Below, piece after piece: positions 1 to 64,000 of a stretch of 64,000 nucleotides of DNA (positions are counted from its first letter, which is position 1; each line of letters starts with the position of its first letter). Position numbers and translations under genes: made by a program. The notes under the pieces are model-generated. The model saw only the letters and a program-made list of their open reading frames with translations. It did no database searches and was not told where the DNA came from. Origin of the DNA: Methanothermobacter tenebrarum (GTDB lineage Archaea; Methanobacteriota; Methanobacteria; Methanobacteriales; DSM-23052); assembly GCF_003264935.1 (NCBI RefSeq), contig NZ_QLOE01000005.1:1-64000 (forward strand), read 5' to 3'.

Positions 1-361
1 GGCAAATTAAAATCCCTCTCAAAAGTTTCAGCATAAAACATAGCCTTCAAAGGCATACCATGCCAAACATTAACAAAAACTTGAGATGGTACGCGCACAT
101 CTGCCAAGTTTAAATGGGGTCGATATGATATAACTTGCTCTAAAGGGCCTTTAGGGTGTTAAATTCATATTGTCCAATATCTAAATCATCCATTGGATTG
201 TTAACAATCCATACAAGCTCAAAATCCTCTTCCAAGGAATTCATGTATTCAAAAAGGGCCATGCTGTTACCTGTGAAGTCCGGGGCGCTGTTAAAAATTA
301 CAAGATCTCTTCTTTTGGAGATTATCTTGTTTATCATCCTCAATATCCTTTTAAAATCCAA
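1..361 (-). pseudogene. CDP-glycerol glycerophosphotransferase-like gene, frameshifted and cut by window edge
   Basis: The reading frame opens at ATG 361 with the same N-terminal block (RILRMINKII, then PDF...ALFEYM) seen in the two intact paralogs at 1544 and 4185, but stops at TAG 140-142. The following conserved block, including VRVPSQ and the catalytic-type WHGMP motif near positions 51-65, continues in a different frame that is open from about 158 to position 1. In the paralogs these blocks are contiguous, so this is one gene with a frameshift near 140-160 whose C-terminal part lies outside the window. The family (TagB/TagF type) transfers glycerol phosphate or related polyol phosphates onto surface polymers. 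It could be a genuine pseudogene or a sequencing error. Confidence 0.75.
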
Positions 362-373
362 GATGAGAACCCG

Positions 374-384
374 CTTTATATAAA
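374..384 (+). promoter_or_regulatory. TATA box for the glycosyltransferase gene at 443
   Basis: The TTTATATAA core at 375-383 lies in the 81-base divergent spacer. A start about 25 bases downstream would give a short leader containing the GGGGAG Shine-Dalgarno at about 430-435. Confidence 0.5.
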
Positions 385-442
385 AGAATAAAAGACATTA
401 ATATCAAATTTTTTATTTAAACAATACGCGGGGAGTGTTCTA

Positions 443-1438
443 ATGAGTAAGCGTGTTTTGATGATAATACCATTCCAAGCTTCAACTAGAGGCGGTGTGT
501 TAAGGGCCGTTAAATCCCAAGAGAAGGTGTACAAGAAACTAGGATTCCATACTGACATAGCATATGTAAATGACCTTAAGGACTTTGACCTAGACTCCTA
601 TGATTTTATACAAGTCCATGGACCCTTAAAAATTAAAAGCTTATTAAAAGTCATGAGAGCTGATGCCAAGGCTATACTCACAATCCATGGCTGGGTTGTT
701 GACGAAAATTTAACTGCACTCAAAGAAGATCCGATAGGGAATTTTCATCATCTTTTCAGATTATTTAATTGGATCCTTCATCGCCTAATATTCATACCCG
801 TTGTCTATAAGGGTCGTGTTACTGCAGTTTCCAGGATAAAGTTGGAAAGGAATGGTCTTAAGGGTGTTGTCATCCCAAATGCTTTCATACCAGAGGATGT
901 GGATAAGAAAGTGGCTGAATGTAAAAGCCTATCATTTGACCGTTTCACTCTCGTAGCATATGTTAGTGTTGGAGGTTCGAGGGTTGAAGGGATTAGAAGG
1001 CTTTCAAGGATAATAAGTGAAGTGGATAAAAGGACTGATAAGAATGTTCAACTTTTACTCTTCGGATCTCCTGTCAAAGTGGATAACCCTCACATTAAAG
1101 TAATGGGTTACCGTGACGACTTCCTATGCTATCTAAAATCTGCGGATATGATTATTCTCGGCTATGATGTCATAGAACTTAGCAGTTACGCTCTAATGGA
1201 GGCAGGATATTTATCTGTTCCCATAGCTAAATTCAAGGGAGAATTTGAGGAACTAAAAGATGGAATTCATGGTATAATAGCAGAAAACGAAGAATACATG
1301 ATAAAAAAGCTCGTGGAAGCCTCTGAAGATACATGCTTACTCCGCGAGTGGGGTGAAAACCTCAAAGAACATATTCTAAAGACCAGAGACCTCACCGTGA
1401 TTGCGGAAAAATGGCGAAAGTTCCTTGAATCAATCTAG
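443..1438 (+). CDS. glycosyltransferase, group 1 (GT4-like)
   Basis: The 331-residue protein has the two-domain GT-B layout: an N-terminal Rossmann half beginning RVLMIIP with a GG loop (TRGGVLRAV), and a C-terminal donor half beginning near residue 167 (LVAYVSVGG). The sugar-nucleotide segment near residues 245-260 (ELSSYALMEAG) resembles the EX7E region of GT4 enzymes. It probably adds a sugar to an extracellular polysaccharide or lipid-linked glycan at the cytoplasmic face. It is transcribed divergently from the frameshifted CDP-glycerol gene and sits among genes for polyol-phosphate polymers, which supports a surface-glycan role. The acceptor and the donor sugar cannot be told from the sequence. 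The start is ATG 443, with GGGGAG seven bases upstream. Confidence 0.75.
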   Translation: MSKRVLMIIPFQASTRGGVLRAVKSQEKVYKKLGFHTDIAYVNDLKDFDLDSYDFIQVHGPLKIKSLLKVMRADAKAILTIHGWVVDENLTALKEDPIGNFHHLFRLFNWILHRLIFIPVVYKGRVTAVSRIKLERNGLKGVVIPNAFIPEDVDKKVAECKSLSFDRFTLVAYVSVGGSRVEGIRRLSRIISEVDKRTDKNVQLLLFGSPVKVDNPHIKVMGYRDDFLCYLKSADMIILGYDVIELSSYALMEAGYLSVPIAKFKGEFEELKDGIHGIIAENEEYMIKKLVEASEDTCLLREWGENLKEHILKTRDLTVIAEKWRKFLESI

Positions 1439-1543
1439 TTCCCCATAAATCCTTCAATTTTTTAATCAATGGCTCATGGGGGGATGGTTGACTAGCTCTT
1501 TCATGAATCTATGCTAATCACTTGGAAGTCCCCAAAATTAGAT

Positions 1544-2713
1544 TCACTCCCCTATCCGAGCCCGAAATAACCTGTATATTCTCTGTGATGATTTCTCATC
1601 CTTATAATAATTTATCAGGTCGTTTATAATTTTCCTTTCTTTTTTGTAATAGTCTGGGTTGTCAATAGATTTTTCAAGTTCTCTGAAGAATTCTTGGAAA
1701 TTTTTAACCTTGGGTCCTGGTGTCCAAAACTCAAAGGGCTCAAGTACAAAACCCCTTTTAGCCCGGTATTCATCAAGATCAGAAACCACAAAAATAATAG
1801 GCCTATCCAACAATAAAAAATCGAAAAAAATTGAAGAATAATCAGTTACAAGAATGTCAGCGCAAGGGAGGATGTTATATGTGTCCATAAGATTTTCTTG
1901 TAAAACTTTGTTTTTTATAAGCATGACATTGTCCATTTCCTTGAAATATTCTGATGCAAGCTTTTCCTCTAATGGATGGAACTTCACAAGGAATAAAATT
2001 TTATGTTTTTTGAGGAAATCTCTGAATTTAGTCCTGTTAAAATCTGGAAGATTGAATTTATATGATATGACCTTGCCATCATCAATAACATCAGTTTTCC
2101 GAAATGTGGGTGCAAATAAAACAATTTTTTCATAGGCCCCGGGGTCAATATCTAATATTTTGAAAATCTTTTTATCACAACCTTCGAAAAGTTTATCATT
2201 CCTAGGCTGCCCAGTAACATATATCCGCCGCGGATCCTGGTTAAAACAAGCAGCCAGAGCATTCCTCATAACAGTCGAAGTTGCAATAAGATAATAGTTT
2301 TCATCATCAAAATTGAATGGGATGATATTCTTATTTCCAGTATAGCCAATGGCTTTAAATGGCATTCCATGCCATAGGTTGACAAAAATTTGGGAGGGGA
2401 CACGTACACGTCTCAAATTGCCATGGGTTGATATGATACATCTAGCCCTTAAAATCTTTAAAATACCTTTAACATCATAACGCGTATACGCTCTAATATT
2501 ATCCCTTGGTTTATTAACGATCCATACGAGTTCCAAGTTTTCATCTAGGGATTTCATAAATTCGAACAAGGCCAAACTATTATCTGAGAAATCAGGGATA
2601 CTAGTGAAGATTATAAGATCATCTCTTTTGGGTATTATCCTATTTATCATGCGCAGTATACCCCTAAGACCCAGACTAAGCTTCGTGACAATATCATTGG
2701 TGAATTGTCCCAT
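1544..2713 (-). CDS. CDP-glycerol glycerophosphotransferase family protein
   Basis: This TagB/TagF-type enzyme would transfer a polyol phosphate from a CDP-activated donor to a growing surface polymer. Visible signatures are WHGMP (first catalytic His), FLVKFHPLE (second His) and the TDYSS..FDFLLLD block. The frame is open further upstream, but ATG 2713 is chosen (389 residues) because it has a strong AGGAGGT eight bases upstream and because the protein then begins in register with the paralog at 4185-5330. The stretch around NALAACFNQDPRR is nearly identical in both paralogs, which suggests recent duplication or gene conversion. No signal peptide is seen, so it is probably a peripheral enzyme on the inner face of the membrane. 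Confidence 0.85.
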   Translation of the reverse strand: MGQFTNDIVTKLSLGLRGILRMINRIIPKRDDLIIFTSIPDFSDNSLALFEFMKSLDENLELVWIVNKPRDNIRAYTRYDVKGILKILRARCIISTHGNLRRVRVPSQIFVNLWHGMPFKAIGYTGNKNIIPFNFDDENYYLIATSTVMRNALAACFNQDPRRIYVTGQPRNDKLFEGCDKKIFKILDIDPGAYEKIVLFAPTFRKTDVIDDGKVISYKFNLPDFNRTKFRDFLKKHKILFLVKFHPLEEKLASEYFKEMDNVMLIKNKVLQENLMDTYNILPCADILVTDYSSIFFDFLLLDRPIIFVVSDLDEYRAKRGFVLEPFEFWTPGPKVKNFQEFFRELEKSIDNPDYYKKERKIINDLINYYKDEKSSQRIYRLFRARIGE

Positions 2714-2907
2714 ATTAGTATACCTCCTAGATATAATGATAAGATAAAATTTGGATATAAACAATATAAAATTTTAAAAACATTTTTAGCTGAGCTTTCT
2801 TATCACCTTTTGTGGGGGTTCAAGAACTATAGACTAGTTTCTCTTTTTTTGGGATTCTAAAAAAAATTATTTTGAGAGCGTTCCAGAATGGATTGCGTGG
2901 ATAATCT

Positions 2908-2933
2908 TCCAAGTATTTTTTTGGACACTTGGA
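2908..2933 (-). terminator. inverted repeat downstream of the glycosyltransferase at 2971
   Basis: TCCAAGT (2908-2914) and ACTTGGA (2927-2933) form a perfect 7-bp stem 38 bases past the stop codon on the minus strand. A run of eight T residues on the minus strand follows at about 2860-2867. Archaeal termination relies mainly on T runs, so this pair is a plausible terminator. The whole 2714-2970 spacer shows no other gene. Confidence 0.4.
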
Positions 2934-2970
2934 TGATCCGACTACTACCCTTTTCAAGAAATTGGTCGTA

Positions 2971-4188
2971 TTAGGATTTGATGAGCTTCAACCACATTTT
3001 CTGGATCTTATCTTTACTGTACTCGTTAATTCTTTCCCGCGACTTTCTAGAATAATATTCTAATTTATAATCATCATCTAGGAGTTTTTCCATCAGTTTA
3101 AACCATTTTTCTTCCACGATCGTCAATTCGTTGGCCTTTCCCACATTTTCATCGAAAACTGGTAATAGGATCCCATATTCTGCGAATTCCACATCCTTGG
3201 TCTCATAATTGGGATCAGTTGAAGGGGCCAATATCTCCCTAGTACCACCACAGTCTGATGCAACCACGGGTATTCCCAAGGCCATGACTTCTAATATTAC
3301 AAGTGGTAGAGCCTCCCTTAAAGAAGGGAGGACAAAAAGTTTAGAATGTTTGAAAAACTTGTATGGATTTTTCTGGAATCCTAGAAAGTAAACATCTGAA
3401 TCCGTTAGTTCACCTTTAGTATATGTTTTAAGGCCTATTTTTTGGGATGATTTTATGAGATGTTCTTTAAGTTCGCCTTCGCCGAGTATGACAAGTTTAA
3501 GTTTTGGGAATTTTTCCTTTAATTTTTTAAATATCCTGAGTAGGTACCATTGTCCTTTTGCGTGGGTGAGTCTACCCGCGGTTATTATCACAGGGTTTTC
3601 GAATATTGGAGTGTATTTTCCAAGATCCTTTTCACTTAATTTTTTTATCGTTTCTGTCTGGACAAGATTTGGTATTATATGTATCCTTGAAGGTTTAACA
3701 TTGAAATTTGTGATAAGGTCCTGGGCGGCTTTTTCCGAAACGGAAACTATATATGATGCTCTATTATATGATAATCTTATTAGGTGTTTAAGGATTTTAC
3801 CATAGATGTCCTCGAGTCTCTCATTTTTTGAAAGGATGGTATGATGGGTTAGAATTGTCTTCTCCTCATTTTTTGTTAGGATATTTTGGACATTAAGTGC
3901 CTCAGAGAATGAAATAACAATATTAAGGTTAAGATCTCTTTTAATATTCCATAGGGCGATTATACGCTTTAGAAATAATATTATACGTTTAAGAGGGTTT
4001 TGATTTTCCATCGCAGGGGGTACATCAAGTACGTGGAAACTGCCAGCATACTCATGGAATGGCCTATGCTCATATACGGTGATCATATGAACCTCACAGG
4101 ATAGATTGTCAAGGATGAATGATAATTGGGAGGCGGCCTTCGCCATCCCACTATCATCTAGTGCAGGTAATATGATACCAACCTTCAT
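2971..4188 (-). CDS. glycosyltransferase, group 1 (GT4)
   Basis: The 405-residue GT-B enzyme has a full GT4 signature. The N-terminal domain starts MKVGIILPALDDSG, the C-terminal domain has the donor-binding lead-in ITAGRLTHAKG near residue 215, and the EX7E motif is EALPLVILE followed by GIPVVASDCGG near residues 310-335. It most likely adds a sugar to a lipid-linked or surface polysaccharide. It overlaps the CDP-glycerol transferase gene upstream by four bases (ATGA), so the two are translated from one mRNA and probably act on the same polymer. It shows no transmembrane segment. The linkage formed cannot be predicted. Confidence 0.88.
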   Translation of the reverse strand: MKVGIILPALDDSGMAKAASQLSFILDNLSCEVHMITVYEHRPFHEYAGSFHVLDVPPAMENQNPLKRIILFLKRIIALWNIKRDLNLNIVISFSEALNVQNILTKNEEKTILTHHTILSKNERLEDIYGKILKHLIRLSYNRASYIVSVSEKAAQDLITNFNVKPSRIHIIPNLVQTETIKKLSEKDLGKYTPIFENPVIITAGRLTHAKGQWYLLRIFKKLKEKFPKLKLVILGEGELKEHLIKSSQKIGLKTYTKGELTDSDVYFLGFQKNPYKFFKHSKLFVLPSLREALPLVILEVMALGIPVVASDCGGTREILAPSTDPNYETKDVEFAEYGILLPVFDENVGKANELTIVEEKWFKLMEKLLDDDYKLEYYSRKSRERINEYSKDKIQKMWLKLIKS

Positions 4189-5330
4189 AAGGAACCCCAG
4201 ACAAGCTCATATACTCTCTTTGATGACTTATCATCCTTGTAATAATTTACAAGATCGTTTATAGTTTTTCTCTCCTGCGAATAATAATTTGGATTCTTAA
4301 TAAATTTCCCGATTTCTTCCAAAAATTCCTCGAACACTTTAACCTTGGGTCCAGGTGTCCAGAAATCGTAAGGTTCTAGGATGAAACCTCTCTGTTTTTT
4401 ATATTCTTCAAGGTCTGGGACTGCAAAAACTATAGGCTTGTCAAGTAAAAGGAAATCAAAGTATATTGATGAGTAATCTGTTACGAGGATATCAGCACAA
4501 GGGAGAAAATCATATAGATCTAGTTGACGCTCTCGAAGCATCCGATCCTCCAAGATGATAACATTCTCCATTTCCTTGAAAAATTCCATATTATAGGCTC
4601 TTTCGAGGGGGTGGAGTTTTACGAAGAATAATATCTTATGCTCCTTGAGGAATTTCTGGAATCTGTCTTTATCAAAGTCTGGGAAAAGGAAATCGGATCC
4701 ATTTTCCCGGTATGTTGGAGCATATAATATTATGGTATATTCATTGAATCCTGGGATCAGGTCTTCTGGGCAGTCTTTGAATATTTTGTCGTTTCTTGGC
4801 TGGCCTGTTATGAATATGCGTCGTGGATCTTGGTTGAAGCAGGCGGCGAGAGCGTTCCTCATAATGGTGGAGGTCGCGATAAGATAATAATTATCATCAT
4901 CAGATTTGGGTGGTAGTATCTGAGGGTTATTTTCTGCGTATCCCATTGTCTTGAGGGGCATGCCATGCCATAAGTTGACATAAACTTGGTTTTTTCCTTT
5001 AAGGAATAGATGGTAACCATGTGAGGTTACAATATATTTTGATCTGAGAAACTGCCACAATTCTCCGAGTGTGTTCCTTTTATACTGGGGAACTTTAAAA
5101 TCTTCTCTTATTTCATCGACAACCCACAAGGGCTTGTAACTTGTATTTGATGATCTGATATAATTGTAGAGTTGGAGTGGATTATCTGAGAAATCTGGGA
5201 CGCTCTCAAAGAGTATTTGATCATCCTTTTTAGGTATAAGCCCATTTATAAACTTGAAAATTGAAATGACCACATTGCCAGTCCATGAATTTAAAAGAAA
5301 ATCTATGAATGTGTTTCCCTCCAAACCCAA
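4185..5330 (-). CDS. CDP-glycerol glycerophosphotransferase family protein
   Basis: This is the third paralog of the family in the first 5.3 kb. It carries WHGMPLK, FFVKLHPLE and TDYSSIYFDFLLLD, matching the catalytic His, second His and phosphate-binding blocks of TagF-type polymerases. Length (381 residues) equals that of the paralog at 1544. The longest frame starts at TTG 5330; TTG 5324 is possible too, and an in-frame TAA lies just upstream, so no ATG start is available near the conserved N terminus. The next gene overlaps by four bases. It probably adds glycerol phosphate or a similar polyol phosphate to a surface polymer. Confidence 0.85.
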   Translation of the reverse strand: MGLEGNTFIDFLLNSWTGNVVISIFKFINGLIPKKDDQILFESVPDFSDNPLQLYNYIRSSNTSYKPLWVVDEIREDFKVPQYKRNTLGELWQFLRSKYIVTSHGYHLFLKGKNQVYVNLWHGMPLKTMGYAENNPQILPPKSDDDNYYLIATSTIMRNALAACFNQDPRRIFITGQPRNDKIFKDCPEDLIPGFNEYTIILYAPTYRENGSDFLFPDFDKDRFQKFLKEHKILFFVKLHPLERAYNMEFFKEMENVIILEDRMLRERQLDLYDFLPCADILVTDYSSIYFDFLLLDKPIVFAVPDLEEYKKQRGFILEPYDFWTPGPKVKVFEEFLEEIGKFIKNPNYYSQERKTINDLVNYYKDDKSSKRVYELVWGSL

Positions 5331-5348
5331 TATTTAAATGTATAGGAT

Positions 5349-5364
5349 CCCCCATGTGTGGGGG
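5349..5364. repeat. C5/G5 hairpin between aroC and the CDP-glycerol gene
   Basis: CCCCC, a six-base loop and GGGGG form a very stable small hairpin ten bases past the aroC stop on the minus strand. No T run follows directly. It belongs to a set of similar C/G-run hairpins in intergenic sites of this window (21336, 38281, 58232, 58634 and 63936). Confidence 0.5.
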
Positions 5365-5373
5365 TTGATCTGA

Positions 5374-6477
5374 TCAACTTTCTATTTCAATGTTACATGG
5401 GTGTATGAAACCTGCCCTTATCATATGGTCTGCTATTATTATCGCGACAGTTGCCTCGGCTACTGGCACTATCCTTGGACATATACAAGGATCGTGCCGT
5501 CCTTTTATTCTTATGGTGGTTTCTTTCATAGATTTAAGGTCTACTGTCCTTTGTGGCAAAGAAATTGATGGTGTTGGCTTGACAGCTATCCTGGCAACTA
5601 TTGGCATCCCATTAGATATTCCACCTATTATACCACCTGAATTGTTAGTTAATGTTCGTATTCTACCCTCTTTAATGCAATATTCATCGTTTATCTCGCT
5701 TGCTTTATGCTCGGCGACTTTAAACCCCAAGCCTATCTCAACACCTTTCACAGCACCTATACCCATCAGTGCATGGGCGATATCAGCGTCTAACTTCGAA
5801 AAAACTGGTTCCCCAAGGCCTGCCGGCGCCCCTAATGTTATGACTTCGACTATGCCACCAATAGAATCTCCTCTCTTTTTAGTATCTAATATGAGCTTTT
5901 CCATCTCTTCTGCAGCCTTTTTATCAGCACACCTCACAGGATTCTCCAGAGTATATTCTTCTATCCTGTTAAAGTCCACCCTCTTTGCCTTGATATGGCC
6001 TATCTGTGTCACATGGCCTATTATCCTAATATTGAAGTTTTCTAGGAGTTTTTTTGCTATGGCCCCTCCTATGACGTGGCCTATTGTGACTCTTCCACTG
6101 CCCCGCCCGCCTCCACGATAATCATAATGTCCGTAGCGGCTTATCCATCCGTAGTCTCCGTGTCCTGGTCTTGGTTTGTATTTAATGGCTTCGTAAGCTG
6201 ATGAGTCCACGTCCTTGTTATATACTATGGCTGCTATTGGGGTGCCATCAGTTTTGCCTTGGAATATCCCGGATAATATTTCTACTTTGTCCTCCTCTTT
6301 TCGTGGGGTTGTTATTTCACTTGTACCTGGACGGCGCTTGTTAAGTTCTATTTGTATGTCTTGGGCGTCTAGTGGTAAGCCTGCGGGGCATCCGTCGACT
6401 ACTGCCCCGATTGCCCGGCCATGGCTGGATCCGAATGTTGTAACCTGGAAGATTTTACCTAACCTGTTACCTCCCAT
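5374..6477 (-). CDS. aroC: chorismate synthase
   Basis: It catalyses the last step of the shikimate pathway, EPSP to chorismate, using reduced flavin. The 367-residue length and the motifs fit the family along its whole length: [15 protein letters not shown] at the N terminus, RPGHGDY and [10 protein letters not shown] in the flavin/substrate region, [10 protein letters not shown], and HDPC near the C terminus. The start is ATG 6477 with AGTGAT a few bases upstream. It is encoded 12 bases after the AIM24-type gene and probably shares its transcript. Confidence 0.97.
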
Positions 6478-6489
6478 AGGATATCACTT

Positions 6490-7155
6490 TTAATCGTTTC
6501 CTTTTGGCAAATAGGGCCTTAGCCAGTTAATAAAACTGTCAACACTCCTTGTCTGTATATACACTGTCCCATTACCTCTGAATTCGGCTACTAGTCCTTC
6601 ACCACCAAATATGGTGCTTTTGAGTCCGCCTATTTTCCTAACATTGAAGTCTAGGCCCTCTGTGAATGCTACAATATGTCCTGTGTCTATGATGAATTTC
6701 CCGTTTTCCACCTTCCTTTTATATATACCACCAAAACTTGACAAGAAAAGGGGACCGTAACCCGTCAATCTTAGGAGGAATAATCCCTCCCTTGCAAAGA
6801 ATGTCTTAAATCCTCCGAATTTTGTTTCGATTTCAATATCAGCTGCTGATGCCAAGAAAGCCCCGCTCTGGGCATATAGTGTACCCTCAAGTTCAAAGGC
6901 TTCAATGTCACCGGTGTATGGCGGTGCAAGTTCAATGGTCCCTGGGCTACCATCAGCATAAAATGTATTCATGAACAAGCTTTCACCACCCACAACCCTA
7001 CTAAGAGCCTTGAAAACACCCCCAGTTTCTGTCTCCACTTGAATATTATCACTCATAGAGACCATAGCCCCAGGTTCCGCCTTTATACGCTCACCAGCAT
7101 CCAATTCAACCTCAACTAAACTAAAACTTGGCCTGTGTATTATATCATATTTCAT
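6490..7155 (-). CDS. AIM24 / DUF124 family protein (TIGR00266-like)
   Basis: The 221-residue protein has the typical beginning of this family, with VEVELDAGERIKAEPGAMVSM near residues 14-34, followed by a glycine-rich beta-rich body (GGGESLF-like VVGGESLFMNTF, then FLSSFGGIYKR). These proteins form a compact double-stranded beta barrel of unknown function; some bacterial relatives are called tryptophan-RNA-attenuator-like in fold only. No signal peptide or membrane span is visible. It is divergent from the glycosylase gene at 7216 and co-directional with aroC. Confidence 0.8.
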   Translation of the reverse strand: MKYDIIHRPSFSLVEVELDAGERIKAEPGAMVSMSDNIQVETETGGVFKALSRVVGGESLFMNTFYADGSPGTIELAPPYTGDIEAFELEGTLYAQSGAFLASAADIEIETKFGGFKTFFAREGLFLLRLTGYGPLFLSSFGGIYKRKVENGKFIIDTGHIVAFTEGLDFNVRKIGGLKSTIFGGEGLVAEFRGNGTVYIQTRSVDSFINWLRPYLPKGND

Positions 7156-7215
7156 GGTATCACAAGAGAAAATTATGTGTCAATCCAACATATAATCCTA
7201 TAAGGTGAAAGTACA

Positions 7216-7881
7216 ATGATAAAAATGATCTATGAGAAACTATTCTCGGCTTATGGAGAGCAAGGCTGGTGGCCCCTACTCGATGAGAAATTTAAGCTAT
7301 CATATCATCCAGGTGATTATTCACCACCCAATAGTAGACGGGAGATATTCGAGGTTTGGGTGGGTTCTATCCTTGCACAGAATACAACATGGAAGGTGGC
7401 ATCAAGGGCCCTTATAAACCTTGCGAAGGCAGGAGCCCTCAACCCTTATAGTATCATTGAAATGGACCATTCGAAACTTAGTGAACTGATAAAACCCGCA
7501 GTTTTCTTGAACCAGAAAGCGCAGTATTTAAAGGAGATTTCGAAATTTTTCATATCCCTCAAGGGCGTTCCTAGAAGGGATGAGCTGCTCTCAATCAAGG
7601 GTGTGGGTGATGAGACAGCAGACACGATATTATTATATGCATATAAAGTCCCAGAATTTATTGTTGATTCCTATACCCGTAGAATCCTTAAAAAATTTAA
7701 ACTAATAAAAGGTGATGAGAACTATATGGAGATAAAGAAATTATTCGAAGACAGCCTACCATCAGATTATAAGATATTCCAAGAATATCATGCCCTCCTA
7801 GTAGAACATGGGAAAAGATATTATCGGAGTAAATCTCCCAGAGATCCTCTACTAAGTGATTTTCATGGTGACATTCACTGA
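7216..7881 (+). CDS. HhH-GPD DNA glycosylase (endonuclease III-related, MagIII-like)
   Basis: It is a base-excision repair glycosylase by fold. The helix-hairpin-helix LLSIKGVGDETAD (about residues 124-136) is followed by the catalytic aspartate in FIVDSYTRR. The position that carries the catalytic lysine in bifunctional endonuclease III (G-V-G-R-K-T) is glutamate here (G-V-G-D-E-T). The C terminus lacks the four cysteines of the Fe-S cluster loop. This matches monofunctional MagIII-type enzymes that remove alkylated bases, rather than Nth. Length is 221 residues. AAGGTGA precedes ATG 7216. The damaged base it recognises cannot be predicted. Confidence 0.8.
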   Translation: MIKMIYEKLFSAYGEQGWWPLLDEKFKLSYHPGDYSPPNSRREIFEVWVGSILAQNTTWKVASRALINLAKAGALNPYSIIEMDHSKLSELIKPAVFLNQKAQYLKEISKFFISLKGVPRRDELLSIKGVGDETADTILLYAYKVPEFIVDSYTRRILKKFKLIKGDENYMEIKKLFEDSLPSDYKIFQEYHALLVEHGKRYYRSKSPRDPLLSDFHGDIH

Positions 7882-8692
7882 TATAAGTATTAGGATCATC
7901 AAGTTAACCTTTAAAGAGAGGTTTAAGTTGGCAAGGTTGGCTCAAAGATCAAAAGTTTTTAGGAGGATAGTTCACAAGCTATTCTTTGAAGGAGATGACA
8001 TACAAGTGCTTCCAAGGAATGAAACCATAACATTAAATGCTAGAATTGACCCGCCAAACACTTCTATTCTACCCAGCCAGGTCCTCATGGAGATGATATC
8101 CAAGTCAAAGTACATATTCAAAATGGATTTCTGCATATGCAGAGTCTCATCCAATTGCAAGGATTACCCACATGAACTAGGATGCTTATTCCTTGGAAAA
8201 GGCGCTAAAAGGATATCAAGGAAGGTTGGAAGACTAATATCAAAGGAAGAGGCTATAAAACACGTTGAAGAGTGTGAAAAGGCCGGTTTGGTCCATATCA
8301 TTGGCAGGAACAAGATAGACACCGTATGGTTGAACACTGGCCCGAAAGAAGAGCTTCTATCCATATGTAATTGTTGTCCATGCTGCTGCCTCTGGAAGAT
8401 GATACCAGAACTTCCAGAAGAACTCGCCAAGAGCATAACCCCAATGAGTGGCGTTAAACTCGAATTCATCAAAGAAAATTGTATCGGTTGTGGAAGCTGT
8501 CTCAAAAAATGTTTTATTAAGGCGATCAAGATTAAAAATGGAAAAGCCCAAATAGATAATAGACTTTGTAGATGTTGTGGCAGATGCGCCATGGAATGTG
8601 AAAATAATGCAATAAGGATCCTAGCAGATCCTGATGCTATTGAACAAGCCCTAGGACGTGTAGAGCCCCTAGTGGATGTTAAAGCAGAATAA
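7865..8692 (+). CDS. cysteine-rich 4Fe-4S ferredoxin-domain protein
   Basis: The C-terminal third holds two classic CxxCxxCxxxC ferredoxin clusters ([11 protein letters not shown] and [11 protein letters not shown]). Upstream are two further cysteine groups: [12 protein letters not shown]...GC near residue 90, and the very dense CNCCPCCC just before the ferredoxin domain. The protein therefore probably binds at least three metal centres and acts in electron transfer or as a redox enzyme, but I do not recognise its reaction. Start ATG 7865 is preferred over GTG 7856 because AGTGAT lies four bases upstream of it. It overlaps the glycosylase gene by 17 bases and is followed 10 bases later by hemB. 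Confidence 0.75.
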
Positions 8693-8702
8693 ATGTGATA
8701 AT

Positions 8703-9677
8703 ATGAGATTCCCCACAAAAAGGATGAGAAGACTCAGAAAAACCGAGAAGATGAGGGAAATCGTCAAAGAGACCAGAATATCCCCTAGTAGCCTAATATA
8801 CCCAGTATTCGTAAAAGAGGACCTTGAAAGAGGATCCAAGGAGCCTATAGAGACCATGCCTGGACAATACAGGTATTCTCCGGAGGCCGCTGCTGACGAG
8901 CTTAAAAAACTCGAAAAAAAAGGATTAAACACTATCATACTATTTGGGATACCATCAAAAAAGGACAATATAGGATCCTCCGCATTCGATGACAAAGGGA
9001 TAGTTCAAGAGACAATAAGACTGCTCAAAGATGAAACAGAACTTATAATCATAACAGATGTGTGCCTTTGCCAATATACAAGCCATGGACACTGTGGAAT
9101 AATCAAAAAACAGCAAGTACTCAATGATGAAACACTAGAATACCTTGGGAAGATCGCAGTGTCACATGCAAGAGCGGGAGCTGATATAGTAGCACCATCC
9201 GATATGATGGACGGGAGAGTCGCCGCCATAAGAAAAAGCCTAGACGAAAATGGCTTCCAGGACATTCCCATAATGTCATATGCAGTTAAATACGCCTCAT
9301 CATTCTATGCACCATTCAGGGAGGCAGTATCATCCACACCATCATTCGGTGATAGAAAAACCTACCAGATGGACCCGGCCAATGCAAGAGAGGCCATAAT
9401 CGAGGCAGAACTTGACATAGAAGAAGGTGCCGATATCATAATGGTGAAACCGGCCTTACCCTATCTTGACATTATAAGATCCCTCAAGGAAGAGTTTAAA
9501 ACACCTCTCGCAGCATACAATGTAAGCGGAGAATATTCAATGCTAACTGCGGCCATACAAAAAGGTTACTTAACAGAAGAAGCCATATACGAATCTATAC
9601 TATCCATTAAGAGGGCGGGCGCCGACCTTATAATATCCCATTTCACTCCAAAATTATTAGATGGAGGTCTTGGATGA
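8703..9677 (+). CDS. hemB: delta-aminolevulinic acid dehydratase (porphobilinogen synthase)
   Basis: It condenses two 5-aminolevulinate molecules to porphobilinogen, the first common step to haem, corrinoid and F430. Zinc ligands appear in [14 protein letters not shown], and the two active-site lysines in [11 protein letters not shown] and [15 protein letters not shown] 8703 (324 residues) is preferred to the longer frame from 8676, because the longer start lies inside the preceding gene and TGTGAT lies just upstream of 8703. The next gene overlaps by four bases. In a methanogen the main demand is coenzyme F430 and corrinoids. Confidence 0.96.
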
Positions 9678-10594
9678 AACCATCATTAGTCGCGAAAATA
9701 GCCCAAATGGCAGCCGCTTTAGAAGTTAGCGGCTACCCAAAACCTGGGAATGTCCACAGAACCCAAAATTTCCATGATATGAGCTTCGAGGATTTTATCA
9801 TAAGTGCTATTGTAATAGGGGACACTATGCACGAAGCAGCTGAAAGAGGCGCTAGATTAAGAGACGAATTGGACTTTTCCCCAATCAAAGTTGGAAATCT
9901 CATATTAAAGGCGATAAAAGAAACACGAAAATGGGTGTCCACAAATACTAACTTGGGCATTGTAATGTTACTAACACCACTAGCCTCGGCCGCGGGTATG
10001 ATAACAGAAAAAGATCTCCAAGGCCTCAGAGAAGCAGTTAACAAGATAATGTTACAGACAACACCCCAAGATGCTGTGGACCTTTATGAAGCCATTGCAA
10101 TAGCTCAACCGGGGGGGATGGGAAAACGGGACCAATTTGACGTTAATGATGAAAAATCCAAAGATAGAATCATGGAAGAGAAAGTTACATTATTTGATGT
10201 TCTCAAGCTTTCATCCTCATGGGATCTCATAGCAAGAGAACTTACAAGTTCCATGCCAATAACATTCAATATAGGATTCCCAACATTCAAAGAAACCCAC
10301 AAAACAGCTGATATGAATGCTGCCATTGTCCAGACATTTCTAACAATCCTATCAAACTTCCCAGACACCCTCATACAAAGGCAACATGGCAAAGATGTGG
10401 CTGAGAAAGTGACAAAGGAAGCCAGGGAAATACTTGATAAAGGGGGAATATTAACAGAACAAGGATTAAAAGCCCTCAAAAGCCTTGATAGGAAACTGCA
10501 AAAACAGGATATAAATCCGGGCACAACCGCGGATTTAACAGCCTCTTCTATAATGATAGGGCTCATAGACTATTATTGGGATAAAATAGAATAA
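9674..10594 (+). CDS. triphosphoribosyl-dephospho-CoA synthase-like protein (CitG family)
   Basis: The 306-residue protein shows the CitG/MdcB hallmarks: the early [11 protein letters not shown] motif, an alpha-helical core with [12 protein letters not shown], and [13 protein letters not shown]. Bacterial members make the triphosphoribosyl-dephospho-CoA prosthetic group of citrate and malonate lyases. Methanogens lack those lyases, so the true substrate here is uncertain, though an ATP-dependent transfer to a CoA-like or nucleotide acceptor is likely. GGAGGT lies five bases before ATG 9674, and the start overlaps the hemB stop by four bases, so the two genes are translationally coupled. Confidence 0.75.
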
Positions 10595-10607
10595 AAGGTG
10601 CCCCACA

Positions 10608-12137
10608 ATGGATATTGAACGCATAATCGACGAACTCCACCTATACGAGAAAAAGGTTCTGAAGGCCCTGGAAAAGCTCGAACCGCCAATAAGCCCCGAG
10701 GACATTGTGAAATCAGAGAAAATGGATATAAAAGCGGTTATGAGCGCCCTAGGGTCGCTAGAATCCAAAGGACTTGTAAGCGTCCATAAGAGCGTGGACA
10801 AAATACTCAAACCCACTCATGCCAGTAAAAAATATGCAATAAAAGGTTTGCCAGAAAGACAAATACTCCAACTACTCTCAAAAGAAGGCCCATTAGAAAT
10901 ATCCGAGATCATGAAAAAAAGCAGCCTAGACAAGACAGAGAACAAAGTCGCCATAGGTTGGCTAATGAGGAAAAAATGGGCCAAGATCGAAGACAACACC
11001 ATCAAAATAACATCAGAGGGTGAAAAATCGCTAGAAAGACTAGGATCCGATGAAATATTATTACAGGAACTCGCAGAAAAAGGCCAGATAAAACTATCAT
11101 CCCTATCAGATAAGCTCAAAAAAGCATTTAAACTACTCAACCAGAGAAAAGGACTCCTAAAAGTAAAAAAGGTTAAAGAACATGAAATACATTTAACAGA
11201 TAAAGGGAAGACAATCCTAGAAAGGGGATTAGAGATACGAGAAGAGGCCACGCAATTAACTCATGATGATCTTAAAACTGGAAGATGGAAAAAACTATAT
11301 TACAGGGGATATGATATACACGCAGAATATCCGATAATATTCCCAGGGAAGATGCACCCACTCAAGCGTATAATAGAAGAGATCAGGGACATATTCCTTA
11401 AGATGGGTTTCACAGAAGCAAGGGGTCCCATAATAGAATCCGCATTCTGGAATTTTGATTGTCTTTTCCAGCCCCAGGATCATGCTGCCAGGGAAATGCA
11501 GGACACATTCTATGTTAAAAATCCTCCGGAGACTAAATTGCCAGATAAAAGTTTGGTTGAGAAGGTTAGGATGGTGCATGAGGACGGTGGATCAACTGGT
11601 TCAGAGGGTTGGCAATACAAATGGGATGTTGAAATCGCGAAAAAGAGTGTGCTGAGAACCCATACAACATGTGTATCTGCACGTTTCCTCCTTGAGAATA
11701 AACCGCCCCTTAAAATGTTCTCAATTGGAAGAGTTTTCAGGAGGGAGACCATAACCTATAAGCATCTTCCAGAATTCCACCAGGTTGAGGGTATAGTGGC
11801 AGCTGAGAATGTTACATTCAAGAACCTGCTTGGGATCCTTAGAGAATTCTATACAAGGCTAGGATTCAAGGTTAGATTCAGACCAGCATACTTCCCTTAC
11901 ACTTACCTGTCAACTGAATGTGAAATTTATCTACCTGAGAAGGAAACATGGATAGAACTTGGAGGGGCTGGGATGTTCAGGCCGGAAGTCTTGGAACCTT
12001 TACAGGTTGAAACTCCAGTGGCGGCCTTTGGCCTTGGCATAGAAAGGTTGGCGATGATAAGGTTAGGTATAGAGGATATAAGGATGTTGTATCAGAGCAA
12101 CCTTGGATGGCTTAGAAGTTTACCAGTATGCCCCTGA
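10608..12137 (+). CDS. pheS: phenylalanyl-tRNA synthetase alpha subunit
   Basis: The 509-residue archaeal-type alpha chain has an N-terminal region of winged-helix repeats (about residues 1-210) that bind tRNA, then a class II catalytic core. Motif 2 is seen in [10 protein letters not shown]...EFHQVEG, and motif 3 in [11 protein letters not shown] (written [12 protein letters not shown] here). [16 protein letters not shown] marks the substrate pocket. It charges tRNA-Phe together with PheT, which is not in this window. AAGGTG precedes ATG 10608. It ends three bases before a convergent gene. Confidence 0.97.
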
Positions 12138-12140
12138 TGA

Positions 12141-12608
12141 TTATGGGGATAGGAGCTTGTAGTATTCACCATCCTTTCTCTTGATTTTTTTTAGGATTTT
12201 TTTATTTTCTAATGATAATAGGATCCTGTACATTTGGAGGTTGTCTAGTTTCAATTTGCCATAGAGTAGGTTTCCCTCGAGGGTGTACCTTGGGATCAGG
12301 CCATTTTCTGTCAAGTTTTTGATGATTTTGATGGTTTCCTTTTCTAGTTGGTTTAATTCCTCGATTTTAACTTCCCTTTTGTTTTCGACTACCTTGATTT
12401 TATCCTTGACATCTTGGGGTTTTATCTTACCATCTTCGCGTATTATAAGATTCTTTGATTGTAGATTATTGAGTATCTCATGGTAGTCGTGTTCTGATAT
12501 GTCTATCCTTCCTTTTATTATATTCTCGGGTATCCCATCTATGAATTCTAGTTTAAGATCCGTTATCTCCTCGTATATGATATTCTCTTTTCTCGTTATT
12601 ATTATCAT
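12141..12608 (-). CDS. hypothetical protein, basic, possible winged-helix C terminus
   Basis: I do not recognise this family. The protein of about 155 residues is rich in Lys, Glu and Ile. Its C-terminal half (ETIKIIKNLTENGLIPRYTLEG, split here as helix-turn plus LLYGKLKL, then RILLSLENKKILKK) looks like a winged helix-turn-helix with a basic recognition region. ATG 12608 with GGTGGGA upstream is preferred over the longer frame from 12662, because the longer one would overlap the CBS gene. It follows the CBS-domain gene by 14 bases on the same strand, so the two may be co-transcribed. It could be a DNA-binding regulator. Confidence 0.65.
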   Translation of the reverse strand: MIIITRKENIIYEEITDLKLEFIDGIPENIIKGRIDISEHDYHEILNNLQSKNLIIREDGKIKPQDVKDKIKVVENKREVKIEELNQLEKETIKIIKNLTENGLIPRYTLEGNLLYGKLKLDNLQMYRILLSLENKKILKKIKRKDGEYYKLLSP

Positions 12609-12622
12609 GCTGTCCCACCAGG

Positions 12623-13012
12623 CTATATGGGGACTAGGATGCCTGCAGCTACTAATCTGCAAATATCTGTTTTTGTTATAACACCAACAGGTTTCTCATC
12701 TTCCACTACGAGCAAACCCGAAACATCGGCCCTTAGCATGAGATTCGCCGCGTCCTCAATGTCGTCCTTGGCAGATATTGTGATAACATCCTTGACCATG
12801 ATATCCTCTACTTTCATTCTTTTTTCGGGCTTTTTGGATCCTAGTACTCCAATAAGGTCTGTGTATGATACCACGCCTACTGGTTTTCTCTCATCATCTA
12901 ATACGAAAAGTCTCCTGATACCATGCTTATACATTTTCTCAAAGGCTTTAATTGGTTCTGTATCAGGACTTATTGTGATAACCTCCGGGTTCATGGCCTC
13001 TTTAACTTTCAT
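12623..13012 (-). CDS. CBS-domain pair protein
   Basis: The 129-residue protein consists of two CBS motifs and nothing else. The first starts MKVKEAMNPEVITISPD and the second KVEDIMVKDVITISAKDD, each ending in a G-V-V/I segment (PVGVVSYTDLIG; PVGVITKTDICR). Such pairs form a Bateman module that binds adenosine nucleotides or SAM and regulates a partner. The partner may be the small protein encoded just downstream. AGGTAGG precedes ATG 13012. It shares a 266-base divergent spacer with nikR. Confidence 0.9.
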   Translation of the reverse strand: MKVKEAMNPEVITISPDTEPIKAFEKMYKHGIRRLFVLDDERKPVGVVSYTDLIGVLGSKKPEKRMKVEDIMVKDVITISAKDDIEDAANLMLRADVSGLLVVEDEKPVGVITKTDICRLVAAGILVPI

Positions 13013-13213
13013 TTTAACCTACCTACTAAAGGGCAGAAACATTAATGGGGGGATCTCCCAAGATTTGTGCCATGAGATGATCGTGGGGGAGTTTACCTAA
13101 ATCCACTAGTTGTTACCCATCCAATGTTATGATCCCCACATTCCGTCTTTAATCTGCACAGTAGTTAATCAATTATTTTATGGGATTGATAAATTTTGCG
13201 TATCTATCAAAGC

Positions 13214-13245
13214 TTTAAATATTATGTTAGATCATTAATATAATA
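13214..13245 (+). promoter_or_regulatory. nikR promoter with near-perfect inverted repeat (putative NikR operator)
   Basis: TTTAAATA at 13214-13221 is a good archaeal TATA box, placing the transcription start near 13245. Overlapping it, TATTATGTTA (13220-13229) and TAATATAATA (13236-13245) form a 10-6-10 inverted repeat with nine of ten bases matching. A repressor bound here would cover the span from TATA to start site, which fits autoregulation by NikR. The assignment to NikR is inference from position. Confidence 0.5.
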
Positions 13246-13278
13246 TTTTAATATAAATTGAAGGAGGGAGTAATAGCT

Positions 13279-13701
13279 ATGATGCGCATAAGCATGTCAT
13301 TACCAAAGGATCTGCTTAATGAATTTGATGAGGTGTTACGTGATAGGGGTTACCAGTCAAGGTCTAAGGGTATAAGGGATGCTATAAAGGATTATATAGT
13401 CCGTTATCAGTGGATGAAGGAGATGGAAGGAGAGAGGGTGGGTGTAATCGCGGTAATCTATGACCACCACTATACTGGTGTCATGGAAGATCTTGCAGAC
13501 ATACAACATGCCTATCGTGAATATATAAGTGCTGTTATGCATGTGCACATGACAGAAAGACACTGCCTTGAGGTCATAGTAGTCAGGGGAGATGTTGAAA
13601 AAATCCGTGAACTCACAGAGAAGATGATGAGACTCAAGGGAGTTGAACATGTGAGACTCATAAGCACATCCACTGGCAAGGATATAGAGCACGAAAAATG
13701 A
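13279..13701 (+). CDS. nikR: nickel-responsive transcriptional regulator NikR
   Basis: The N-terminal ribbon-helix-helix (MRISMSLPKDLLNEFDEVL...RSKGIRDAI, about residues 1-45) is followed by an ACT-like nickel-binding domain. The nickel ligands are recognisable as His in YDHHYTG, His in MHVHMTERHC and the Cys of RHCLEV. NikR represses nickel uptake genes when nickel is abundant. ATG 13279 (or 13282) is chosen because AAGGAGGGAG sits at the correct distance upstream. The next gene overlaps by four bases, making nikR the first gene of a long run that includes a hydrogenase maturation protease. Confidence 0.95.
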   Translation: MMRISMSLPKDLLNEFDEVLRDRGYQSRSKGIRDAIKDYIVRYQWMKEMEGERVGVIAVIYDHHYTGVMEDLADIQHAYREYISAVMHVHMTERHCLEVIVVRGDVEKIRELTEKMMRLKGVEHVRLISTSTGKDIEHEK

Positions 13702-14471
13702 GATTCTTTGTAACAGCGTACCACCACAATCTCCTAAAAGACTATGAAAGACTTTCAGGTTTTTATGATGCTATAAGAGAACATGCTCATGGTATAGTCT
13801 ATGATATAGGTGCCGGGAGCGGGATCTTATCCTACTTCGCGGCACCATACTCTAAAACTGTTTTTGCAATAGAAAAAGATGAAAAAATAGCATCATATGC
13901 CTCCAAGAACCTCGCGGGCATCCCTAACGTGAAAGTAGTTAATGAAGATGCCCTTTCATATGATTTCCCCCACCAGGCCGATACAATAATCTGTGAAATG
14001 CTAGACACAGCCCTAATAGATGAAGAACAAGTGCCCATAGTAAACAAGTGCCTGAAACACCTAAAAGAAGACGGGCGAATAATACCCTACGGTGTCATAA
14101 ACGGGGCTGAGGCGATAGAAATGGACTCAGAGACTATCAGATACGACGAAAACTACAAATACAAGACCAAAGGTGGGCTAACAATCTATGATAGCATAAA
14201 ATTCAACAAAAGAATAGATGAAAAATTTAAGAAAACATTCGAAATCCCAGCAAATGGCAGAACCAATGGATTAAAAATAACCACATTCACACTATTAGCA
14301 GAAAACATCATCGCAGGCCCAACCCAGATGATGAACCCACCACTACTTATACCAATAGAAGAAATCAAAGAAGAAAATTACATGATAAAAGTCACCTTAT
14401 CCTATAGGATGGGAGGAGGACTCAACACAATAAAAGCCAAAATCAAAGACATAGAGGACCGAAAAACATGA
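13698..14471 (+). CDS. SAM-dependent methyltransferase, PRMT-like
   Basis: A Rossmann methyltransferase core starts near residue 32 with YDIGAGSGILS (motif I, SAM binding), then FAIEKDE and NVKVVNEDAL. The motif CEMLDTALIDEE at about residues 97-108 resembles the double-E loop of protein arginine methyltransferases, and a beta-rich C-terminal half follows. The substrate is unknown; a protein or RNA arginine/guanidino acceptor is possible. It overlaps nikR upstream and the hydrogenase protease gene downstream by four bases each, so a link with hydrogenase or nickel-enzyme modification is worth considering but unproven. Confidence 0.75.
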   Translation: MRFFVTAYHHNLLKDYERLSGFYDAIREHAHGIVYDIGAGSGILSYFAAPYSKTVFAIEKDEKIASYASKNLAGIPNVKVVNEDALSYDFPHQADTIICEMLDTALIDEEQVPIVNKCLKHLKEDGRIIPYGVINGAEAIEMDSETIRYDENYKYKTKGGLTIYDSIKFNKRIDEKFKKTFEIPANGRTNGLKITTFTLLAENIIAGPTQMMNPPLLIPIEEIKEENYMIKVTLSYRMGGGLNTIKAKIKDIEDRKT

Positions 14472-14938
14472 ACCTGAAAAAAGAACTTGAAAAATTCCTC
14501 AAAGACCATGAGAAAATCCTCATTCTCACCGTTGGAAACGAACTAAGGGGAGATGATGGACTAGGACCTGCCATTGCAAAAAAACTTTCAAAAAGTAAGA
14601 ATCTCATAATAATAGATGGTGGCACAGTACCTGAAAATTTCACAGGGAAAATTAAAAAAGAGGACCCCAGTCATATCATAATCATAGATGCCGTGGAAAT
14701 GGGAGCCCAACCAGGCACTATAAAAATCATAGAAAAGGATAAAATAGCCAATTACAATATATCAACCCATGCCATGCCACTATCATTCCTCATAGAATAC
14801 CTCCAAGCCCATAAAGATTACAAGATCACCCTAATCGGTATACAACCCAAAAAATTAGACTTCTCCACTAAAATATCAGAGCCCGTAAGAGAATCCATGG
14901 AAAAACTCATCTCAATCCTCGAAGAAACAATCCAGTGA
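14468..14938 (+). CDS. hydrogenase maturation protease (HycI-like)
   Basis: The 156-residue protein matches the [NiFe]-hydrogenase maturation endopeptidases, which bind the inserted nickel and trim the large-subunit C terminus. The nickel ligands are recognisable as the acidic residue in GNELRGDDGLG, the Asp in IIIDAVEMGA and the His in STHAMPLS. The closest subgroup appears to be HycI, which serves group 4 or F420-reducing enzymes in methanogens. Its location in a nikR-headed operon is consistent with nickel-dependent maturation. It overlaps both neighbouring genes by a few bases. Confidence 0.85.
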   Translation: MNLKKELEKFLKDHEKILILTVGNELRGDDGLGPAIAKKLSKSKNLIIIDGGTVPENFTGKIKKEDPSHIIIIDAVEMGAQPGTIKIIEKDKIANYNISTHAMPLSFLIEYLQAHKDYKITLIGIQPKKLDFSTKISEPVRESMEKLISILEETIQ

Positions 14939-14943
14939 TAATA

Positions 14944-16038
14944 ATGAAAATACTCTTTATCGGCGCACGCCTATTCAATGATGTGGCAGATTATGCAAAA
15001 AAGATGGGAATAACCACCATACTCACAGAATCCAACCCAAAAGCCCCAAACCTGAACCTGGCAGACAAATTCTACATAGTACCCAGGGGCATGGACGCGC
15101 CCACAGAAATAGCTATCAAAGAAGACGTAGATGCAATAGTACCGCTCATAGGCGTGGACCCACCATTAATCGAAGTCGCGAAAATGAAAGAAAAACTAGA
15201 GAAAGAATATAACATACCAGTAATAGCATCGAACACAAAAACCACCATAATATCCACCAATAAGATTAAAACAAAAGAATTCTTCAAAGAAAACAATATA
15301 AAAACCCCAAAATATCATATAATAAATGATAAAATCCCAGAAACAAGCTACCCCACAGTCCTCAAACAAGAAAAAGGACAAGGTGGCCAAAACCTACTAA
15401 TAGCAAAGGATAAAGAAGGTGTAAAATCTTACCTCAAAATCTATAAAAAAGCTATAATGGAAGAATATATTACCGGCCACGAAATCTCAGTAGAGGTCCT
15501 AAGATGGGATGACAAATCATTCCCCATTGTAGTAGTGGACAAAGGCAAAACAACAACAAAAGGAATACACCCACTCCAAAAAGTGAAAAAAGCCCCGGCA
15601 AAAATCCCAGGATTAGACAATAAACAAGTGCTAAAATTAGCTCAGAGGATAACAGAAAAACTCAAAGCAGAAGGAAACACAGACATTGACATGATATTCC
15701 AACCAGAAAGCCAAGAAATATATACGATTGAAGTTAACACAAGGCCAAGCGGTACAAGATACCTATCAGCCGCTTCAACGGGAATACACCCACTAGAACA
15801 ACTTGTTAACATGGCAATAGGCGAATGGGAACCAAAAAAGCTCACCCGCAAAAAATTCCACGCACTAGAAATACCAGTAGGGGAATTTGAATATGATAAT
15901 CCCCCAAAGGCCTTCAATGGCGAAAATTCATGGATAATCCACGGACCAGAAGGTCATAAGAGGATAACCATAAGATCCACCAATGAAAAGAAAACTAGAG
16001 AAATCCTCGAAAAATTGAATATAAGGTTGATAAAATGA
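14944..16038 (+). CDS. ATP-grasp protein, CarB-like (pseudomurein cluster)
   Basis: This ATP-grasp enzyme has a pre-ATP-grasp Rossmann start (KILFIGARLFNDVADYAKK), the ATP-binding lid around EKGQGGQNL, the metal-binding IMEEYITGHEISVEV and the catalytic IYTIEVNTRPSGT segment. ATP-grasp ligases join a carboxylate to an amine or similar nucleophile. CarB-like proteins of this type lie with Mur ligases and MraY homologs in Methanobacteriales, so a step in pseudomurein precursor synthesis is likely. The specific substrate is unknown. ATG 14944 is preferred over GTG 14935, because AGTGAT lies five bases upstream of the ATG. It overlaps the next gene by four bases. Confidence 0.8.
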   Translation: MKILFIGARLFNDVADYAKKMGITTILTESNPKAPNLNLADKFYIVPRGMDAPTEIAIKEDVDAIVPLIGVDPPLIEVAKMKEKLEKEYNIPVIASNTKTTIISTNKIKTKEFFKENNIKTPKYHIINDKIPETSYPTVLKQEKGQGGQNLLIAKDKEGVKSYLKIYKKAIMEEYITGHEISVEVLRWDDKSFPIVVVDKGKTTTKGIHPLQKVKKAPAKIPGLDNKQVLKLAQRITEKLKAEGNTDIDMIFQPESQEIYTIEVNTRPSGTRYLSAASTGIHPLEQLVNMAIGEWEPKKLTRKKFHALEIPVGEFEYDNPPKAFNGENSWIIHGPEGHKRITIRSTNEKKTREILEKLNIRLIK

Positions 16039-17108
16039 GCCCAAAACTCATGGAAACCTTCATTGCCACAATAATACTTTCGATAATATTCACGTTCTTT
16101 GTGAAGAAAGCATTAAAGGAAGCCCAGATTACTGACAAGCCAATTGTCACAGAACATAAACATAAAACAGGAACGCCCACCATGGGCGGATTAGGGATGC
16201 TACTAGCTATAATATCCATAACAATCCCACTAAAGGATAACCTGAACTTGATTATAACAACCCTCATAATAGTGGTATCGGCCATTATAGGTTTACTTGA
16301 TGATCTACTTGGCTTAAGAACCAAAGAAGTCCAAAAGATCATAAAGAACATCTCTAATAGGCCGGTAGAGATAGGTCAACTCATACTAAAACCTGGTGAA
16401 GAGGCTAGAGTCGCAACACCAAAGGCAAAAGCCGACTTTAGAAGACTCCAAGGGAAGAATCTTATATCGGTAGTAGGGGAGGCTCCGATCAAATATGAGA
16501 TCAGAGAAAGAGATAAAATAATCATACAATCTCTCCCTGGGATTTTGCTCGTGCTTTCAGGTGCTGTGACCAGCCTTGGAGGATTCCACCTTGGAATATT
16601 CATGATACCAATTGTAGTCTTTGGCATGATAGGGGCTATAAATGCTGTTAATCTTATAGATGGGATGGATGGTATGGCAGCCGGTATAATGGCAATAGCA
16701 TCCACCTCCTGTGCAATATTCCTATACCTAGATTCAAGGCCCATGGAAGCTGTGCCATTTATTGTACTTGCAGGTTCAAGCCTAGGCTTTTTAGTATTCA
16801 ACAGGCACCCAGCATCCATATTTATGGGTGATACAGGATCATTCGCCCTTGGAGGCGGGTATGCGGCTGCCGTAATCTTAACAGACATAGTATACTTTGG
16901 TGTTTTGGCTTTAACGGTTCCTATTGTATCTGTTATAATAAGTTTGCTTCATAGGGCCCATATAATAAGGCTCCCAGTGGAACCATTACATCACACACTC
17001 CATTATAAAGGCTTATCCGAGAAAAATATAGTATCATTGTATTGGCTTGCAACATTGATCATATGTGCCGTTGGCTTATATTTCAGGGGGATGTTACCAA
17101 CAGGTTAA
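16035..17108 (+). CDS. MraY-like phospho-sugar transferase (GT family 4, pseudomurein cluster)
   Basis: This is a multi-pass membrane protein of the polyprenyl-phosphate glycosyl-1-phosphate transferase family. Recognisable motifs are the GTPTMGGL start, the catalytic DDLLG near residues 89-93, NAVNLIDGMDGMAAG, FMGDTGSFALG and the cytoplasmic HRAHIIRLPVEPLHHTLHYKG, which mirrors the MraY HHH motif. It probably attaches the pseudomurein disaccharide-peptide precursor to undecaprenyl phosphate. An extra soluble segment of about 65 residues (about 97-161) interrupts the usual loop after DDLLG. It sits between the ATP-grasp gene (4-base overlap) and the Mur ligase (12 bases). Confidence 0.9.
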   Translation: MSPKLMETFIATIILSIIFTFFVKKALKEAQITDKPIVTEHKHKTGTPTMGGLGMLLAIISITIPLKDNLNLIITTLIIVVSAIIGLLDDLLGLRTKEVQKIIKNISNRPVEIGQLILKPGEEARVATPKAKADFRRLQGKNLISVVGEAPIKYEIRERDKIIIQSLPGILLVLSGAVTSLGGFHLGIFMIPIVVFGMIGAINAVNLIDGMDGMAAGIMAIASTSCAIFLYLDSRPMEAVPFIVLAGSSLGFLVFNRHPASIFMGDTGSFALGGGYAAAVILTDIVYFGVLALTVPIVSVIISLLHRAHIIRLPVEPLHHTLHYKGLSEKNIVSLYWLATLIICAVGLYFRGMLPTG

Positions 17109-17120
17109 GGGCGGGTTAAG

Positions 17121-18560
17121 ATGGTGCTTTCCCTTAGTTTGATAGCGGATAAAATCCAAGGAGAACTTAAAGGCCCTGATAGGAGATTTGATGGTATTTT
17201 CACCACATTAGGCAATGCCAGTGAAGGTGATATTGTCATAAGGCATTGGATCGATGATAACGGTGTGAGAATGGGCTTAGAGAAGGGTATTGCTGCTATT
17301 ATAACAACAGATCCTCGTGGAGGAGCCCTTGAAGCCGCTAAAGATTCTGGGATTCCCATAATTTTGGTTGATAGGATAGAATTTGCCAATGCATTCGCCC
17401 TTAGATGGACTATTAAAAAATTCGCCCCAGAGACGAAAAGGATTGTAGTCACAGGGACTAATGGTAAATCAACAACCACACATATGATATATCACATACT
17501 AAAGAGTTCGGGGAGGGAAGCATATACTAATACTGATTCAAAATCGGAGTTTAACACTCTCATAGACCCTGTTGTCCCAGCCCAGATAGCTGAAGAAGCC
17601 AAGGGGAAAGAACTCGAATATCTGGTAATAGAAGTTTCAGAGGTTCAAGGATGGCTTGGTAGGGTAATGGAGGATCATGCATATCTTATGACACGTGCAA
17701 TAGACCCTGAGGTTGTTGTGATCACGAACGTGGCCCTCGATCATATAGGTTTGGTGAATTCTATAGAAGAAGCTTATTGGGAGGTTTCAGGGGCTGTGAG
17801 GGCTATGAATAGGGGTGTAGCAGTTTTAAATTATGAGGATGAGCGTGTAAGGTCAATGGCCGACTTGAATGAGAAAATTGAAAGTTTCTTTTATGGTAAC
17901 AGGTCATCAGTGTCATATAGGGATGATGGTATTTATATTGATGATGAACTATTACTTTTGAAAGATTATATGCCCTTCAAGAGCAGACATTTTATACAGA
18001 ATACCCTCGCGGCTATAGCGGCGTGCATCTCACTTAAATTACCATTAGAGGATATAAAAGCTGGAGTATCATCATATAAGCCATTAGATAGGAGGTTTTC
18101 GATTATACATGAGGATCCTCTTATCATTGACGATTTCGCCCATAACCCTGATGGGATAAAAGCAACAATAGAAAGTGCAGCTGCCATGGATGGGAGATTA
18201 TGGATAGTATGTGCCATAAGAGGCTCCCGTGGAAAGGAGATTAACATCGCAAATGCAAGGGCCCTTGCAAAAACAATAAAAGATATAGATTATAAGCTCA
18301 TAGTTACTGATAGTTGTGATGTGGTAGACGATCTCAACATTGTGAAAGATCATGAAAGACGAGCATTCCTTAGAGTCCTCAAGGAACATGGGATAAAATA
18401 TACACATCATAGAAAACTTGAAGATGCACTTACGGAAGCATTAAATAAAGCTTCAAAGGATGATATAATATTACTGATAGGCGCCCAGGGTATGGACCCT
18501 GCAACAACATTACTTGAAAAAATCTTGAAAAAAGGAGTGAGAGTGATGGAACAATGTTAA
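17121..18560 (+). CDS. pseudomurein Mur ligase (pMurE-type)
   Basis: This amino-acid ligase has the three-domain Mur arrangement: an N-terminal substrate domain (about 1-105), a central ATPase domain with the P-loop VVTGTNGKSTTTHM at about 109-122 and NVALDHIG, and a C-terminal domain starting near KPLDRRF with the DDFAHNPDG motif. It adds an amino acid to the growing pseudomurein peptide. Homologs in Methanothermobacter have been characterised structurally as pMurE, to the best of my knowledge, so the general role is well founded; which residue is added is not visible. GGGCGGG precedes ATG 17121. Confidence 0.88.
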   Translation: MVLSLSLIADKIQGELKGPDRRFDGIFTTLGNASEGDIVIRHWIDDNGVRMGLEKGIAAIITTDPRGGALEAAKDSGIPIILVDRIEFANAFALRWTIKKFAPETKRIVVTGTNGKSTTTHMIYHILKSSGREAYTNTDSKSEFNTLIDPVVPAQIAEEAKGKELEYLVIEVSEVQGWLGRVMEDHAYLMTRAIDPEVVVITNVALDHIGLVNSIEEAYWEVSGAVRAMNRGVAVLNYEDERVRSMADLNEKIESFFYGNRSSVSYRDDGIYIDDELLLLKDYMPFKSRHFIQNTLAAIAACISLKLPLEDIKAGVSSYKPLDRRFSIIHEDPLIIDDFAHNPDGIKATIESAAAMDGRLWIVCAIRGSRGKEINIANARALAKTIKDIDYKLIVTDSCDVVDDLNIVKDHERRAFLRVLKEHGIKYTHHRKLEDALTEALNKASKDDIILLIGAQGMDPATTLLEKILKKGVRVMEQC

Positions 18561-18976
18561 TACAAGTCAGAAGGGATACTCTACTCATATTATTAGTAGC
18601 ATATATCCTTATCGTTTCAGGCAGGTTAATGACATACATTTCATATGCATCATCAACAGCCGAACCAGAAGGTGTGCCTATCTCAGGAATCATAGTCAAA
18701 GGAAATGACATAGTACCCATAGAATCCATAAGAGCGAATATTGCAGCTGCTGGTTTCAGACAAGGAAGTTATATTAGAGGTGATATGCTAGTAACATCAA
18801 AGAGGACCATACCATTAGACGAGGCCATATCAAATGCCGAGAAATTCGCTAAATTATCAACAATTCCAGGGACTAGCCTCACCCCTATTGTAGCCGCTGA
18901 TGTTAAAGTGGATAAAAAGACGGGTATAGTAACCGTGAATGTTATCGAAGACTTTTCAGTGGTGGAAGTAAAATGA
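18554..18976 (+). CDS. single-pass membrane protein with POTRA-like domain (FtsQ/Omp85-like fold)
   Basis: The 140-residue protein has one N-terminal transmembrane helix (about 8-27) and an external domain from about 42. The domain reads as strand (GIIVKGNDIV), helix (IESIRANIAAAG), helix (LDEAISNAEKFAKL), strand (AADVKVD) and strand (GIVTVNVIED), which is the beta-alpha-alpha-beta-beta order of POTRA domains. POTRA domains of FtsQ/DivIB link cell division to wall synthesis in bacteria. Overlaps of 7 and 4 bases with the Mur ligase and the next gene place it in the pseudomurein operon. I do not know a published function, and the fold call is by eye. Confidence 0.65.
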   Translation: MLIQVRRDTLLILLVAYILIVSGRLMTYISYASSTAEPEGVPISGIIVKGNDIVPIESIRANIAAAGFRQGSYIRGDMLVTSKRTIPLDEAISNAEKFAKLSTIPGTSLTPIVAADVKVDKKTGIVTVNVIEDFSVVEVK

Positions 18977-20229
18977 AGGGGAAAATTCTCAAATTTCTTG
19001 GGATATTCCTAATCTTTAATATCCTAATGGGGAGTTCAGCAGCAACCCTAAATGTTATAGTAGTCACAGACCCCAGTGGAAAAGATCCTAATGGATTTGC
19101 AGGGGGTAGTATGTCCTTTGCACAGAACATGTTCCAATCAACCTTCATATTATCCAAGGAAAATCATTTCACAATCCTTTCCGGTGGTGAAGGCGAGGCC
19201 ATTCCCCGTCTCATGGCAATCGTAGACGCCATAAATATCCTTAAGAATGGTGGAACCGCTGAAGAGGCTGCTTCGGCCGCGAGCAATTACCCTGGTATAA
19301 GGATAATGTGCGGGGGTGTTGGTAAAGGGGCGGCTGTTGGAGGATCCTTCGACGCTTATGTTGTCATTGTAGAAGATGATGGCACAATCAAAGTAACACC
19401 ATATTCTGGTGGGTTAGCTGTCTTGCCACCAGGAAAAAAGGGTGGTATAATCCATCTTAGGAACACTCATGGTAATCCGAAGTATGGTACGGCCGCGGCT
19501 GTCAGAAAAGATGTGGCTATAAAAATTGGTAAGATGATACGTGATGGGTATCCTGCTACAGTGATAGTCTCTGAGGTCTTTAAGGATGTTGCAACGAATG
19601 CTGGTGAAAGGTATGGTGGTGGTGCTGTTAACGTAGCATCTGGAGTGTCCACAGGTGACATGTTCACACCAGCTAATTTGAATGAGACAGGTTATCCTAT
19701 GGATCAACCCTATGCAAAGGTTTGTCCACATTGTGGTTGGAGCGCGGGTTATCCTACTGCAGAGAATTATCAAGTTTGCCCATTGGATGGAACACCCCTT
19801 AAGACAATATATGCCTATGATGCCTTGCGGGATGCTATAACAGTCACAGAAGGTTCCATTTCTGTTTCAGTATATGGTAGTGATGAACCTGGGGTTATAC
19901 AGACAACACAGGAGATAGTTAAGGCTACAGTTAGGGAGAAAGGTTATAGTGAGGAGGCCATAGCCAAGGCCATAAATGATGCTATAGATAATGGTCTTAT
20001 CATAGGTGTTAATTATGTGGAACCAAAGGATATAAATGTGAAGCCTGGTTCAAAGGCTGTGGGAGTTTATTATACTCCCCTACCGGATCATAGAACATCA
20101 CCGCCAATGGAGCTCCCCCTAGGTTCTGGCTTTTTTGAAATATTGGGGGATATACAAACAGCACTTGGATGCGTTCTTTTAATCCTCCTATTGTTCAGGA
20201 GCACCCTTATAACTTCATTTAGAAGATAG
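18973..20229 (+). CDS. secreted, membrane-anchored protein with zinc ribbon (pseudomurein operon)
   Basis: The 418-residue protein starts with a signal peptide or anchor (hydrophobic residues about 4-22) and ends with a hydrophobic helix near the C terminus (ALGCVLLILLLF) followed by basic residues. Most of it therefore lies outside the membrane. A zinc ribbon is visible as CPHCGW...CPLDG at about residues 256-277. The first half contains Gly-rich segments (GGSMSFAQNMFQ, GVGKGAAVGGSFDAY) and alternating strands. I do not recognise the family beyond its occurrence with pseudomurein genes. It overlaps the POTRA-like gene by four bases, so the two may form an extracytoplasmic complex. Confidence 0.75.
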   Translation: MKGKILKFLGIFLIFNILMGSSAATLNVIVVTDPSGKDPNGFAGGSMSFAQNMFQSTFILSKENHFTILSGGEGEAIPRLMAIVDAINILKNGGTAEEAASAASNYPGIRIMCGGVGKGAAVGGSFDAYVVIVEDDGTIKVTPYSGGLAVLPPGKKGGIIHLRNTHGNPKYGTAAAVRKDVAIKIGKMIRDGYPATVIVSEVFKDVATNAGERYGGGAVNVASGVSTGDMFTPANLNETGYPMDQPYAKVCPHCGWSAGYPTAENYQVCPLDGTPLKTIYAYDALRDAITVTEGSISVSVYGSDEPGVIQTTQEIVKATVREKGYSEEAIAKAINDAIDNGLIIGVNYVEPKDINVKPGSKAVGVYYTPLPDHRTSPPMELPLGSGFFEILGDIQTALGCVLLILLLFRSTLITSFRR

Positions 20230-20244
20230 TGGAAAGTTGATGAG

Positions 20245-20601
20245 ATGGCTTTAATACTCTTAAGGGCTGATAGTAGGAAAAAATTGCTTAATGCGTTAGC
20301 AGATATTGAAAGGCACGCTAATTTAAAAATGAAAGGTAATCCGCGCCTAGTAGATAATAAAATGGCTGATGAAATAGTATCGTCAATTCTTGGAGGGGAG
20401 GTGAAAAGGAAGTCTTCGGTTGCTGTTGCGGTTAATGTTGAGGAGGATGATACAACTTCCATACTGAGGATAAAGGAGATACACCCACCAGCCCATGTGA
20501 TAATTGTAAGCAAGGAATACCCTGAGAATAGACTTTTAAGAGAGCTTATAAGGGAAGCCCCCATATTCAGGGGATATTATTCCCATAAAAGAGAAGTTTA
20601 A
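20245..20601 (+). CDS. conserved methanogen protein (DUF356-like)
   Basis: This short protein (118 residues) starts MALILLRADSRKKLLNALADIERHA, which resembles the DUF356 family of methanogens. No catalytic motif, cysteine pair or membrane span is visible, and the function is unknown. It starts 15 bases after the secreted zinc-ribbon protein and is the last gene of the nikR-headed run; its stop overlaps the convergent MBF1-type gene. Identification of the family is from memory and moderately sure. Confidence 0.7.
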   Translation: MALILLRADSRKKLLNALADIERHANLKMKGNPRLVDNKMADEIVSSILGGEVKRKSSVAVAVNVEEDDTTSILRIKEIHPPAHVIIVSKEYPENRLLRELIREAPIFRGYYSHKREV

Positions 20602-21053
20602 CGTTTCTTTATCCTAGCTATATCACCGATAGTAGCTCCCCTGAGTGATCCTCTACTAGCTTCTGGAATCTCTTCCTCCTCGAATTTTTCCAATATCTTA
20701 ATATTAAGGGTTTTCTCAAACTTTTTCGCAAGTTTTATATCTGGTTCCATCCTACCAGCTTCTATCCGATGAATCACGGACACTTTCTCATTCATTTTCT
20801 TGGCAAGATCTTCCCTTGACCAGCCTCTCTTCTCCCTTGCCTCCCTTATAATCCTATTATAGCCCTCAAGAACCTCATATACTGGTTCCATGGGCCGGGT
20901 GATTCTCTTTCTAGGAGTCCTCTTGGGCTTTTTTGGTTGTCTTTGCACCTTACCAAACTTTGAACAATCAGTGCACACATCCATTACCGAACCTTCGATT
21001 TTCACCCTGATAGGCTTGCCCCGGATCTTCCTACCGCAAATCTCGCATCTCAT
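20598..21053 (-). CDS. MBF1-type transcription factor (zinc ribbon plus HTH)
   Basis: The N terminus carries a zinc ribbon (MRCEICGRKI and CTDCSKFG), a basic linker rich in Lys, Arg and Pro follows, and the C-terminal half holds an XRE-type helix-turn-helix with REKRGWSREDLAKKM and VIHRIEAGRMEPD. This is the archaeal multiprotein bridging factor arrangement, thought to connect regulators to TBP or to ribosomes. ATG 21053 (151 residues) is preferred to TTG 21068, because GAGGAG lies eight bases upstream. A TATA element at 21085-21094 gives a short leader. Confidence 0.92.
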   Translation of the reverse strand: MRCEICGRKIRGKPIRVKIEGSVMDVCTDCSKFGKVQRQPKKPKRTPRKRITRPMEPVYEVLEGYNRIIREAREKRGWSREDLAKKMNEKVSVIHRIEAGRMEPDIKLAKKFEKTLNIKILEKFEEEEIPEASRGSLRGATIGDIARIKKR

Positions 21054-21084
21054 AGAAAATCTCCTCAAATATAATATTAGATCA

Positions 21085-21094
21085 GATATAAATT
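21085..21094 (-). promoter_or_regulatory. TATA box for the MBF1-type gene
   Basis: On the minus strand AAATTTATATC lies about 25 bases upstream of the expected start site near 21065, leaving a leader of about 12 bases that includes GAGGAG. Confidence 0.5.
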
Positions 21095-21146
21095 TATTTT
21101 ATACTCTTCCATATTTGGATCTCTCTTTTATGTAATGGAGAAAAAC

Positions 21147-21154
21147 TTTATATA
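21147..21154 (+). promoter_or_regulatory. strong TATA box upstream of the PAN leader
   Basis: TTTATATA preceded by AAAAAC (BRE-like) would start transcription near 21178-21182, more than 220 bases before the PAN start codon at 21404. This is unusually far for an archaeal gene in this window. Confidence 0.6.
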
Positions 21155-21179
21155 CTTTTTATAAAAATAATTATAATCA

Positions 21180-21328
21180 TATAAAGAGGAAAATTGTGGG
21201 AGGAGGCTGTAATAACTGCTCGCAGAATGATTTTCCATCAAAGATAGGAGTGTGGGACTTGGGACGGTCCTGAAAGCCCATGGAGAAAATAAACCCACAT
21301 GAGATGGGAATAATATTATAATTTTTCA
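21180..21328 (+). ncRNA. candidate structured RNA or structured 5' leader upstream of pan
   Basis: Two stem-loops are visible. GGAAAAT (21188-21194) pairs with ATTTTCC (21230-21236), and TGTGGG (21251-21256) pairs with CCCACA (21294-21299), enclosing TGGG (21260-21263) with CCCA (21277-21280). A T run at 21322-21326 could end a separate transcript of about 145 bases that starts at the TATA box at 21147. No convincing small ORF is present and I do not recognise an RNA family. The alternative is a regulatory 5' leader of the PAN mRNA. Confidence 0.45.
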
Positions 21329-21335
21329 ATGGGAA

Positions 21336-21356
21336 CCCCCCAGAGAATATGGGGGG
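21336..21356. repeat. C6/G6 hairpin in the pan leader
   Basis: CCCCCC (21336-21341) and GGGGGG (21351-21356) flank a nine-base spacer whose outer bases A and T also pair, giving a 7-bp stem. It lies 47 bases before the PAN start. It belongs to the C/G-run hairpin set of this window. Confidence 0.5.
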
Positions 21357-21403
21357 AGTCTAATTGGTGCTAAAAAAAATTTGGATAGGAGTGTTCTAGA
21401 ATC

Positions 21404-22636
21404 ATGGAAAATAATCCACTCTACCTTTTTAAAAAAATTGAAGAACTAAAAAAGGAGATAAGAACCCTTAAAGAGGAAAATGCCAAGATAAAGAGGAAGC
21501 TAACATGGAAGATTAAAAAACTCGAAAAGGATAAACTCCTAATCGAAAATGAAAAACTAAGATTAGACAGGGAGGTTAAATCTCTCAGAGGAGAGATAGA
21601 AAGGTTCAGAACACCTCCACTAGTTATAGCCACGGTCACCGAGGTTCTAGATGATCATAGAGTGGCTGTGAAGAGTAGTACTGGTCCTCATTTCGTTATA
21701 ACCTACTCAAAGTTTATAGACAAGAAACTATTAGAACCAGGGGCAAGAGTGGCCCTAAACCAGCAAACATTCAGCATAGTTGACGTGTTACCATCAGAGA
21801 AAGACCCAATAGTCACAGGCATGGAAGTTGAAGAAAGACCAGACGTAACATACGAACAGATAGGAGGCCTAGCAGAACAGATAAGAGAAGTCAGGGAAAC
21901 AGTGGAATTACCATTGAGCAAACCAGAACTCTTCGAAAAGATAGGTATTGAACCCCCAAAGGGTGTTCTACTCTATGGTCCCCCAGGAACTGGTAAGACC
22001 CTCCTTGCAAAGGCTGTTGCCCATGAAACGCATGCAACATTCATAAAGATTGTTGCATCAGAGTTCGTCCGAAAATACATTGGTGAAGGTGCAAGGATAG
22101 TCCGGGGGGTCTTCGAATTAGCCAAGGAAAAATCCCCAAGTATAATATTCATTGACGAAATCGATGCTGTCGCAGCGAAAAGGCTTAAAAGTTCAACAAG
22201 TGGGGACAGGGAAGTTCAAAGAACCCTAATGCAATTATTAGCAGAGCTTGACGGTTTCGAATCAAGGGGTGATGTGGGTATAGTCGCTGCAACGAACAGG
22301 CCAGACATCCTAGACCCTGCCCTGCTAAGGCCTGGAAGATTTGACAGGTTCATAGAGGTTCCATTACCAAACGAGGAAGGACGCAAGGAAATCCTTAAGA
22401 TTCACACTGCTAACATGTCACTAGCAGATGATGTTGACATAAACCTCATCGCAAGGATGACAGATGGGGCATCAGGCGCCGACCTAAAGGCAATATGCAC
22501 AGAAGCTGGTATGTTCGCAATCAGAGAAGAGAGGGAAGAAGTTACAATGAACGACTTCTTAAATGCTGTGGACAAGATAACTGGAATCGAAAAAGAGGAG
22601 GACTTCAGAAGAGAAGCAGGGGTAATGTTCGGCTAA
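21404..22636 (+). CDS. pan: proteasome-activating nucleotidase
   Basis: This AAA+ unfoldase feeds substrates into the archaeal 20S proteasome. An N-terminal coiled coil (about 1-70) is followed by an OB domain, then the ATPase with Walker A GPPGTGKT (about residue 193), Walker B IIFIDEID and the second-region-of-homology segment [17 protein letters not shown]. The extreme C terminus, MFG, fits the hydrophobic-aromatic-X tail that docks into the proteasome. Length (410) is normal. GGAGTG precedes ATG 21404. It is preceded by a long structured leader and followed five bases later by a C/D box sRNA. Confidence 0.96.
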
Positions 22637-22641
22637 AAGCA

Positions 22642-22714
22642 GATGTTTAGCCTATGATGAACCCTATGAGCTCTGAATAGGTGATGAATGATGGGCGATC
22701 TGAGGCTAAACATC
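22642..22714 (+). ncRNA. C/D box small RNA (2'-O-methylation guide)
   Basis: All four boxes appear with textbook spacing: box C ATGATGA (22654-22660), a 12-base guide (22661-22672), box D' CTGA (22673-22676), a 4-base spacer, box C' GTGATGA (22681-22687), a second 12-base guide (22688-22699) and box D CTGA (22700-22703). The ends, GATGTTTAGCCT (22642-22653) and AGGCTAAACATC (22703-22714), form a 12-bp terminal stem. Archaeal RNAs of this design direct fibrillarin to methylate rRNA or tRNA at the base paired five positions upstream of D or D'. It begins five bases after the PAN stop and overlaps the end of the convergent UPF0280 gene by nine bases. Targets are not identified. Confidence 0.88.
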
Positions 22715-23431
22715 CCATAACTCTCCTATTGTCACTTTTTTATCTGTTTTCACCAATTTTGGTATTTTCCCTATTATACCAGCATTTTCCCCCACAACTA
22801 CTAGAACCCCTTGGAAATAATCCCTGAAACTTTCAGCTTTCTCTAGGGCATTTTCCACAGCCTCATAGTCTCTATCGCCATTAGCTGCGTTGGCGATTGA
22901 TGTTGCAAGTGCATCAGCCACACTGGCCCTAGGAGCGAACACCGTCACTGCATCGGCCCTGCCAAAGCTTATAGAATGTCCGATGGTACCTGAGGATGTG
23001 CACACGCCCTTGGGTTTTCGACTAGCTTTCAACTGGAATCCTATCTCCCCAGAAAGGGGCGAATCACCAGCATATAATCCAATGTTAACCTTCCTATCAT
23101 TTATGATGGCTATATCCCCACCATTATCGATTATACTATACTTAGAACCTTTATCCATAAGATGATAAAGTGATAATTCAGAGATTGTCCCTGCAACCGC
23201 AGCCATAGGCCCCACCCCCCCAATCAGGCCTGCTTTCAACATCATCCTAACTATGAGGGGCCCTTCATCAGCTGATAATGGTTCAAGGGATGTGAGAAAA
23301 TAGGGTCTACGCCTTATATAATCTTCAAGGAGAAATCTCTCCTTTAATATGAAACCAATGAGACCATGATCCTTTATGTCAGTGGTTAGTTTTATCCTAG
23401 TCTCCTTAATCCTTATATTCTCCTTCATCAA
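22706..23431 (-). CDS. UPF0280 family protein
   Basis: The 241-residue protein matches UPF0280 of methanogens. Marks are KAGLIGGVGPMAAVAGTISE near the middle, IIDNGGDIAI, and the TSSGTIGHSISFGRADAVTV segment (two parts), which resembles the ApbE/FMN-transferase fold. Function is unknown; a role in flavin attachment has not been shown. It contains no cysteine pair for metal binding and no membrane span. The start is ATG 23431 or the adjacent ATG 23428. Confidence 0.85.
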   Translation of the reverse strand: MMKENIRIKETRIKLTTDIKDHGLIGFILKERFLLEDYIRRRPYFLTSLEPLSADEGPLIVRMMLKAGLIGGVGPMAAVAGTISELSLYHLMDKGSKYSIIDNGGDIAIINDRKVNIGLYAGDSPLSGEIGFQLKASRKPKGVCTSSGTIGHSISFGRADAVTVFAPRASVADALATSIANAANGDRDYEAVENALEKAESFRDYFQGVLVVVGENAGIIGKIPKLVKTDKKVTIGELWDV

Positions 23432-23476
23432 AATATTATAATAATCTCTAATTATTTAATAATTTGGTGATTTATC

Positions 23477-24069
23477 ATGAAATCTGGTGAAAGGATAATC
23501 TATAGTACTCATCCTCGCCTATTCCTTTATTCAAGTTCTATAATCCTAAACTTATAGTAGTTGTGATATTATTCTATATCCTACCATTTGCCATGGAGGC
23601 CGCTGCAAAACTCGAATATTCCATAGCATCTGCTGTTAGGCTGCCGCTTGCCCAGATAGTAACATGGATATTCCTAATCATTATATTAGCATTGATCATA
23701 AAGTCAATAATAGATCTCATATCCTGGAGGTTTACAAAGTATATTTTAACTGACCAGCGAGTAATCATAGAAAAGGGCCTTATACACAAGGAAATGTCCT
23801 ACATATACTATGATAAGATAGTGGATGTAGTATTCTCCCAGAGTCTATTAGAGCGTTTAGTATCCGCTGGGGATATTCAAATATTCGGGGGCCATGAACA
23901 CACCCCTATAATCTTGGAAAACGCCCCTAACCCACAGAGGATAGACAAGTTAATAAATCAGTTAATTTCAGGAGATTATGAGATGTCAAAGGTTTCGAGA
24001 GATGATAAGGCTCCAAGGGAAGAGTCGGTGCTCAAAAGGCATTCAAATAAATTCAAAAGATTAAAATAG
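23477..24069 (+). pseudogene. bacterial-PH-domain membrane protein, frameshifted near its N terminus
   Basis: ATG 23477 has a perfect GGTGAT five bases upstream and encodes MKSGERIIYSTHPRLFLY, the usual start of bPH2 (YdbT-type) proteins. That frame stops at TAG 23555. The rest of the protein (LIVVVILFYILPFAM, a second membrane span VTWIFLIIILALIIK, then the PH-like RFTKYILTDQRVIIEKGLI...KIVDVVFSQS) continues one frame over from about 23521 to 24069. A single missing base near 23530 would restore one protein of about 195 residues. GTG 23563 is an unlikely true start because it lacks a ribosome site. It is either a mutation or a sequencing error. Confidence 0.7.
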
Positions 24070-24099
24070 TTTCTTCTATTGAGCCGTTGGAGGATATAA

Positions 24100-25236
24100 A
24101 TGTGGGATTATGATGTTTTAGTCCTAGGAGCCGGTCCAATCGGGTCCACACTCGCAAGACTTCTAGCAGAAAGGGACCTTAAGGTTGGATTGGTTGAGAA
24201 GAAAAGTATAATAGGCTTACCACTCCAATGTGCAGGTTTAGTATCTTGGAGGATAAAAGAGGTTAACATACTACCAGATGAGTTTATAATAAACAGGATA
24301 AAAGGAGCGATTATACATTCACCATCAAATCATACTCTAAAAATCTCCAAGGATGATGTGGAAGCTTATGTAATTGACAGGATATCCTACGACCAATACC
24401 TAGCAGAAGAAGCTGTCTCCAATGGGGTTGAACTTTTAAAAAACAGTAAAGTGACAAAAGTCGACTATAATCAGGGCAAGGTAACAATAAAGGGGCATGA
24501 TATACTTTCAGCTCCCATAATCGTCGATGCAATGGGCTTCAAACCTGGACAGAGAGGATTCAAGGCGAAACAATATCTCGTAGAATTCCAGGATACTACA
24601 ATGGATCCAGAATTCCTCGATTTGAAAATCGACGCAAATATTAGTCCAGGTTTCCTCTGGAGGATACCCCTATCAGAGACAAGGGCGAGGATAGGCTTCT
24701 TCTCAGAATCTAGAAAATCCTGGGATTTCCTGGTCAAGTTTATAAAAAGTTTTTCACCCCACTTCAATATACTTAAAAGATACTATGGTAACATACCAGC
24801 ACCAGACCCCAATAGAAAACTATACAAAGGCAGATGCATCTTTATAGGGGATTCAGCAGCCCAAGTAAAACCAACAACAGGCGGGGGCCTAATACTAGGC
24901 TTCAAAGCGGCTAAAATAGCAGCTGAAACAATAGAAGAGGCCATAAACCATGATGATTATAATATACTCAAAAAATACCATGAAAAATACCATGAAATCC
25001 ACGACAAAGAAATCAAAAATCAGCTCAGAATACAGAAAACCTTTAAACTCCTAGAAAACGATGAACTAGACAATATAATCCTAAAAATAAAAGAAAAAAA
25101 CCTCAAGGACATCATAATAGAATATGGGGACATGGACAATCAAACACCACTAATACAAGAATTCCTAAAGAGAGGCCTCCTAACATCAATAATACCATCC
25201 TTCATCTGGAAAAAGGTGACAAAAATATGGAAATAG
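24100..25236 (+). CDS. geranylgeranyl reductase family FAD-dependent oxidoreductase
   Basis: The protein starts with a Rossmann FAD-binding motif (DVLVLGAGPIGSTLARLLAE), continues with PLQCAGLVS and has the second FAD motif GRCIFIGDSAAQVKPTTGGG near residue 245. This is the pattern of archaeal geranylgeranyl reductases, which saturate the isoprenoid chains of membrane lipids or of quinone-like cofactors. Length (378) is normal. TTGGAGGAT precedes ATG 24100. The following tRNA methyltransferase gene overlaps by ten bases. Methanogens carry several paralogs, so the exact substrate is uncertain. Confidence 0.88.
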   Translation: MWDYDVLVLGAGPIGSTLARLLAERDLKVGLVEKKSIIGLPLQCAGLVSWRIKEVNILPDEFIINRIKGAIIHSPSNHTLKISKDDVEAYVIDRISYDQYLAEEAVSNGVELLKNSKVTKVDYNQGKVTIKGHDILSAPIIVDAMGFKPGQRGFKAKQYLVEFQDTTMDPEFLDLKIDANISPGFLWRIPLSETRARIGFFSESRKSWDFLVKFIKSFSPHFNILKRYYGNIPAPDPNRKLYKGRCIFIGDSAAQVKPTTGGGLILGFKAAKIAAETIEEAINHDDYNILKKYHEKYHEIHDKEIKNQLRIQKTFKLLENDELDNIILKIKEKNLKDIIIEYGDMDNQTPLIQEFLKRGLLTSIIPSFIWKKVTKIWK

Positions 25237-26261
25237 CCTTGATACTATCAGGAGAACACAAAACACTACCTCCAAGTGAAGTCAAGAGCCTACTAGAAGC
25301 AGAAAATACAAAATACAAGATAAAATATCACAGAGACAAACTAATGATCCTAGAAATCCAAACAGATAAAATCCCCAACCTATCTAGGCTAGCCTATACC
25401 CATGAAATATCCCAGGTCATATCTAAGACCACACCCAGAAAATTTGAGGAGAAAATAAGATCCATACCATGGGAAAAAATAATAGAGGACAACTTCGCAG
25501 TCAGAGCAAAGAAAATAGAAAAAACAACCACAGATTCGCCAATAATAGAAAAAAGGACAGGCACAATTATAAAAAAGAGCCACCCTCACTTACAAGTAAA
25601 CCTAGAAAGCCCAAAAACACTAATCCGCCTGATGATAGAAAAGGATAAAATATTTATCACAAAAAGACTTTATAAAATCGACAAGAAACACTTCAACGTT
25701 GCAAAGCCCCATAAAAGACCATTCTTTTATCCAGGGTCCATGAGTCCAAAACTTGCCAGATGCATGGTCAACCTTTCAGGTGTCCGAAAAGGGGAAAGAC
25801 TACTCGACCCCTTCTGTGGAACAGGGGGCATACTCATAGAAGCGGGCATAGTAGGTGCAAAGATTATAGGAGCTGATATAGACCCTAAAATGATTAAAGG
25901 GACTGAAAAAAACCTTAAATATTATGGTATAAGAGATTATGAGCTTATAATGGCCGATGCCAGAAGTCTTAAACTTGAAAAACCTGTGAAGGCCATTGTA
26001 ACTGACCCACCCTATGGGATATCCGCCTCCACCCGGGGAGAAAAACAAGAAAAACTTTATAAGGAATTCCTAAAAACAGCAAAATACAACCTACAAGAAG
26101 ATGGCAGAATATGCATAGCAACACCACATTACCTTCAACTAGAAAATATAACAGATGAATTCAAAATAAAAGAAAAACATGCTATAAGAATGCATAAAAG
26201 CCTTACTAGGCTAATATATACACTAGAAAAAGATTCTGGGGGTTCACATCATTGCAAGTGA
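25227..26261 (+). CDS. tRNA (guanine-N2)-methyltransferase with THUMP domain (Trm11/TrmG10-type)
   Basis: An N-terminal THUMP-containing region (about 1-165) is fused to a Rossmann methyltransferase: motif [17 protein letters not shown] (about 190-205), ADIDPKM and the amino-methyltransferase motif [11 protein letters not shown]. This is the pattern of archaeal enzymes that methylate G10 of tRNA to m2G or m22G. AGGTGA sits six bases before ATG 25227. It overlaps the reductase gene upstream by ten bases and the isopropylmalate-synthase-like gene downstream by ten bases. Confidence 0.9.
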
Positions 26262-27739
26262 AAATATTAGATACAACACTTAGAGACGGTGAACAGACAC
26301 CGGGAGTTTCATTAACACCAGAAGAGAAACTTAGAATAGCATTAAGATTAGACGATCTCGGTGTGGACATCATCGAAGCAGGATCAGCCATAACATCCGA
26401 AGGCGAAAGAGAAGCCCTTAAAAAGATTGTGAAAGAGGGATTAAACGCTGAAATATGTAGTTTTGCACGCGCCCTACAAGTAGATATTGACGAGGCACTA
26501 AAATGTGATGTTGACAGCATACACCTAGTAGTCCCAACCTCCGAACTACACATTAAAGATAAACTCCAAAAACCCCCAGGCGAGGTAAAAGAGAAGGCAA
26601 TAGACTCCATAGAATATGCTAAAGACCATGGATTAATTGTAGAATTTTCAGCCGAGGACGCCACGAGAAGTAACATGCAATTTCTAAAAGAAATACTAGA
26701 GGAGAGTATAAGTGCAGGGGCCGATAGAATCTGCGCATGCGACACTGTAGGAATCCTAACACCCGAAAGAGCCTACGAATTCTATGGCGAACTTTCAAAG
26801 CTCAAAGCACCGCTAAGCGTGCATTGCCACAACGACTTCGGACTCGCGGTCGCAAATTCACTTATGGGCCTAAGGGCTGGTGCAAGTGAAGTGCACGCAA
26901 CCATAAATGGTATAGGTGAAAGAGCAGGTAACGCAGCCCTCGAAGAAATCGTAGTAGCCCTTTATTCACTCTATGATGTTAAAACCAACATTAATACAAA
27001 AATGTTATATGAAACCTCCAAGATGGTGGCGAGACTCACAGGAGTATACATCCAACCCAACAAGGCCATTGTCGGTGAAAATGCATTCGCCCACGAATCA
27101 GGCATACACGTAGATGGTATCCTCAAAAAAGCTGAAACATATGAGCCCATAACACCCGAGCTTGTGGGTCGTAAGAGAAGATTTGTAATGGGCAAGCATA
27201 TCGGGAGCAGCGCATTGAAAGAAAAGTTAGAAGAATTCGATTTTAAAGTTGATGAAAAACAGTTCAAACAAATATTTGAGAGGGTTAAAAACCTGGGTGA
27301 CATGGGCAAGTGTGTAACAGATGTGGACCTCCAGGCAATAGCAGAAGATGTGCTAGGCATAGTTGAGGATAAAATGGTGAACCTTGAAGAGGTTACAGTA
27401 GTATCAGGCAATAAATTGACGCCAACAGCATCAGTAAAACTAAGAATAAATGAAAAAGAGATCCTAGAGGCTGGTGTGGGCGTGGGACCTGTTGACGCTG
27501 CCATAGTAGCCATAAAGAAGAGTTTAGAGGATTTCGCGGATATAAAATTGGAGGAATACCACGTAGATGCTATAACAGGAGGTACCGACGCCCTCATCGA
27601 CGTGATAATAAAGCTCAGATACAAGGACAAAATCATAAGTGCAAGAAGCACACAACCAGACATTATAATGGCCAGTGTAGAAGCATTTATAAGTGGAGTT
27701 AATCGACTACTAGCAAACGAAAAAAAGAAGAAAACATGA
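26252..27739 (+). CDS. cimA: alpha-isopropylmalate/citramalate synthase family enzyme (probable CimA)
   Basis: The HMGL-like catalytic barrel starts [22 protein letters not shown] (two parts) and contains the [13 protein letters not shown] metal/substrate motif and the GIGERAGN loop. A C-terminal LeuA-type regulatory domain (about 370-495) follows. The 495-residue full-length form excludes a truncated homocitrate synthase. The choice of citramalate synthase, which starts isoleucine synthesis from pyruvate, rests on similarity to the methanogen enzyme as I remember it; 2-isopropylmalate synthase is the alternative. The start is TTG 26252 or GTG 26258. The downstream Cgi121 gene overlaps by four bases. 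Confidence 0.8.
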
Positions 27740-28203
27740 AAATAAAAATTCTAGGATTTAAAGGCGAAATAAAGGATATAAATGAAACGCTAAATATCCT
27801 GGAAGGTGATGGTATAGTACAATTAATGGATGCCAGGGCAGTGGCTGGTAAAGAGCACGTGTTACATGCCACAACACATGCAATCAAGGCGTTCGAGAGG
27901 GGAGAGAACATAGCAAATGACTTAGGCTTGGAAATATGCTTAAGGACAGCGGCCACAAGACAAATAAGCAAAGCCCTCAAGATGGTGGGCCTCAAGGAGG
28001 GGCCAATGGAGATATGCGCAGTCCTCATAGACTCTGATAAATTAGATACATTATCAAGGATGTTCAAAAGAGACGACAGCGTCCTCAGACCAGACGAAAG
28101 CTACCTTAAAAAACTTTATAATCTTACAGAGAATGAAATAGAACTTGTAGGTGTTACAGGTGCTCTTATGGAGCGCACAACCCTCCTCATCCTCGAATCA
28201 TAG
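27736..28203 (+). CDS. cgi121: KEOPS complex subunit Cgi121
   Basis: The 155-residue protein has the Cgi121 signature [17 protein letters not shown] near the centre and [13 protein letters not shown] before it, ending in [23 protein letters not shown] makes N6-threonylcarbamoyladenosine at position 37 of ANN-decoding tRNAs; Cgi121 binds the CCA end of tRNA and the Bud32 kinase. The other KEOPS genes are not in this window. It overlaps the synthase gene upstream by four bases and converges on the PLP-enzyme gene with a 17-base overlap. Confidence 0.9.
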
Positions 28204-29152
28204 ACTCTATACAGCCTATCAGATCATCAAGATTATCCTTTGTGATGGATTCAACCTCTAAATTTTTTATTTCCACTGCCAGGGCCTTCTTCTTCAAACG
28301 ATCATAATTGGGGCAGACAGTTAGAATATTCCCACCATCCACTTTTATAATTTTACGGAGTCTTCTAGCATCCCCAACAGGATCCTCTGTGGGTATTATT
28401 ATGTTCACCCCCCTTCTTTTTGGATGATATACCCTTTCTAGCCTACTTTTAAGGTATTCTGTGGCTTCAAGGAGTTTTTTAAGTGTTTGAGGTGCCTTTT
28501 TAAGTTCCTCGTTTATTGCTGCTGGTAGATAAGGGTCAACTTTCAAAATCCTCAAAATTACACTATCCTTGAATATTCCCCGGTTAGAGGTTGCTATGAA
28601 GCCTCCACCACCAGCATTAACTATCTTAGGAGATCCTGTTGATGCTATTATAACATCATTATATTCACTATTACATAAACGGCCGAGGGGGTCACCTATG
28701 CTTCCTGAAGCGTCTTCGACGAGAACCACACCATTCTCAGAGCAGATATCATAAATTTCTTTCACCGGCTGTTCAGCCGTATAACCGGCAAAACTTGTTA
28801 AAAAGAGTGCTGAAGGCCTATTTTCCCTGATTGTGTCTTCGAGTTCTCCTGGTTCTATTATGCCAAGTCTAGTTTTTAATGTTATCGTTTTTTTACCGAG
28901 GAACTTGGGGATTTGTTTGAAGCCTCTCCAACCACCTTCATCTGGTATGAGGAAGGGTGATGGTAGATTGCTCATAACGGCTAATAAGGCGGCGTTCCCA
29001 CTGTTCACTATTTTAACAATATTATGGCCGGTCAGTTCAGATATTCTATTTTCAACTTCTTTTAGGATCTTGTCTGCTTTGGATGGTTCCATCGCGACTC
29101 TGCATAGAGCTCTTCTCGCAGCCTTTGATGTTCTTCTAAATTTAAGGTCCAA
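28187..29152 (-). CDS. PLP-dependent fold-type I enzyme (DegT/SelA-like)
   Basis: The 321-residue protein reads as an aminotransferase fold. The cofactor pocket starts with VNSGNAALLAVMSNL, the aspartate that pairs with the pyridine nitrogen is in VVLVEDASGSIGDP, and the Schiff-base lysine is most likely in ASTGSPKIVNAGGGGF. Its C-terminal domain is shorter than in DegT sugar aminotransferases. The substrate is unknown. TTG 29152 has GGAGGT about ten bases upstream and overlaps the Nre gene by 11 bases, so the two are coupled. A role in repair is not implied by this alone. Confidence 0.7.
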   Translation of the reverse strand: MDLKFRRTSKAARRALCRVAMEPSKADKILKEVENRISELTGHNIVKIVNSGNAALLAVMSNLPSPFLIPDEGGWRGFKQIPKFLGKKTITLKTRLGIIEPGELEDTIRENRPSALFLTSFAGYTAEQPVKEIYDICSENGVVLVEDASGSIGDPLGRLCNSEYNDVIIASTGSPKIVNAGGGGFIATSNRGIFKDSVILRILKVDPYLPAAINEELKKAPQTLKKLLEATEYLKSRLERVYHPKRRGVNIIIPTEDPVGDARRLRKIIKVDGGNILTVCPNYDRLKKKALAVEIKNLEVESITKDNLDDLIGCIESMIRG

Positions 29153-30329
29153 TAGTCTTTATACCTCCTTTTGTGAATTCGTCGAGGCTTGCCTGCCTAT
29201 CAGCTTCCTTGAGGAGGCGGCTTTCCCTTATATACTCGCCGAGTTCGAATTTTAAACGCCCCCCAACGTACTTTAACACGCCCTTAAGGGTGTTAAATTC
29301 CATGGGGGCCTGTTTCATGGCGTTTTTCACGTTCTCGCGTACGTTGAACACTCCCAGTGGGATGTAACCTTTGTATGCTTCCCTTAATACTATTGCACCA
29401 GCCTGTTTTTCTTCACGGTCAAGGGCGTCAAGCACAGCCATCTTCGAACTGTAATAACAGCCCCCAACCCTAGAATATTCCCTTTTCGAATCTCCAATTT
29501 CATGATCAGAGAATATAAGCTTTTCCGATCCTAGGACGCCTAAGAAAACTTCTATCCACTCATACCGCCATCTTGTAGGTGTTAATATTATAATATACTT
29601 GTTTTTAAAACTTTCAAACTCATGCACTCGGTAGGAATCGATAATATCATAAGTTTGGATCCTCCTGAGGAGTCTGTCTGCTAGTATGCTGTCACAGGCT
29701 GTTATGGACCAACGGGTGGGTACGAGCTTGCGCCTACTTTCAACACCGAGAGCCCCCACTGACAGGCTCTTCTGGATGGAAGAGAATGGTACCCCCGTCC
29801 TATATAGCTCATAGATTGCATCAGCTGCTCTAAGGTCGGTATCATAATAGGCACTTTCAAGATGCCGATCCCATCTCACATTATCGGCTTCGAAGTATTC
29901 TAGTGGGGCGCTAGGCCCATGTGGTGGATTTTCATCACCGAAAAATTGTATTCCCCGCGGTTTATGTGAGAATAGCACTTCACTATCAACAGGGGATTTG
30001 GCAAGTGTTATCTCTTGAAGTTTTTCCACCAATCTGTCATCAAAGTCTTTAACATGGACTCTCTGCTTCCCCCTTACGAGGTTGAGGCGATATCCTATGA
30101 TATCCTGGAGAGTTTTACCCTTTGGTATCCATTCCTCTGGCAGATCCATGAGATGAACATCACCCCCATGGGATGTTACAAGGGGTCCTGCATAGACCTT
30201 TGGATAATTATAACTTCCAATAAAAACTGATGGGGGTGTGGATCCTTCCATTTCCTTCTCAAAATTTGATGATCTCAGTTTAATGTTCTTTGTAAGCTTT
30301 TCAAGGTATAGATACTTTGATTTTATCAT
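29142..30329 (-). CDS. Nre family DNA repair protein
   Basis: This 395-residue protein matches the archaeal Nre (NreA/NreB) family: PSVFIGSYNYPKVYAGPL at the start, GYRLNLVRGKQRV, and RRKLVPTRWSITACDS in the core. Family members act with PCNA in the repair of alkylation or crosslink damage. A C-terminal QASLDEF matches the QxxLxxF part of a PCNA-interacting peptide. It is divergent from the GAF-domain gene and ends in an 11-base overlap with the PLP-enzyme gene. Confidence 0.85.
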   Translation of the reverse strand: MIKSKYLYLEKLTKNIKLRSSNFEKEMEGSTPPSVFIGSYNYPKVYAGPLVTSHGGDVHLMDLPEEWIPKGKTLQDIIGYRLNLVRGKQRVHVKDFDDRLVEKLQEITLAKSPVDSEVLFSHKPRGIQFFGDENPPHGPSAPLEYFEADNVRWDRHLESAYYDTDLRAADAIYELYRTGVPFSSIQKSLSVGALGVESRRKLVPTRWSITACDSILADRLLRRIQTYDIIDSYRVHEFESFKNKYIIILTPTRWRYEWIEVFLGVLGSEKLIFSDHEIGDSKREYSRVGGCYYSSKMAVLDALDREEKQAGAIVLREAYKGYIPLGVFNVRENVKNAMKQAPMEFNTLKGVLKYVGGRLKFELGEYIRESRLLKEADRQASLDEFTKGGIKTIGP

Positions 30330-30335
30330 TAGAAA

Positions 30336-30345
30336 AATTTTATAG
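30336..30345 (+). promoter_or_regulatory. TATA box for the GAF-domain gene, probably leaderless
   Basis: AATTTTATAG lies about 30 bases upstream of ATG 30372, and no Shine-Dalgarno is present before that ATG. Transcription probably starts at or next to the start codon. Confidence 0.5.
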
Positions 30346-30371
30346 AAACTTTATCCTAATATAATCATCGT

Positions 30372-30809
30372 ATGAAATCCACTAAAGAGGTTATAATAGG
30401 AAGGTTGCGGAAGAAACTTAAAGATGCTTTATCCATCGATGAAATAATAGAATTACTTTCAAATATACCATACTTTGACTGGGTTGGAATATACATTCTA
30501 GAGGGTGAGGAACTCATATTAGGCCCATATAGGGGTCCTGCCACGCCACATATCAGGATACCATTAAATAGGGGAGTGTGTGGGAGAGTTGCGAGGACTG
30601 GTAGGGCATCTATCATTGATGATGTCCTATCAGATGATGATTATCTTCAGTGTAATGAGAGTGTTAAATCTGAGATAGCTGTCCCTATAAAAAAGGATGA
30701 TAGGATCCTTGGAGTTCTTGATGTTGACAGTAACAGGCCAGCTGCCTTTGACGAACTTGACAAGAGCCTACTTGAGGAGGTTGCATCAATAGTCTCAAGG
30801 CTCCTCTAA
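30372..30809 (+). CDS. GAF-domain protein, free methionine-R-sulfoxide reductase-like
   Basis: The 145-residue single GAF domain aligns with fRMsr enzymes. It has the WVGIYILEGEELILGPYRG core, NRGVCGRVARTG with one conserved cysteine, and YLQCNESVKSEIAVPI with the second. These two cysteines match positions that form the catalytic pair in the E. coli enzyme; a third resolving cysteine found there is not obvious. It would reduce free methionine-R-sulfoxide in the cytoplasm. The gene is shorter at the N terminus than bacterial forms and appears to be expressed as a leaderless mRNA. Confidence 0.75.
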   Translation: MKSTKEVIIGRLRKKLKDALSIDEIIELLSNIPYFDWVGIYILEGEELILGPYRGPATPHIRIPLNRGVCGRVARTGRASIIDDVLSDDDYLQCNESVKSEIAVPIKKDDRILGVLDVDSNRPAAFDELDKSLLEEVASIVSRLL

Positions 30810-30820
30810 ACATTGAGGTT

Positions 30821-31189
30821 TTAACCTTTGAGTACTATTATGTCTGGGCGTGAAGTTATACTCCCAAGTTCTCTTTTGCATCTTCCACAGAATCTTCTGG
30901 CGGTTATGCCAACGACCATATAGGTTCCTGGGAAGTTTCTCGCATATATCATGTCCACCTTAAGGCCCAACTTTCCTAGGATATCCTTTAAGGTTCTTGT
31001 TATTTTTTTGTGGAAGACTTCTGCTTCTTCTGTTTCAAGGCCTCTGAGGTCTGCGAGCAATCCTCTGCAGCCGCATGCCATGTTAAATATTTTAACCTCG
31101 GGGACAAATATTGTCCTCCCACTCAGATCCTGGAGTGTGTCCTCTATCCTATCTCGTGCATAGGACAACTCTTTCAAGGTTTTGTTCAT
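30821..31189 (-). CDS. conserved hypothetical protein with cysteine pairs
   Basis: I do not recognise the family with certainty; it may be a Methanobacteriales-specific DUF. The 122 residues include a CGC motif near residue 40 (MACGCRGLL) and CGRCKREL near residue 101, which could bind zinc or an Fe-S cluster. The N-terminal third is helical and charged. It follows the U32 peptidase-like gene directly, with a one-base overlap, so the two are likely in one operon and perhaps act together in tRNA or cofactor modification. Confidence 0.65.
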   Translation of the reverse strand: MNKTLKELSYARDRIEDTLQDLSGRTIFVPEVKIFNMACGCRGLLADLRGLETEEAEVFHKKITRTLKDILGKLGLKVDMIYARNFPGTYMVVGITARRFCGRCKRELGSITSRPDIIVLKG

Positions 31190-32184
31190 TATAAATCCCT
31201 TCTCCTAAGGATTAATTCCTTGGCGAGGTTTTCACAGAAATTACATTTATGGCATGATTTCTTGCAAGTTTTCCATTGTTTTATGGCGCCCTCGAGTTTC
31301 TCGTTCGGTATGTAGAAGTGGTCTCTTAACTCGTTTGGGCAATCCAACAATTCTAGGAGGTTGCCCTTGTGATGTCCTTTGGTGTAACTTTTCATGGTGT
31401 CTATTATCCATTGTGTGGTGTTTGCCCGGCCGGAAATTTTTATCATGTCAATGCCTATCTTCTCATATTCAGGGATATCCTCTGGTCTTATCCACGGGGA
31501 TCTTATTATGAGGGTGGGTTCTCTAACCCGTAGTGAAATACACTTTTCGAAATAATAGTCTCCCATGATGGCTATTTGGGGTGAAGCAGTAATATGTGAG
31601 AATAAGTTAAAGTGTGAGTAACGGAACGGGCACTTGTAGAGGCATGCTTCATTGGCTATGACTTTGAGTTTACAATCTGTAGCTTCTCTTATAGCCTCCA
31701 ATAAGTTGAAGTGTCTGTTTATGTTCGTGTCAACTGTTATCTCATCCGCTCCTAAATCTTCGAAGAATTTGGCCCTTTGGGGTGAATCCACATGGGCTAT
31801 GCATGATACCCCAACTTTCAGACCCTGTAGTTCCTTTGATATCATCTCCACCAAGTAAGGGTCTGAGACTATGACCATGTCCACGTTTAGGGTCTCTAAT
31901 TCTTCTAGGTACTTTCTGAATATGTTAGAACCATTGGAGGTTAGGTGTTGCCCTGACAAGCATGAAGAGTTTAATATGAGTTTGAATTTGATGTTGTGTC
32001 GGTGTGCATAGGATGCTTGTCTTCCAATATCCTCTAGTAGGGGTGAATGTAGTGTTGCCCGGCCGCTGCCCATGTACTCGGATGGGCCTGCCATGTAAAC
32101 TTCGTCTATGCTCCCTTTCAATTCTTTTATGATCTGTTTGAGGGATTCTGCGTCTCCTGGCAGTGGGGTGCTAAACTTCATCAT
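31189..32184 (-). CDS. U32 family peptidase-like protein
   Basis: This 331-residue TIM-barrel-type protein has the U32 pattern: LNSSCLSGQHL, EITVDTNINRHFNLLEAI (in two parts) and a cysteine set in NEACLYKCPFRYSHFN followed by YYFEKC, likely Fe-S ligands. The C terminus adds CKKSCHKCNFC. Members once called collagenases are now known as Fe-S enzymes in RNA or ubiquinone hydroxylation in bacteria; the methanogen substrate is unknown. It precedes the small cysteine protein on the minus strand. Confidence 0.8.
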   Translation of the reverse strand: MMKFSTPLPGDAESLKQIIKELKGSIDEVYMAGPSEYMGSGRATLHSPLLEDIGRQASYAHRHNIKFKLILNSSCLSGQHLTSNGSNIFRKYLEELETLNVDMVIVSDPYLVEMISKELQGLKVGVSCIAHVDSPQRAKFFEDLGADEITVDTNINRHFNLLEAIREATDCKLKVIANEACLYKCPFRYSHFNLFSHITASPQIAIMGDYYFEKCISLRVREPTLIIRSPWIRPEDIPEYEKIGIDMIKISGRANTTQWIIDTMKSYTKGHHKGNLLELLDCPNELRDHFYIPNEKLEGAIKQWKTCKKSCHKCNFCENLAKELILRRRDL

Positions 32185-32247
32185 TGATTATCATATGCTA
32201 CTATCACAAATATAATAATTATGATAATAAAAAGATGAGAGTTATTA

Positions 32248-33174
32248 TTATGCAAATTCTATGGTGCTTGGAGGCTTATCACTCACTGAAAGGGCTACAT
32301 GTGTCACCTCGGGTATTTCAGAGGTTATGCGTTTAGATATCCTCCTTATTAGGTCCCATGGTAATTCTGGTACCCTTGCTGTCATGGCGTCTATTGATTC
32401 CACCATCCTTAAAACTACAAGATAGCCAAAGTCTCTCATATCACCTTTCACGCCTGTGGCCATTGTATCAGTGAGTACCGCGAAGTATTGCCAGAGCCTC
32501 TCATCTAATCCCGCGCCTATTACCTCCTCCTCCACTATAGCATTAGCCTTTCTACATATCCTAATCTTTTCAGGGGTTATCTCACCTATTATCCTAACTG
32601 CAAGGCCCGGGCCGGGGAATGGTTGCCTCTTGATTATCTTATCAGGCAGGCCAAGTTCTCTGGCGAGAATACGGACTTCATCCTTGTAGAGTTCCCTTAA
32701 GGGTTCAACTATCTTCAGGACCAGGCCATGTGGTAGGGTCACGTTATGGTGTGATTTGATCTTCCCCTCACTTTCAATCCAATCAGGGGCTATCGTCCCC
32801 TGGACAAGGTACTCCGCGCCTATTTCCTCCGCAACCTCTTCAAAGACTTCTATGAACACTCTCCCGATTATCCTGCGCTTTTCTTCGGGGTCGGTAACTC
32901 CTCTGAGCTCTTCTAAGAATCTTTCTGATGCGTCGATGAAACGTAGGTTAAGGCGGCTGCTAAAGGTCTCTTTAACATAATCTACTTCACCCTCTCTCAG
33001 GAGGCCATGATCCACAAATACTGCTACTAGCCTATCCCCTATAGCTTTACTGGCGAGTACTGACGCGACTGAACTGTCAACACCCCCAGAGAGTGCTATT
33101 ATAGCCTTACCGTCACCTACACGCTCTCTTATATCCTCCACTGCCCTTTTTATGAAATCTGATGGTTCGAACAT
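32248..33174 (-). CDS. guaAb: GMP synthase subunit B (PP-ATPase)
   Basis: Archaeal GMP synthetase is split, and this 308-residue chain is the ATP-pyrophosphatase part that adenylates XMP. The P-loop-like [17 protein letters not shown] lies near residues 25-40, [12 protein letters not shown] follows, and the C-terminal dimerisation domain includes [14 protein letters not shown] and the terminal PSTIEFA. ATG 33174 is chosen: it overlaps the stop of guaAa as TAATG and gives the normal length, while the longer frame from 33192 lies inside guaAa. Confidence 0.96.
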
Positions 33175-33734
33175 TATTCCACGCCCTCGCATACTTTATA
33201 AAAGTTTTCGAATATCCTAGGACCCTCTGGTGTGTGATAGACTTCAGGATGAAACTGCACACCATAAAGTGGCCTTTTAACATGTTTCATGGCTTCTATC
33301 TCACATATACTTGACCTTGCAAGGACCTTAAAGTCCTCTGGTAAAACCTTCACCTCGTCCTTGTGAGAAGCCCATACACTCATATAGGGTCCGAGGCCCT
33401 TGAATATGTCATCCTCGTCTAGTATTTCTATTTCTATCTGGGCATACTCCTCGGCTTCCGCACTACCAACACTACCATTGAATGCCAAGGCCATGAGTTG
33501 ATGTCCGAGGCATATGCCGAGTATGGGCACCCTGATCTTCATTATATACTCTATGGAATTGCCAGCCTCCTCTAATGAAGGTCCCCCACCTATTATAATC
33601 CCTGTGGGTTCATGCTCTAGGAGGACGTCAACTGGGATATTATTAGGTATCATCTTCGCGGGTATATTAAGGTATCGTAGCGTCCTATAGATCCTATGAT
33701 TATATTGTCCATGGTTATTCACAATGAATATCAT
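33174..33734 (-). CDS. guaAa: GMP synthase glutamine amidotransferase subunit A
   Basis: This class I glutamine amidotransferase supplies ammonia to GuaAb. The nucleophile elbow is GICLGHQLM, and the catalytic His-Glu pair is in [11 protein letters not shown] near the C terminus. Its length of 186 residues from ATG 33734 is typical. GGGAG lies seven bases upstream; GTG 33740 is a possible alternative. The small membrane-protein gene is divergent on the other side. Confidence 0.96.
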
Positions 33735-33794
33735 ACTCACACTCCCATTGGAGGGGGAAACTATTAAATTATATGAATTCCCACATAAGTTATT

Positions 33795-33938
33795 ATGAGA
33801 CTGCGAGATATTATATATTTGATAGTAGCAGTAATACTTGCAATTATAGCATTCTATGTCCTCATATGGTTGCTGCCAGTTATAGTGATCCTCATAATAG
33901 CATATATTATCTACATCTTCCTCAAGTCAGGAGACTAG
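33795..33938 (+). CDS. small hydrophobic membrane protein, 47 residues
   Basis: An ATG at 33795 opens a 47-codon frame ending at TAG 33936-33938. The product begins MRLRDIIYL, is almost wholly hydrophobic (two membrane-spanning segments around a central LLP), and ends IFLKSGD. Basic residues at the N terminus and Lys near the C terminus fit a small integral membrane protein. It lies between the divergent guaA promoter and the THUMP methyltransferase gene, which begins nine bases later. Codon use is normal for the window. No function is known. Confidence 0.6.
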
Positions 33939-33947
33939 AAAAAGAAT

Positions 33948-35030
33948 ATGGAAGTATACGCCACGACACACAAGGGATTAGAAAGGATAACAGCAGAGGA
34001 AATCCAAGAACTCGGGGGTAAAATAGAAAAATATGGCAATGGTAGAGTCTATTTTAAGTGCGATGAAAGGTTAATCAAAAAGTTAAATTACCATGCACGC
34101 ACTTGTGAAAGAATCATAGTACTACTCAAATCCGCGAAGATCACACAACTTGAAGATATCTACAAGGAAGTTAAAGACATTGATTTCTCATTTATAAGGC
34201 CAAGTGAAAGTTTCGCTGTAAGATCGAAGAGGGTGGGCGTCCACGATTTCAATTCTATGGACATTGCAAGGGTAGCTGGTGACGCTATCATAAAAAGCTA
34301 CCAATCTTCCAGGAAAAAACGCCTCAAAGTAAACCTAGACTCCCCTGATAATATAATTAGGGTTGAACTAATCCACGACCTTCTACTAGTAGGCGTTGAC
34401 ACCACTGGGGACAAGGGCCTTCATAGGAGGGGCTACCGGGTATACCAACACCCAGCACCACTCAACCCGACAATAGCAGCCGCACTCCTCAGAATCTCCA
34501 ATTGGAGGCCGGAGAAGATACTAGTAGATCCCATGTGCGGCAGTGGGACGATACTAGTCGAAGCAGCCCTCATGGGAAGCAACATCCCCCCAGGCCGCAT
34601 CAGGGAGGGTGGAAAACTCACATTCAACCATAAACTTAAAATTATAGGCATTGAAAAGTTCAGAAAACACGTTAAAGGCTGCCAGGAGACACTATCAAGA
34701 CTTGGAATAGATTTCATCAAAGTCATACAAGGTGACGCAGAACACCTAGACAAGTATGTCCAAGAGGCTGATCTTATCGTTACAAATCCACCATATGGTA
34801 TCAGAGTCGGGAGAAAATCTATTATTAAAAAACTCTACCATAACCTCCTCAGAACCGCGAAGAACATACTCACAGAAAATGGGAGTATAACACTCCTAAC
34901 ACCGCAAGAAAAAATCCTAAAAAGTACAGCTACAAAACTAGATTACAAATGGACTGAAACCCCAATAGTCTATGGTAACCTTCCAGTGAAAATATTCAAA
35001 TTAACCCAGGAGGGGAGGACTTGGCCATAA
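33948..35030 (+). CDS. tRNA (guanine6-N2)-methyltransferase, Trm14-type (THUMP domain)
   Basis: The protein starts with the THUMP region ([18 protein letters not shown], then [11 protein letters not shown]) and ends in a Rossmann methyltransferase with motif [17 protein letters not shown] near residue 193 and the catalytic [33 protein letters not shown] (in parts) is typical of the Trm14/RlmL group. Archaeal members methylate N2 of G6 in tRNA. It overlaps the response-regulator gene by ten bases. An rRNA substrate is the alternative. Confidence 0.85.
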
Positions 35031-36268
35031 AATTGTTAGTGGTTGAGGATGAGAGCATAGTAGCCCTTGACATTAAACATAGAGCAGAATTACTAGGCTA
35101 TAAGGTTGTAGGTATAGCAAGTTCAGGGGAGGAAGCCCTGAAACTTACAAGGGAGAAGAAACCAGACATTGTCCTCATGGACATAGTGCTAAAAGGGGAG
35201 ATGGATGGTATAGAAGCAGCGGAGATAATAAAAAGGGAGTATGATATTCCTGTAGTGTATCTCACAGCCCATTCTGATAAAGAAACCCTTGAAAGGGCAA
35301 AACTGACAGAACCATTCGGTTACATTATAAAACCCTTCGAGGACCGGGAACTACACAGTGTAATTGAAGTGGCCATCTACAAGCATATGATGGATTCAAA
35401 ACTCAAGATGAGCGAGAAAAGGTACCGTAAATTGGCAGAATCTTCCCCAGATCCGATCATACTCTTGGACAAGGCTGAAAGGATAATGTTCCTCAATAAT
35501 GCCTTTGAAAGGATTACAGGGTTCCCCAGGAAAGAATGTTATAAGAGGCATGTGAAGATCCTCGAAGAAATAGGTATTATCACCGGGGGAGAATTCAAGA
35601 AGTTCATAAACAAACTTATAAAACCATTCAAAGACCGTCTAGATAATCCAGTACAAGTAAAAATAAAAGACAAGGATGGGAAAGAACACTACCTTGAATT
35701 ATATGCTTCCACAATAAAAAATAATGGGGAAAATTTTATACAAATCATAGGACATGATATAACAGCAAAAATGGAAGCCAATAAAAGAAGATTAAAGTTG
35801 ATCAGGGAAAAAACAAGAAGAGAATTATATGGTTTCCTCCTATCAGCCATCCCAGTATTCGCATCAACAGTTCCCCCACAGCTAAGAAATATTATAATAA
35901 AAAATTTCGGGGACAAATTCGAAAAAAACCTCAAACCCTCATTCAATGAACACATGAAAAGAAAGGGTTTACTATCCCAGATCAAAACAGGGAAAATAGA
36001 AGACGCCAAGAAAATCTTCAAAGCCTATATATCATGGTTAGAATCATTCCTAAAAAACCTTGGAATAAAAACAAGAACAAAAGAAGAGGAAGACCATTAC
36101 AAATTAGAGTTTGTAACATTCCCTTGGAGCGATAATACCCATATAAATCCCATCTTTTCCCTCATGTTCAGGACAATACTCATGAGAAGTTTCACATGGA
36201 CAAAACTCAAAGGTAATGTAATACAAACATCCAAGAAGAAAAAAATGGAATTCGAATTCCACATATAA
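35021..36268 (+). CDS. response regulator with REC, PAS and methanogen output domain, no kinase
   Basis: The N-terminal receiver domain (1-120) has [14 protein letters not shown], the phosphoacceptor Asp in [15 protein letters not shown], Thr in VVYLTAHSD and Lys in [13 protein letters not shown] domain follows (about 128-245, with [16 protein letters not shown]). The last 150 residues hold no HATPase or GGDEF motif; they resemble methanogen output domains of the MetOD type in overall character, which is a tentative call. TTG 35021 is the start, with GGAGGGGAGG just before it. The KaiC-like ATPase follows 19 bases later. Confidence 0.8.
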
Positions 36269-36287
36269 AAATAGGGAGGCGCTTGAA

Positions 36288-37013
36288 TTGGGAGAACTTG
36301 AAAAACTTCAGAGAATAAGTACAGGTATAAAAGACTTGGATGAGATATTGGGGGGATTCCCAGTAGGCCGTAGCATACTCATAACAGGTGATGCTGGCTC
36401 TGGCAAAACGATAATGAGCTTGCAATTCGCTATAAAAAGTGCAGAGAATGGTCTCAGGACAGTCTATATCACAACAGAAGAGGATGAAACCGACCTCAAT
36501 TTCCAGTGTAATTCCTTTGGCTGGAACATAGCACCATTAATCGAAGATGGTAGACTGAAGATAATGAGCCTCGCCGCTACAAGGGCCATAATTACAGAAG
36601 CCGAGATAAAAATTGGTATCGAGTCGATTAATCAAGACATTGAAAGACTCCTAGAAGAGGTTCCACCAGATACTAGAGTGCTTATCATAGACAATCTTGG
36701 AAGCCACACTGGCAATTTAACACCCTATGAGTTCAGGAATAGATTCGATTTCTTCGTATATAAATTGAAAGAAAGGAATATAACGAGTCTAATAATACTT
36801 GATAGCGCAACAGCCAGAGAATTTAATGAGATAGCATTATTCTCAGTCTATGGTGCTATAAACCTCATAAAGAGGGAGAACCCCTACACTGGGAGAAGAG
36901 AGAGGGTCATGGACATTGTTAAAATGCGTAGTACAAGAACCCCAGTCGACTTCATACCCTATAGGATAGGTGAAAATGGGATTGAAATAATAGAAAAAGT
37001 AAAATACGAATAA
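36288..37013 (+). CDS. KaiC/RadA-like single-domain ATPase
   Basis: The 241-residue RecA-fold protein starts with the KaiC signature [19 protein letters not shown] and Walker A GDAGSGKT (about 34-41). Walker B is LIIDNLGS, and a paired Glu appears in TTEEDETD. Single-domain archaeal KaiC-like ATPases often act in signal transduction together with response regulators. Its placement 19 bases after a REC-PAS regulator supports that idea. TTG 36288 has GGGAGG eight bases upstream. There is no second RecA domain as in cyanobacterial KaiC. Confidence 0.85.
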
Positions 37014-37017
37014 GGGC

Positions 37018-38046
37018 CTATAGGCGTTCAAGGGCCTTTAAGATGAGCCTAACACAATTTTTAATATCATCCATGCTCGCAACACCAACTGGTGTGTGAA
37101 TATACCTTGTAGGTACTGAGACAACACCAGCTGGTATACCCGCACGAGTCAAATGTATCGCTGTTGCGTCTGTCGTACCACCCTCACTCACCTCCAACTG
37201 CACAGGTATATTCTCCTCCCTTGCAGTTGAAAGAAGCCAATCCCTGATCTTCTTATGGGTTATTATACCCTTACCACTCGCATCAGTCAAGATTATCGCC
37301 GGCCCCTTACCTAGCTTGGCCGGCGCATCCTCCTCTTCCATGCCAGGATGATCCCCTGCTATTGTAACATCAACTGCCAAGGCCATGTCAGGATTCAATT
37401 TAAATGCCGATGTTCTCGCACCTTTAAGGCCTACCTCTTCTTGGACTGTGCCAACACCATATATTGTTGCCCGGGTTTCAGCAGCCTTTAGCACCTCTAC
37501 TAGTATGAGGCAGCCTATCCTATTGTCAAGGGCTTTACCAGTGAATAGTCTGTTTGGGAGTTCATTGAATGGTGCTTTGAATGTTACAGGGTCCCCCACC
37601 CTTACGAGTTCTTCTGCATCTTCTCTCGAGGCCGCCCCTATGTCTATGAACATTTTCTCATAACTTGTAACCTTTTTTCTCTCCTTTGGTTTCATCCTAT
37701 GGGGTGGCTTTGAACCTATAACCCCTGTTACTGGACCCTTTTTCCCATGGATTTCTACTTGTTGGTTGAGGAGCATCTGATCGTTTATCCCACCAATCTT
37801 TGAAAATTTTATGAAACCCTTCTTGTCAATGTAGCGTACCATGAGGCCTATCTCATCCATATGAGCTGCTAACATTATACTAGGAGCTTCAGGGTCTCCT
37901 TCTTTGACCATTATAAGGTTTCCGAGGTTGTCCTCTTCTATATTATCTACGCGCTCTTCTAGTTCATCTTTCATTATCTCTCTTATCTCATCTTCGAAAC
38001 CTGATATGCCATTGGCTTCTGATAAACGCTTCATCAAATCAAACAT
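37018..38046 (-). CDS. M42 family metallopeptidase
   Basis: This is a TET-type aminopeptidase (or deblocking aminopeptidase) of 342 residues. Metal and catalytic motifs are [23 protein letters not shown], the general-base pair in [22 protein letters not shown] and the last ligand in IHTPVGVA. Family members form large dodecamers that trim peptides after proteasomal cleavage. It was once annotated as endoglucanase in related genomes, but the motifs are those of peptidases. The small membrane-protein gene lies six bases upstream on the same strand. Confidence 0.92.
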
Positions 38047-38052
38047 TTTAAT

Positions 38053-38250
38053 CTACCCCACTGATTTGATTAGTATGAGTATCCCAATGATTATCAAGAG
38101 GACCTGTGGCCAAAAGCGCAGGTAGACTACAGGTACTATGCCCAAGGCGACAAGGAGCCAGAGAGTACCGATGAGTATGAATATGCCTCCAAGGTAGACT
38201 CCCCATCTATGCTTGGGTTTCTTCTTTTTAATTTCGATCTCCTCTGCCAA
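38053..38250 (-). CDS. small membrane protein with LiaI/DUF5668-like repeat
   Basis: The product of about 65 residues has a basic N-terminal stretch (IKKKKPKHRWG) and two hydrophobic helices joined by WPQVLL, the pattern of LiaI/LiaF transmembrane modules. TTG 38250 is chosen over the longer frame from 38280, because GAGGTGAT lies four bases upstream of it, matching the 16S rRNA tail. A strong inverted repeat lies further upstream at 38281. It runs into the M42 peptidase gene with a 6-base gap. Function is unknown. Confidence 0.7.
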   Translation of the reverse strand: MAEEIEIKKKKPKHRWGVYLGGIFILIGTLWLLVALGIVPVVYLRFWPQVLLIIIGILILIKSVG

Positions 38251-38280
38251 TAATATCACCTCTGATAATGATCTGTCCAT

Positions 38281-38308
38281 CCCCCTAATAATCCTATATT
38301 ATGGGGGG
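38281..38308. repeat. long C/G-run inverted repeat between divergent genes
   Basis: CCCCC followed by TAATA (38281-38290) pairs with TATTA (38297-38301) and, after one unpaired T, with a G run (38303-38310). The stem is about 10 bp with a six-base loop, between the divergent genes at 38250 and 38350. It could influence both transcripts. Confidence 0.5.
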
Positions 38309-38349
38309 GGTAATTATTTTATAGTAAAGGTTGAAGATCTATTTTTTAT

Positions 38350-39099
38350 ATGGTTGAGAAGGGGCATCCACGTTATAAATCATTGAAGTTGCGGGAAAAG
38401 ATCCTAGAAGCCTACCATAAAGGAGTGCTCGCAGATGCTGGTATCATAGCCCATGGTAGAGGAGAAGCCTTCGATTATCTTATAGGTGAAAAAACGAGAA
38501 AACCAGCAGCCCGGGCCATTAAAGCAGCCGCAGCACTATTATTACTGGCCAAGAATCCTGTACTGTCAGTGAATGGTAATACAGCTGCTCTTGTCCCAGA
38601 GGAGATAGTTGAACTTGCAAGACTATTAAATGCAAAAATAGAGATAAACCTTTTCCACAGAACACCCAAGAGGGTTAAACTCATAGAAAAAATACTCAAA
38701 GAGGCCGGTGCAGAAGAAGTGCTCGGAACAGAGGACGAAAAACTTAAACATCTCAAAGGCATAAAGAGTCCAAGGGCCACAGCAAGTCCAAGGGGCATAT
38801 ACATTGCAGATGTCGTCCTAGTACCATTAGAGGATGGGGACCGGGCAGAGGTGCTTAAAAAAGCCGGTAAAGCCATTATAACCGTGGATCTCAACCCTCT
38901 ATCAAGAACATCCCAGAAGGCTGATATAAGCATCACAGATAACATAGTAAGGGCCATCCCCCTCCTCATAAAATACGTGAAAAAATTAAAAGATTACAAA
39001 AAGGATGAACTAAAAAAGATCCTAGAAGGATTCAACAATAAAAAGAACTTGGAATATATGCTACGTTTAATAGACCTTCAAAGGATGCGAAAACTTTAA
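38350..39099 (+). CDS. 4-phosphopantoate--beta-alanine ligase (archaeal phosphopantothenate synthetase)
   Basis: This 249-residue protein of the archaeal PPS family contains RYKSLKLREKILEAYHKG (at the start), GRGEAFDYLIGE, VNGNTAAL and NLFHRTPKRV. It condenses 4-phosphopantoate with beta-alanine using ATP in the archaeal coenzyme A pathway. No Shine-Dalgarno lies before ATG 38350, and ATTTTATAG about 28 bases upstream fits a leaderless transcript. UPF0200 and UPF0201 genes follow closely, so the three are probably one operon. Confidence 0.9.
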   Translation: MVEKGHPRYKSLKLREKILEAYHKGVLADAGIIAHGRGEAFDYLIGEKTRKPAARAIKAAAALLLLAKNPVLSVNGNTAALVPEEIVELARLLNAKIEINLFHRTPKRVKLIEKILKEAGAEEVLGTEDEKLKHLKGIKSPRATASPRGIYIADVVLVPLEDGDRAEVLKKAGKAIITVDLNPLSRTSQKADISITDNIVRAIPLLIKYVKKLKDYKKDELKKILEGFNNKKNLEYMLRLIDLQRMRKL

Positions 39100-39110
39100 G
39101 GGGAGACCAG

Positions 39111-39644
39111 ATGAAAATCATAGGATTAGCTGGGATGCCAGGATCCGGTAAAGGAGTAGTATCAAGTATTGCAGAGGAGATGGGCTACCATATAATACGG
39201 ATGGGTGACATCATAAGAGAAGAGGCGAAGAAAAGAGGCGAAGACCCAGGCAAGACAGCAGTACGCCTAAGAAAAGAACATGGAGAATATATAATAGCGG
39301 AAAAATGCATCCCCAAAATAGAAAATATCAAAAACGGGAAAATCCTAATAGAAGGTATAAGAAGCCCCCATGAAGTTGAAATATTCAAAAAACACTACAA
39401 GGGATTCAAAGTAATATCAATATTCTCAACCCAAAGGACAAGATTCAAACGCCTCCGAAAAAGGGGTAGAAAAGATGATACAAAAAACTACAAAAAATTC
39501 GTAGAAAGAGACCAAAGAGAACTAGGATTCGGCCTCGGAGACGTTATAGCAACATCAGATTATATTATCATAAATGAAGGCCCACTACAGAAATTCAAAG
39601 AAAACACGAAAAAATTATTAAAGAAGATTACAAGAAACTGTTAA
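39111..39644 (+). CDS. UPF0200 family P-loop kinase-like protein
   Basis: The 177-residue protein has a nucleoside-kinase P-loop right at the start (GLAGMPGSGKGVV) and an LIEGIRSPHEVE segment, with Arg-rich lid residues (RFKRLRKRGRKDD). This arrangement resembles dephospho-CoA kinase or adenylate-kinase-like enzymes. It directly follows the phosphopantothenate synthetase gene, which makes a role in coenzyme A synthesis plausible but unproven. GGGGAG precedes ATG 39111. The last residues are very basic. Confidence 0.85.
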   Translation: MKIIGLAGMPGSGKGVVSSIAEEMGYHIIRMGDIIREEAKKRGEDPGKTAVRLRKEHGEYIIAEKCIPKIENIKNGKILIEGIRSPHEVEIFKKHYKGFKVISIFSTQRTRFKRLRKRGRKDDTKNYKKFVERDQRELGFGLGDVIATSDYIIINEGPLQKFKENTKKLLKKITRNC

Positions 39645-39659
39645 GGTGGAATACCCCCA

Positions 39660-40058
39660 ATGGAATGTGAAGTTAAAATCAAAACCCGGATAAACGCAAC
39701 AGAAAACCCCAGGAAAGTACTAGAAAGCGTGCTTAACATATTCCCTAAGATAGAAATCAAAGAAACAGACAACTTAATCCAAGGCGGAGGTGGAATAGAA
39801 GTCCTAGAAGAACTCAGAGAATCACTAGAGGAGAGGAGAATCCGCTCAACAGCAAGAAAAATATTATACGAAAACCGTATAGGCCTAAAAACAACATTCT
39901 ACCTCAACAAGCAGGCTGCGTTCATAGGAAAAGTTAACATATTAGAAGAGGAAATATCACCTCTCGGTGATATAAAAGTAGAACTCATATCAGAGAACCT
40001 AAAAGAGGTTATAGACTGGCTAGCACCCAAAATTGAAGACGAACCCCAATCAAACTAG
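39660..40058 (+). CDS. UPF0201 family protein
   Basis: The 132-residue protein matches UPF0201: VKIKTRINATENPRKVLESVLNIFP (in two parts) at the start and IGLKTTFYLNKQAAF in the middle. The fold is thought to be a small alpha-beta RNA-binding-like domain; the function is unknown. AAGGTGG precedes ATG 39660. It follows UPF0200 by 15 bases and overlaps the stop of the convergent dph6 gene by four bases. Confidence 0.85.
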   Translation: MECEVKIKTRINATENPRKVLESVLNIFPKIEIKETDNLIQGGGGIEVLEELRESLEERRIRSTARKILYENRIGLKTTFYLNKQAAFIGKVNILEEEISPLGDIKVELISENLKEVIDWLAPKIEDEPQSN

Positions 40059-40735
40059 CCCTTATCCACGAGTATAGCATCTTTTATCTCTAAAATGCCA
40101 CTGTCATTGAACCACTTCTTCTCAAACTCAAGGATTTCTATCCTTTTTTTGAATATTGGCCCGTCAAGGACGAATGTCTCGGCTTCACCACCCTCAAATG
40201 CTAAATGTACACCATACCTCTCATTCAAATCCTTTAATTCTGTGAGCATCTTATAGTCTATTTCACGTCCAAGCCAAGAACTGTCAAGGCCTTCAGCTGC
40301 AACTGCAGTCACTATAACTTTAAACCCCAAATTTAGGATTTCCATCATATACTCCCAAGGATTAGCATGCCAGAGTGGCGTTTTTGAAACGAGTCCAACC
40401 TCCCGGCAGAGTTTGTCGATCCTTGACCGCTGGTAATCGGAGGCAATAGCTCCAGAATATAACACTTCGACTCCGCGTTCAACAAGCACCTTTAAAAGCT
40501 TCTTAAGATCCCCGAGCTCTTCTTCTTTTATTCCACTCGTCACGCCCTCGATTAATGGTATGCCAATAGCCTTGGAGGATAAACGCGTCCACTTTATATT
40601 AGGGACATGGAACATGTACGAATATGGGTTATCTGAAACCATAGACACCAGATACCTTACATTGTCATGTTCCATGGCCTTGTAGAGTGCCATTGTACTA
40701 TCCTTGCCACCAGAATAGAGTACTGCAGCATCCAA
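40055..40735 (-). CDS. dph6: diphthine--ammonia ligase
   Basis: This N-type ATP pyrophosphatase starts with the PP-loop VLYSGGKDSTMALY and continues with the family-specific VLYSGAIASDYQRSR, TPLWH and FEGGEAETFVLDGP motifs. It amidates diphthine on elongation factor 2, the last step of diphthamide synthesis. Length (226) is normal for archaea. GGGGAG precedes ATG 40735. It starts three bases after the membrane-protein gene on the same strand. Confidence 0.9.
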   Translation of the reverse strand: MDAAVLYSGGKDSTMALYKAMEHDNVRYLVSMVSDNPYSYMFHVPNIKWTRLSSKAIGIPLIEGVTSGIKEEELGDLKKLLKVLVERGVEVLYSGAIASDYQRSRIDKLCREVGLVSKTPLWHANPWEYMMEILNLGFKVIVTAVAAEGLDSSWLGREIDYKMLTELKDLNERYGVHLAFEGGEAETFVLDGPIFKKRIEILEFEKKWFNDSGILEIKDAILVDKG

Positions 40736-40738
40736 AGC

Positions 40739-41530
40739 TTATCTCCCCAATTTTCTCCTAATTGCAGCTAGGAAAGCCATGATACTATCTATGAATATGC
40801 CCGCAAGGCCCGTTAAAATCCCGATTAAACCGCAGGATACCACCACAGCAGATTTAGGGGGCATTGAAGCCTTTAAATTTTCAATTTTTTCCTCTACCGG
40901 CCCCTTAATAGAGGATATTGCAATACCCTTGGATGAAAGATATTCCCTTAAATTGTTGATTTTATTTGCATTGGTGTCAATTGACACACGCACTACACTA
41001 TACTTTGTGTAGATGCCACCTGTTAGGATAAGCCAGTCAGATATCCTGTCAATGGTAGCCTGTGGGTCTCCCCCTTTAATCCCACATAGGATAGTACCTC
41101 TAGGATCTACCTTACAGTATGTTACATTGGAATCGATAACTGGGATCCCATTCTTTATTAGTTCACCGCGTTCACTAGTAAAATTATCAGTTTTTAAAAA
41201 AATATATTCTATTTTAATATCCTTAACGCCTTCCACGCCTCTCACATCATCTATAAATTCTTTGATGTCAACATCATGCGACAAGTCAACATAAACAGTC
41301 TCAGGAGCGTTGGAAGTGGCCTCATAGAAGCCCCTGACTATTTCTGGTATATCGTCATATATTGGTGAGATGAAAAATGTGCCGCCGATAACACCAACCA
41401 TGAACCCAATGAATATAACAAATAGTATGTTCCTTTTACCCACAACTGGAGTCATAAGACCCACAGAAAATACAAAGACTAGAAGTATTATGAAGAGTAT
41501 GAGCATCATCAAGGTTACTAGGAGATCCAT
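40739..41530 (-). CDS. membrane protein with extracytoplasmic alpha-beta domain
   Basis: I do not recognise the family. Two N-terminal helices (about 4-25 and 33-53) are followed by an external region of about 165 residues and a C-terminal helix (about 228-250) with a basic tail. The external region contains repeated strand-helix units such as VDIKEFIDDVRGVEGVKDIKIEY and VRVSIDTNANKINNLREYLSSKGI (each shown in part by its first residues), which look like ferredoxin-type folds resembling the FtsX external domain. GGGAGG lies ten bases before ATG 41530. It precedes dph6 with a 3-base gap. Confidence 0.65.
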   Translation of the reverse strand: MDLLVTLMMLILFIILLVFVFSVGLMTPVVGKRNILFVIFIGFMVGVIGGTFFISPIYDDIPEIVRGFYEATSNAPETVYVDLSHDVDIKEFIDDVRGVEGVKDIKIEYIFLKTDNFTSERGELIKNGIPVIDSNVTYCKVDPRGTILCGIKGGDPQATIDRISDWLILTGGIYTKYSVVRVSIDTNANKINNLREYLSSKGIAISSIKGPVEEKIENLKASMPPKSAVVVSCGLIGILTGLAGIFIDSIMAFLAAIRRKLGR

Positions 41531-41626
41531 AATTTTGCATCCTCCCGCTTTAACTTTTTATCAATAAAGTTTATCTTTTTTATGATAAAATTCCTGGCTA
41601 AGAGTGGGCTTAAATGCTTGGGTAGG

Positions 41627-42655
41627 CTACTCCCATATATATAGTACAAGTTTCACTGGGATTTTATTATATCCTTGACCATGAAGCACCCTTACGAGTG
41701 TTATGTCAAAATCAGCTTTTGGGTCAGATTCTACTTGGAGCCATAATTTCATGTCAGGGCCGCCGCCCTTATCCAGAACCTTTTTGATGTCATCATCAAC
41801 TGGTATGAACGCGCCCACACTGAGGTCCCTAAACTTTAACCATCCAGGCTGCCCATAAATGCGATCCAACTCATCATTTATAGCATCCCGCCTTTTTTTA
41901 TCATCGAAGTCTCCATAGGTGTCGTTTACAACAGCATCACCATCAGTAAACCCATAATCAGCACTTCTAACCCCTGTATTGGCGTCTATTCTCAAATAAT
42001 AATCATATAATTCAAGATCGGTGTAATTAACATAAAAGCTTGAATTTGGATTAGAACTTGTTGTCACATTCCCAGGACCCACATATATTGGAGGGTTCCC
42101 AGCTTTTGAATACCATAGGAATGCATTTTGCCCTGGATGGGCTGGGTTAATATGCATCAAATCTACCATGCTAAAGATAACCTCCCCTGGGACCAACATA
42201 CAACTTCTATTTGCAACAGCCACCTCCGTAGCATTTGAAGGTGGTGGATTCCCAATTTCAATTATTGGGGTGGAATCATTGGCCCTTACTATAACCAGAT
42301 AATAATTATCAGTGTGGACTAAATTTTTCAAAAGTTGAGGATTATATTTAAGCCCCCCTATTTTTTTGTGAAGCAGGAAATTGGGGACTGGACATCCACG
42401 ATCAATAACTGCAAGGCCTGGAAGCGTGTTAGCAGGTGGAGAATTTCCCCTTTCCCAATGTTGGGGTTCTCCCGGGGATTTAACTAGATAATCGGCGGCA
42501 TCGGTTACGGTTCTCTCCAGGCTTTGCCGGCCTACAAAATCTTCCATTTTATATGAGAATATTTCCATCTGATCTGTTATCATCCCAAATACTATGGTTA
42601 CTATGATTAGAGCTAATAAAACATCAGTTGTGAATGTCATTCCTTTATCATCCAC
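41627..42655 (-). CDS. type IV pilin-like surface protein, largest of the cluster
   Basis: The N terminus (VDDKG then MTFTTDVLLALIIVTIVFG) has the class III signal form seen across this operon: a short charged leader ending in Gly, then a hydrophobic helix. The rest (about 300 residues) is predicted to be exported and rich in Asn, Pro and Asp with several Cys (GCPVP, RSCML). It may be a pilus-tip adhesin or minor pilin. GTG 42655 is the start and overlaps no other gene. It is the last gene of the pilin run. Confidence 0.7.
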   Translation of the reverse strand: MDDKGMTFTTDVLLALIIVTIVFGMITDQMEIFSYKMEDFVGRQSLERTVTDAADYLVKSPGEPQHWERGNSPPANTLPGLAVIDRGCPVPNFLLHKKIGGLKYNPQLLKNLVHTDNYYLVIVRANDSTPIIEIGNPPPSNATEVAVANRSCMLVPGEVIFSMVDLMHINPAHPGQNAFLWYSKAGNPPIYVGPGNVTTSSNPNSSFYVNYTDLELYDYYLRIDANTGVRSADYGFTDGDAVVNDTYGDFDDKKRRDAINDELDRIYGQPGWLKFRDLSVGAFIPVDDDIKKVLDKGGGPDMKLWLQVESDPKADFDITLVRVLHGQGYNKIPVKLVLYIWE

Positions 42656-42658
42656 TTT

Positions 42659-43309
42659 TTAGCCACCTATAGCTTGATTTAAGTTATTGAAAAAGTTTCT
42701 AACATTAGTTTCTGCTGTTGTATTATCTGTAGCGGTTGTGTTGATAAATATCAAGGTTACAAAGGAGTATTCATAGGCTTCCTTGTGTCTAGTATTTGAT
42801 TTAATCACATCTATTGTCACATTAGCCGTTATAGTTATCCTATACCTATAGTATATTATATTAGTTTGATTATCTTGTGTTCTGCCGTCATATGTATAAG
42901 TTACTTGGATCCCATTACTGAATGGAATATATCCAGACTCATTACCTATGTTAGGAGTCATGGGATAGTTATTGCGTTTTACTTCCACAGAATCCACAAC
43001 ATACCTATATGCATCCTTGTAGATGTTCTCGCTTATATTATTATTAAGGTTGCTCAAGTTCCCGGCGAATAGGCTGGCCTCATCATACCTGTATGTTTTA
43101 TTGTATAGGTTATCTGCGAATCTGCTAGTCTTTTCTTCTATGTCATTGCGAATACTATCAAAGGTGCGGAATACCACATCTGATTTAACGAATGTGCCTG
43201 GGATCTGCGAACCCTCCTCTTGTAGGGAGAGTGCTATGGGTATCATTATCATAAGGGGTATTAATAGTAACATTCCAACCCCTGAGAGCACATATCCTTT
43301 TTCATCCAT
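42659..43309 (-). CDS. type IV pilin-like minor protein
   Basis: The leader MDEKG precedes a hydrophobic helix (YVLSGVGMLLLIPLMIMIPI), so the layout matches the other pilin-like genes, although the E/D at position +5 is replaced by Gly. The external part (about 190 residues) has many Asn-X-Thr/Ser sequons (NLSN, NNIS, NQTN, NVTI), which suggests N-glycosylation. It ends three bases before the next gene. It is probably a minor pilin. Confidence 0.7.
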   Translation of the reverse strand: MDEKGYVLSGVGMLLLIPLMIMIPIALSLQEEGSQIPGTFVKSDVVFRTFDSIRNDIEEKTSRFADNLYNKTYRYDEASLFAGNLSNLNNNISENIYKDAYRYVVDSVEVKRNNYPMTPNIGNESGYIPFSNGIQVTYTYDGRTQDNQTNIIYYRYRITITANVTIDVIKSNTRHKEAYEYSFVTLIFINTTATDNTTAETNVRNFFNNLNQAIGG

Positions 43310-43315
43310 GTTTAT

Positions 43316-43735
43316 TCACCACATATATAATGTGAAGGTAATACCACCATAGCCTCTTGTAGCAGAATATACGCTTCTATCACTTGGCATGGTTCCACTG
43401 CTTATTAGTGTATCATAGGTGCCACTGCTACTATTATAGTAGGTTAGATTATAATTCATCCTGAAACTGTCAAGTAGTGGTTTCAGATCTTTTTGCGCGG
43501 CAGCTTTGGCCCCGCTGGCCTTACCAGCGCTTATATTCTCTGCTATTGTCATAAGATTAGTGTCACTTGGTTTCTCCCCGTGGAGAACCAGTAATTCTAT
43601 AGCATCCTCCGCAGTATAATATGGGGCCTCGTGGGGTACTTCTAGGCTGATGCTTGCTATTGTTGTGATTATTATGAAGACTGGGATTAGCATTAGGATG
43701 CTGTCGATGGTGAATATGAAACCTTCATCGTTCAT
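43316..43735 (-). CDS. type IV pilin-like minor protein
   Basis: The 139-residue product starts MNDEG, then FIFTIDSILMLIPVFIIIT, again a short acidic leader ending in Gly followed by a hydrophobic helix with an acidic residue near its start. The exported part is Ala/Ser-rich with a sequon (NLTYYNSS). It overlaps the upstream pilin gene by four bases and is followed six bases later by the next one. Confidence 0.7.
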   Translation of the reverse strand: MNDEGFIFTIDSILMLIPVFIIITTIASISLEVPHEAPYYTAEDAIELLVLHGEKPSDTNLMTIAENISAGKASGAKAAAQKDLKPLLDSFRMNYNLTYYNSSSGTYDTLISSGTMPSDRSVYSATRGYGGITFTLYMW

Positions 43736-44118
43736 GTGACGTTCACCACCTCTACTGTGTAGTTGTATCTACCTTTCACAAGATCTCCTGTCACTTGCTT
43801 GCCTATCGTTTCCCCTATGGATTCTAGGACCTTCCCTTTGATATAATTCATTTCATTGTATGTTAATCTCTTCTTGCTGTATACCGTGATTGTAATTTTA
43901 CCATCCTTGAATGTTATGTTCTGGAATCTTATGAGATTACCTGTTCCATTGTATGCTAGGTCGTTTGTGGCTTCTATGGTCCCTGTTTTCGCTGCGCTCA
44001 TAACCTGGTCAAGTTCTAGGCTGCTGCCGGCCTGGGATGCTATGATTATAGCAACTACTAATATGAATCCTGTTAATAGGACGAATTCGGCCGATATTTG
44101 CCCTTTATATTCCCTCAT
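43732..44118 (-). CDS. type IV pilin with class III signal peptide (DUF361-type)
   Basis: The N terminus MREYKG followed by QISAEFVLLTGFILVVAI matches the QxSxE motif at the Gly/Gln cleavage site recognised by archaeal EppA-type peptidases. The mature helix is about 20 residues and the C-terminal part is a short beta-rich domain. It is most likely a major or minor pilin subunit. It overlaps the genes on both sides by four bases. Confidence 0.85.
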   Translation of the reverse strand: MREYKGQISAEFVLLTGFILVVAIIIASQAGSSLELDQVMSAAKTGTIEATNDLAYNGTGNLIRFQNITFKDGKITITVYSKKRLTYNEMNYIKGKVLESIGETIGKQVTGDLVKGRYNYTVEVVNVT

Positions 44119-44528
44119 GGTGCAACCTTTCTTATTTTAATAATACCATCTTCATTGCAAATATTGTAGGTTTCATTGGGTTTCATTGTGATGGTATCAA
44201 TATTATCTGCTTTGGGTATCAGGTAGGATATGGATTCCTTGTTATTGTATTTGACCACTACAGCCACTTTACCATTTAAGTTTATTATTTTTATCTCATA
44301 ATTGAGATCTCCAGGTAATGTTATGTTTAGTTCGTCTCCAGAGCCTTGTGCATATACCATGTTTATGGATCTGGCCACGTTTTCACCCACCATTTTGGCC
44401 TTGGCGAATTCTGTGCTCTTAGCAGAGTCGATACCCGTGCTAACAAAGCCTATAATCCCTGAGATGATTATTAGTAATATTAGTGTGGCTAAAAGAAAAT
44501 CTGTAGATAAAACCCCTCTCTGATCCAT
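44115..44528 (-). CDS. type IV pilin-like protein
   Basis: Counting from ATG 44528, the product starts MDQRG followed by VLSTDFLLATLILLIII, which keeps the Gly-x-x-S-x-acidic pattern of class III signals. GGGAG lies five bases upstream, so this start is preferred to GTG 44540. The mature domain of about 110 residues has two late features, CNEDGIIKIRK at the end and several NxT sequons. It overlaps the next gene by four bases. Confidence 0.75.
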   Translation of the reverse strand: MDQRGVLSTDFLLATLILLIIISGIIGFVSTGIDSAKSTEFAKAKMVGENVARSINMVYAQGSGDELNITLPGDLNYEIKIINLNGKVAVVVKYNNKESISYLIPKADNIDTITMKPNETYNICNEDGIIKIRKVAP

Positions 44529-44708
44529 AATCTCTCCCACACCATAATCTTTTTATCATATTTTATATAAATTTTTCCAGGCATTATAATGATGATTTTT
44601 AAGAGATCTGAACTCCCTTTATGTGAAAAAGGTGATTGGATTTCAGATTTTGAGTATTCAGTTTGAATTTTGGTCAAAAAGATATGAAGCCTAACAAAGG
44701 GTATATTT

Positions 44709-45500
44709 TTATTCTTTTCCTATTATCTTTTTAGGCTTACTTTCCCTGAATAGTGAACTTTCGATTGATAATTTCACTATGTCGTGTTCCTTGACCTTGA
44801 AGTCGTTGTTTTCCACAATGTAAATGTCGGGTTTTACATTAGCTCTTATATCATAGTCTACCCTTACCTGTGACGTGTTTTCACCAACTTCTATAACCTC
44901 GCCGAAGGTATAATCCCTGTAATATCTTACCCTGAATATTATGAAAATGGCTGCAACAGCGACCAATGCAAATATTAACACTCCAAGCGAAGGCAATAAT
45001 GTGAATGAGAACAGACTATAAATAAGGGGATTGTTCGCAACTATAATTATCAAGAAGCCTACTGCAATATACATTAAAAAAAAGTCTCGATAGGCCTGAA
45101 AATCATCAGGATACATTATCTTAATCTGATAATATAAGATATATGCCACCAATAGTATGAGGATTATGCTAACAGGAAGGAATATGAAAAGTGAAAGAAT
45201 ATTAAAGGCGTATAATATTGATGTGATAATGAATGCTGCCGCGGATACCTGAAGCTTCAAAACAGCATTCTCCTTTTCACCAGGGTCAAAAAAAACATCC
45301 CCACTAATATTCTCCTCACCCTTTTCACTTGTCACTTGACTTTTGGATGCTCTTTCCAATCCAAGTTTTATCCCGGAGACCTTCTCTTTAACATTCCCTG
45401 ATTTTATCCTCTCGGGGAGTTTTACAAGTTCTAGGACAAGGGTGCCTAACAATCTAAAAATTGTTATAAATATTTCACCCAAAGTTGAAAAAAACCCCAT
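44709..45500 (-). CDS. multi-pass membrane protein (DUF2101-like) within the pilin cluster
   Basis: The 263-residue protein has an N-terminal amphipathic or membrane segment, a charged linker (about 35-75), then about five hydrophobic helices (about 83-200) and a cytoplasmic or external C-terminal beta-rich domain of about 60 residues (TFGEVIEVGENTSQVRV, then KVKEHDIVKL). I recall this as the DUF2101 family, seen only in methanogens. Its location between two pilin genes suggests a role as membrane platform or anchor for the pilus, but this is inference. Confidence 0.65.
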   Translation of the reverse strand: MGFFSTLGEIFITIFRLLGTLVLELVKLPERIKSGNVKEKVSGIKLGLERASKSQVTSEKGEENISGDVFFDPGEKENAVLKLQVSAAAFIITSILYAFNILSLFIFLPVSIILILLVAYILYYQIKIMYPDDFQAYRDFFLMYIAVGFLIIIVANNPLIYSLFSFTLLPSLGVLIFALVAVAAIFIIFRVRYYRDYTFGEVIEVGENTSQVRVDYDIRANVKPDIYIVENNDFKVKEHDIVKLSIESSLFRESKPKKIIGKE

Positions 45501-45512
45501 CTATTCCCCCCG

Positions 45513-45953
45513 TCAGGAGACCTTTGAAATCGTGATCACTATATTCGCGTTTCTATTTGGCCAATGGACAACGGCTTTATACCAACCCCTATTTAAGGTT
45601 GGACTATTGAGTGTGATGTTACCATATTCTGTGGTGGCTTTTATAGTCTTTACTGTGTTGTTACTTAGGGTTAAACTAAAATATATTACCTTGTTGGCCT
45701 GATCAAAGCCTATTGTCCCATTCCGGGGTACGTAGAATGTTACTGTTCTCTTGGCTCCGGGTCCATTAGCATATACTATGTTAGCGGCGTTCGCAATACT
45801 TTCAACCGCAACCTTTGCATCCGAAGCCCTTGAAACATCGTTACTGGCATCTATTGCCATTCCTACTAGGGGTATTGTCACAGTCCCAAGTATTAATATG
45901 GTTATTAGGATTAGCATAAGATATTCAAACGAAACCTGGCCTCTATCATCCAT
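45513..45953 (-). CDS. type IV pilin with class III signal peptide (DUF361-type)
   Basis: From ATG 45953 the protein begins MDDRG, then QVSFEYLMLILITILILGTV, a perfect QxSxEY class III signal for cleavage after Gly. The mature part (about 125 residues) includes conserved pilin features: AVESIANAANIVYANGPG, and a beta-rich tail with NNTVKTIKATT. It is the first pilin after the peptidase gene and a good candidate for the major subunit. The longer frame (GTG 45962) adds three residues. Confidence 0.88.
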   Translation of the reverse strand: MDDRGQVSFEYLMLILITILILGTVTIPLVGMAIDASNDVSRASDAKVAVESIANAANIVYANGPGAKRTVTFYVPRNGTIGFDQANKVIYFSLTLSNNTVKTIKATTEYGNITLNSPTLNRGWYKAVVHWPNRNANIVITISKVS

Positions 45954-45989
45954 CCTTATCACATGTCTCTTTTTATAATCTAAGGTATA

Positions 45990-47135
45990 TTAGCTTATCC
46001 CCCTTATAATGCTAAGGACCTTTAAGAGTAACATTGCAAGATCCCCTATAAATAGAGATAATAGCAAGCCTATGAATATCGCAGGGGCGAATGGAACACC
46101 CCTCTTTATCCTAACCTTCCCTGGGATCTTCCCAGTCTTTGAAAGTTCAACTAAGAGTTTTATATCCTTTTTTGTGAGGCCTGCGGCCATGGATGCTAAT
46201 ACGAGTTCCCCCGGGCTTTGGAGGGTTCCGGTTTTCGCAGCCTCTTTTAATTTTTCTAGGAAACTTTTATCATCAAAATAATATTGCCCGTCTTTTTTAT
46301 AAAGTTTATAAGCTAGTATCATACCCTCTTTGAGGTCCTCTATTTTTATTTCATCTTGTAGGGCTTCTCTGGCCACTTTCCCTAAAAGTTTCCTTATAAC
46401 TTGTAGTAGGATTATGGAAGCCCATAGGATCAGTATCCCGGTTATTGTCAACTTTGGGTTCTGATATATGGAATATAATGTTATGATGGCTATTATAGCA
46501 ATTTTTGGTTTCATTGGTAGCTTAGATATCATCATTGTAAGAATATAGATTACTATCAAGGTTAATATGATGATCTGAAATTGTAGAATGGATGTTATCA
46601 TCAATGTCAAGGTTATGGCCGATGTTATTATGAGGGAGAGGATTAGACTGTTCTTATAGTCTTTTATAGGTTTTAGAAGCTCTTCTATCAGATGCTTTTT
46701 TTGTTTTAATCCGATATAAAAGACAAAGATGATGAGGAATGGGAGCATGCCCAATATACTGTTAATTATTAATGTTAGGGGGAATGGATATGATGCTATG
46801 ATAGGAAATGGCACCCCATGGATAGAATATCGTAACAAGGATGGTTGGAATGGTAAAAGCGCGGCAAGGCCCGTGAATAATTTAACGTCGCCACCAGCCC
46901 AGGCACCCAACCTTCAAAAAATATAACAGATCATGAATATCATACCAGTGAATATAAGTGCAAAAGCAAAAAAGAGAGGATCTCCCATATTATAGGAAAA
47001 TATGGCATCTAGTAGTATGCCAAGGCCTATAAGTGGGAATGTTAACCTATTAGGGATTATACCTCTCTTGAGGTCACTATATGCGGCGTATAGACTAGCT
47101 AACAATGCTACTAAAACCGGTAAAATTGGATACAT
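45990..47135 (-). pseudogene. A24 prepilin peptidase interrupted by an in-frame TGA codon
   Basis: The first part (from ATG 47135) carries the first catalytic Asp in SDLKRGIIPNRLTFPLI, and the second part carries LGAWAGGDVKLFTGLAAL, the G-x-GD motif with the second Asp. Both are in the same reading frame, separated only by TGA at 46914-46916. Related enzymes would most simply have tryptophan (TGG) there. The remainder (eight or more hydrophobic segments and an inserted soluble region around LQDEIKIEDLKEGMILAYK) continues intact to 45990. It would process the class III signals of the neighbouring pilins. Mutation, readthrough, or sequence error are the alternatives. Confidence 0.75.
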
Positions 47136-47149
47136 ACGATCACAGCCTA

Positions 47150-48742
47150 TTATTTTGCAGCTGCTTCTAGGAATGATATGAAGAGTGGGTGTGGCCTGTT
47201 TGGTCTTGATTTGAATTCTGGGTGGAACTGGCATCCAAGATACCAGGGGTGATCCTTCAACTCTATGATCTCTACCAGGAAGTCGTCTGGTGTTGTCCCA
47301 GCTATTATAAGCCCTTCCTTTTCTAGTTTTTCCCGGTATTCGTTGTTGAGTTCATAGCGGTGCCTGTGCCTTTCACTTATAAGATCTTCCTTGTACGCCT
47401 TGTGGGCGATTGTTCCAGGTCTTAGTTTGCATTTGTAGGCTCCTAGGCGCATTGTACCCCCCATCTTCTTTATCCTCTTTTGTTCTTCCATCATGTCAAT
47501 TACTGGATATGGTGTTTCTTTGTCAAATTCTGTGCTATGAGCACCCTCAAGGCCTATGTAGCGTGCGAATTCTATTACCATGCATTGCATTCCAAGGCAT
47601 ATCCCAAAGAGTGGGACCTTTTCTTCCCTGGCATACTTTGCAGCGTATATTTTACTCTCGATCCCCCTTTTACCAAAACCTCCTGGTATGAGGATCGCGT
47701 CAAATCCCTTAAGTTTTTCTTTGCTTATCTTTTCATTGGTGCTTATCCATCCTATCTCCACCCTTTTGCCAAGGTGGGCTGCGGCATGCCTCAAAGCCTC
47801 CCTTATACTCATATAGGAGTCTTCAAGTTCCACGTATTTTCCTACTATGCCCACTTTTATTGTGGGTTCTTTTATCTTGAGGGATTCCACGATCTTGGCC
47901 CAGTCTGAGAGGTCAGCAGCCCCTTTAACATCCAATTTTATCCTATCTATGATATATTCTCCCACTTTTTGTTTGTTGAGTACTAGTGGGACCTCGTATA
48001 TTGATCGGACGTCAGGGGCGTTTATTACGGCTTCTTTTTTAACGTCGCAAAAGTGTGCTATCTTCTCTTTTATCGGGGAGGTTATCGGTGTCTCGCTCCT
48101 GCATATTATCATGTCAGGGGTTAGGCCGGTGCTGCGGAGTTCCTTTGTGCTGTGTTGTGTGGGTTTGGTTTTGAATTCTCCAGCGGCCTTAAGGTATGGT
48201 ACATAGGTTACGTGTATGAACATGACGTTCTCGTATCCTTCTTCGTTTCTTAATTGTCTTAACGCTTCTAGGAATGGTTGGCCTTCTATGTCACCTACTG
48301 TACCGCCCACCTCTACTATTACAACTTCTGCTCTGCTTTTTGATGCTATTTTTCTGATCATGGATTTTATTTCGTCTGTTATATGGGGTATGATTTGTAC
48401 ACAAGATCCTAGGTATTTGCCTTTTCTTTCCTTTTCTATCACTGAAAGGTATACTTTGCCTGTGGTTATGTTGGATTCTCCTGGTAGGTTCACGTCGAGG
48501 AAGCGTTCGTAGTGTCCGAGGTCTAGGTCTGTTTCCATTCCATCTTCTGTTACGAAGACTTCACCGTGTTGGTATGGGTTTAGGGTTCCTGAGTCCCAGT
48601 TGAGGTATGGGTCGATTTTTATAGCCGCGACCTTTAACCCATAGGATCTTAGTATTCTCCCGATTGATGCTGCTGTTATACCCTTGCCAATGGAGCTTAC
48701 AACACCACCAGTTACAATTATATACTTTGCCAGGATAATCAA
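47150..48742 (-). CDS. pyrG: CTP synthase
   Basis: The 530-residue protein has the N-terminal synthetase domain ([23 protein letters not shown], in two parts; [21 protein letters not shown]) and a C-terminal glutaminase domain with GICLGMQ nucleophile and the His-Glu pair in GCQFHPEF. It converts UTP to CTP. TTG 48742 overlaps the stop of the upstream apgM gene as TTGA, with GGGAG upstream, which implies translational coupling. The prepilin peptidase gene follows on the same strand. Confidence 0.96.
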
Positions 48743-49923
48743 CTCCCTATAAGCTTATCTAGGAGCTTCCAGGCCACTGACAGGCCTAGACTGCCCCTTT
48801 TTGCGGATTCTTCATCATATGAGCTTATATTGTCCTTTTTTATGTTTTCGCCGCAGATGGCGTATGGTACTGGGTCTTGGGTGTGTGTACCCACTTTTAT
48901 GGGTGTGGGATGATCTGCTAGTAAAGTTAAACGGAAACTATTATATGATGGCAGCTCATCTAGTAGTGGGCCTAGTATCTTGGAGTCGATATTTTCAATG
49001 GCTTTTATCTTCTCTTTTATGTTTCCTGCGTGTCCTGCTTCATCAGGAGCCTCTACATGTATGAAGATTATGTCATGATCTTGGAGTGCCTTTATTGCAT
49101 ATTTGCCCTTTGCCTTATAATCAGTGTCTAGGTAGCCGGTAGCTCCTGGTACGTTAATGTTATCTAATCCTAGGTAGACTCCTAAGCCTTTTATCAGATC
49201 CACGCCGGTTATTGTAGCACCCTTGAGACCATATTTTTCTTCTAGTGTCTCCATTGTGGGTTTTTGGCCTTGTCCCCATAACCATATCATATTCGCTGGC
49301 CTTTTACCCATTTTAGATCTTTCTATGTTGGTGGGATGATCTTTAAGTATCCTCTGGGATTCTTTTATTATCTGTTTTATTCTTTCTGCTATTTTTCCGT
49401 TGGATGGTAGATGATCCTTTATAGGTTCTCCTACTATATCATGTGGTGGTTTGGTTTTGACTTTTAGGGCTTCTCTGCCTGGGTAAATGTATAGGTTCCT
49501 GTAACTTACACCTGTATAGAATCTGCCTATTTTGAAATGTTCGTTTAGGGTTTTTATCAGTTTTGAGGATTCTTTTGTACTTATATGATCGGCGTTAAAA
49601 TCTATGAGGCGACCACCATAGACTGTTATAAAATTGCATCTGAAGGCGACATCGTCTTCTTTGAGTTTTACTCCTATACTCGCGGCTTCGAGGGGTCCTC
49701 GGCCGGTATAGTACTTTCTTGGATTGTAGCCCATTATGGCCAAGTTCGCAACATCTGATCCGGGTTCCATGCCATCTGGTATTGTTTTTAGGAGTCCGTT
49801 AGATCCTTCTTTGGCTACATGGTCCATGTGTGGCTTGTCAGCTACTTGTAAGGGTGTTTTTTCCCCGAGTTCTGGCAGGGGGTAGTCTGCCATCCCGTCT
49901 CCTATGAGTATCACGTATTTCAT
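48739..49923 (-). CDS. apgM: cofactor-independent phosphoglycerate mutase, archaeal type
   Basis: This metal-dependent enzyme of the alkaline phosphatase superfamily interconverts 3- and 2-phosphoglycerate. It begins [15 protein letters not shown] (metal-binding Asp), has [15 protein letters not shown] with the catalytic Ser, and ends with [14 protein letters not shown] and LADHPTPI carrying the other ligands. ATG 49923 is preferred over 49950 because it restores the usual start of the family and avoids overlap with hom. The next gene, pyrG, overlaps by four bases. Confidence 0.93.
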
Positions 49924-49928
49924 ATTTT

Positions 49929-50945
49929 CTAAGATTGTCTGGATTTCCATATATTTATTATGTCTGTGAGTATTGCTGATGCTGTTTCGAGTGAGCCTGC
50001 GCCTTTGCCTATTACTGTTATCTCCCCTGCCAAGTCTGTGCGGAGAGTTGCCATGTTGAGAGTGCCATCAACAGCATATGGTGATGTTTCTTTCACTAGC
50101 CTTGGACCCACTCTTAGTATATCATGTGATATTTCTGCTATAAGCTTTATATGGTATCCGTCTTCCTTTGCGAGTTCTATGGCTTCTGGGGTTATCCTTG
50201 TGATTCCTGTAACCTCAACATCATCTAGGGTGCATTCTCGACCAAGTATAGCGTTTGCTAATATTACTGACTTGCATGCAGCGTCTAATCCTTCAACATC
50301 CTGTGTAGGGTCTGTCTCCGCTATTCCAAGCTCCTGGGCCTCTTTTAGTGTTTGTTCGTATGATGAGCCTTCGGCCGTCATCCTTGATAGGATGAAGTTG
50401 GTTGTACCATTAAGTATCCCTATTATAGATTCTATCCTAGAAGATGGGAGCGTTTCTTGGGCGAAGTTTATTATGGGCATGGCACCCCCAACTGAGGCCT
50501 CGAATTTAAAATTTACGTTATTTTCCCGGGCTAGGTCGATTAGTTCTTTGTAGAATAATGATAGGTGGCCTTTATTGGATGTTACAACATCCTTTCCATC
50601 TTTCATCGCCTTTGTTATGAGTGATTTTCCAGGTTCTCCTGTTATGATGTTTGTGGGTGTGACCTCTACGAGGCAATCATATTCGACCTCATCGAGTACT
50701 TGGAGGCCGTCTATGTTCTCATGGCCATGATCTGGGTAATAGGCTACGCTTCCCTTCTCTGATTTGACTTCTATGAGTTTCTGGGGGTCTAGTCCATCTT
50801 CTCGTATGGCAGCCCCTTTGGAGTCTGCGGCAGCCACTATATCAATTTTGAGGTTGTATTTTTTCTTTATTCTTTGTTGGGTTGAGCTTATAGCCTTTGC
50901 AACTCCTTGGCCAACAGCGCCAAATCCTATGATGGAAATTTTCAT
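49929..50945 (-). CDS. hom: homoserine dehydrogenase
   Basis: The 338-residue enzyme reduces aspartate semialdehyde to homoserine for threonine and methionine synthesis. The NAD(P) fingerprint is [37 protein letters not shown] and [14 protein letters not shown] form the substrate region with the catalytic Lys in DAACKSVIL. No fused ACT domain is present; a separate ACT protein is encoded just upstream. GGAGGA precedes ATG 50945. Confidence 0.95.
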
Positions 50946-50975
50946 GAGAAAAATCCTCCGGATTCTCTAGACTTT

Positions 50976-51467
50976 TTATGTTTCTGTGATGACGAGTAAA
51001 CCTTCCTTTGCCCCGATTTTGTGGATCTCGTCTTCTAGTAATTTTAAGCTTTTGTGTTCTGCTTCCATTGTAATTTTGATTGTTGATGTTGTGGTTGACA
51101 TTTTAAGGGAGAGGTCGGCTACTTTAACACCTTCTAGGGTGTTTATATTATCCACTATGCCTTTTAGTTCTTCTTCTGAAATTTTACCTACTAGGATTGC
51201 GTTTACTTTTTCTTTGAGGGGTATGCCATCCTTTTCTATTATCCTTATGCCTTTTTCTGTCAGTTTTTTTATTGCAAGATCTAGTGTTTTTTCATCTCCT
51301 TCGATGGTTACCTGTACTGGTACAAATGCTCCTGTTTTAGCATCCCTTTCATGTATTATGGTGACGATATTTGCACCTACGCTGGCTATTGGTTCTAGGG
51401 CTGCTACTAGTTGTCCTGGGACGTCTTGTAGTTCGAGAACTAGGCTCATCCGCAAATTTAACACCAT
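50976..51467 (-). CDS. ACT-domain protein, probable amino-acid sensor
   Basis: The protein of about 160 residues has an ACT domain at the N terminus (LVLELQDVPGQLVAALEPIASVGANIVTI, in parts) and a second, more divergent alpha-beta half (KVNAILVGKISEEELKGIVD...). ACT domains bind amino acids. As it lies directly upstream of hom, which lacks its own ACT domain, it may regulate that enzyme. The start is unclear: ATG 51467 lacks a ribosome site, and ATG 51449 (MSLVLELQD) is a possible alternative. Confidence 0.75.
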   Translation of the reverse strand: MVLNLRMSLVLELQDVPGQLVAALEPIASVGANIVTIIHERDAKTGAFVPVQVTIEGDEKTLDLAIKKLTEKGIRIIEKDGIPLKEKVNAILVGKISEEELKGIVDNINTLEGVKVADLSLKMSTTTSTIKITMEAEHKSLKLLEDEIHKIGAKEGLLVITET

Positions 51468-51473
51468 CCCATG

Positions 51474-51686
51474 TTATTGTGTCCATTCTCCCCTTTCTAC
51501 GATTATGTTACCTTCTTCGTCTACTGGAGCGTTCCTCAGTATCCTTTTAGGGTCATGTTTCTGTTTTTTATCAGCTCTTGTCCTGTTAAGATTATCTACG
51601 ATGTAGTGTGTCTCTTCAAGTTCGGGCACTTTCTCAAGGGCCTTGGAGAACTCCTCTAGTATTTTTTCGGCTTCTTTTTCTATCAT
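51474..51686 (-). CDS. gatC: Asp/Glu-tRNA amidotransferase subunit GatC, archaeal short form
   Basis: The 70-residue protein has the archaeal GatC pattern: EKEAEKILEEFSKALEKVPELEE (in parts), YIVDNLNRTR, DPKRILRNAP and the final IIVERGEWTQ. GatC stabilises the GatA-GatB complex that amidates mischarged Asp-tRNA or Glu-tRNA; gatA and gatB are not in this window. ATG 51686 overlaps the TAA stop of asnB. The pairing with asparagine synthetase fits a shared nitrogen-amide theme. Confidence 0.82.
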   Translation of the reverse strand: MIEKEAEKILEEFSKALEKVPELEETHYIVDNLNRTRADKKQKHDPKRILRNAPVDEEGNIIVERGEWTQ

Positions 51687-53098
51687 TATTGATACCCCTT
51701 ATAAAATTCCATCCTCAGATCCTTCATGTAGGATTCATGATCAAAACCTGGTAGTATTCTCTTCCTTAGAATCTTATCTATCCCTGAGCCGTATTGGGCG
51801 GCTTTTTTAGGTCTTCTCGCGATAAAAGCTGGTACTCCTATTTCTAATGCAAGGTCGCGGAGTATGTGCTTCCTAAGACTGTCATCACTACCTTTTATCT
51901 TATAGTCTATTGGTATATTAAAGGATAGGTTTATAATTTCCTTGTTAAGGAATGGAACTCTCAATTCTGTACTTGTTGCCATTGCGGTGGCATCATCCCT
52001 TTCGAGGTTTATATGGTGCATATTTTGTATATCGGCTTTGAAGGCCTCAACAAGTTTGTTCTCGCCTTCCTTATATAATTGGAGGTAGCGATGGTATCCT
52101 CCGAAAAGTTCATCGGCTCCTTGACCTGAGAGTATAACTTGGAGTCCGTCTGCGTGGGCTGCTTTTGATGCGAAATAGAGTGGCATGGCCACACCTATCT
52201 TCATAACATTAAATTCTTCTATAGCGGCTAAGACTGGTTTTAGAGCGTCTTTGACCATCTTCACGTTAACTTCTATTATCCTAGGTTCTATTCCAAGCTC
52301 TTGAGCTGCTCTTTCCGCGAATATGAGATCTTGTGATCCTCTGCTTCCAACAGTATATAATATGGGTTTGGTATATTTTTCCGCGAGTAGGGTGAGGAGG
52401 GTGCTGTCAACCCCACCAGAGAATAATATGCCAACCTTTTTAAGTTTTCGGGTTCTCTCTTTAACAGCTTTTTTAAGCGCTTCTTCTAATTTTTCCTTGG
52501 CAGTATCATAGTCCCATTTTGCCTTGACCTTTTCTGGTAATCTTTTTAATCTTATAAGTTTGTTATTTATTAGGATTGTTCCAGGGGGCAGTCTCTTTGT
52601 ATCTTGTATGCCTATACCCCAGAGGGCTTTGCGTTCAGATGCGAATGCTATGAAATCCTTTCCAAGCTTGTAATAGAGTGGTTTAACACCTATGGGGTCC
52701 CTTGCAAGGATGATATTTTCACCATCGAAGAATGCGAATGAATAATCACCATCAAACTTGTCCATGATCATCTGGAGGGCTTCCATCAGCCCATATTCTC
52801 TTATAGAATCCGATATGAGCTTAGAGGCCGATTCTGTTCTTGGATTGTATATTCTACCATCACAGGCTATTATGTCCTGGTTTCCTAGATGGGGTGTTCT
52901 TTCATCTGTTATGAGGATATTATGGCCTATGGCCACCTCCCCATTGAACTTAGGGCTTTTCGAGCCTGTTTTTTTAGAGGCGTTTGGTCTTTTGTAGTAT
53001 ATCCTTGTGGCGTCTGGGCCTCTATGTTCTAGGATCCTCAGCATTTTGAGGAGTTTTGGGAGGGCCCCTTTACCTATGAAGCCTGCTATTGCGCACAT
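51686..53098 (-). CDS. asnB: asparagine synthetase, glutamine-hydrolyzing
   Basis: The chain starts MCAIAGFIG with Cys2 as the glutaminase nucleophile, continues with LEHRGPDATRIY and has the synthetase P-loop GILFSGGVDSTLLTLLA near residue 245 and LSGQGADELFGGYHRY. It converts aspartate and glutamine to asparagine with ATP. Length (470) is at the short end of the family, with a compact C-terminal lobe as in other archaea. The next gene, gatC, overlaps by one base. Confidence 0.95.
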   Translation of the reverse strand: MCAIAGFIGKGALPKLLKMLRILEHRGPDATRIYYKRPNASKKTGSKSPKFNGEVAIGHNILITDERTPHLGNQDIIACDGRIYNPRTESASKLISDSIREYGLMEALQMIMDKFDGDYSFAFFDGENIILARDPIGVKPLYYKLGKDFIAFASERKALWGIGIQDTKRLPPGTILINNKLIRLKRLPEKVKAKWDYDTAKEKLEEALKKAVKERTRKLKKVGILFSGGVDSTLLTLLAEKYTKPILYTVGSRGSQDLIFAERAAQELGIEPRIIEVNVKMVKDALKPVLAAIEEFNVMKIGVAMPLYFASKAAHADGLQVILSGQGADELFGGYHRYLQLYKEGENKLVEAFKADIQNMHHINLERDDATAMATSTELRVPFLNKEIINLSFNIPIDYKIKGSDDSLRKHILRDLALEIGVPAFIARRPKKAAQYGSGIDKILRKRILPGFDHESYMKDLRMEFYKGYQ

Positions 53099-53126
53099 GA
53101 TTATTGAACCCCAAAATGTGAGGCGG

Positions 53127-53519
53127 CTATTTTATCCTCTTACCGGCGTCTGGGCCTGGTTTCACAGAATATATCTCTTTTACTGTCATGAGGATGGCTG
53201 ATTTCGGCTCCACTTCACTCATAACATTCTGAGCCCATTCTACGGCCTCTTTGAAGAATTCACCTGATTTGAATATTTCTGCAACCCCTTTAAATTGGTA
53301 TGGGTGTTCTTTGGCGTTCTGGACTATAATTGACATTTTAGGGTTTTCTTCGAGGTTGCTTAGGGTCTTTTTCATGAAAACATCTACTATTAGTATCCTT
53401 TTATCGTCTATTGGCCTTGCGAATCCGATGGGCACGACATTGGGCGTGCCGTCACTGCTTGCTGTCGCCACGAAAACAAGATTTTTTTCTATGGCCTCTT
53501 TCATTTCATCAGTTAACAT
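53127..53519 (-). CDS. pyridoxamine 5'-phosphate oxidase-like FMN-binding protein
   Basis: The protein of about 130 residues shows the split-barrel fold: FVATASSDGTPNVVPIGFARPID near the start and KMSIIVQNAKEHPYQFKG in the middle (shown in parts). Such small members bind FMN or F420 and reduce unknown substrates; they are common in methanogens. ATG 53519 is chosen because GGAGTGAT lies five bases upstream; the longer frame from 53528 is possible. It shares a short spacer with the metal ATPase gene. Confidence 0.8.
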   Translation of the reverse strand: MLTDEMKEAIEKNLVFVATASSDGTPNVVPIGFARPIDDKRILIVDVFMKKTLSNLEENPKMSIIVQNAKEHPYQFKGVAEIFKSGEFFKEAVEWAQNVMSEVEPKSAILMTVKEIYSVKPGPDAGKRIK

Positions 53520-53539
53520 CTTTATCACTCCATATTCTA

Positions 53540-55357
53540 TTATCTTAGTTGGGGGGATAAAATTTTTTGGTTATTGCGCAGTCCATTGAGGATTACTGCG
53601 AGTGAAAGTCCCATATCACCGATGCCCACAGCCATCCATAATGATACTAATCCAAAGATTGAAAGAAGGGCCAGGGATCCCTTAACGAGTATTGAGAAGA
53701 ATATGTTCTCTTTAACTATTCTCATGGTTCTTCTCCCTAGTTCTATTATTTGGTGGATTTTCATGAGGTCATCGTCGATTAGCACTATATCTGCGGTGTC
53801 AAGGGCTATGTCAGAGCCTCTGGTCCCCATCGCGATCCCGACGTCTGCCGCTACAAGGGCTGGGGCGTCGTTTATACCGTCACCGACCATGGCAACCCTC
53901 CCCTTAGATTTTAGATTTTCTATGAAATCGAATTTGTCCTCTGGGAGCAAGCCTCCAATGTATTTGTCAATTTTAAGTTTCCTTGCTAGTTTCTCCGCGA
54001 CTTTTGGATTATCTCCTGTTAGGATCATTGCCTTGATATTTTCCTGGGATAACCTTTGGATTAGGGTGGGGGCTGATGGTCTCATTTTATCTTCTAATGT
54101 TATTTCCCCGATGATTTTACCATCACTTTCTAGGAGGATGGATGTGTTCTCGGTTTTCTGCCGAGTGTTCTGGCCTAGGAAGTACAACTTACCATCTATC
54201 CTGCCAGAAATGCCATATCCTGGCTTATATTCTAAATCCTCGACTTTTAATGGCTCCAAGCCTTTTTCATCTGCCAGTTTGGTTATCGCCTCCGCTATTG
54301 GATGTTTTAAACCTTTTTCTAGTGAAGCTGCAATCTTTAATATGTTAGCATTATTGTATGCCTTTATTTCTTTTACTGTTAGTTCACCTTGTGTTAGCGT
54401 CCCTGTCTTATCAAATACAATAGTTTTTATCTTTGACATTTCTTCAAGGTGACTTGAGCCTTTAATTAATATCCCTTTTCTTGTGGCCGCTGTTATCCCT
54501 GATATCATAGCAACTGGTACTGATATTACAAGGGCGCAAGGACATGCGATCACCATTAATACAAGGGCTCGGTATATCCAAGTTTCTGGGTTGCCTATGA
54601 TCAGACTTGGGATTATACCTGTTAATATGCTTGCTATTATAATTGTTGGCGTGTAATATGATGCGAATTTCTCCATGAAAACTTCCCTAGATGATCTTCT
54701 CATCCTAGCCTTTTCTATCAATTCTATGACCCTTGCTATGATTGTCCTTTCAGAATTCCTTGTGACCTTAACTTCAAGGTAGCCTCCAAGGTTTATTGTA
54801 CCTGCCAATACTTCATCCCCAACAGTCATATGAACTGGCTCGGATTCTCCTGTAATATTTGATTGGTCAACATAACTTGAACCATCTATTATCCTCCCAT
54901 CCAAGGGTATCATGTCCCCTGGGCGTATGACCATTATCTCCCCTGGTTGCACTCTACTAGCATCCACCTTAACCTCTTTTTTCCCAATTTTTATCGTTGC
55001 TATTTCTGGTTTGAGTTGCATTAAGCCCTTTATAGATTCATGTGCCTGGCCGGTCGCATATTCTTCTAGGTATTCTGCAATATAATATAAGAAAACTATG
55101 ATAGCTGCCTCAGGATAGTCCCCAAGTGAATATGCTCCTATAACCGCTAATGTGATGAGAAGATTTATTGTGAATTTACCATGATAGAGTGCTAGGATGG
55201 CCCCTTTGAATGTTTCTAGGCCTGATACAAGAACAGTTAGTGTGAATAGTATGAAAGCAGGTAGCATATACCCACTATATTGTAGGTAGAATCCTATGAT
55301 AAATAAGATGGCGGATATGAGTATGGTTTTCTTGTCTTTTCCATTATTACAAGGCAT
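53540..55357 (-). CDS. P1B-2 heavy-metal transporting ATPase (Zn/Cd export type)
   Basis: The P-type motifs are complete: DKTGTLTQGE with the phosphorylated Asp, TGES, and GDGINDAPAL. The transport site is CPC in ACPCALV, and the last helices carry N-x7-K (ENIFFSILVKG) and GDMG, which together mark the P1B-2 (zinc, cadmium, lead) subclass. There is no N-terminal metal-binding domain. ATG 55357 with GAGGT upstream is preferred over TTG 55369. It is encoded directly after a PfkB kinase gene. Confidence 0.92.
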   Translation of the reverse strand: MPCNNGKDKKTILISAILFIIGFYLQYSGYMLPAFILFTLTVLVSGLETFKGAILALYHGKFTINLLITLAVIGAYSLGDYPEAAIIVFLYYIAEYLEEYATGQAHESIKGLMQLKPEIATIKIGKKEVKVDASRVQPGEIMVIRPGDMIPLDGRIIDGSSYVDQSNITGESEPVHMTVGDEVLAGTINLGGYLEVKVTRNSERTIIARVIELIEKARMRRSSREVFMEKFASYYTPTIIIASILTGIIPSLIIGNPETWIYRALVLMVIACPCALVISVPVAMISGITAATRKGILIKGSSHLEEMSKIKTIVFDKTGTLTQGELTVKEIKAYNNANILKIAASLEKGLKHPIAEAITKLADEKGLEPLKVEDLEYKPGYGISGRIDGKLYFLGQNTRQKTENTSILLESDGKIIGEITLEDKMRPSAPTLIQRLSQENIKAMILTGDNPKVAEKLARKLKIDKYIGGLLPEDKFDFIENLKSKGRVAMVGDGINDAPALVAADVGIAMGTRGSDIALDTADIVLIDDDLMKIHQIIELGRRTMRIVKENIFFSILVKGSLALLSIFGLVSLWMAVGIGDMGLSLAVILNGLRNNQKILSPQLR

Positions 55358-55369
55358 AGGTGACCTCAA

Positions 55370-56278
55370 TTATTTTTTTAGTATTCTTGTAGCTTCACTT
55401 GAGGGTAGTGTGGTGGTTGCACCGTATCCTTGTATACAATGGGATGCTATATAATTTCCGAAGTAGCATGAGGTTTTGAGGTCATGGCCCATGAGCCATG
55501 CATATAGGAATCCTGCGTTGAATGCGTCACCAGCCCCAGTTGTGTCCACACATTCAACTTTTAAGGCTGGTACTTCCACTTCTAGGTCGTCCATGAGCCC
55601 ATAAACCCCCAAGGAGCCCCTTTTTATGATGATAATATCAACTTCATCTGCTAGGAGTTTCGCAGCCTCCTTATAGGATCCACGGTAGCCTAGCATCACC
55701 TTAATTTCCATCTCATTTAATAATAGGACGTTAACGGCCTCTATGAGCCTTCTAAGAGATTTTATCCCCCTTTTGGCGTATAGGTTTCCCGGGTCTAGGC
55801 TTATAAGCGGCCTAGATGATAATCTCTCAAGTAATGTTTCCTGGACTTTTAGACCTTCACCTGCAAATGATGTTAAGTGTAATAATTTGCTATTCTCTAC
55901 TAGTTCGATTTTTATTTCATCAATTTTTATGGTGTCATTTACGCCAGGGTCTAGATAGAGTGCTCTTTGCCCATTTTCATCCACGAAGCCTATTACTTTA
56001 CCGCTTCTACCCTCTTTTGTGATGATTAAAAGATCCAAGTTAACCTTTTCCCTTTCAAGGTTTTCTTTAAGTTTAACGCCCTCTCTGTCCATGGCCACCT
56101 TACCAATGTATGCAGTTTTAAGGCCTAATTTTGAAAGTCCTATGATAGTATTAGCTGCGGAACCGCCACAACTTTCCTTAAAACTTCTGATTATGGTCTC
56201 TTCTTCCGGGCCTATAATCCTATCAACCATGTAGAGTTGATCCATGTTAAGGGCTCCGAAGCCTACCACATCGAACAT
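55370..56278 (-). CDS. PfkB family carbohydrate or nucleoside kinase
   Basis: The 302-residue kinase has the PfkB start (VVGFGALNMDQLYMVD), the substrate-binding GGSAANTIIGLSKLG near residue 38, and the C-terminal signature VDTTGAGDAFNAGF (about 245-258) with the catalytic Asp. The family phosphorylates sugars or nucleosides; the nucleoside-kinase branch common in methanogens is a good guess. It follows the ftr gene by 28 bases and precedes the metal ATPase. Confidence 0.85.
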   Translation of the reverse strand: MFDVVGFGALNMDQLYMVDRIIGPEEETIIRSFKESCGGSAANTIIGLSKLGLKTAYIGKVAMDREGVKLKENLEREKVNLDLLIITKEGRSGKVIGFVDENGQRALYLDPGVNDTIKIDEIKIELVENSKLLHLTSFAGEGLKVQETLLERLSSRPLISLDPGNLYAKRGIKSLRRLIEAVNVLLLNEMEIKVMLGYRGSYKEAAKLLADEVDIIIIKRGSLGVYGLMDDLEVEVPALKVECVDTTGAGDAFNAGFLYAWLMGHDLKTSCYFGNYIASHCIQGYGATTTLPSSEATRILKK

Positions 56279-56306
56279 TTAACATCCCCAAAAAAAATTA
56301 TTAATC

Positions 56307-57197
56307 CTAGAAGATTTCATGGAGGAATATCTTATCATCACCTAGTTTACCCTCGTAGTTGCCGGCTGAAACCCTTATCACACCATCAAATTCTGAAACG
56401 GCATTCACACCCACTCTAAGGGCTTCTATGACTTTTTTTCTGGAAAGTCCGTTTATTACTATCTCTGGTATGTATTTAACCCCATCTGGGACTTTGGATT
56501 CCTTGCCTAGTCTTGTTTTTAGTGATGGACAGTATGGATGGTTTGTTGTGGGGCCTATCCATGGGTACTTTGTTTCGGGCTTTGATGGGGCTGAACAGAT
56601 ATCAAATGGTGTTATAACCTTATCCACTCTACTTATGGCTTCTATGGCACTTTTACCCGCTTCTAGGACCGATTCTTTATCCTTGCACATGTACCAGAAG
56701 TTGGCACCCATTATACCTGTCTGGTATCCTAGCCTGGCTTCTATTTTGAAGTCTGGCACTGCTATGGGTACTATTATCATCTCTCTTCCATGAATGGTTT
56801 CTATCCATTCGTATCCATCACCACAATGTCCAACGTGCTTCATCATGTCAATGTAACCTTCTGCTTCTAAACTTGCATCAAATAGGCTTGTGAACGGCTT
56901 CACTAGGATGTCTTGCCTTATCCTATAAGATAATTCCACCTCAAATTTTTCCATGTTATCAAGGGCGAAATAGAATTGTAGAATAGCACCATGTCTAGAA
57001 TCTGGGGTCATGTCAGGATCCAGGAAAGATTCAACGCCACTTTCTAATCTTCCTATTACCGCTGCGGGTGTGGAAGTGGCATCATATGCCGCTCTTTTAA
57101 CTGTTCTTTTGTCGTGGGCGGTTACTATGGCCCTTACACATTTACCCTTAAAGGTTTCACAGAATGTATCCTCTATGATTGTACCGTTGATCTTCAC
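56307..57197 (-). CDS. ftr: formylmethanofuran--tetrahydromethanopterin formyltransferase
   Basis: The 296-residue enzyme transfers the formyl group from formylmethanofuran to tetrahydromethanopterin, the second step of CO2 reduction to methane. Sequence marks along its length include [40 protein letters not shown] and [14 protein letters not shown] 57197 overlaps the TAG of the upstream HAD gene. It lies downstream of ehaA and the HAD gene, as the second ftr of Methanothermobacter does in the Eha operon (recalled from memory), so it is likely that paralog rather than the main one. Confidence 0.95.
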
Positions 57198-58222
57198 TAT
57201 CCTAGGCCTCCTATGGCTTCCCCCCTGACCCTTTTACGCATTTGGAGGCTCTCCTCTGCTATCTCTTCTATGTTATCATCTGGGATGAGTATTCTTGGGA
57301 ACTTTTTCTTGGATGTTTCCATGAATTTTTCGAAAATATTATAGCTTATCCTAAAGTTTTCCAAGGCTCTTTCAGGGTCCATTGTGTAAGCTTTCACGAA
57401 TTCTATGATATAGTCTCTGCCGAAACGTGAATGTAAATCTGCTATCAGAGCTAATGGGAGGGCGTTCTCTGCTATGATGACTATATCAGCTTCCCTTACA
57501 GCGTAATGGTTCCCATTGAAGGATACGGCCAAGCCGCGCCCCCTTGTATACCTGAGGGGTTCCACATCGGTTATACTATCCCCTATATATAATGTTGACT
57601 TTATGGGGAGTTTTTCCTTTTTGAGTATTTCTTTGAGGGCTAGGCGTTTACCCTCTCCTCCCACTGTCTTAACATCCTCTATGAGTTTACCTATCCTCAT
57701 CTGGGGTATTTCCTCGAAGAATATTTTGTCCATTGTCTCGAAATCAGCGCCCTCTACTATCATGTCTTTGAATTGGAATAGTTTCTCCCTTTCATCCTCG
57801 GGGAGTTCGTGTGAGTCTATGTCAAGGCTTGTATAATATGTGTTCTCGAGGGGGAAGTTGATGAGGTTACAGAGGGCTTCAATGTATTGCTTGTAACTTG
57901 TGCTTATGATATAGGATGGCATGAGTCCTTGGACTCGTTGTAGTAGTTCGCGCGCCCATGGGACTAGGCTGATATTTTCCTTGGAGAATTCCACTATCTT
58001 ATCATTGGTAACATTATAGGCTTTTAGGAATGGGGTGATGAGTTTAAGGGTGTCACCCGCATTATAACCTGGTCTTTTAATCTCATATGCTAGTATATCA
58101 TCGTATTTGCTCACTGCCGCGAAGAATTTGTCACCATCTGGTATGAAATGGCTTGCGAGTTCGAATGCATTGTCGTTAAGTGAAATAGGACCCTCACAGT
58201 CTGTTACAAATAATTTTTTCAT
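57197..58222 (-). CDS. HAD-like protein of the Eha operon (EhaR-like)
   Basis: The protein is a HAD-superfamily phosphatase-like chain. Motif I is VTDCEGP (Asp7, with Glu at the second acidic position), and motif IV is [14 protein letters not shown]; helical cap segments lie between. It has the length (341) and start of the protein I know as EhaR in the Eha energy-converting hydrogenase operon. GGTGATC lies just upstream of ATG 58222, directly next to a C/G hairpin. Function is unproven; a role in cofactor handling or regulation is possible. Confidence 0.75.
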
Positions 58223-58231
58223 TTGGGATCA

Positions 58232-58247
58232 CCCCCCCACAAGGGGG
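58232..58247 (-). promoter_or_regulatory. C/G-run hairpin abutting the ribosome site of the HAD gene
   Basis: On the minus strand CCCCC, a TTGT loop and GGGGGGG are followed directly by TGATCC, so the G run forms the first half of the Shine-Dalgarno GGGTGAT. Folding would hide the ribosome site. It lies in the 33-base spacer between ehaA and the HAD gene. Confidence 0.5.
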
Positions 58248-58255
58248 ATATTATC

Positions 58256-58543
58256 CTATCCTGGATGGAATGGGGGTCTGGGGAAGATGTTCTCTATGAT
58301 ATATTTTACTAGGAGGGCTGATAATATCCCCATAATGAGGCCTAGATCTAGGGTATTATAGAATCCTCTGAATCCCAATTTTAGGGATACTGCGAGGAGG
58401 CCTGCTGCGATTATGGGTGTTGGGAATATCACTGTTAAAGTCCATGAGCGTCTCCATGGTCTTTCAGCTACAATTGGGAGCCCGAGGAGTGAAGCTACAA
58501 TGATGGCTGATACTATCGCGATCAAGTAACTAAAGAGGATCAT
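58256..58543 (-). CDS. ehaA: energy-converting hydrogenase A subunit A (EhaA)
   Basis: From ATG 58543 this is a 95-residue membrane protein with three helices. The first ends with LGLPIVAERPWRRSWTLT, then VIFPTPIIAAGLLAVSLKLGF, and the last is near GLIMGILSALLVKYI before FPRPPFHPG. The RPWR-SWT-x-VIFPTP pattern is that of EhaA. The start is chosen because a TATA box lies 27 bases upstream and fits a leaderless mRNA; the longer frame from 58660 is unlikely. In relatives, ehaA is followed by many eha genes, but here the next gene is EhaR-like. Confidence 0.82.
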   Translation of the reverse strand: MILFSYLIAIVSAIIVASLLGLPIVAERPWRRSWTLTVIFPTPIIAAGLLAVSLKLGFRGFYNTLDLGLIMGILSALLVKYIIENIFPRPPFHPG

Positions 58544-58565
58544 ATTAAAAAGATGAAAATTTAAA

Positions 58566-58574
58566 ATATATAAA
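58566..58574 (-). promoter_or_regulatory. TATA box for ehaA (leaderless promoter)
   Basis: The minus-strand TTTATATAT core lies about 27 bases upstream of ATG 58543, and no Shine-Dalgarno precedes that ATG. Transcription probably starts at the start codon. Confidence 0.6.
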
Positions 58575-58633
58575 ATTTTTCCAAGAATAATCCTATGATT
58601 TGCGGAACTTTTACCCCAAAAGATAAAATCATG

Positions 58634-58646
58634 CCCCCATAGGGGG
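58634..58646. repeat. tight C5/G5 palindrome in the ehaA/DUF1616 divergent spacer
   Basis: CCCCC, ATA and GGGGG form a palindrome, next to a TATATTTA element at 58648-58655 that could be the promoter for the genes at 58695 and 58778. Confidence 0.4.
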
Positions 58647-58694
58647 ATATATTTATCCACTCTAATAATCTAATGATTGAGGAGAAAGCATAGT

Positions 58695-58775
58695 ATGAAA
58701 ACTGATGTTCGTGAGATTGATCATATCAACCAGTATATCCAAATTCACATCTTTGCTCCTTGGGAGGCAAGTTGA
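58695..58775 (+). CDS. possible 26-residue leader peptide upstream of the DUF1616 gene
   Basis: ATG 58695 has GAGGAGA nine bases upstream and opens a 26-codon frame (MKTDVREIDHINQYIQ...) ending at TGA 58773-58775. The stop overlaps TTG 58772 and lies two bases before ATG 58778, the two possible starts of the next gene, so translation could be coupled. No known peptide family is recognised and it may be chance. Confidence 0.4.
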   Translation: MKTDVREIDHINQYIQIHIFAPWEAS

Positions 58776-58777
58776 TC

Positions 58778-60127
58778 ATGACATCTGAGCATGAAGAAAT
58801 TTTAAGGTTCCATCAATCTTCAAAGGATCTTTTCGTTGTAGTTGTCTCAGCCTTCATACTCTTAGTATTTCTACAATTCCCATATAAGTTTTGGATCCTC
58901 AGAAGCTTGATTATAGGATTTAACATTTTTTTAATAATAGGATATTCTATAATATCATTTTTCTCCCTCAAGTTTCAAGAGAAAAGATTATCTTTGAGGC
59001 TGATCCTAAGCATCCCCCTGAGTCTGGTGATAATAATAGCATTCGATTATCTACCATTGGATAACCATGGGATCCTCAGACTATCAGCTATAATATCAAT
59101 TATAGCAGGGATACTAGCATATGCTAGGAGACGTAGAAGGCAAGATATGATAAGAAGGTCCTTGAAAGAAGCCGGAATAGATGAAAAGAATATCATAAGC
59201 CCATCAGAGGCTGCTAAGATAGCTATAGAACGACATGAAAGGTTATCCAGGGGGGATGAGCTTGAAAGGGCATTCCCACCAGAAGAATATTTCAAAATCG
59301 AAGAAAAAAAAGAAAAGCCAAAACTAGGATCCTACGCAGACCTCATACTCATCCTCATATTCACAATAATAACAATGATTTCACCAATCAAATGGCCACT
59401 TGGAATATTCATGATGATACTAATACCTGGTTATCTACTCATAGCAATCCTAGCACCAAAAAAGGGAACCATAAACTCCTATGAAAGACTATTCCTAAGT
59501 TTCACACTGAGTATAATCATAAGCGCTATCATAAGCCTAATCCTAAAAAAACCTTCAAACCTTGTCATCACAGAAACATCCTGCAGATTGTCCATTCTCT
59601 TAACAATAACATCCCTCATAATAAGATCGAAGACTAAACCCACTGAAAGATTTTACTGGAACCCCGTCAAATCCATTGAAAGGATTAAAGACACGCGCTT
59701 GAAAAAGAACCAGATAGTATCACTCATATTACTCATCATCCTCATTTCAATGATAGGAGTTACTATTAACACCATAATTTTAAATCCAGTCCCGTCAGAA
59801 AGATTCACAGAATTTTACATCCTCGGACCCACAGGAAAAGCATATGATTACCCAACAAACCTAAGAATAGGCGAAACTGGGGAAGTAATTATAGGAGTTG
59901 TAAACCATGAATACCAGACCACAGACTATAGAATAATCGTTAAAATGGGCGAAGAAGTCATAGACAATACCACAATAACATTAAAAAACGGTGAAAAGTG
60001 GGAGAAACGCTTTAAATTCACCCCAAAAGAGGCTGGGGACAATCAAAAACTCCAATTTTTATTATATCGTCTGCCAGATGAAGAAAGAGTTTACAGGTCG
60101 CTCCACCTCTTCGTGAATGTGAAATAA
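58778..60127 (+). CDS. DUF1616 membrane protein
   Basis: The protein of about 450 residues has N-terminal helices (about four), a charged cytoplasmic linker with an RRRRR cluster and an ERHERLSRGDELERAF segment, further helices (about 190-330) and a C-terminal external beta domain of about 110 residues (GPTGKAYDYPTNLRIGETGEV in parts, then NHEYQTTDYRI). This is the DUF1616 layout seen near surface-glycan genes of methanogens. ATG 58778 or TTG 58772 are possible starts; GGGAGG at 58761-58766 is closer to the TTG. The epimerase gene follows 14 bases later. Confidence 0.75.
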   Translation: MTSEHEEILRFHQSSKDLFVVVVSAFILLVFLQFPYKFWILRSLIIGFNIFLIIGYSIISFFSLKFQEKRLSLRLILSIPLSLVIIIAFDYLPLDNHGILRLSAIISIIAGILAYARRRRRQDMIRRSLKEAGIDEKNIISPSEAAKIAIERHERLSRGDELERAFPPEEYFKIEEKKEKPKLGSYADLILILIFTIITMISPIKWPLGIFMMILIPGYLLIAILAPKKGTINSYERLFLSFTLSIIISAIISLILKKPSNLVITETSCRLSILLTITSLIIRSKTKPTERFYWNPVKSIERIKDTRLKKNQIVSLILLIILISMIGVTINTIILNPVPSERFTEFYILGPTGKAYDYPTNLRIGETGEVIIGVVNHEYQTTDYRIIVKMGEEVIDNTTITLKNGEKWEKRFKFTPKEAGDNQKLQFLLYRLPDEERVYRSLHLFVNVK

Positions 60128-60141
60128 TAAAGGTGAGAATT

Positions 60142-61098
60142 GTGAAGGATAAAAATGTCATAGTCACCGGCGGCCTTGGATTTATCGGTTCACACCTTAC
60201 AGACAGGCTACTAGAAAACGGTAACAAGGTAACGGTTATAGATGACTGTTCCACAGGTTCAATCAACAATTTAACCATGAAAGATCATGAAAACCTCAAA
60301 ATTATAAAAGGCAGTATAACAAATTTGGACCTTGAAAAAATCTTCAAAGGAAAGGATTATATATTCCACCAGGCAGCACTCGCAAGCGTGGAAGAAAGTA
60401 TAAAAAATCCAATAAAATGCCATGAAATAAACGCCACAGGCACTCTCAAAATCCTCCAAGCCGCGAAAAAATGTAATATTATAAAAGTATTACACGCATC
60501 CACCTCAGCAGTCTACGGGGACAATCCAAACATACCATTAAATGAAAACGAAAACCCCAAGCCACTTTCACCCTACGCCGCCTCAAAAGTTTCAGCAGAA
60601 TCATATTGTCACGTTTACACCCAATGTTATGGACTTAAAACCGTCTCATTAAGATACTTCAACGTGTTCGGACCCCGCCAAAACCCAAAATTAGAATATG
60701 CTGCAGTCATACCACGATTCATAAATGCCATACTCTCAGGAGAAAGACCAATAATCTATGGGAACGGCAACCAAACCCGAGACTTCATCTATGTAGAGGA
60801 TATAGTGGAAGCCAACCTACTACTCGCAGAATCAAAATTCACAGGCCCAGTCAACATAGCCACGGGTGAAAGCATAACAATAAACAAGCTCCTGGAATTA
60901 ATAGAGGATATACTTGATGTTGACATTAAACCCATCTACCATGATCCAAGACCAGGTGACATAATAGAGTCTAGGGCGGATATAGGCCTTTTAAAATCTC
61001 TTGGATTCAAAAAGATCACAAAACTCAAAAGTGGACTCGAAAAGACAATAGAATGGTACAAAGAAGAAAAAACTAGGCTTGGGGGGATACTAGATTAG
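60142..61098 (+). CDS. NAD-dependent sugar epimerase (UDP-glucose 4-epimerase-like)
   Basis: This extended SDR enzyme has the NAD motif VTGGLGFIGSHL at the start, the catalytic Thr/Ser in HASTSAVYG, and Tyr-x3-Lys in SPYAASKVS. Further motifs RYFNVFGPRQNP and QTRDFIYVEDI are typical of UDP-sugar 4-epimerases. GTG 60142 is preferred over GTG 60133, because AGGTGA lies five bases upstream. It probably supplies UDP-galactose or UDP-N-acetylgalactosamine for pseudomurein or surface glycans. Confidence 0.9.
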   Translation: MKDKNVIVTGGLGFIGSHLTDRLLENGNKVTVIDDCSTGSINNLTMKDHENLKIIKGSITNLDLEKIFKGKDYIFHQAALASVEESIKNPIKCHEINATGTLKILQAAKKCNIIKVLHASTSAVYGDNPNIPLNENENPKPLSPYAASKVSAESYCHVYTQCYGLKTVSLRYFNVFGPRQNPKLEYAAVIPRFINAILSGERPIIYGNGNQTRDFIYVEDIVEANLLLAESKFTGPVNIATGESITINKLLELIEDILDVDIKPIYHDPRPGDIIESRADIGLLKSLGFKKITKLKSGLEKTIEWYKEEKTRLGGILD

Positions 61099-61449
61099 AA
61101 AGTTTAACTAGCAAATTCTCAATATTTAAAATCCCCCAGTATAAAGGAACGTGAATCGACCCATTCTAAATGTAGGATGAAAAATCATCCACACAGCAAA
61201 CAACCTTGGTCATACTAGTAGAGTATTTCTTCCCACAAACTCTGAGGTTCACAAGCTCTATATGTCTTTTATCATTCCCCACTCCCCCACAAATTTTTCA
61301 TGTTCACATTTTACCATATATTCTTCGACACCTCAGATACTCCCTTTTGGAAGGGAAAACCCTTTAACAAAAGCTTTAAGGGATAACGCTTCCTAGATTA
61401 ACAGATATTGTCAAAGTATACTCTCTTTCCTGGAAACTAAATAAAAACA

Positions 61450-61459
61450 TTTATATAAA
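61450..61459 (+). promoter_or_regulatory. TATA box for the pseudomurein-binding protein
   Basis: TTTATATAAA preceded by AAAAACA places the transcription start near 61481-61485, at or just before the inverted repeat at 61484. Confidence 0.6.
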
Positions 61460-61483
61460 ACTTTTAACTCATATTCTTATTTG

Positions 61484-61505
61484 TCACAGGTTACATTGCC
61501 TGTGA
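61484..61505 (+). promoter_or_regulatory. inverted repeat at the 5' end of the pseudomurein-binding protein mRNA
   Basis: TCACAGG (61484-61490) and CCTGTGA (61499-61505) form a perfect 7-bp stem with an 8-base loop, at the expected start of the mRNA and directly before GGGAGG (61508-61513). It could stabilise the mRNA or bind a regulator. Confidence 0.5.
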
Positions 61506-61506
61506 T

Positions 61507-63132
61507 GTGGGAGGCGATAATATTTCGACTGGTATAACAGTACTATGCATGCTATGCATGGTACTGGCAGCAGTAGGTACCAGTTACGCCCAAGAAAACA
61601 CAACCACAAACTTTGAAATGCATGATAACAATGCGCAATTAAGCGAAGAGAAAATCAACGAAACCCCCACCATTATGGGAAAAAACCCCAAAGTCAATGA
61701 AACAAGCCAACAGGCAGCATATAACGATGAAGAGAATGTAAAGGCCGTGGAACCCTCAGATATCGAGGATGCGGCGGTCCGGGTTAACAAGTTCGTCCAA
61801 GAGAACGGAAAACTCCCAAAGTATGTGAGAATCAAAAATTCAGAGGTTAGCATGCCAGAATACTTATACCTCCTCACAGCATCCCTAAAAGGTGGGGATA
61901 CCATCATAAAGAACGTGGAACCACCCGAAAACTCCACTGGAAGCACAGTGGCTGGTTCAATAAAATTAAATGACTACCTCGAACTTGCAAATAGGGTGTA
62001 CAATTTCATAAAATCAGAAAATAGAGCACCCTCCTATGCAACCTACCAAGGCTTTAAAATCAGATTCGAATCCCTCGTATGGCTATTCACAAAAGCCATC
62101 AACTTCAAAGTAACAAATCAACGCCTGCCCAATTATATAGACCTTGAAAAACTTAATAAAATAGGCACATACACTATAGACAATAACAATCCAAGCAGCA
62201 CCTCAGGAAGTGCTGCTAATGGCAATTCAATAGCTATCAAAGACATCCTAAATGCCGCAGTTTCACTTAAAAGTTTCATAGAAAAAAATCAGCGCCTACC
62301 CACATATGTGCAGGTGGCAAATCAAAAAATAAACTTGAACCAATTCCTATACCTCATGGCTAAAAGCATAAACCAAATAAATAACGGGAAAAACACACCC
62401 ATCAGCCTAATAGAAGCTAATGACGCGCCAAACCCTTCGGGGACCACTACAGGCGAGCTTAAACTCACAGAATATGTTCAAGTCGCGAAGAATGTCGCAG
62501 ATTTCATTGAAACCAATAGAAGATCACCAAATTATGTCACGACAAGTATTGGGAAAGTATACTATCCCACTATAATCTATGCTATGAGCAGAATACTTAC
62601 ATTCTACAAGGAAAATAACAGATTACCTAAAATAGTAACAATAAAAGGGGTATACAATCAAAATCAGAATACAAACAATGAAATTAGCCAGTATCTTGTC
62701 GCCACAGCAAACTGTCAGGTGAACGATCCTAGTATCCAAGCATTAGCGGCCCAGTTAACCAATGGCCTTACAAGCGAATGGGATAAGGCCAAAGCCGTCT
62801 TTAACTGGGTCAGAGACAACATAGACTACAGCTTCTATTATAATACGAAGTACGGTGCTGTCGGAACCCTCAGGTATCGGACTGCTAACTGTTGTGACCA
62901 TGCGCATCTTGTTGTGGCACTTGCAAGGGCAGCTGGGTTACCAGCACGATACAAACATGGGATCTGCACATTCTCCAGCGGAACCTATGGACATGTCTGG
63001 GCGCAAATCTACATTGGGGGTACATGGTACGATGCAGATGCAACAAGCATCAGAAACAGTCTTGGCGTAATAAACAATTGGAACACAACAACCGGGAAAA
63101 TACTAGGAACCTACGCAAGCCTACCATTTTAA
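61507..63132 (+). CDS. secreted pseudomurein-binding protein with transglutaminase-type peptidase domain
   Basis: The 541-residue protein has a signal peptide (about 1-28, ending TSYAQ), a Ser/Thr/Asn-rich linker, four pseudomurein-binding repeats (about 86-129, 151-200, 241-290 and 318-379; each with a helix, an R/K-LP-x-Y-V/I turn and a YLxxxS-type helix) and a C-terminal transglutaminase-like domain (about 425-541). The catalytic triad reads as Cys462 in ANCCDHAH, His496 in GHVWAQ and Asp511 in WYDADAT. This is the arrangement of phage pseudomurein endoisopeptidases PeiW and PeiP, so it may cleave wall peptides during growth. GTG 61507 is the longest start; the GGGAGG inside it suggests a later start. 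Confidence 0.88.
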   Translation: MGGDNISTGITVLCMLCMVLAAVGTSYAQENTTTNFEMHDNNAQLSEEKINETPTIMGKNPKVNETSQQAAYNDEENVKAVEPSDIEDAAVRVNKFVQENGKLPKYVRIKNSEVSMPEYLYLLTASLKGGDTIIKNVEPPENSTGSTVAGSIKLNDYLELANRVYNFIKSENRAPSYATYQGFKIRFESLVWLFTKAINFKVTNQRLPNYIDLEKLNKIGTYTIDNNNPSSTSGSAANGNSIAIKDILNAAVSLKSFIEKNQRLPTYVQVANQKINLNQFLYLMAKSINQINNGKNTPISLIEANDAPNPSGTTTGELKLTEYVQVAKNVADFIETNRRSPNYVTTSIGKVYYPTIIYAMSRILTFYKENNRLPKIVTIKGVYNQNQNTNNEISQYLVATANCQVNDPSIQALAAQLTNGLTSEWDKAKAVFNWVRDNIDYSFYYNTKYGAVGTLRYRTANCCDHAHLVVALARAAGLPARYKHGICTFSSGTYGHVWAQIYIGGTWYDADATSIRNSLGVINNWNTTTGKILGTYASLPF

Positions 63133-63156
63133 AGGCCACCATATTTTCTTGGGAGG

Positions 63157-63189
63157 GGGAGAAAAACTCTCCCATTTATTTCTTTTTTC
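63157..63189 (+). terminator. hairpin and T-rich tail after the pseudomurein-binding gene
   Basis: GGGAG (63157-63161) pairs with CTCCC (63169-63173) around a seven-base loop, followed by ATTTATTTCTTTTTT, 25 bases after the stop codon. This has the layout of an intrinsic terminator. Confidence 0.6.
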
Positions 63190-63935
63190 AAATATTATGA
63201 GAATGTTCCTAGAATGCGAAACAGCCCCCCATCAAGGGGAGCTGGGGGAGGCTGAAACAATGATCTTGGATCGGAAGGATGATCCCATAACATTTTCATG
63301 CTTATCTCCAAGGTTTAGAATGAAAGAGTCTAGGATTTTCACTGTAGACAATGAAAGAGACTTTTATGGGCTTATTTTTTGGAATTCATTGTAAAAGGCG
63401 CAAATATAAGTAAAAAGGATATGATATGTATAACCTATCACTATAACCAATAAAAGGGCATGATTGTGAAGAAAAAAAATGATTTCCCCCAATACTCGAT
63501 ACCATCTAAAAAAAGCCGATGGGAGGGTTCAATGGGGTGTTATTCCCCCTCAATGGTCAAAGTAAAATTCGATTTTAAAATCTGAGAAATTCGAAGCCCA
63601 ATGAAGGGTACGAAAATACTATAAAGGGTTGGTAAATGACAGATTATAAGGGGGATACAATTTACAGATTAATCTTAAAGATTTAAGGGATGATCTTTAA
63701 TACTTCAATCTTAAGATATTATAAATTAACTTGTGCTAGTTTGAAGTTGGCAGTTTAGTTTCTCAGACAACAGTAACTTAATGGCACATTCCAGATAACA
63801 AATATGAAAAATGGGAAACTCCTCCTCGAAAGCAACAAGATGAAACCACACACCAATTTACATCATATTATCCTAGGGGAGCATGAAAGGCTAAAAAAAG
63901 TGATATGTAATCCAAAGTTTAAAGGAGAAAGCACA

Positions 63936-63957
63936 CCCCCCCAATGTGTGTGGGGGG
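63936..63957 (+). terminator. C7/G6 hairpin near the right edge
   Basis: CCCCCCC (63936-63942) and GGGGGG (63952-63957) enclose a nine-base loop, followed by CTTCGATTTTTCC. It is either a terminator or a leader hairpin of the gene that seems to begin at the edge. Confidence 0.45.
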
Positions 63958-63980
63958 CTTCGATTTTTCCCTGTGATCAT

Positions 63981-64000
63981 AGGAGGAATGAAAATTGGAT
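63981..64000 (+). promoter_or_regulatory. ribosome binding site of a gene starting at the right edge
   Basis: AGGAGG at 63981-63986 is a strong Shine-Dalgarno. ATG 63988 is too close for it, while TTG 63995 lies eight bases after it. The gene itself is outside the window. Confidence 0.35.

Follow-up and report, generated by a model that had tools for sequence, protein, structure and literature searches.

The eha genes of Methanothermobacter tenebrarum lie in two unlinked clusters that probably differ in origin

The window analyzed here comprises the first 64,000 nucleotides of contig NZ_QLOE01000005.1 from the genome of M. tenebrarum (1.47 Mb, 20 contigs, 99.9% complete), and all positions follow its numbering. 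Between positions 55370 and 58543, it carries four genes related to the energy-converting hydrogenase Eha, all of them on the minus strand (Table 1). The identity of the first, ehaA, which had been proposed in a first-pass annotation of the window, is borne out by a match of 105.7 bits to the PF17367 profile (cut-off 25.5; E 1.5e-30; profile positions 10-97 of 97), and a search of the whole genome found it to be the sole copy. A TATA-like element, TTTTATATATTTT / TTTTATATATTTTAAAT, can be read about 30 bases upstream of its ATG, and a leaderless start of ehaA is plausible. The EhaR-like HAD gene does follow ehaA after 33 bases as annotated, and its identity rests on its position and on 57-62% identity to the gene found between ehaQ and ehaS in Methanothermobacter-like genomes (genus g19). 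The gene that had been labeled ftr matches PF01913, but is in fact ehaS; its product scores 217 bits against the one_C_fhcD equivalog, below the cut-off of 292.6 bits for the catalytic formyltransferase, and a better-scoring second FTR is encoded on another contig of the same genome (C2:156739-157170). Likewise, the call of a PfkB kinase holds for the last gene, but its identity as ehaT had been overlooked; ehaT comes directly after ehaS in the relatives from the order that we mapped. EhaS and EhaT were originally annotated as a formyltransferase and a ribokinase, and their genes are cotranscribed with ehaA-R in Methanothermobacter (PMC3087415).

Table 1. Features at and around the ehaA-ehaR-ehaS-ehaT locus of the window
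Feature	Position	Strand	Description
P1B-type metal ATPase	53540-55369	-	Ancestral downstream neighbor (after CBS in g19); fd4-CBS lacking on its ehaT side
ehaT	55370-56278	-	302 aa; PfkB/ribokinase-like; PF00294, 1.5e-49
ehaS	56307-57197	-	296 aa; PF01913/PF02741; paralogue of formylmethanofuran:H4MPT formyltransferase
ehaR	57197-58222	-	341 aa; HAD-like; weak HAD match below the Pfam cut-off
ehaA/ehaR junction	58223-58255	-	33 bases; relatives have ehaB-ehaQ here (about 9-10 kb)
ehaA	58256-58543	-	95 aa; membrane subunit A of Eha, resident type; PF17367
Putative ehaA promoter	58544-58600	-	Inferred by reading the sequence
DUF1616 membrane protein	58760-60127	+	PF07760, 5e-54; ancestral divergent upstream neighbor, same in g19

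The reading frames of the four genes are open in three of the four genomes from the genus studied here (G000, G002, and G003 among G000-G003; f1). The dN/dS values computed between these three range from 0.08 to 0.14 (0.11-0.14 for ehaA and 0.08-0.09 for ehaR), which indicates that all four genes are under purifying selection and are being maintained rather than decaying. Two similar C/G-rich, palindrome-like stretches flank ehaA, ATATCCCCCTTGTGGGGG within the junction (58223-58255) and ATATCCCCCTATGGGGG at about 58625-58655. We considered the first of these as a recombination site and discarded it, as it is not conserved in the three sister genomes. Further upstream, the product of a plus-strand gene (61507-63132) resembles a pseudomurein endoisopeptidase: it has pseudomurein-binding-like repeats, and its C-terminus is transglutaminase-like (CCDHAHLVVALARAAG). 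A homologue is found nearby in G002 and G003.

As the first-pass annotation had recognized, no gene from ehaB to ehaQ lies between ehaA and ehaR in the window. Its statement that ehaA normally heads an operon with the core ahead of ehaR was equally correct: ehaA, ehaB through ehaQ, ehaR, ehaS, and ehaT are contiguous in 20/20 mapped relatives from the order (one of the stretches, L065, ends inside ehaQ), fd4-CBS comes next wherever the stretch extended that far, and ehaB directly follows ehaA in all 30 loci checked with short flanks. The g19 genomes, moreover, share with the window the DUF1616/epimerase flank upstream of ehaA, and in three of them (L049-L051) the P1B-ATPase follows CBS. Given this contiguous operon and these shared flanks, we take the window to hold the original eha site, from which two separate segments, ehaB-Q and fd4-CBS, are missing, and not one as had been supposed. 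The arrangement in the outgroup families mapped (f25, f44, and f12) consists of ehaB through ehaQ followed by fd4 and often by CBS, and EhaA adjoins the core in several of these genomes; ehaR-S-T were not found beside eha in them.

An assembly artefact can be dismissed as the source of the ehaA/ehaR junction, since the same ehaA-R-S-T order is present in G002, which is a single closed contig, and in G003, and the ehaA/ehaR junction recurs in G001 as well. The nearest named genome, the metagenome-assembled Methanobacteriaceae archaeon 41_258 (91%), has a contig that breaks off inside ehaR.

Eha has not been lost from M. tenebrarum: the resident cluster keeps four genes, and the catalytic core lies elsewhere on the chromosome. 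The genome encodes two group-4 hydrogenase large subunits. One of them is found on contig C4 in a cluster with the order ehaB-C-D-E-F-G-H-I-J-K-L-M-N-O, two polyferredoxin genes (ehaP and ehaQ), fd4, and CBS, followed by cbiMNQ; hence, the membrane subunits EhaB-L and both polyferredoxins are present. The cysteine metal-binding motifs are in place as well, as EhaO retains RICGIC and DPCIAC and EhaN carries CTGGCNGC. The other large subunit belongs to a complete-looking ehb operon on contig C2, ordinary for the order, whose EhbN is 85% identical to that of g19. The first-pass annotation had read the window as the loss of the Eha core by an internal deletion, with methanogenesis left to Ehb. The window locus devoid of ehaB-Q and the complete-looking ehb operon would fit this reading, but the ehaB-Q genes with intact hydrogenase motifs on C4, present likewise in the three sister genomes, make it almost certainly wrong. 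A deletion at the locus itself, with both ends retained and the middle gone, stands; the loss of Eha from the genome does not, and a dependence on Ehb does not follow, since ehaB-Q exist on C4 beside ehb.

No complete eha operon resides elsewhere in the genome either, as the core is on C4, yet ehaA, ehaR, ehaS, and ehaT occur only in the window. The two loci are thus complementary, with A, R, S, and T in the window versus B-Q, fd4, and CBS on C4, each as a single copy and in two unlinked clusters in place of one contiguous ehaA-T operon. With ehaR lying 33 bases past ehaA and ehaB on C4, the missing ehaB neighbor of ehaA is a difference in location and not in protein family. Among the matches listed, relics of ehaB-Q in the window and of A, R, S, and T at C4 reached only chance level. 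The core is present in 4/4 genomes of the genus, with EhaO 93-95% identical in all sister genomes, and the split is seen there as far as the contigs show. It is clearest in the closed genome of G002, in which ehaA (517 kb) and ehaO (1493 kb) are separated by about 976 kb of sequence, a distance that shrinks to 547 kb should the contig be circular. Elsewhere in the order, no EhaA was found among the listed genomes of genus g13 (about 20 species), and the EhaO matches of g13 and of genome G151 among the genomes listed are of Ehb strength or weaker, so that both seem to be without Eha. Ehb has been stated to be absent in Methanothermus (PMC13135261), which would be at odds with the G151 result if G151 is Methanothermus.

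The two gene sets have different trees. The core proteins of the genus share 69-87% identity with those of G142, a genome of another family (family f2, genus g18), and the identities of either to the remaining members of the order are only about 30-65%; between g19 and f2, the core reaches 62-80% for many subunits, e.g., E, F, G, H, J, N, and O. In a concatenated EhaB-O tree, f1 and g18 come out as one clade (100), falling outside the whole set of 32 ordinary rows (100), at a deep fork shared with a Methanococci-like group. EhaQ of f1 is placed with G142 and g15, the sister genus of g18 (98-99), and the fd4+CBS tree joins f1 with G142 (99) and then with g15 (98). EhaR+S+T, by contrast, place f1 with g19 (100) and G142 with g15 (99). 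These trees come from quick searches, with SH-aLRT as the support measure. Approximately unbiased (AU) tests agree: for Q+fd4+CBS, a grouping of f1 with g19 is rejected (p=8.6e-5), and for R+S+T a grouping of f1 with g18 is rejected (p=3e-10). For the core, tested on 19 of the 49 rows, f1+g19 is also rejected, by a margin of 1336 log units; neither the grouping with the order (p=0.44) nor that with the Methanococci-like sequences (p=0.18) is rejected, and long branches meet here. The grouping of the window's R-S-T with Methanothermobacter-like genomes is as expected under vertical descent. By itself, EhaA is too short a protein to give a firm tree; the EhaA from the window has a mean identity of 49% to g19 EhaA and 39% to G142 EhaA. 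Since the latter adjoins the divergent core and is nevertheless so dissimilar, the EhaA from the window did not arrive with that core.

A simple translocation, in which the native ehaB-Q block was excised, reinserted elsewhere, and diverged rapidly, would account neatly for the exactly complementary gene content of the two loci. We nevertheless regard it as very improbable: a single excision leaves the move of fd4-CBS unexplained, as this pair lies beyond R-S-T; the core groups with a genome of another family, in keeping with the AU rejection of f1+g19; EhaQ, fd4, and CBS leave g19 as well; and the Ehb proteins of the genus are normal. Quite improbable, too, is an ancient paralogy, in which the ancestor of the order possessed two Eha types, the second being kept by f1 and g18 and lost elsewhere. 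Such a scenario is compatible with the deep branch of the core, and the test did not reject a single clade of all order cores, but it requires many parallel losses, the f1 versions of Q, fd4, and CBS are nested together with their g18 and g15 counterparts and are not basal, and two full EhaO-strength matches occur in no genome of the order among those listed. Replacement of the core by a xenologous one, overlooked in the first-pass annotation, is the reading that we favor.

As to the direction of transfer, the f1+g18 core clade is by itself directionless, and a passage from the genus studied into the lineage of G142 has to be weighed. We judge this distinctly unlikely. G15, the sister of g18 in the R-S-T tree, stands beside f1+g18 for Q and for fd4+CBS, as if f1 were the recipient, and the G142 core occupies a normal operon position together with R-S-T; a transfer from the G142/g15 side into the genus studied is consequently the better reading. 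The donor side is represented by a single metagenome-assembled genome, G142, of about 200 contigs, in which the core and R-S-T lie on one contig and ehaA and ehaB are joined via a contig overlap of 127 bases. G142 itself looks like a mosaic, with a divergent EhaB-O inside an operon whose Q, R, S, T, fd4, and CBS are of the order type. It carries two ehaA copies or alleles at contig ends (L107, 10002-10250; L108, 6-248), whose 3' parts are near-identical and whose 5' ends differ; the second is reported to contain an internal stop. Its second group-4 large subunit (L109, G142:C35, 11108-12196) shows an identity of only about 39-40% to the sampled Ehb of the order and to the Eha core of the genus, and is possibly a hydrogenase of another type that replaces Ehb in G142.

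The C4 cluster occupies a site that is used differently by the relatives. Three g19 genomes have the CODH/ACS operon cdhA-B-C-cooC-D-E between cbiMNQ and GGR, with aglB also present there in two of the three; in the genus studied, ehaB-Q-fd4-CBS are enclosed by these same cbiMNQ and aglB/GGR flanks. CdhC was found in none of the four genomes of the genus, and control searches gave matches. This agrees with published reports that M. tenebrarum-like methanogens lack Cdh and need acetate (PMC5431450, PMC7074840). The eha cluster may have displaced cdh or may have filled an existing gap.

The data lend themselves to an evolutionary model that we consider likely in its main outline: a core of foreign origin came in, its resident counterpart was deleted, and each eha gene was kept once, in two unlinked clusters. 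The window would then hold the remnant of the resident, vertically inherited operon, namely ehaA, ehaR, ehaS, and ehaT. A divergent eha cluster would have been gained horizontally from a lineage related to G142 and would have settled elsewhere on the chromosome, at the CODH/ACS site of the relatives. After its arrival, the resident ehaB-Q and fd4-CBS segments would have been lost, and this reciprocal loss would have left every eha gene present once. Eha would be assembled in trans from the foreign core B-Q and the resident EhaA, possibly together with EhaR, EhaS, and EhaT, and its predicted activity is the reduction of ferredoxin, driven by H2 and an ion gradient, for the first step of CO2 reduction.

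Whether the four retained genes still work with Eha is a separate matter. A role of their own, apart from Eha, was part of the original reading of the window; in the outgroup genomes mapped, no R, S, or T turned up next to eha, and S and T resemble enzymes. On balance, we hold such a separate role to be unlikely, as the order relatives checked and several outgroup genomes have ehaA adjacent to the core genes, and in Methanothermobacter ehaR, ehaS, and ehaT share a transcript with the rest of eha (PMC3087415). EhaA most likely continues to function with Eha in trans, because it is associated with the core outside the order too, and for EhaR, EhaS, and EhaT this is less certain. We therefore lean slightly toward a natural chimeric Eha, in which a core about 50% identical to the resident one replaced it, took the cdh site, and works with A, R, S, and T.

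All genes of the Methanothermobacter ehaA-T operon (PMC3087415) are recognizable in M. tenebrarum, in the same order within each piece and with an Ftr-like EhaS and a ribokinase-like EhaT; unlike that operon, they form the clusters A-R-S-T and B-Q-fd4-CBS, with a core from another deep lineage. The eha operon of G142 resembles the genus in its core, but is contiguous and has its own R-S-T. M. tenebrarum (GCA_003264935) represents a "Methanobacteria small clade in Eha" in Figure 3A of PMC9635834, which is very probably the divergent C4 core; the divergent core clade is therefore already known. That study also raised the possibility that some Methanobacteria were affected by an ancient homologous recombination. 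The passages of its text consulted here mention neither the A-R-S-T remnant, the split, the conflict between the Q/fd4/CBS and R/S/T trees, nor the cdh site, and a literature search on Eha transfer within the order yielded nothing relevant beyond it.

At the level of annotation, these findings are a warning that an operon that is seen broken in a single window can still be whole when the entire genome is considered. Deletion of Eha was not possible in M. maripaludis (PMC3087415). A genus in which the core was swapped and A, R, S, and T were kept offers a natural test of which Eha parts must match; if the chimera is real, it shows which Eha subunits are interchangeable. The position of the new core at the site of the missing CODH/ACS may, in addition, connect it to the acetate-dependent growth of this lineage (PMC5431450, PMC7074840).
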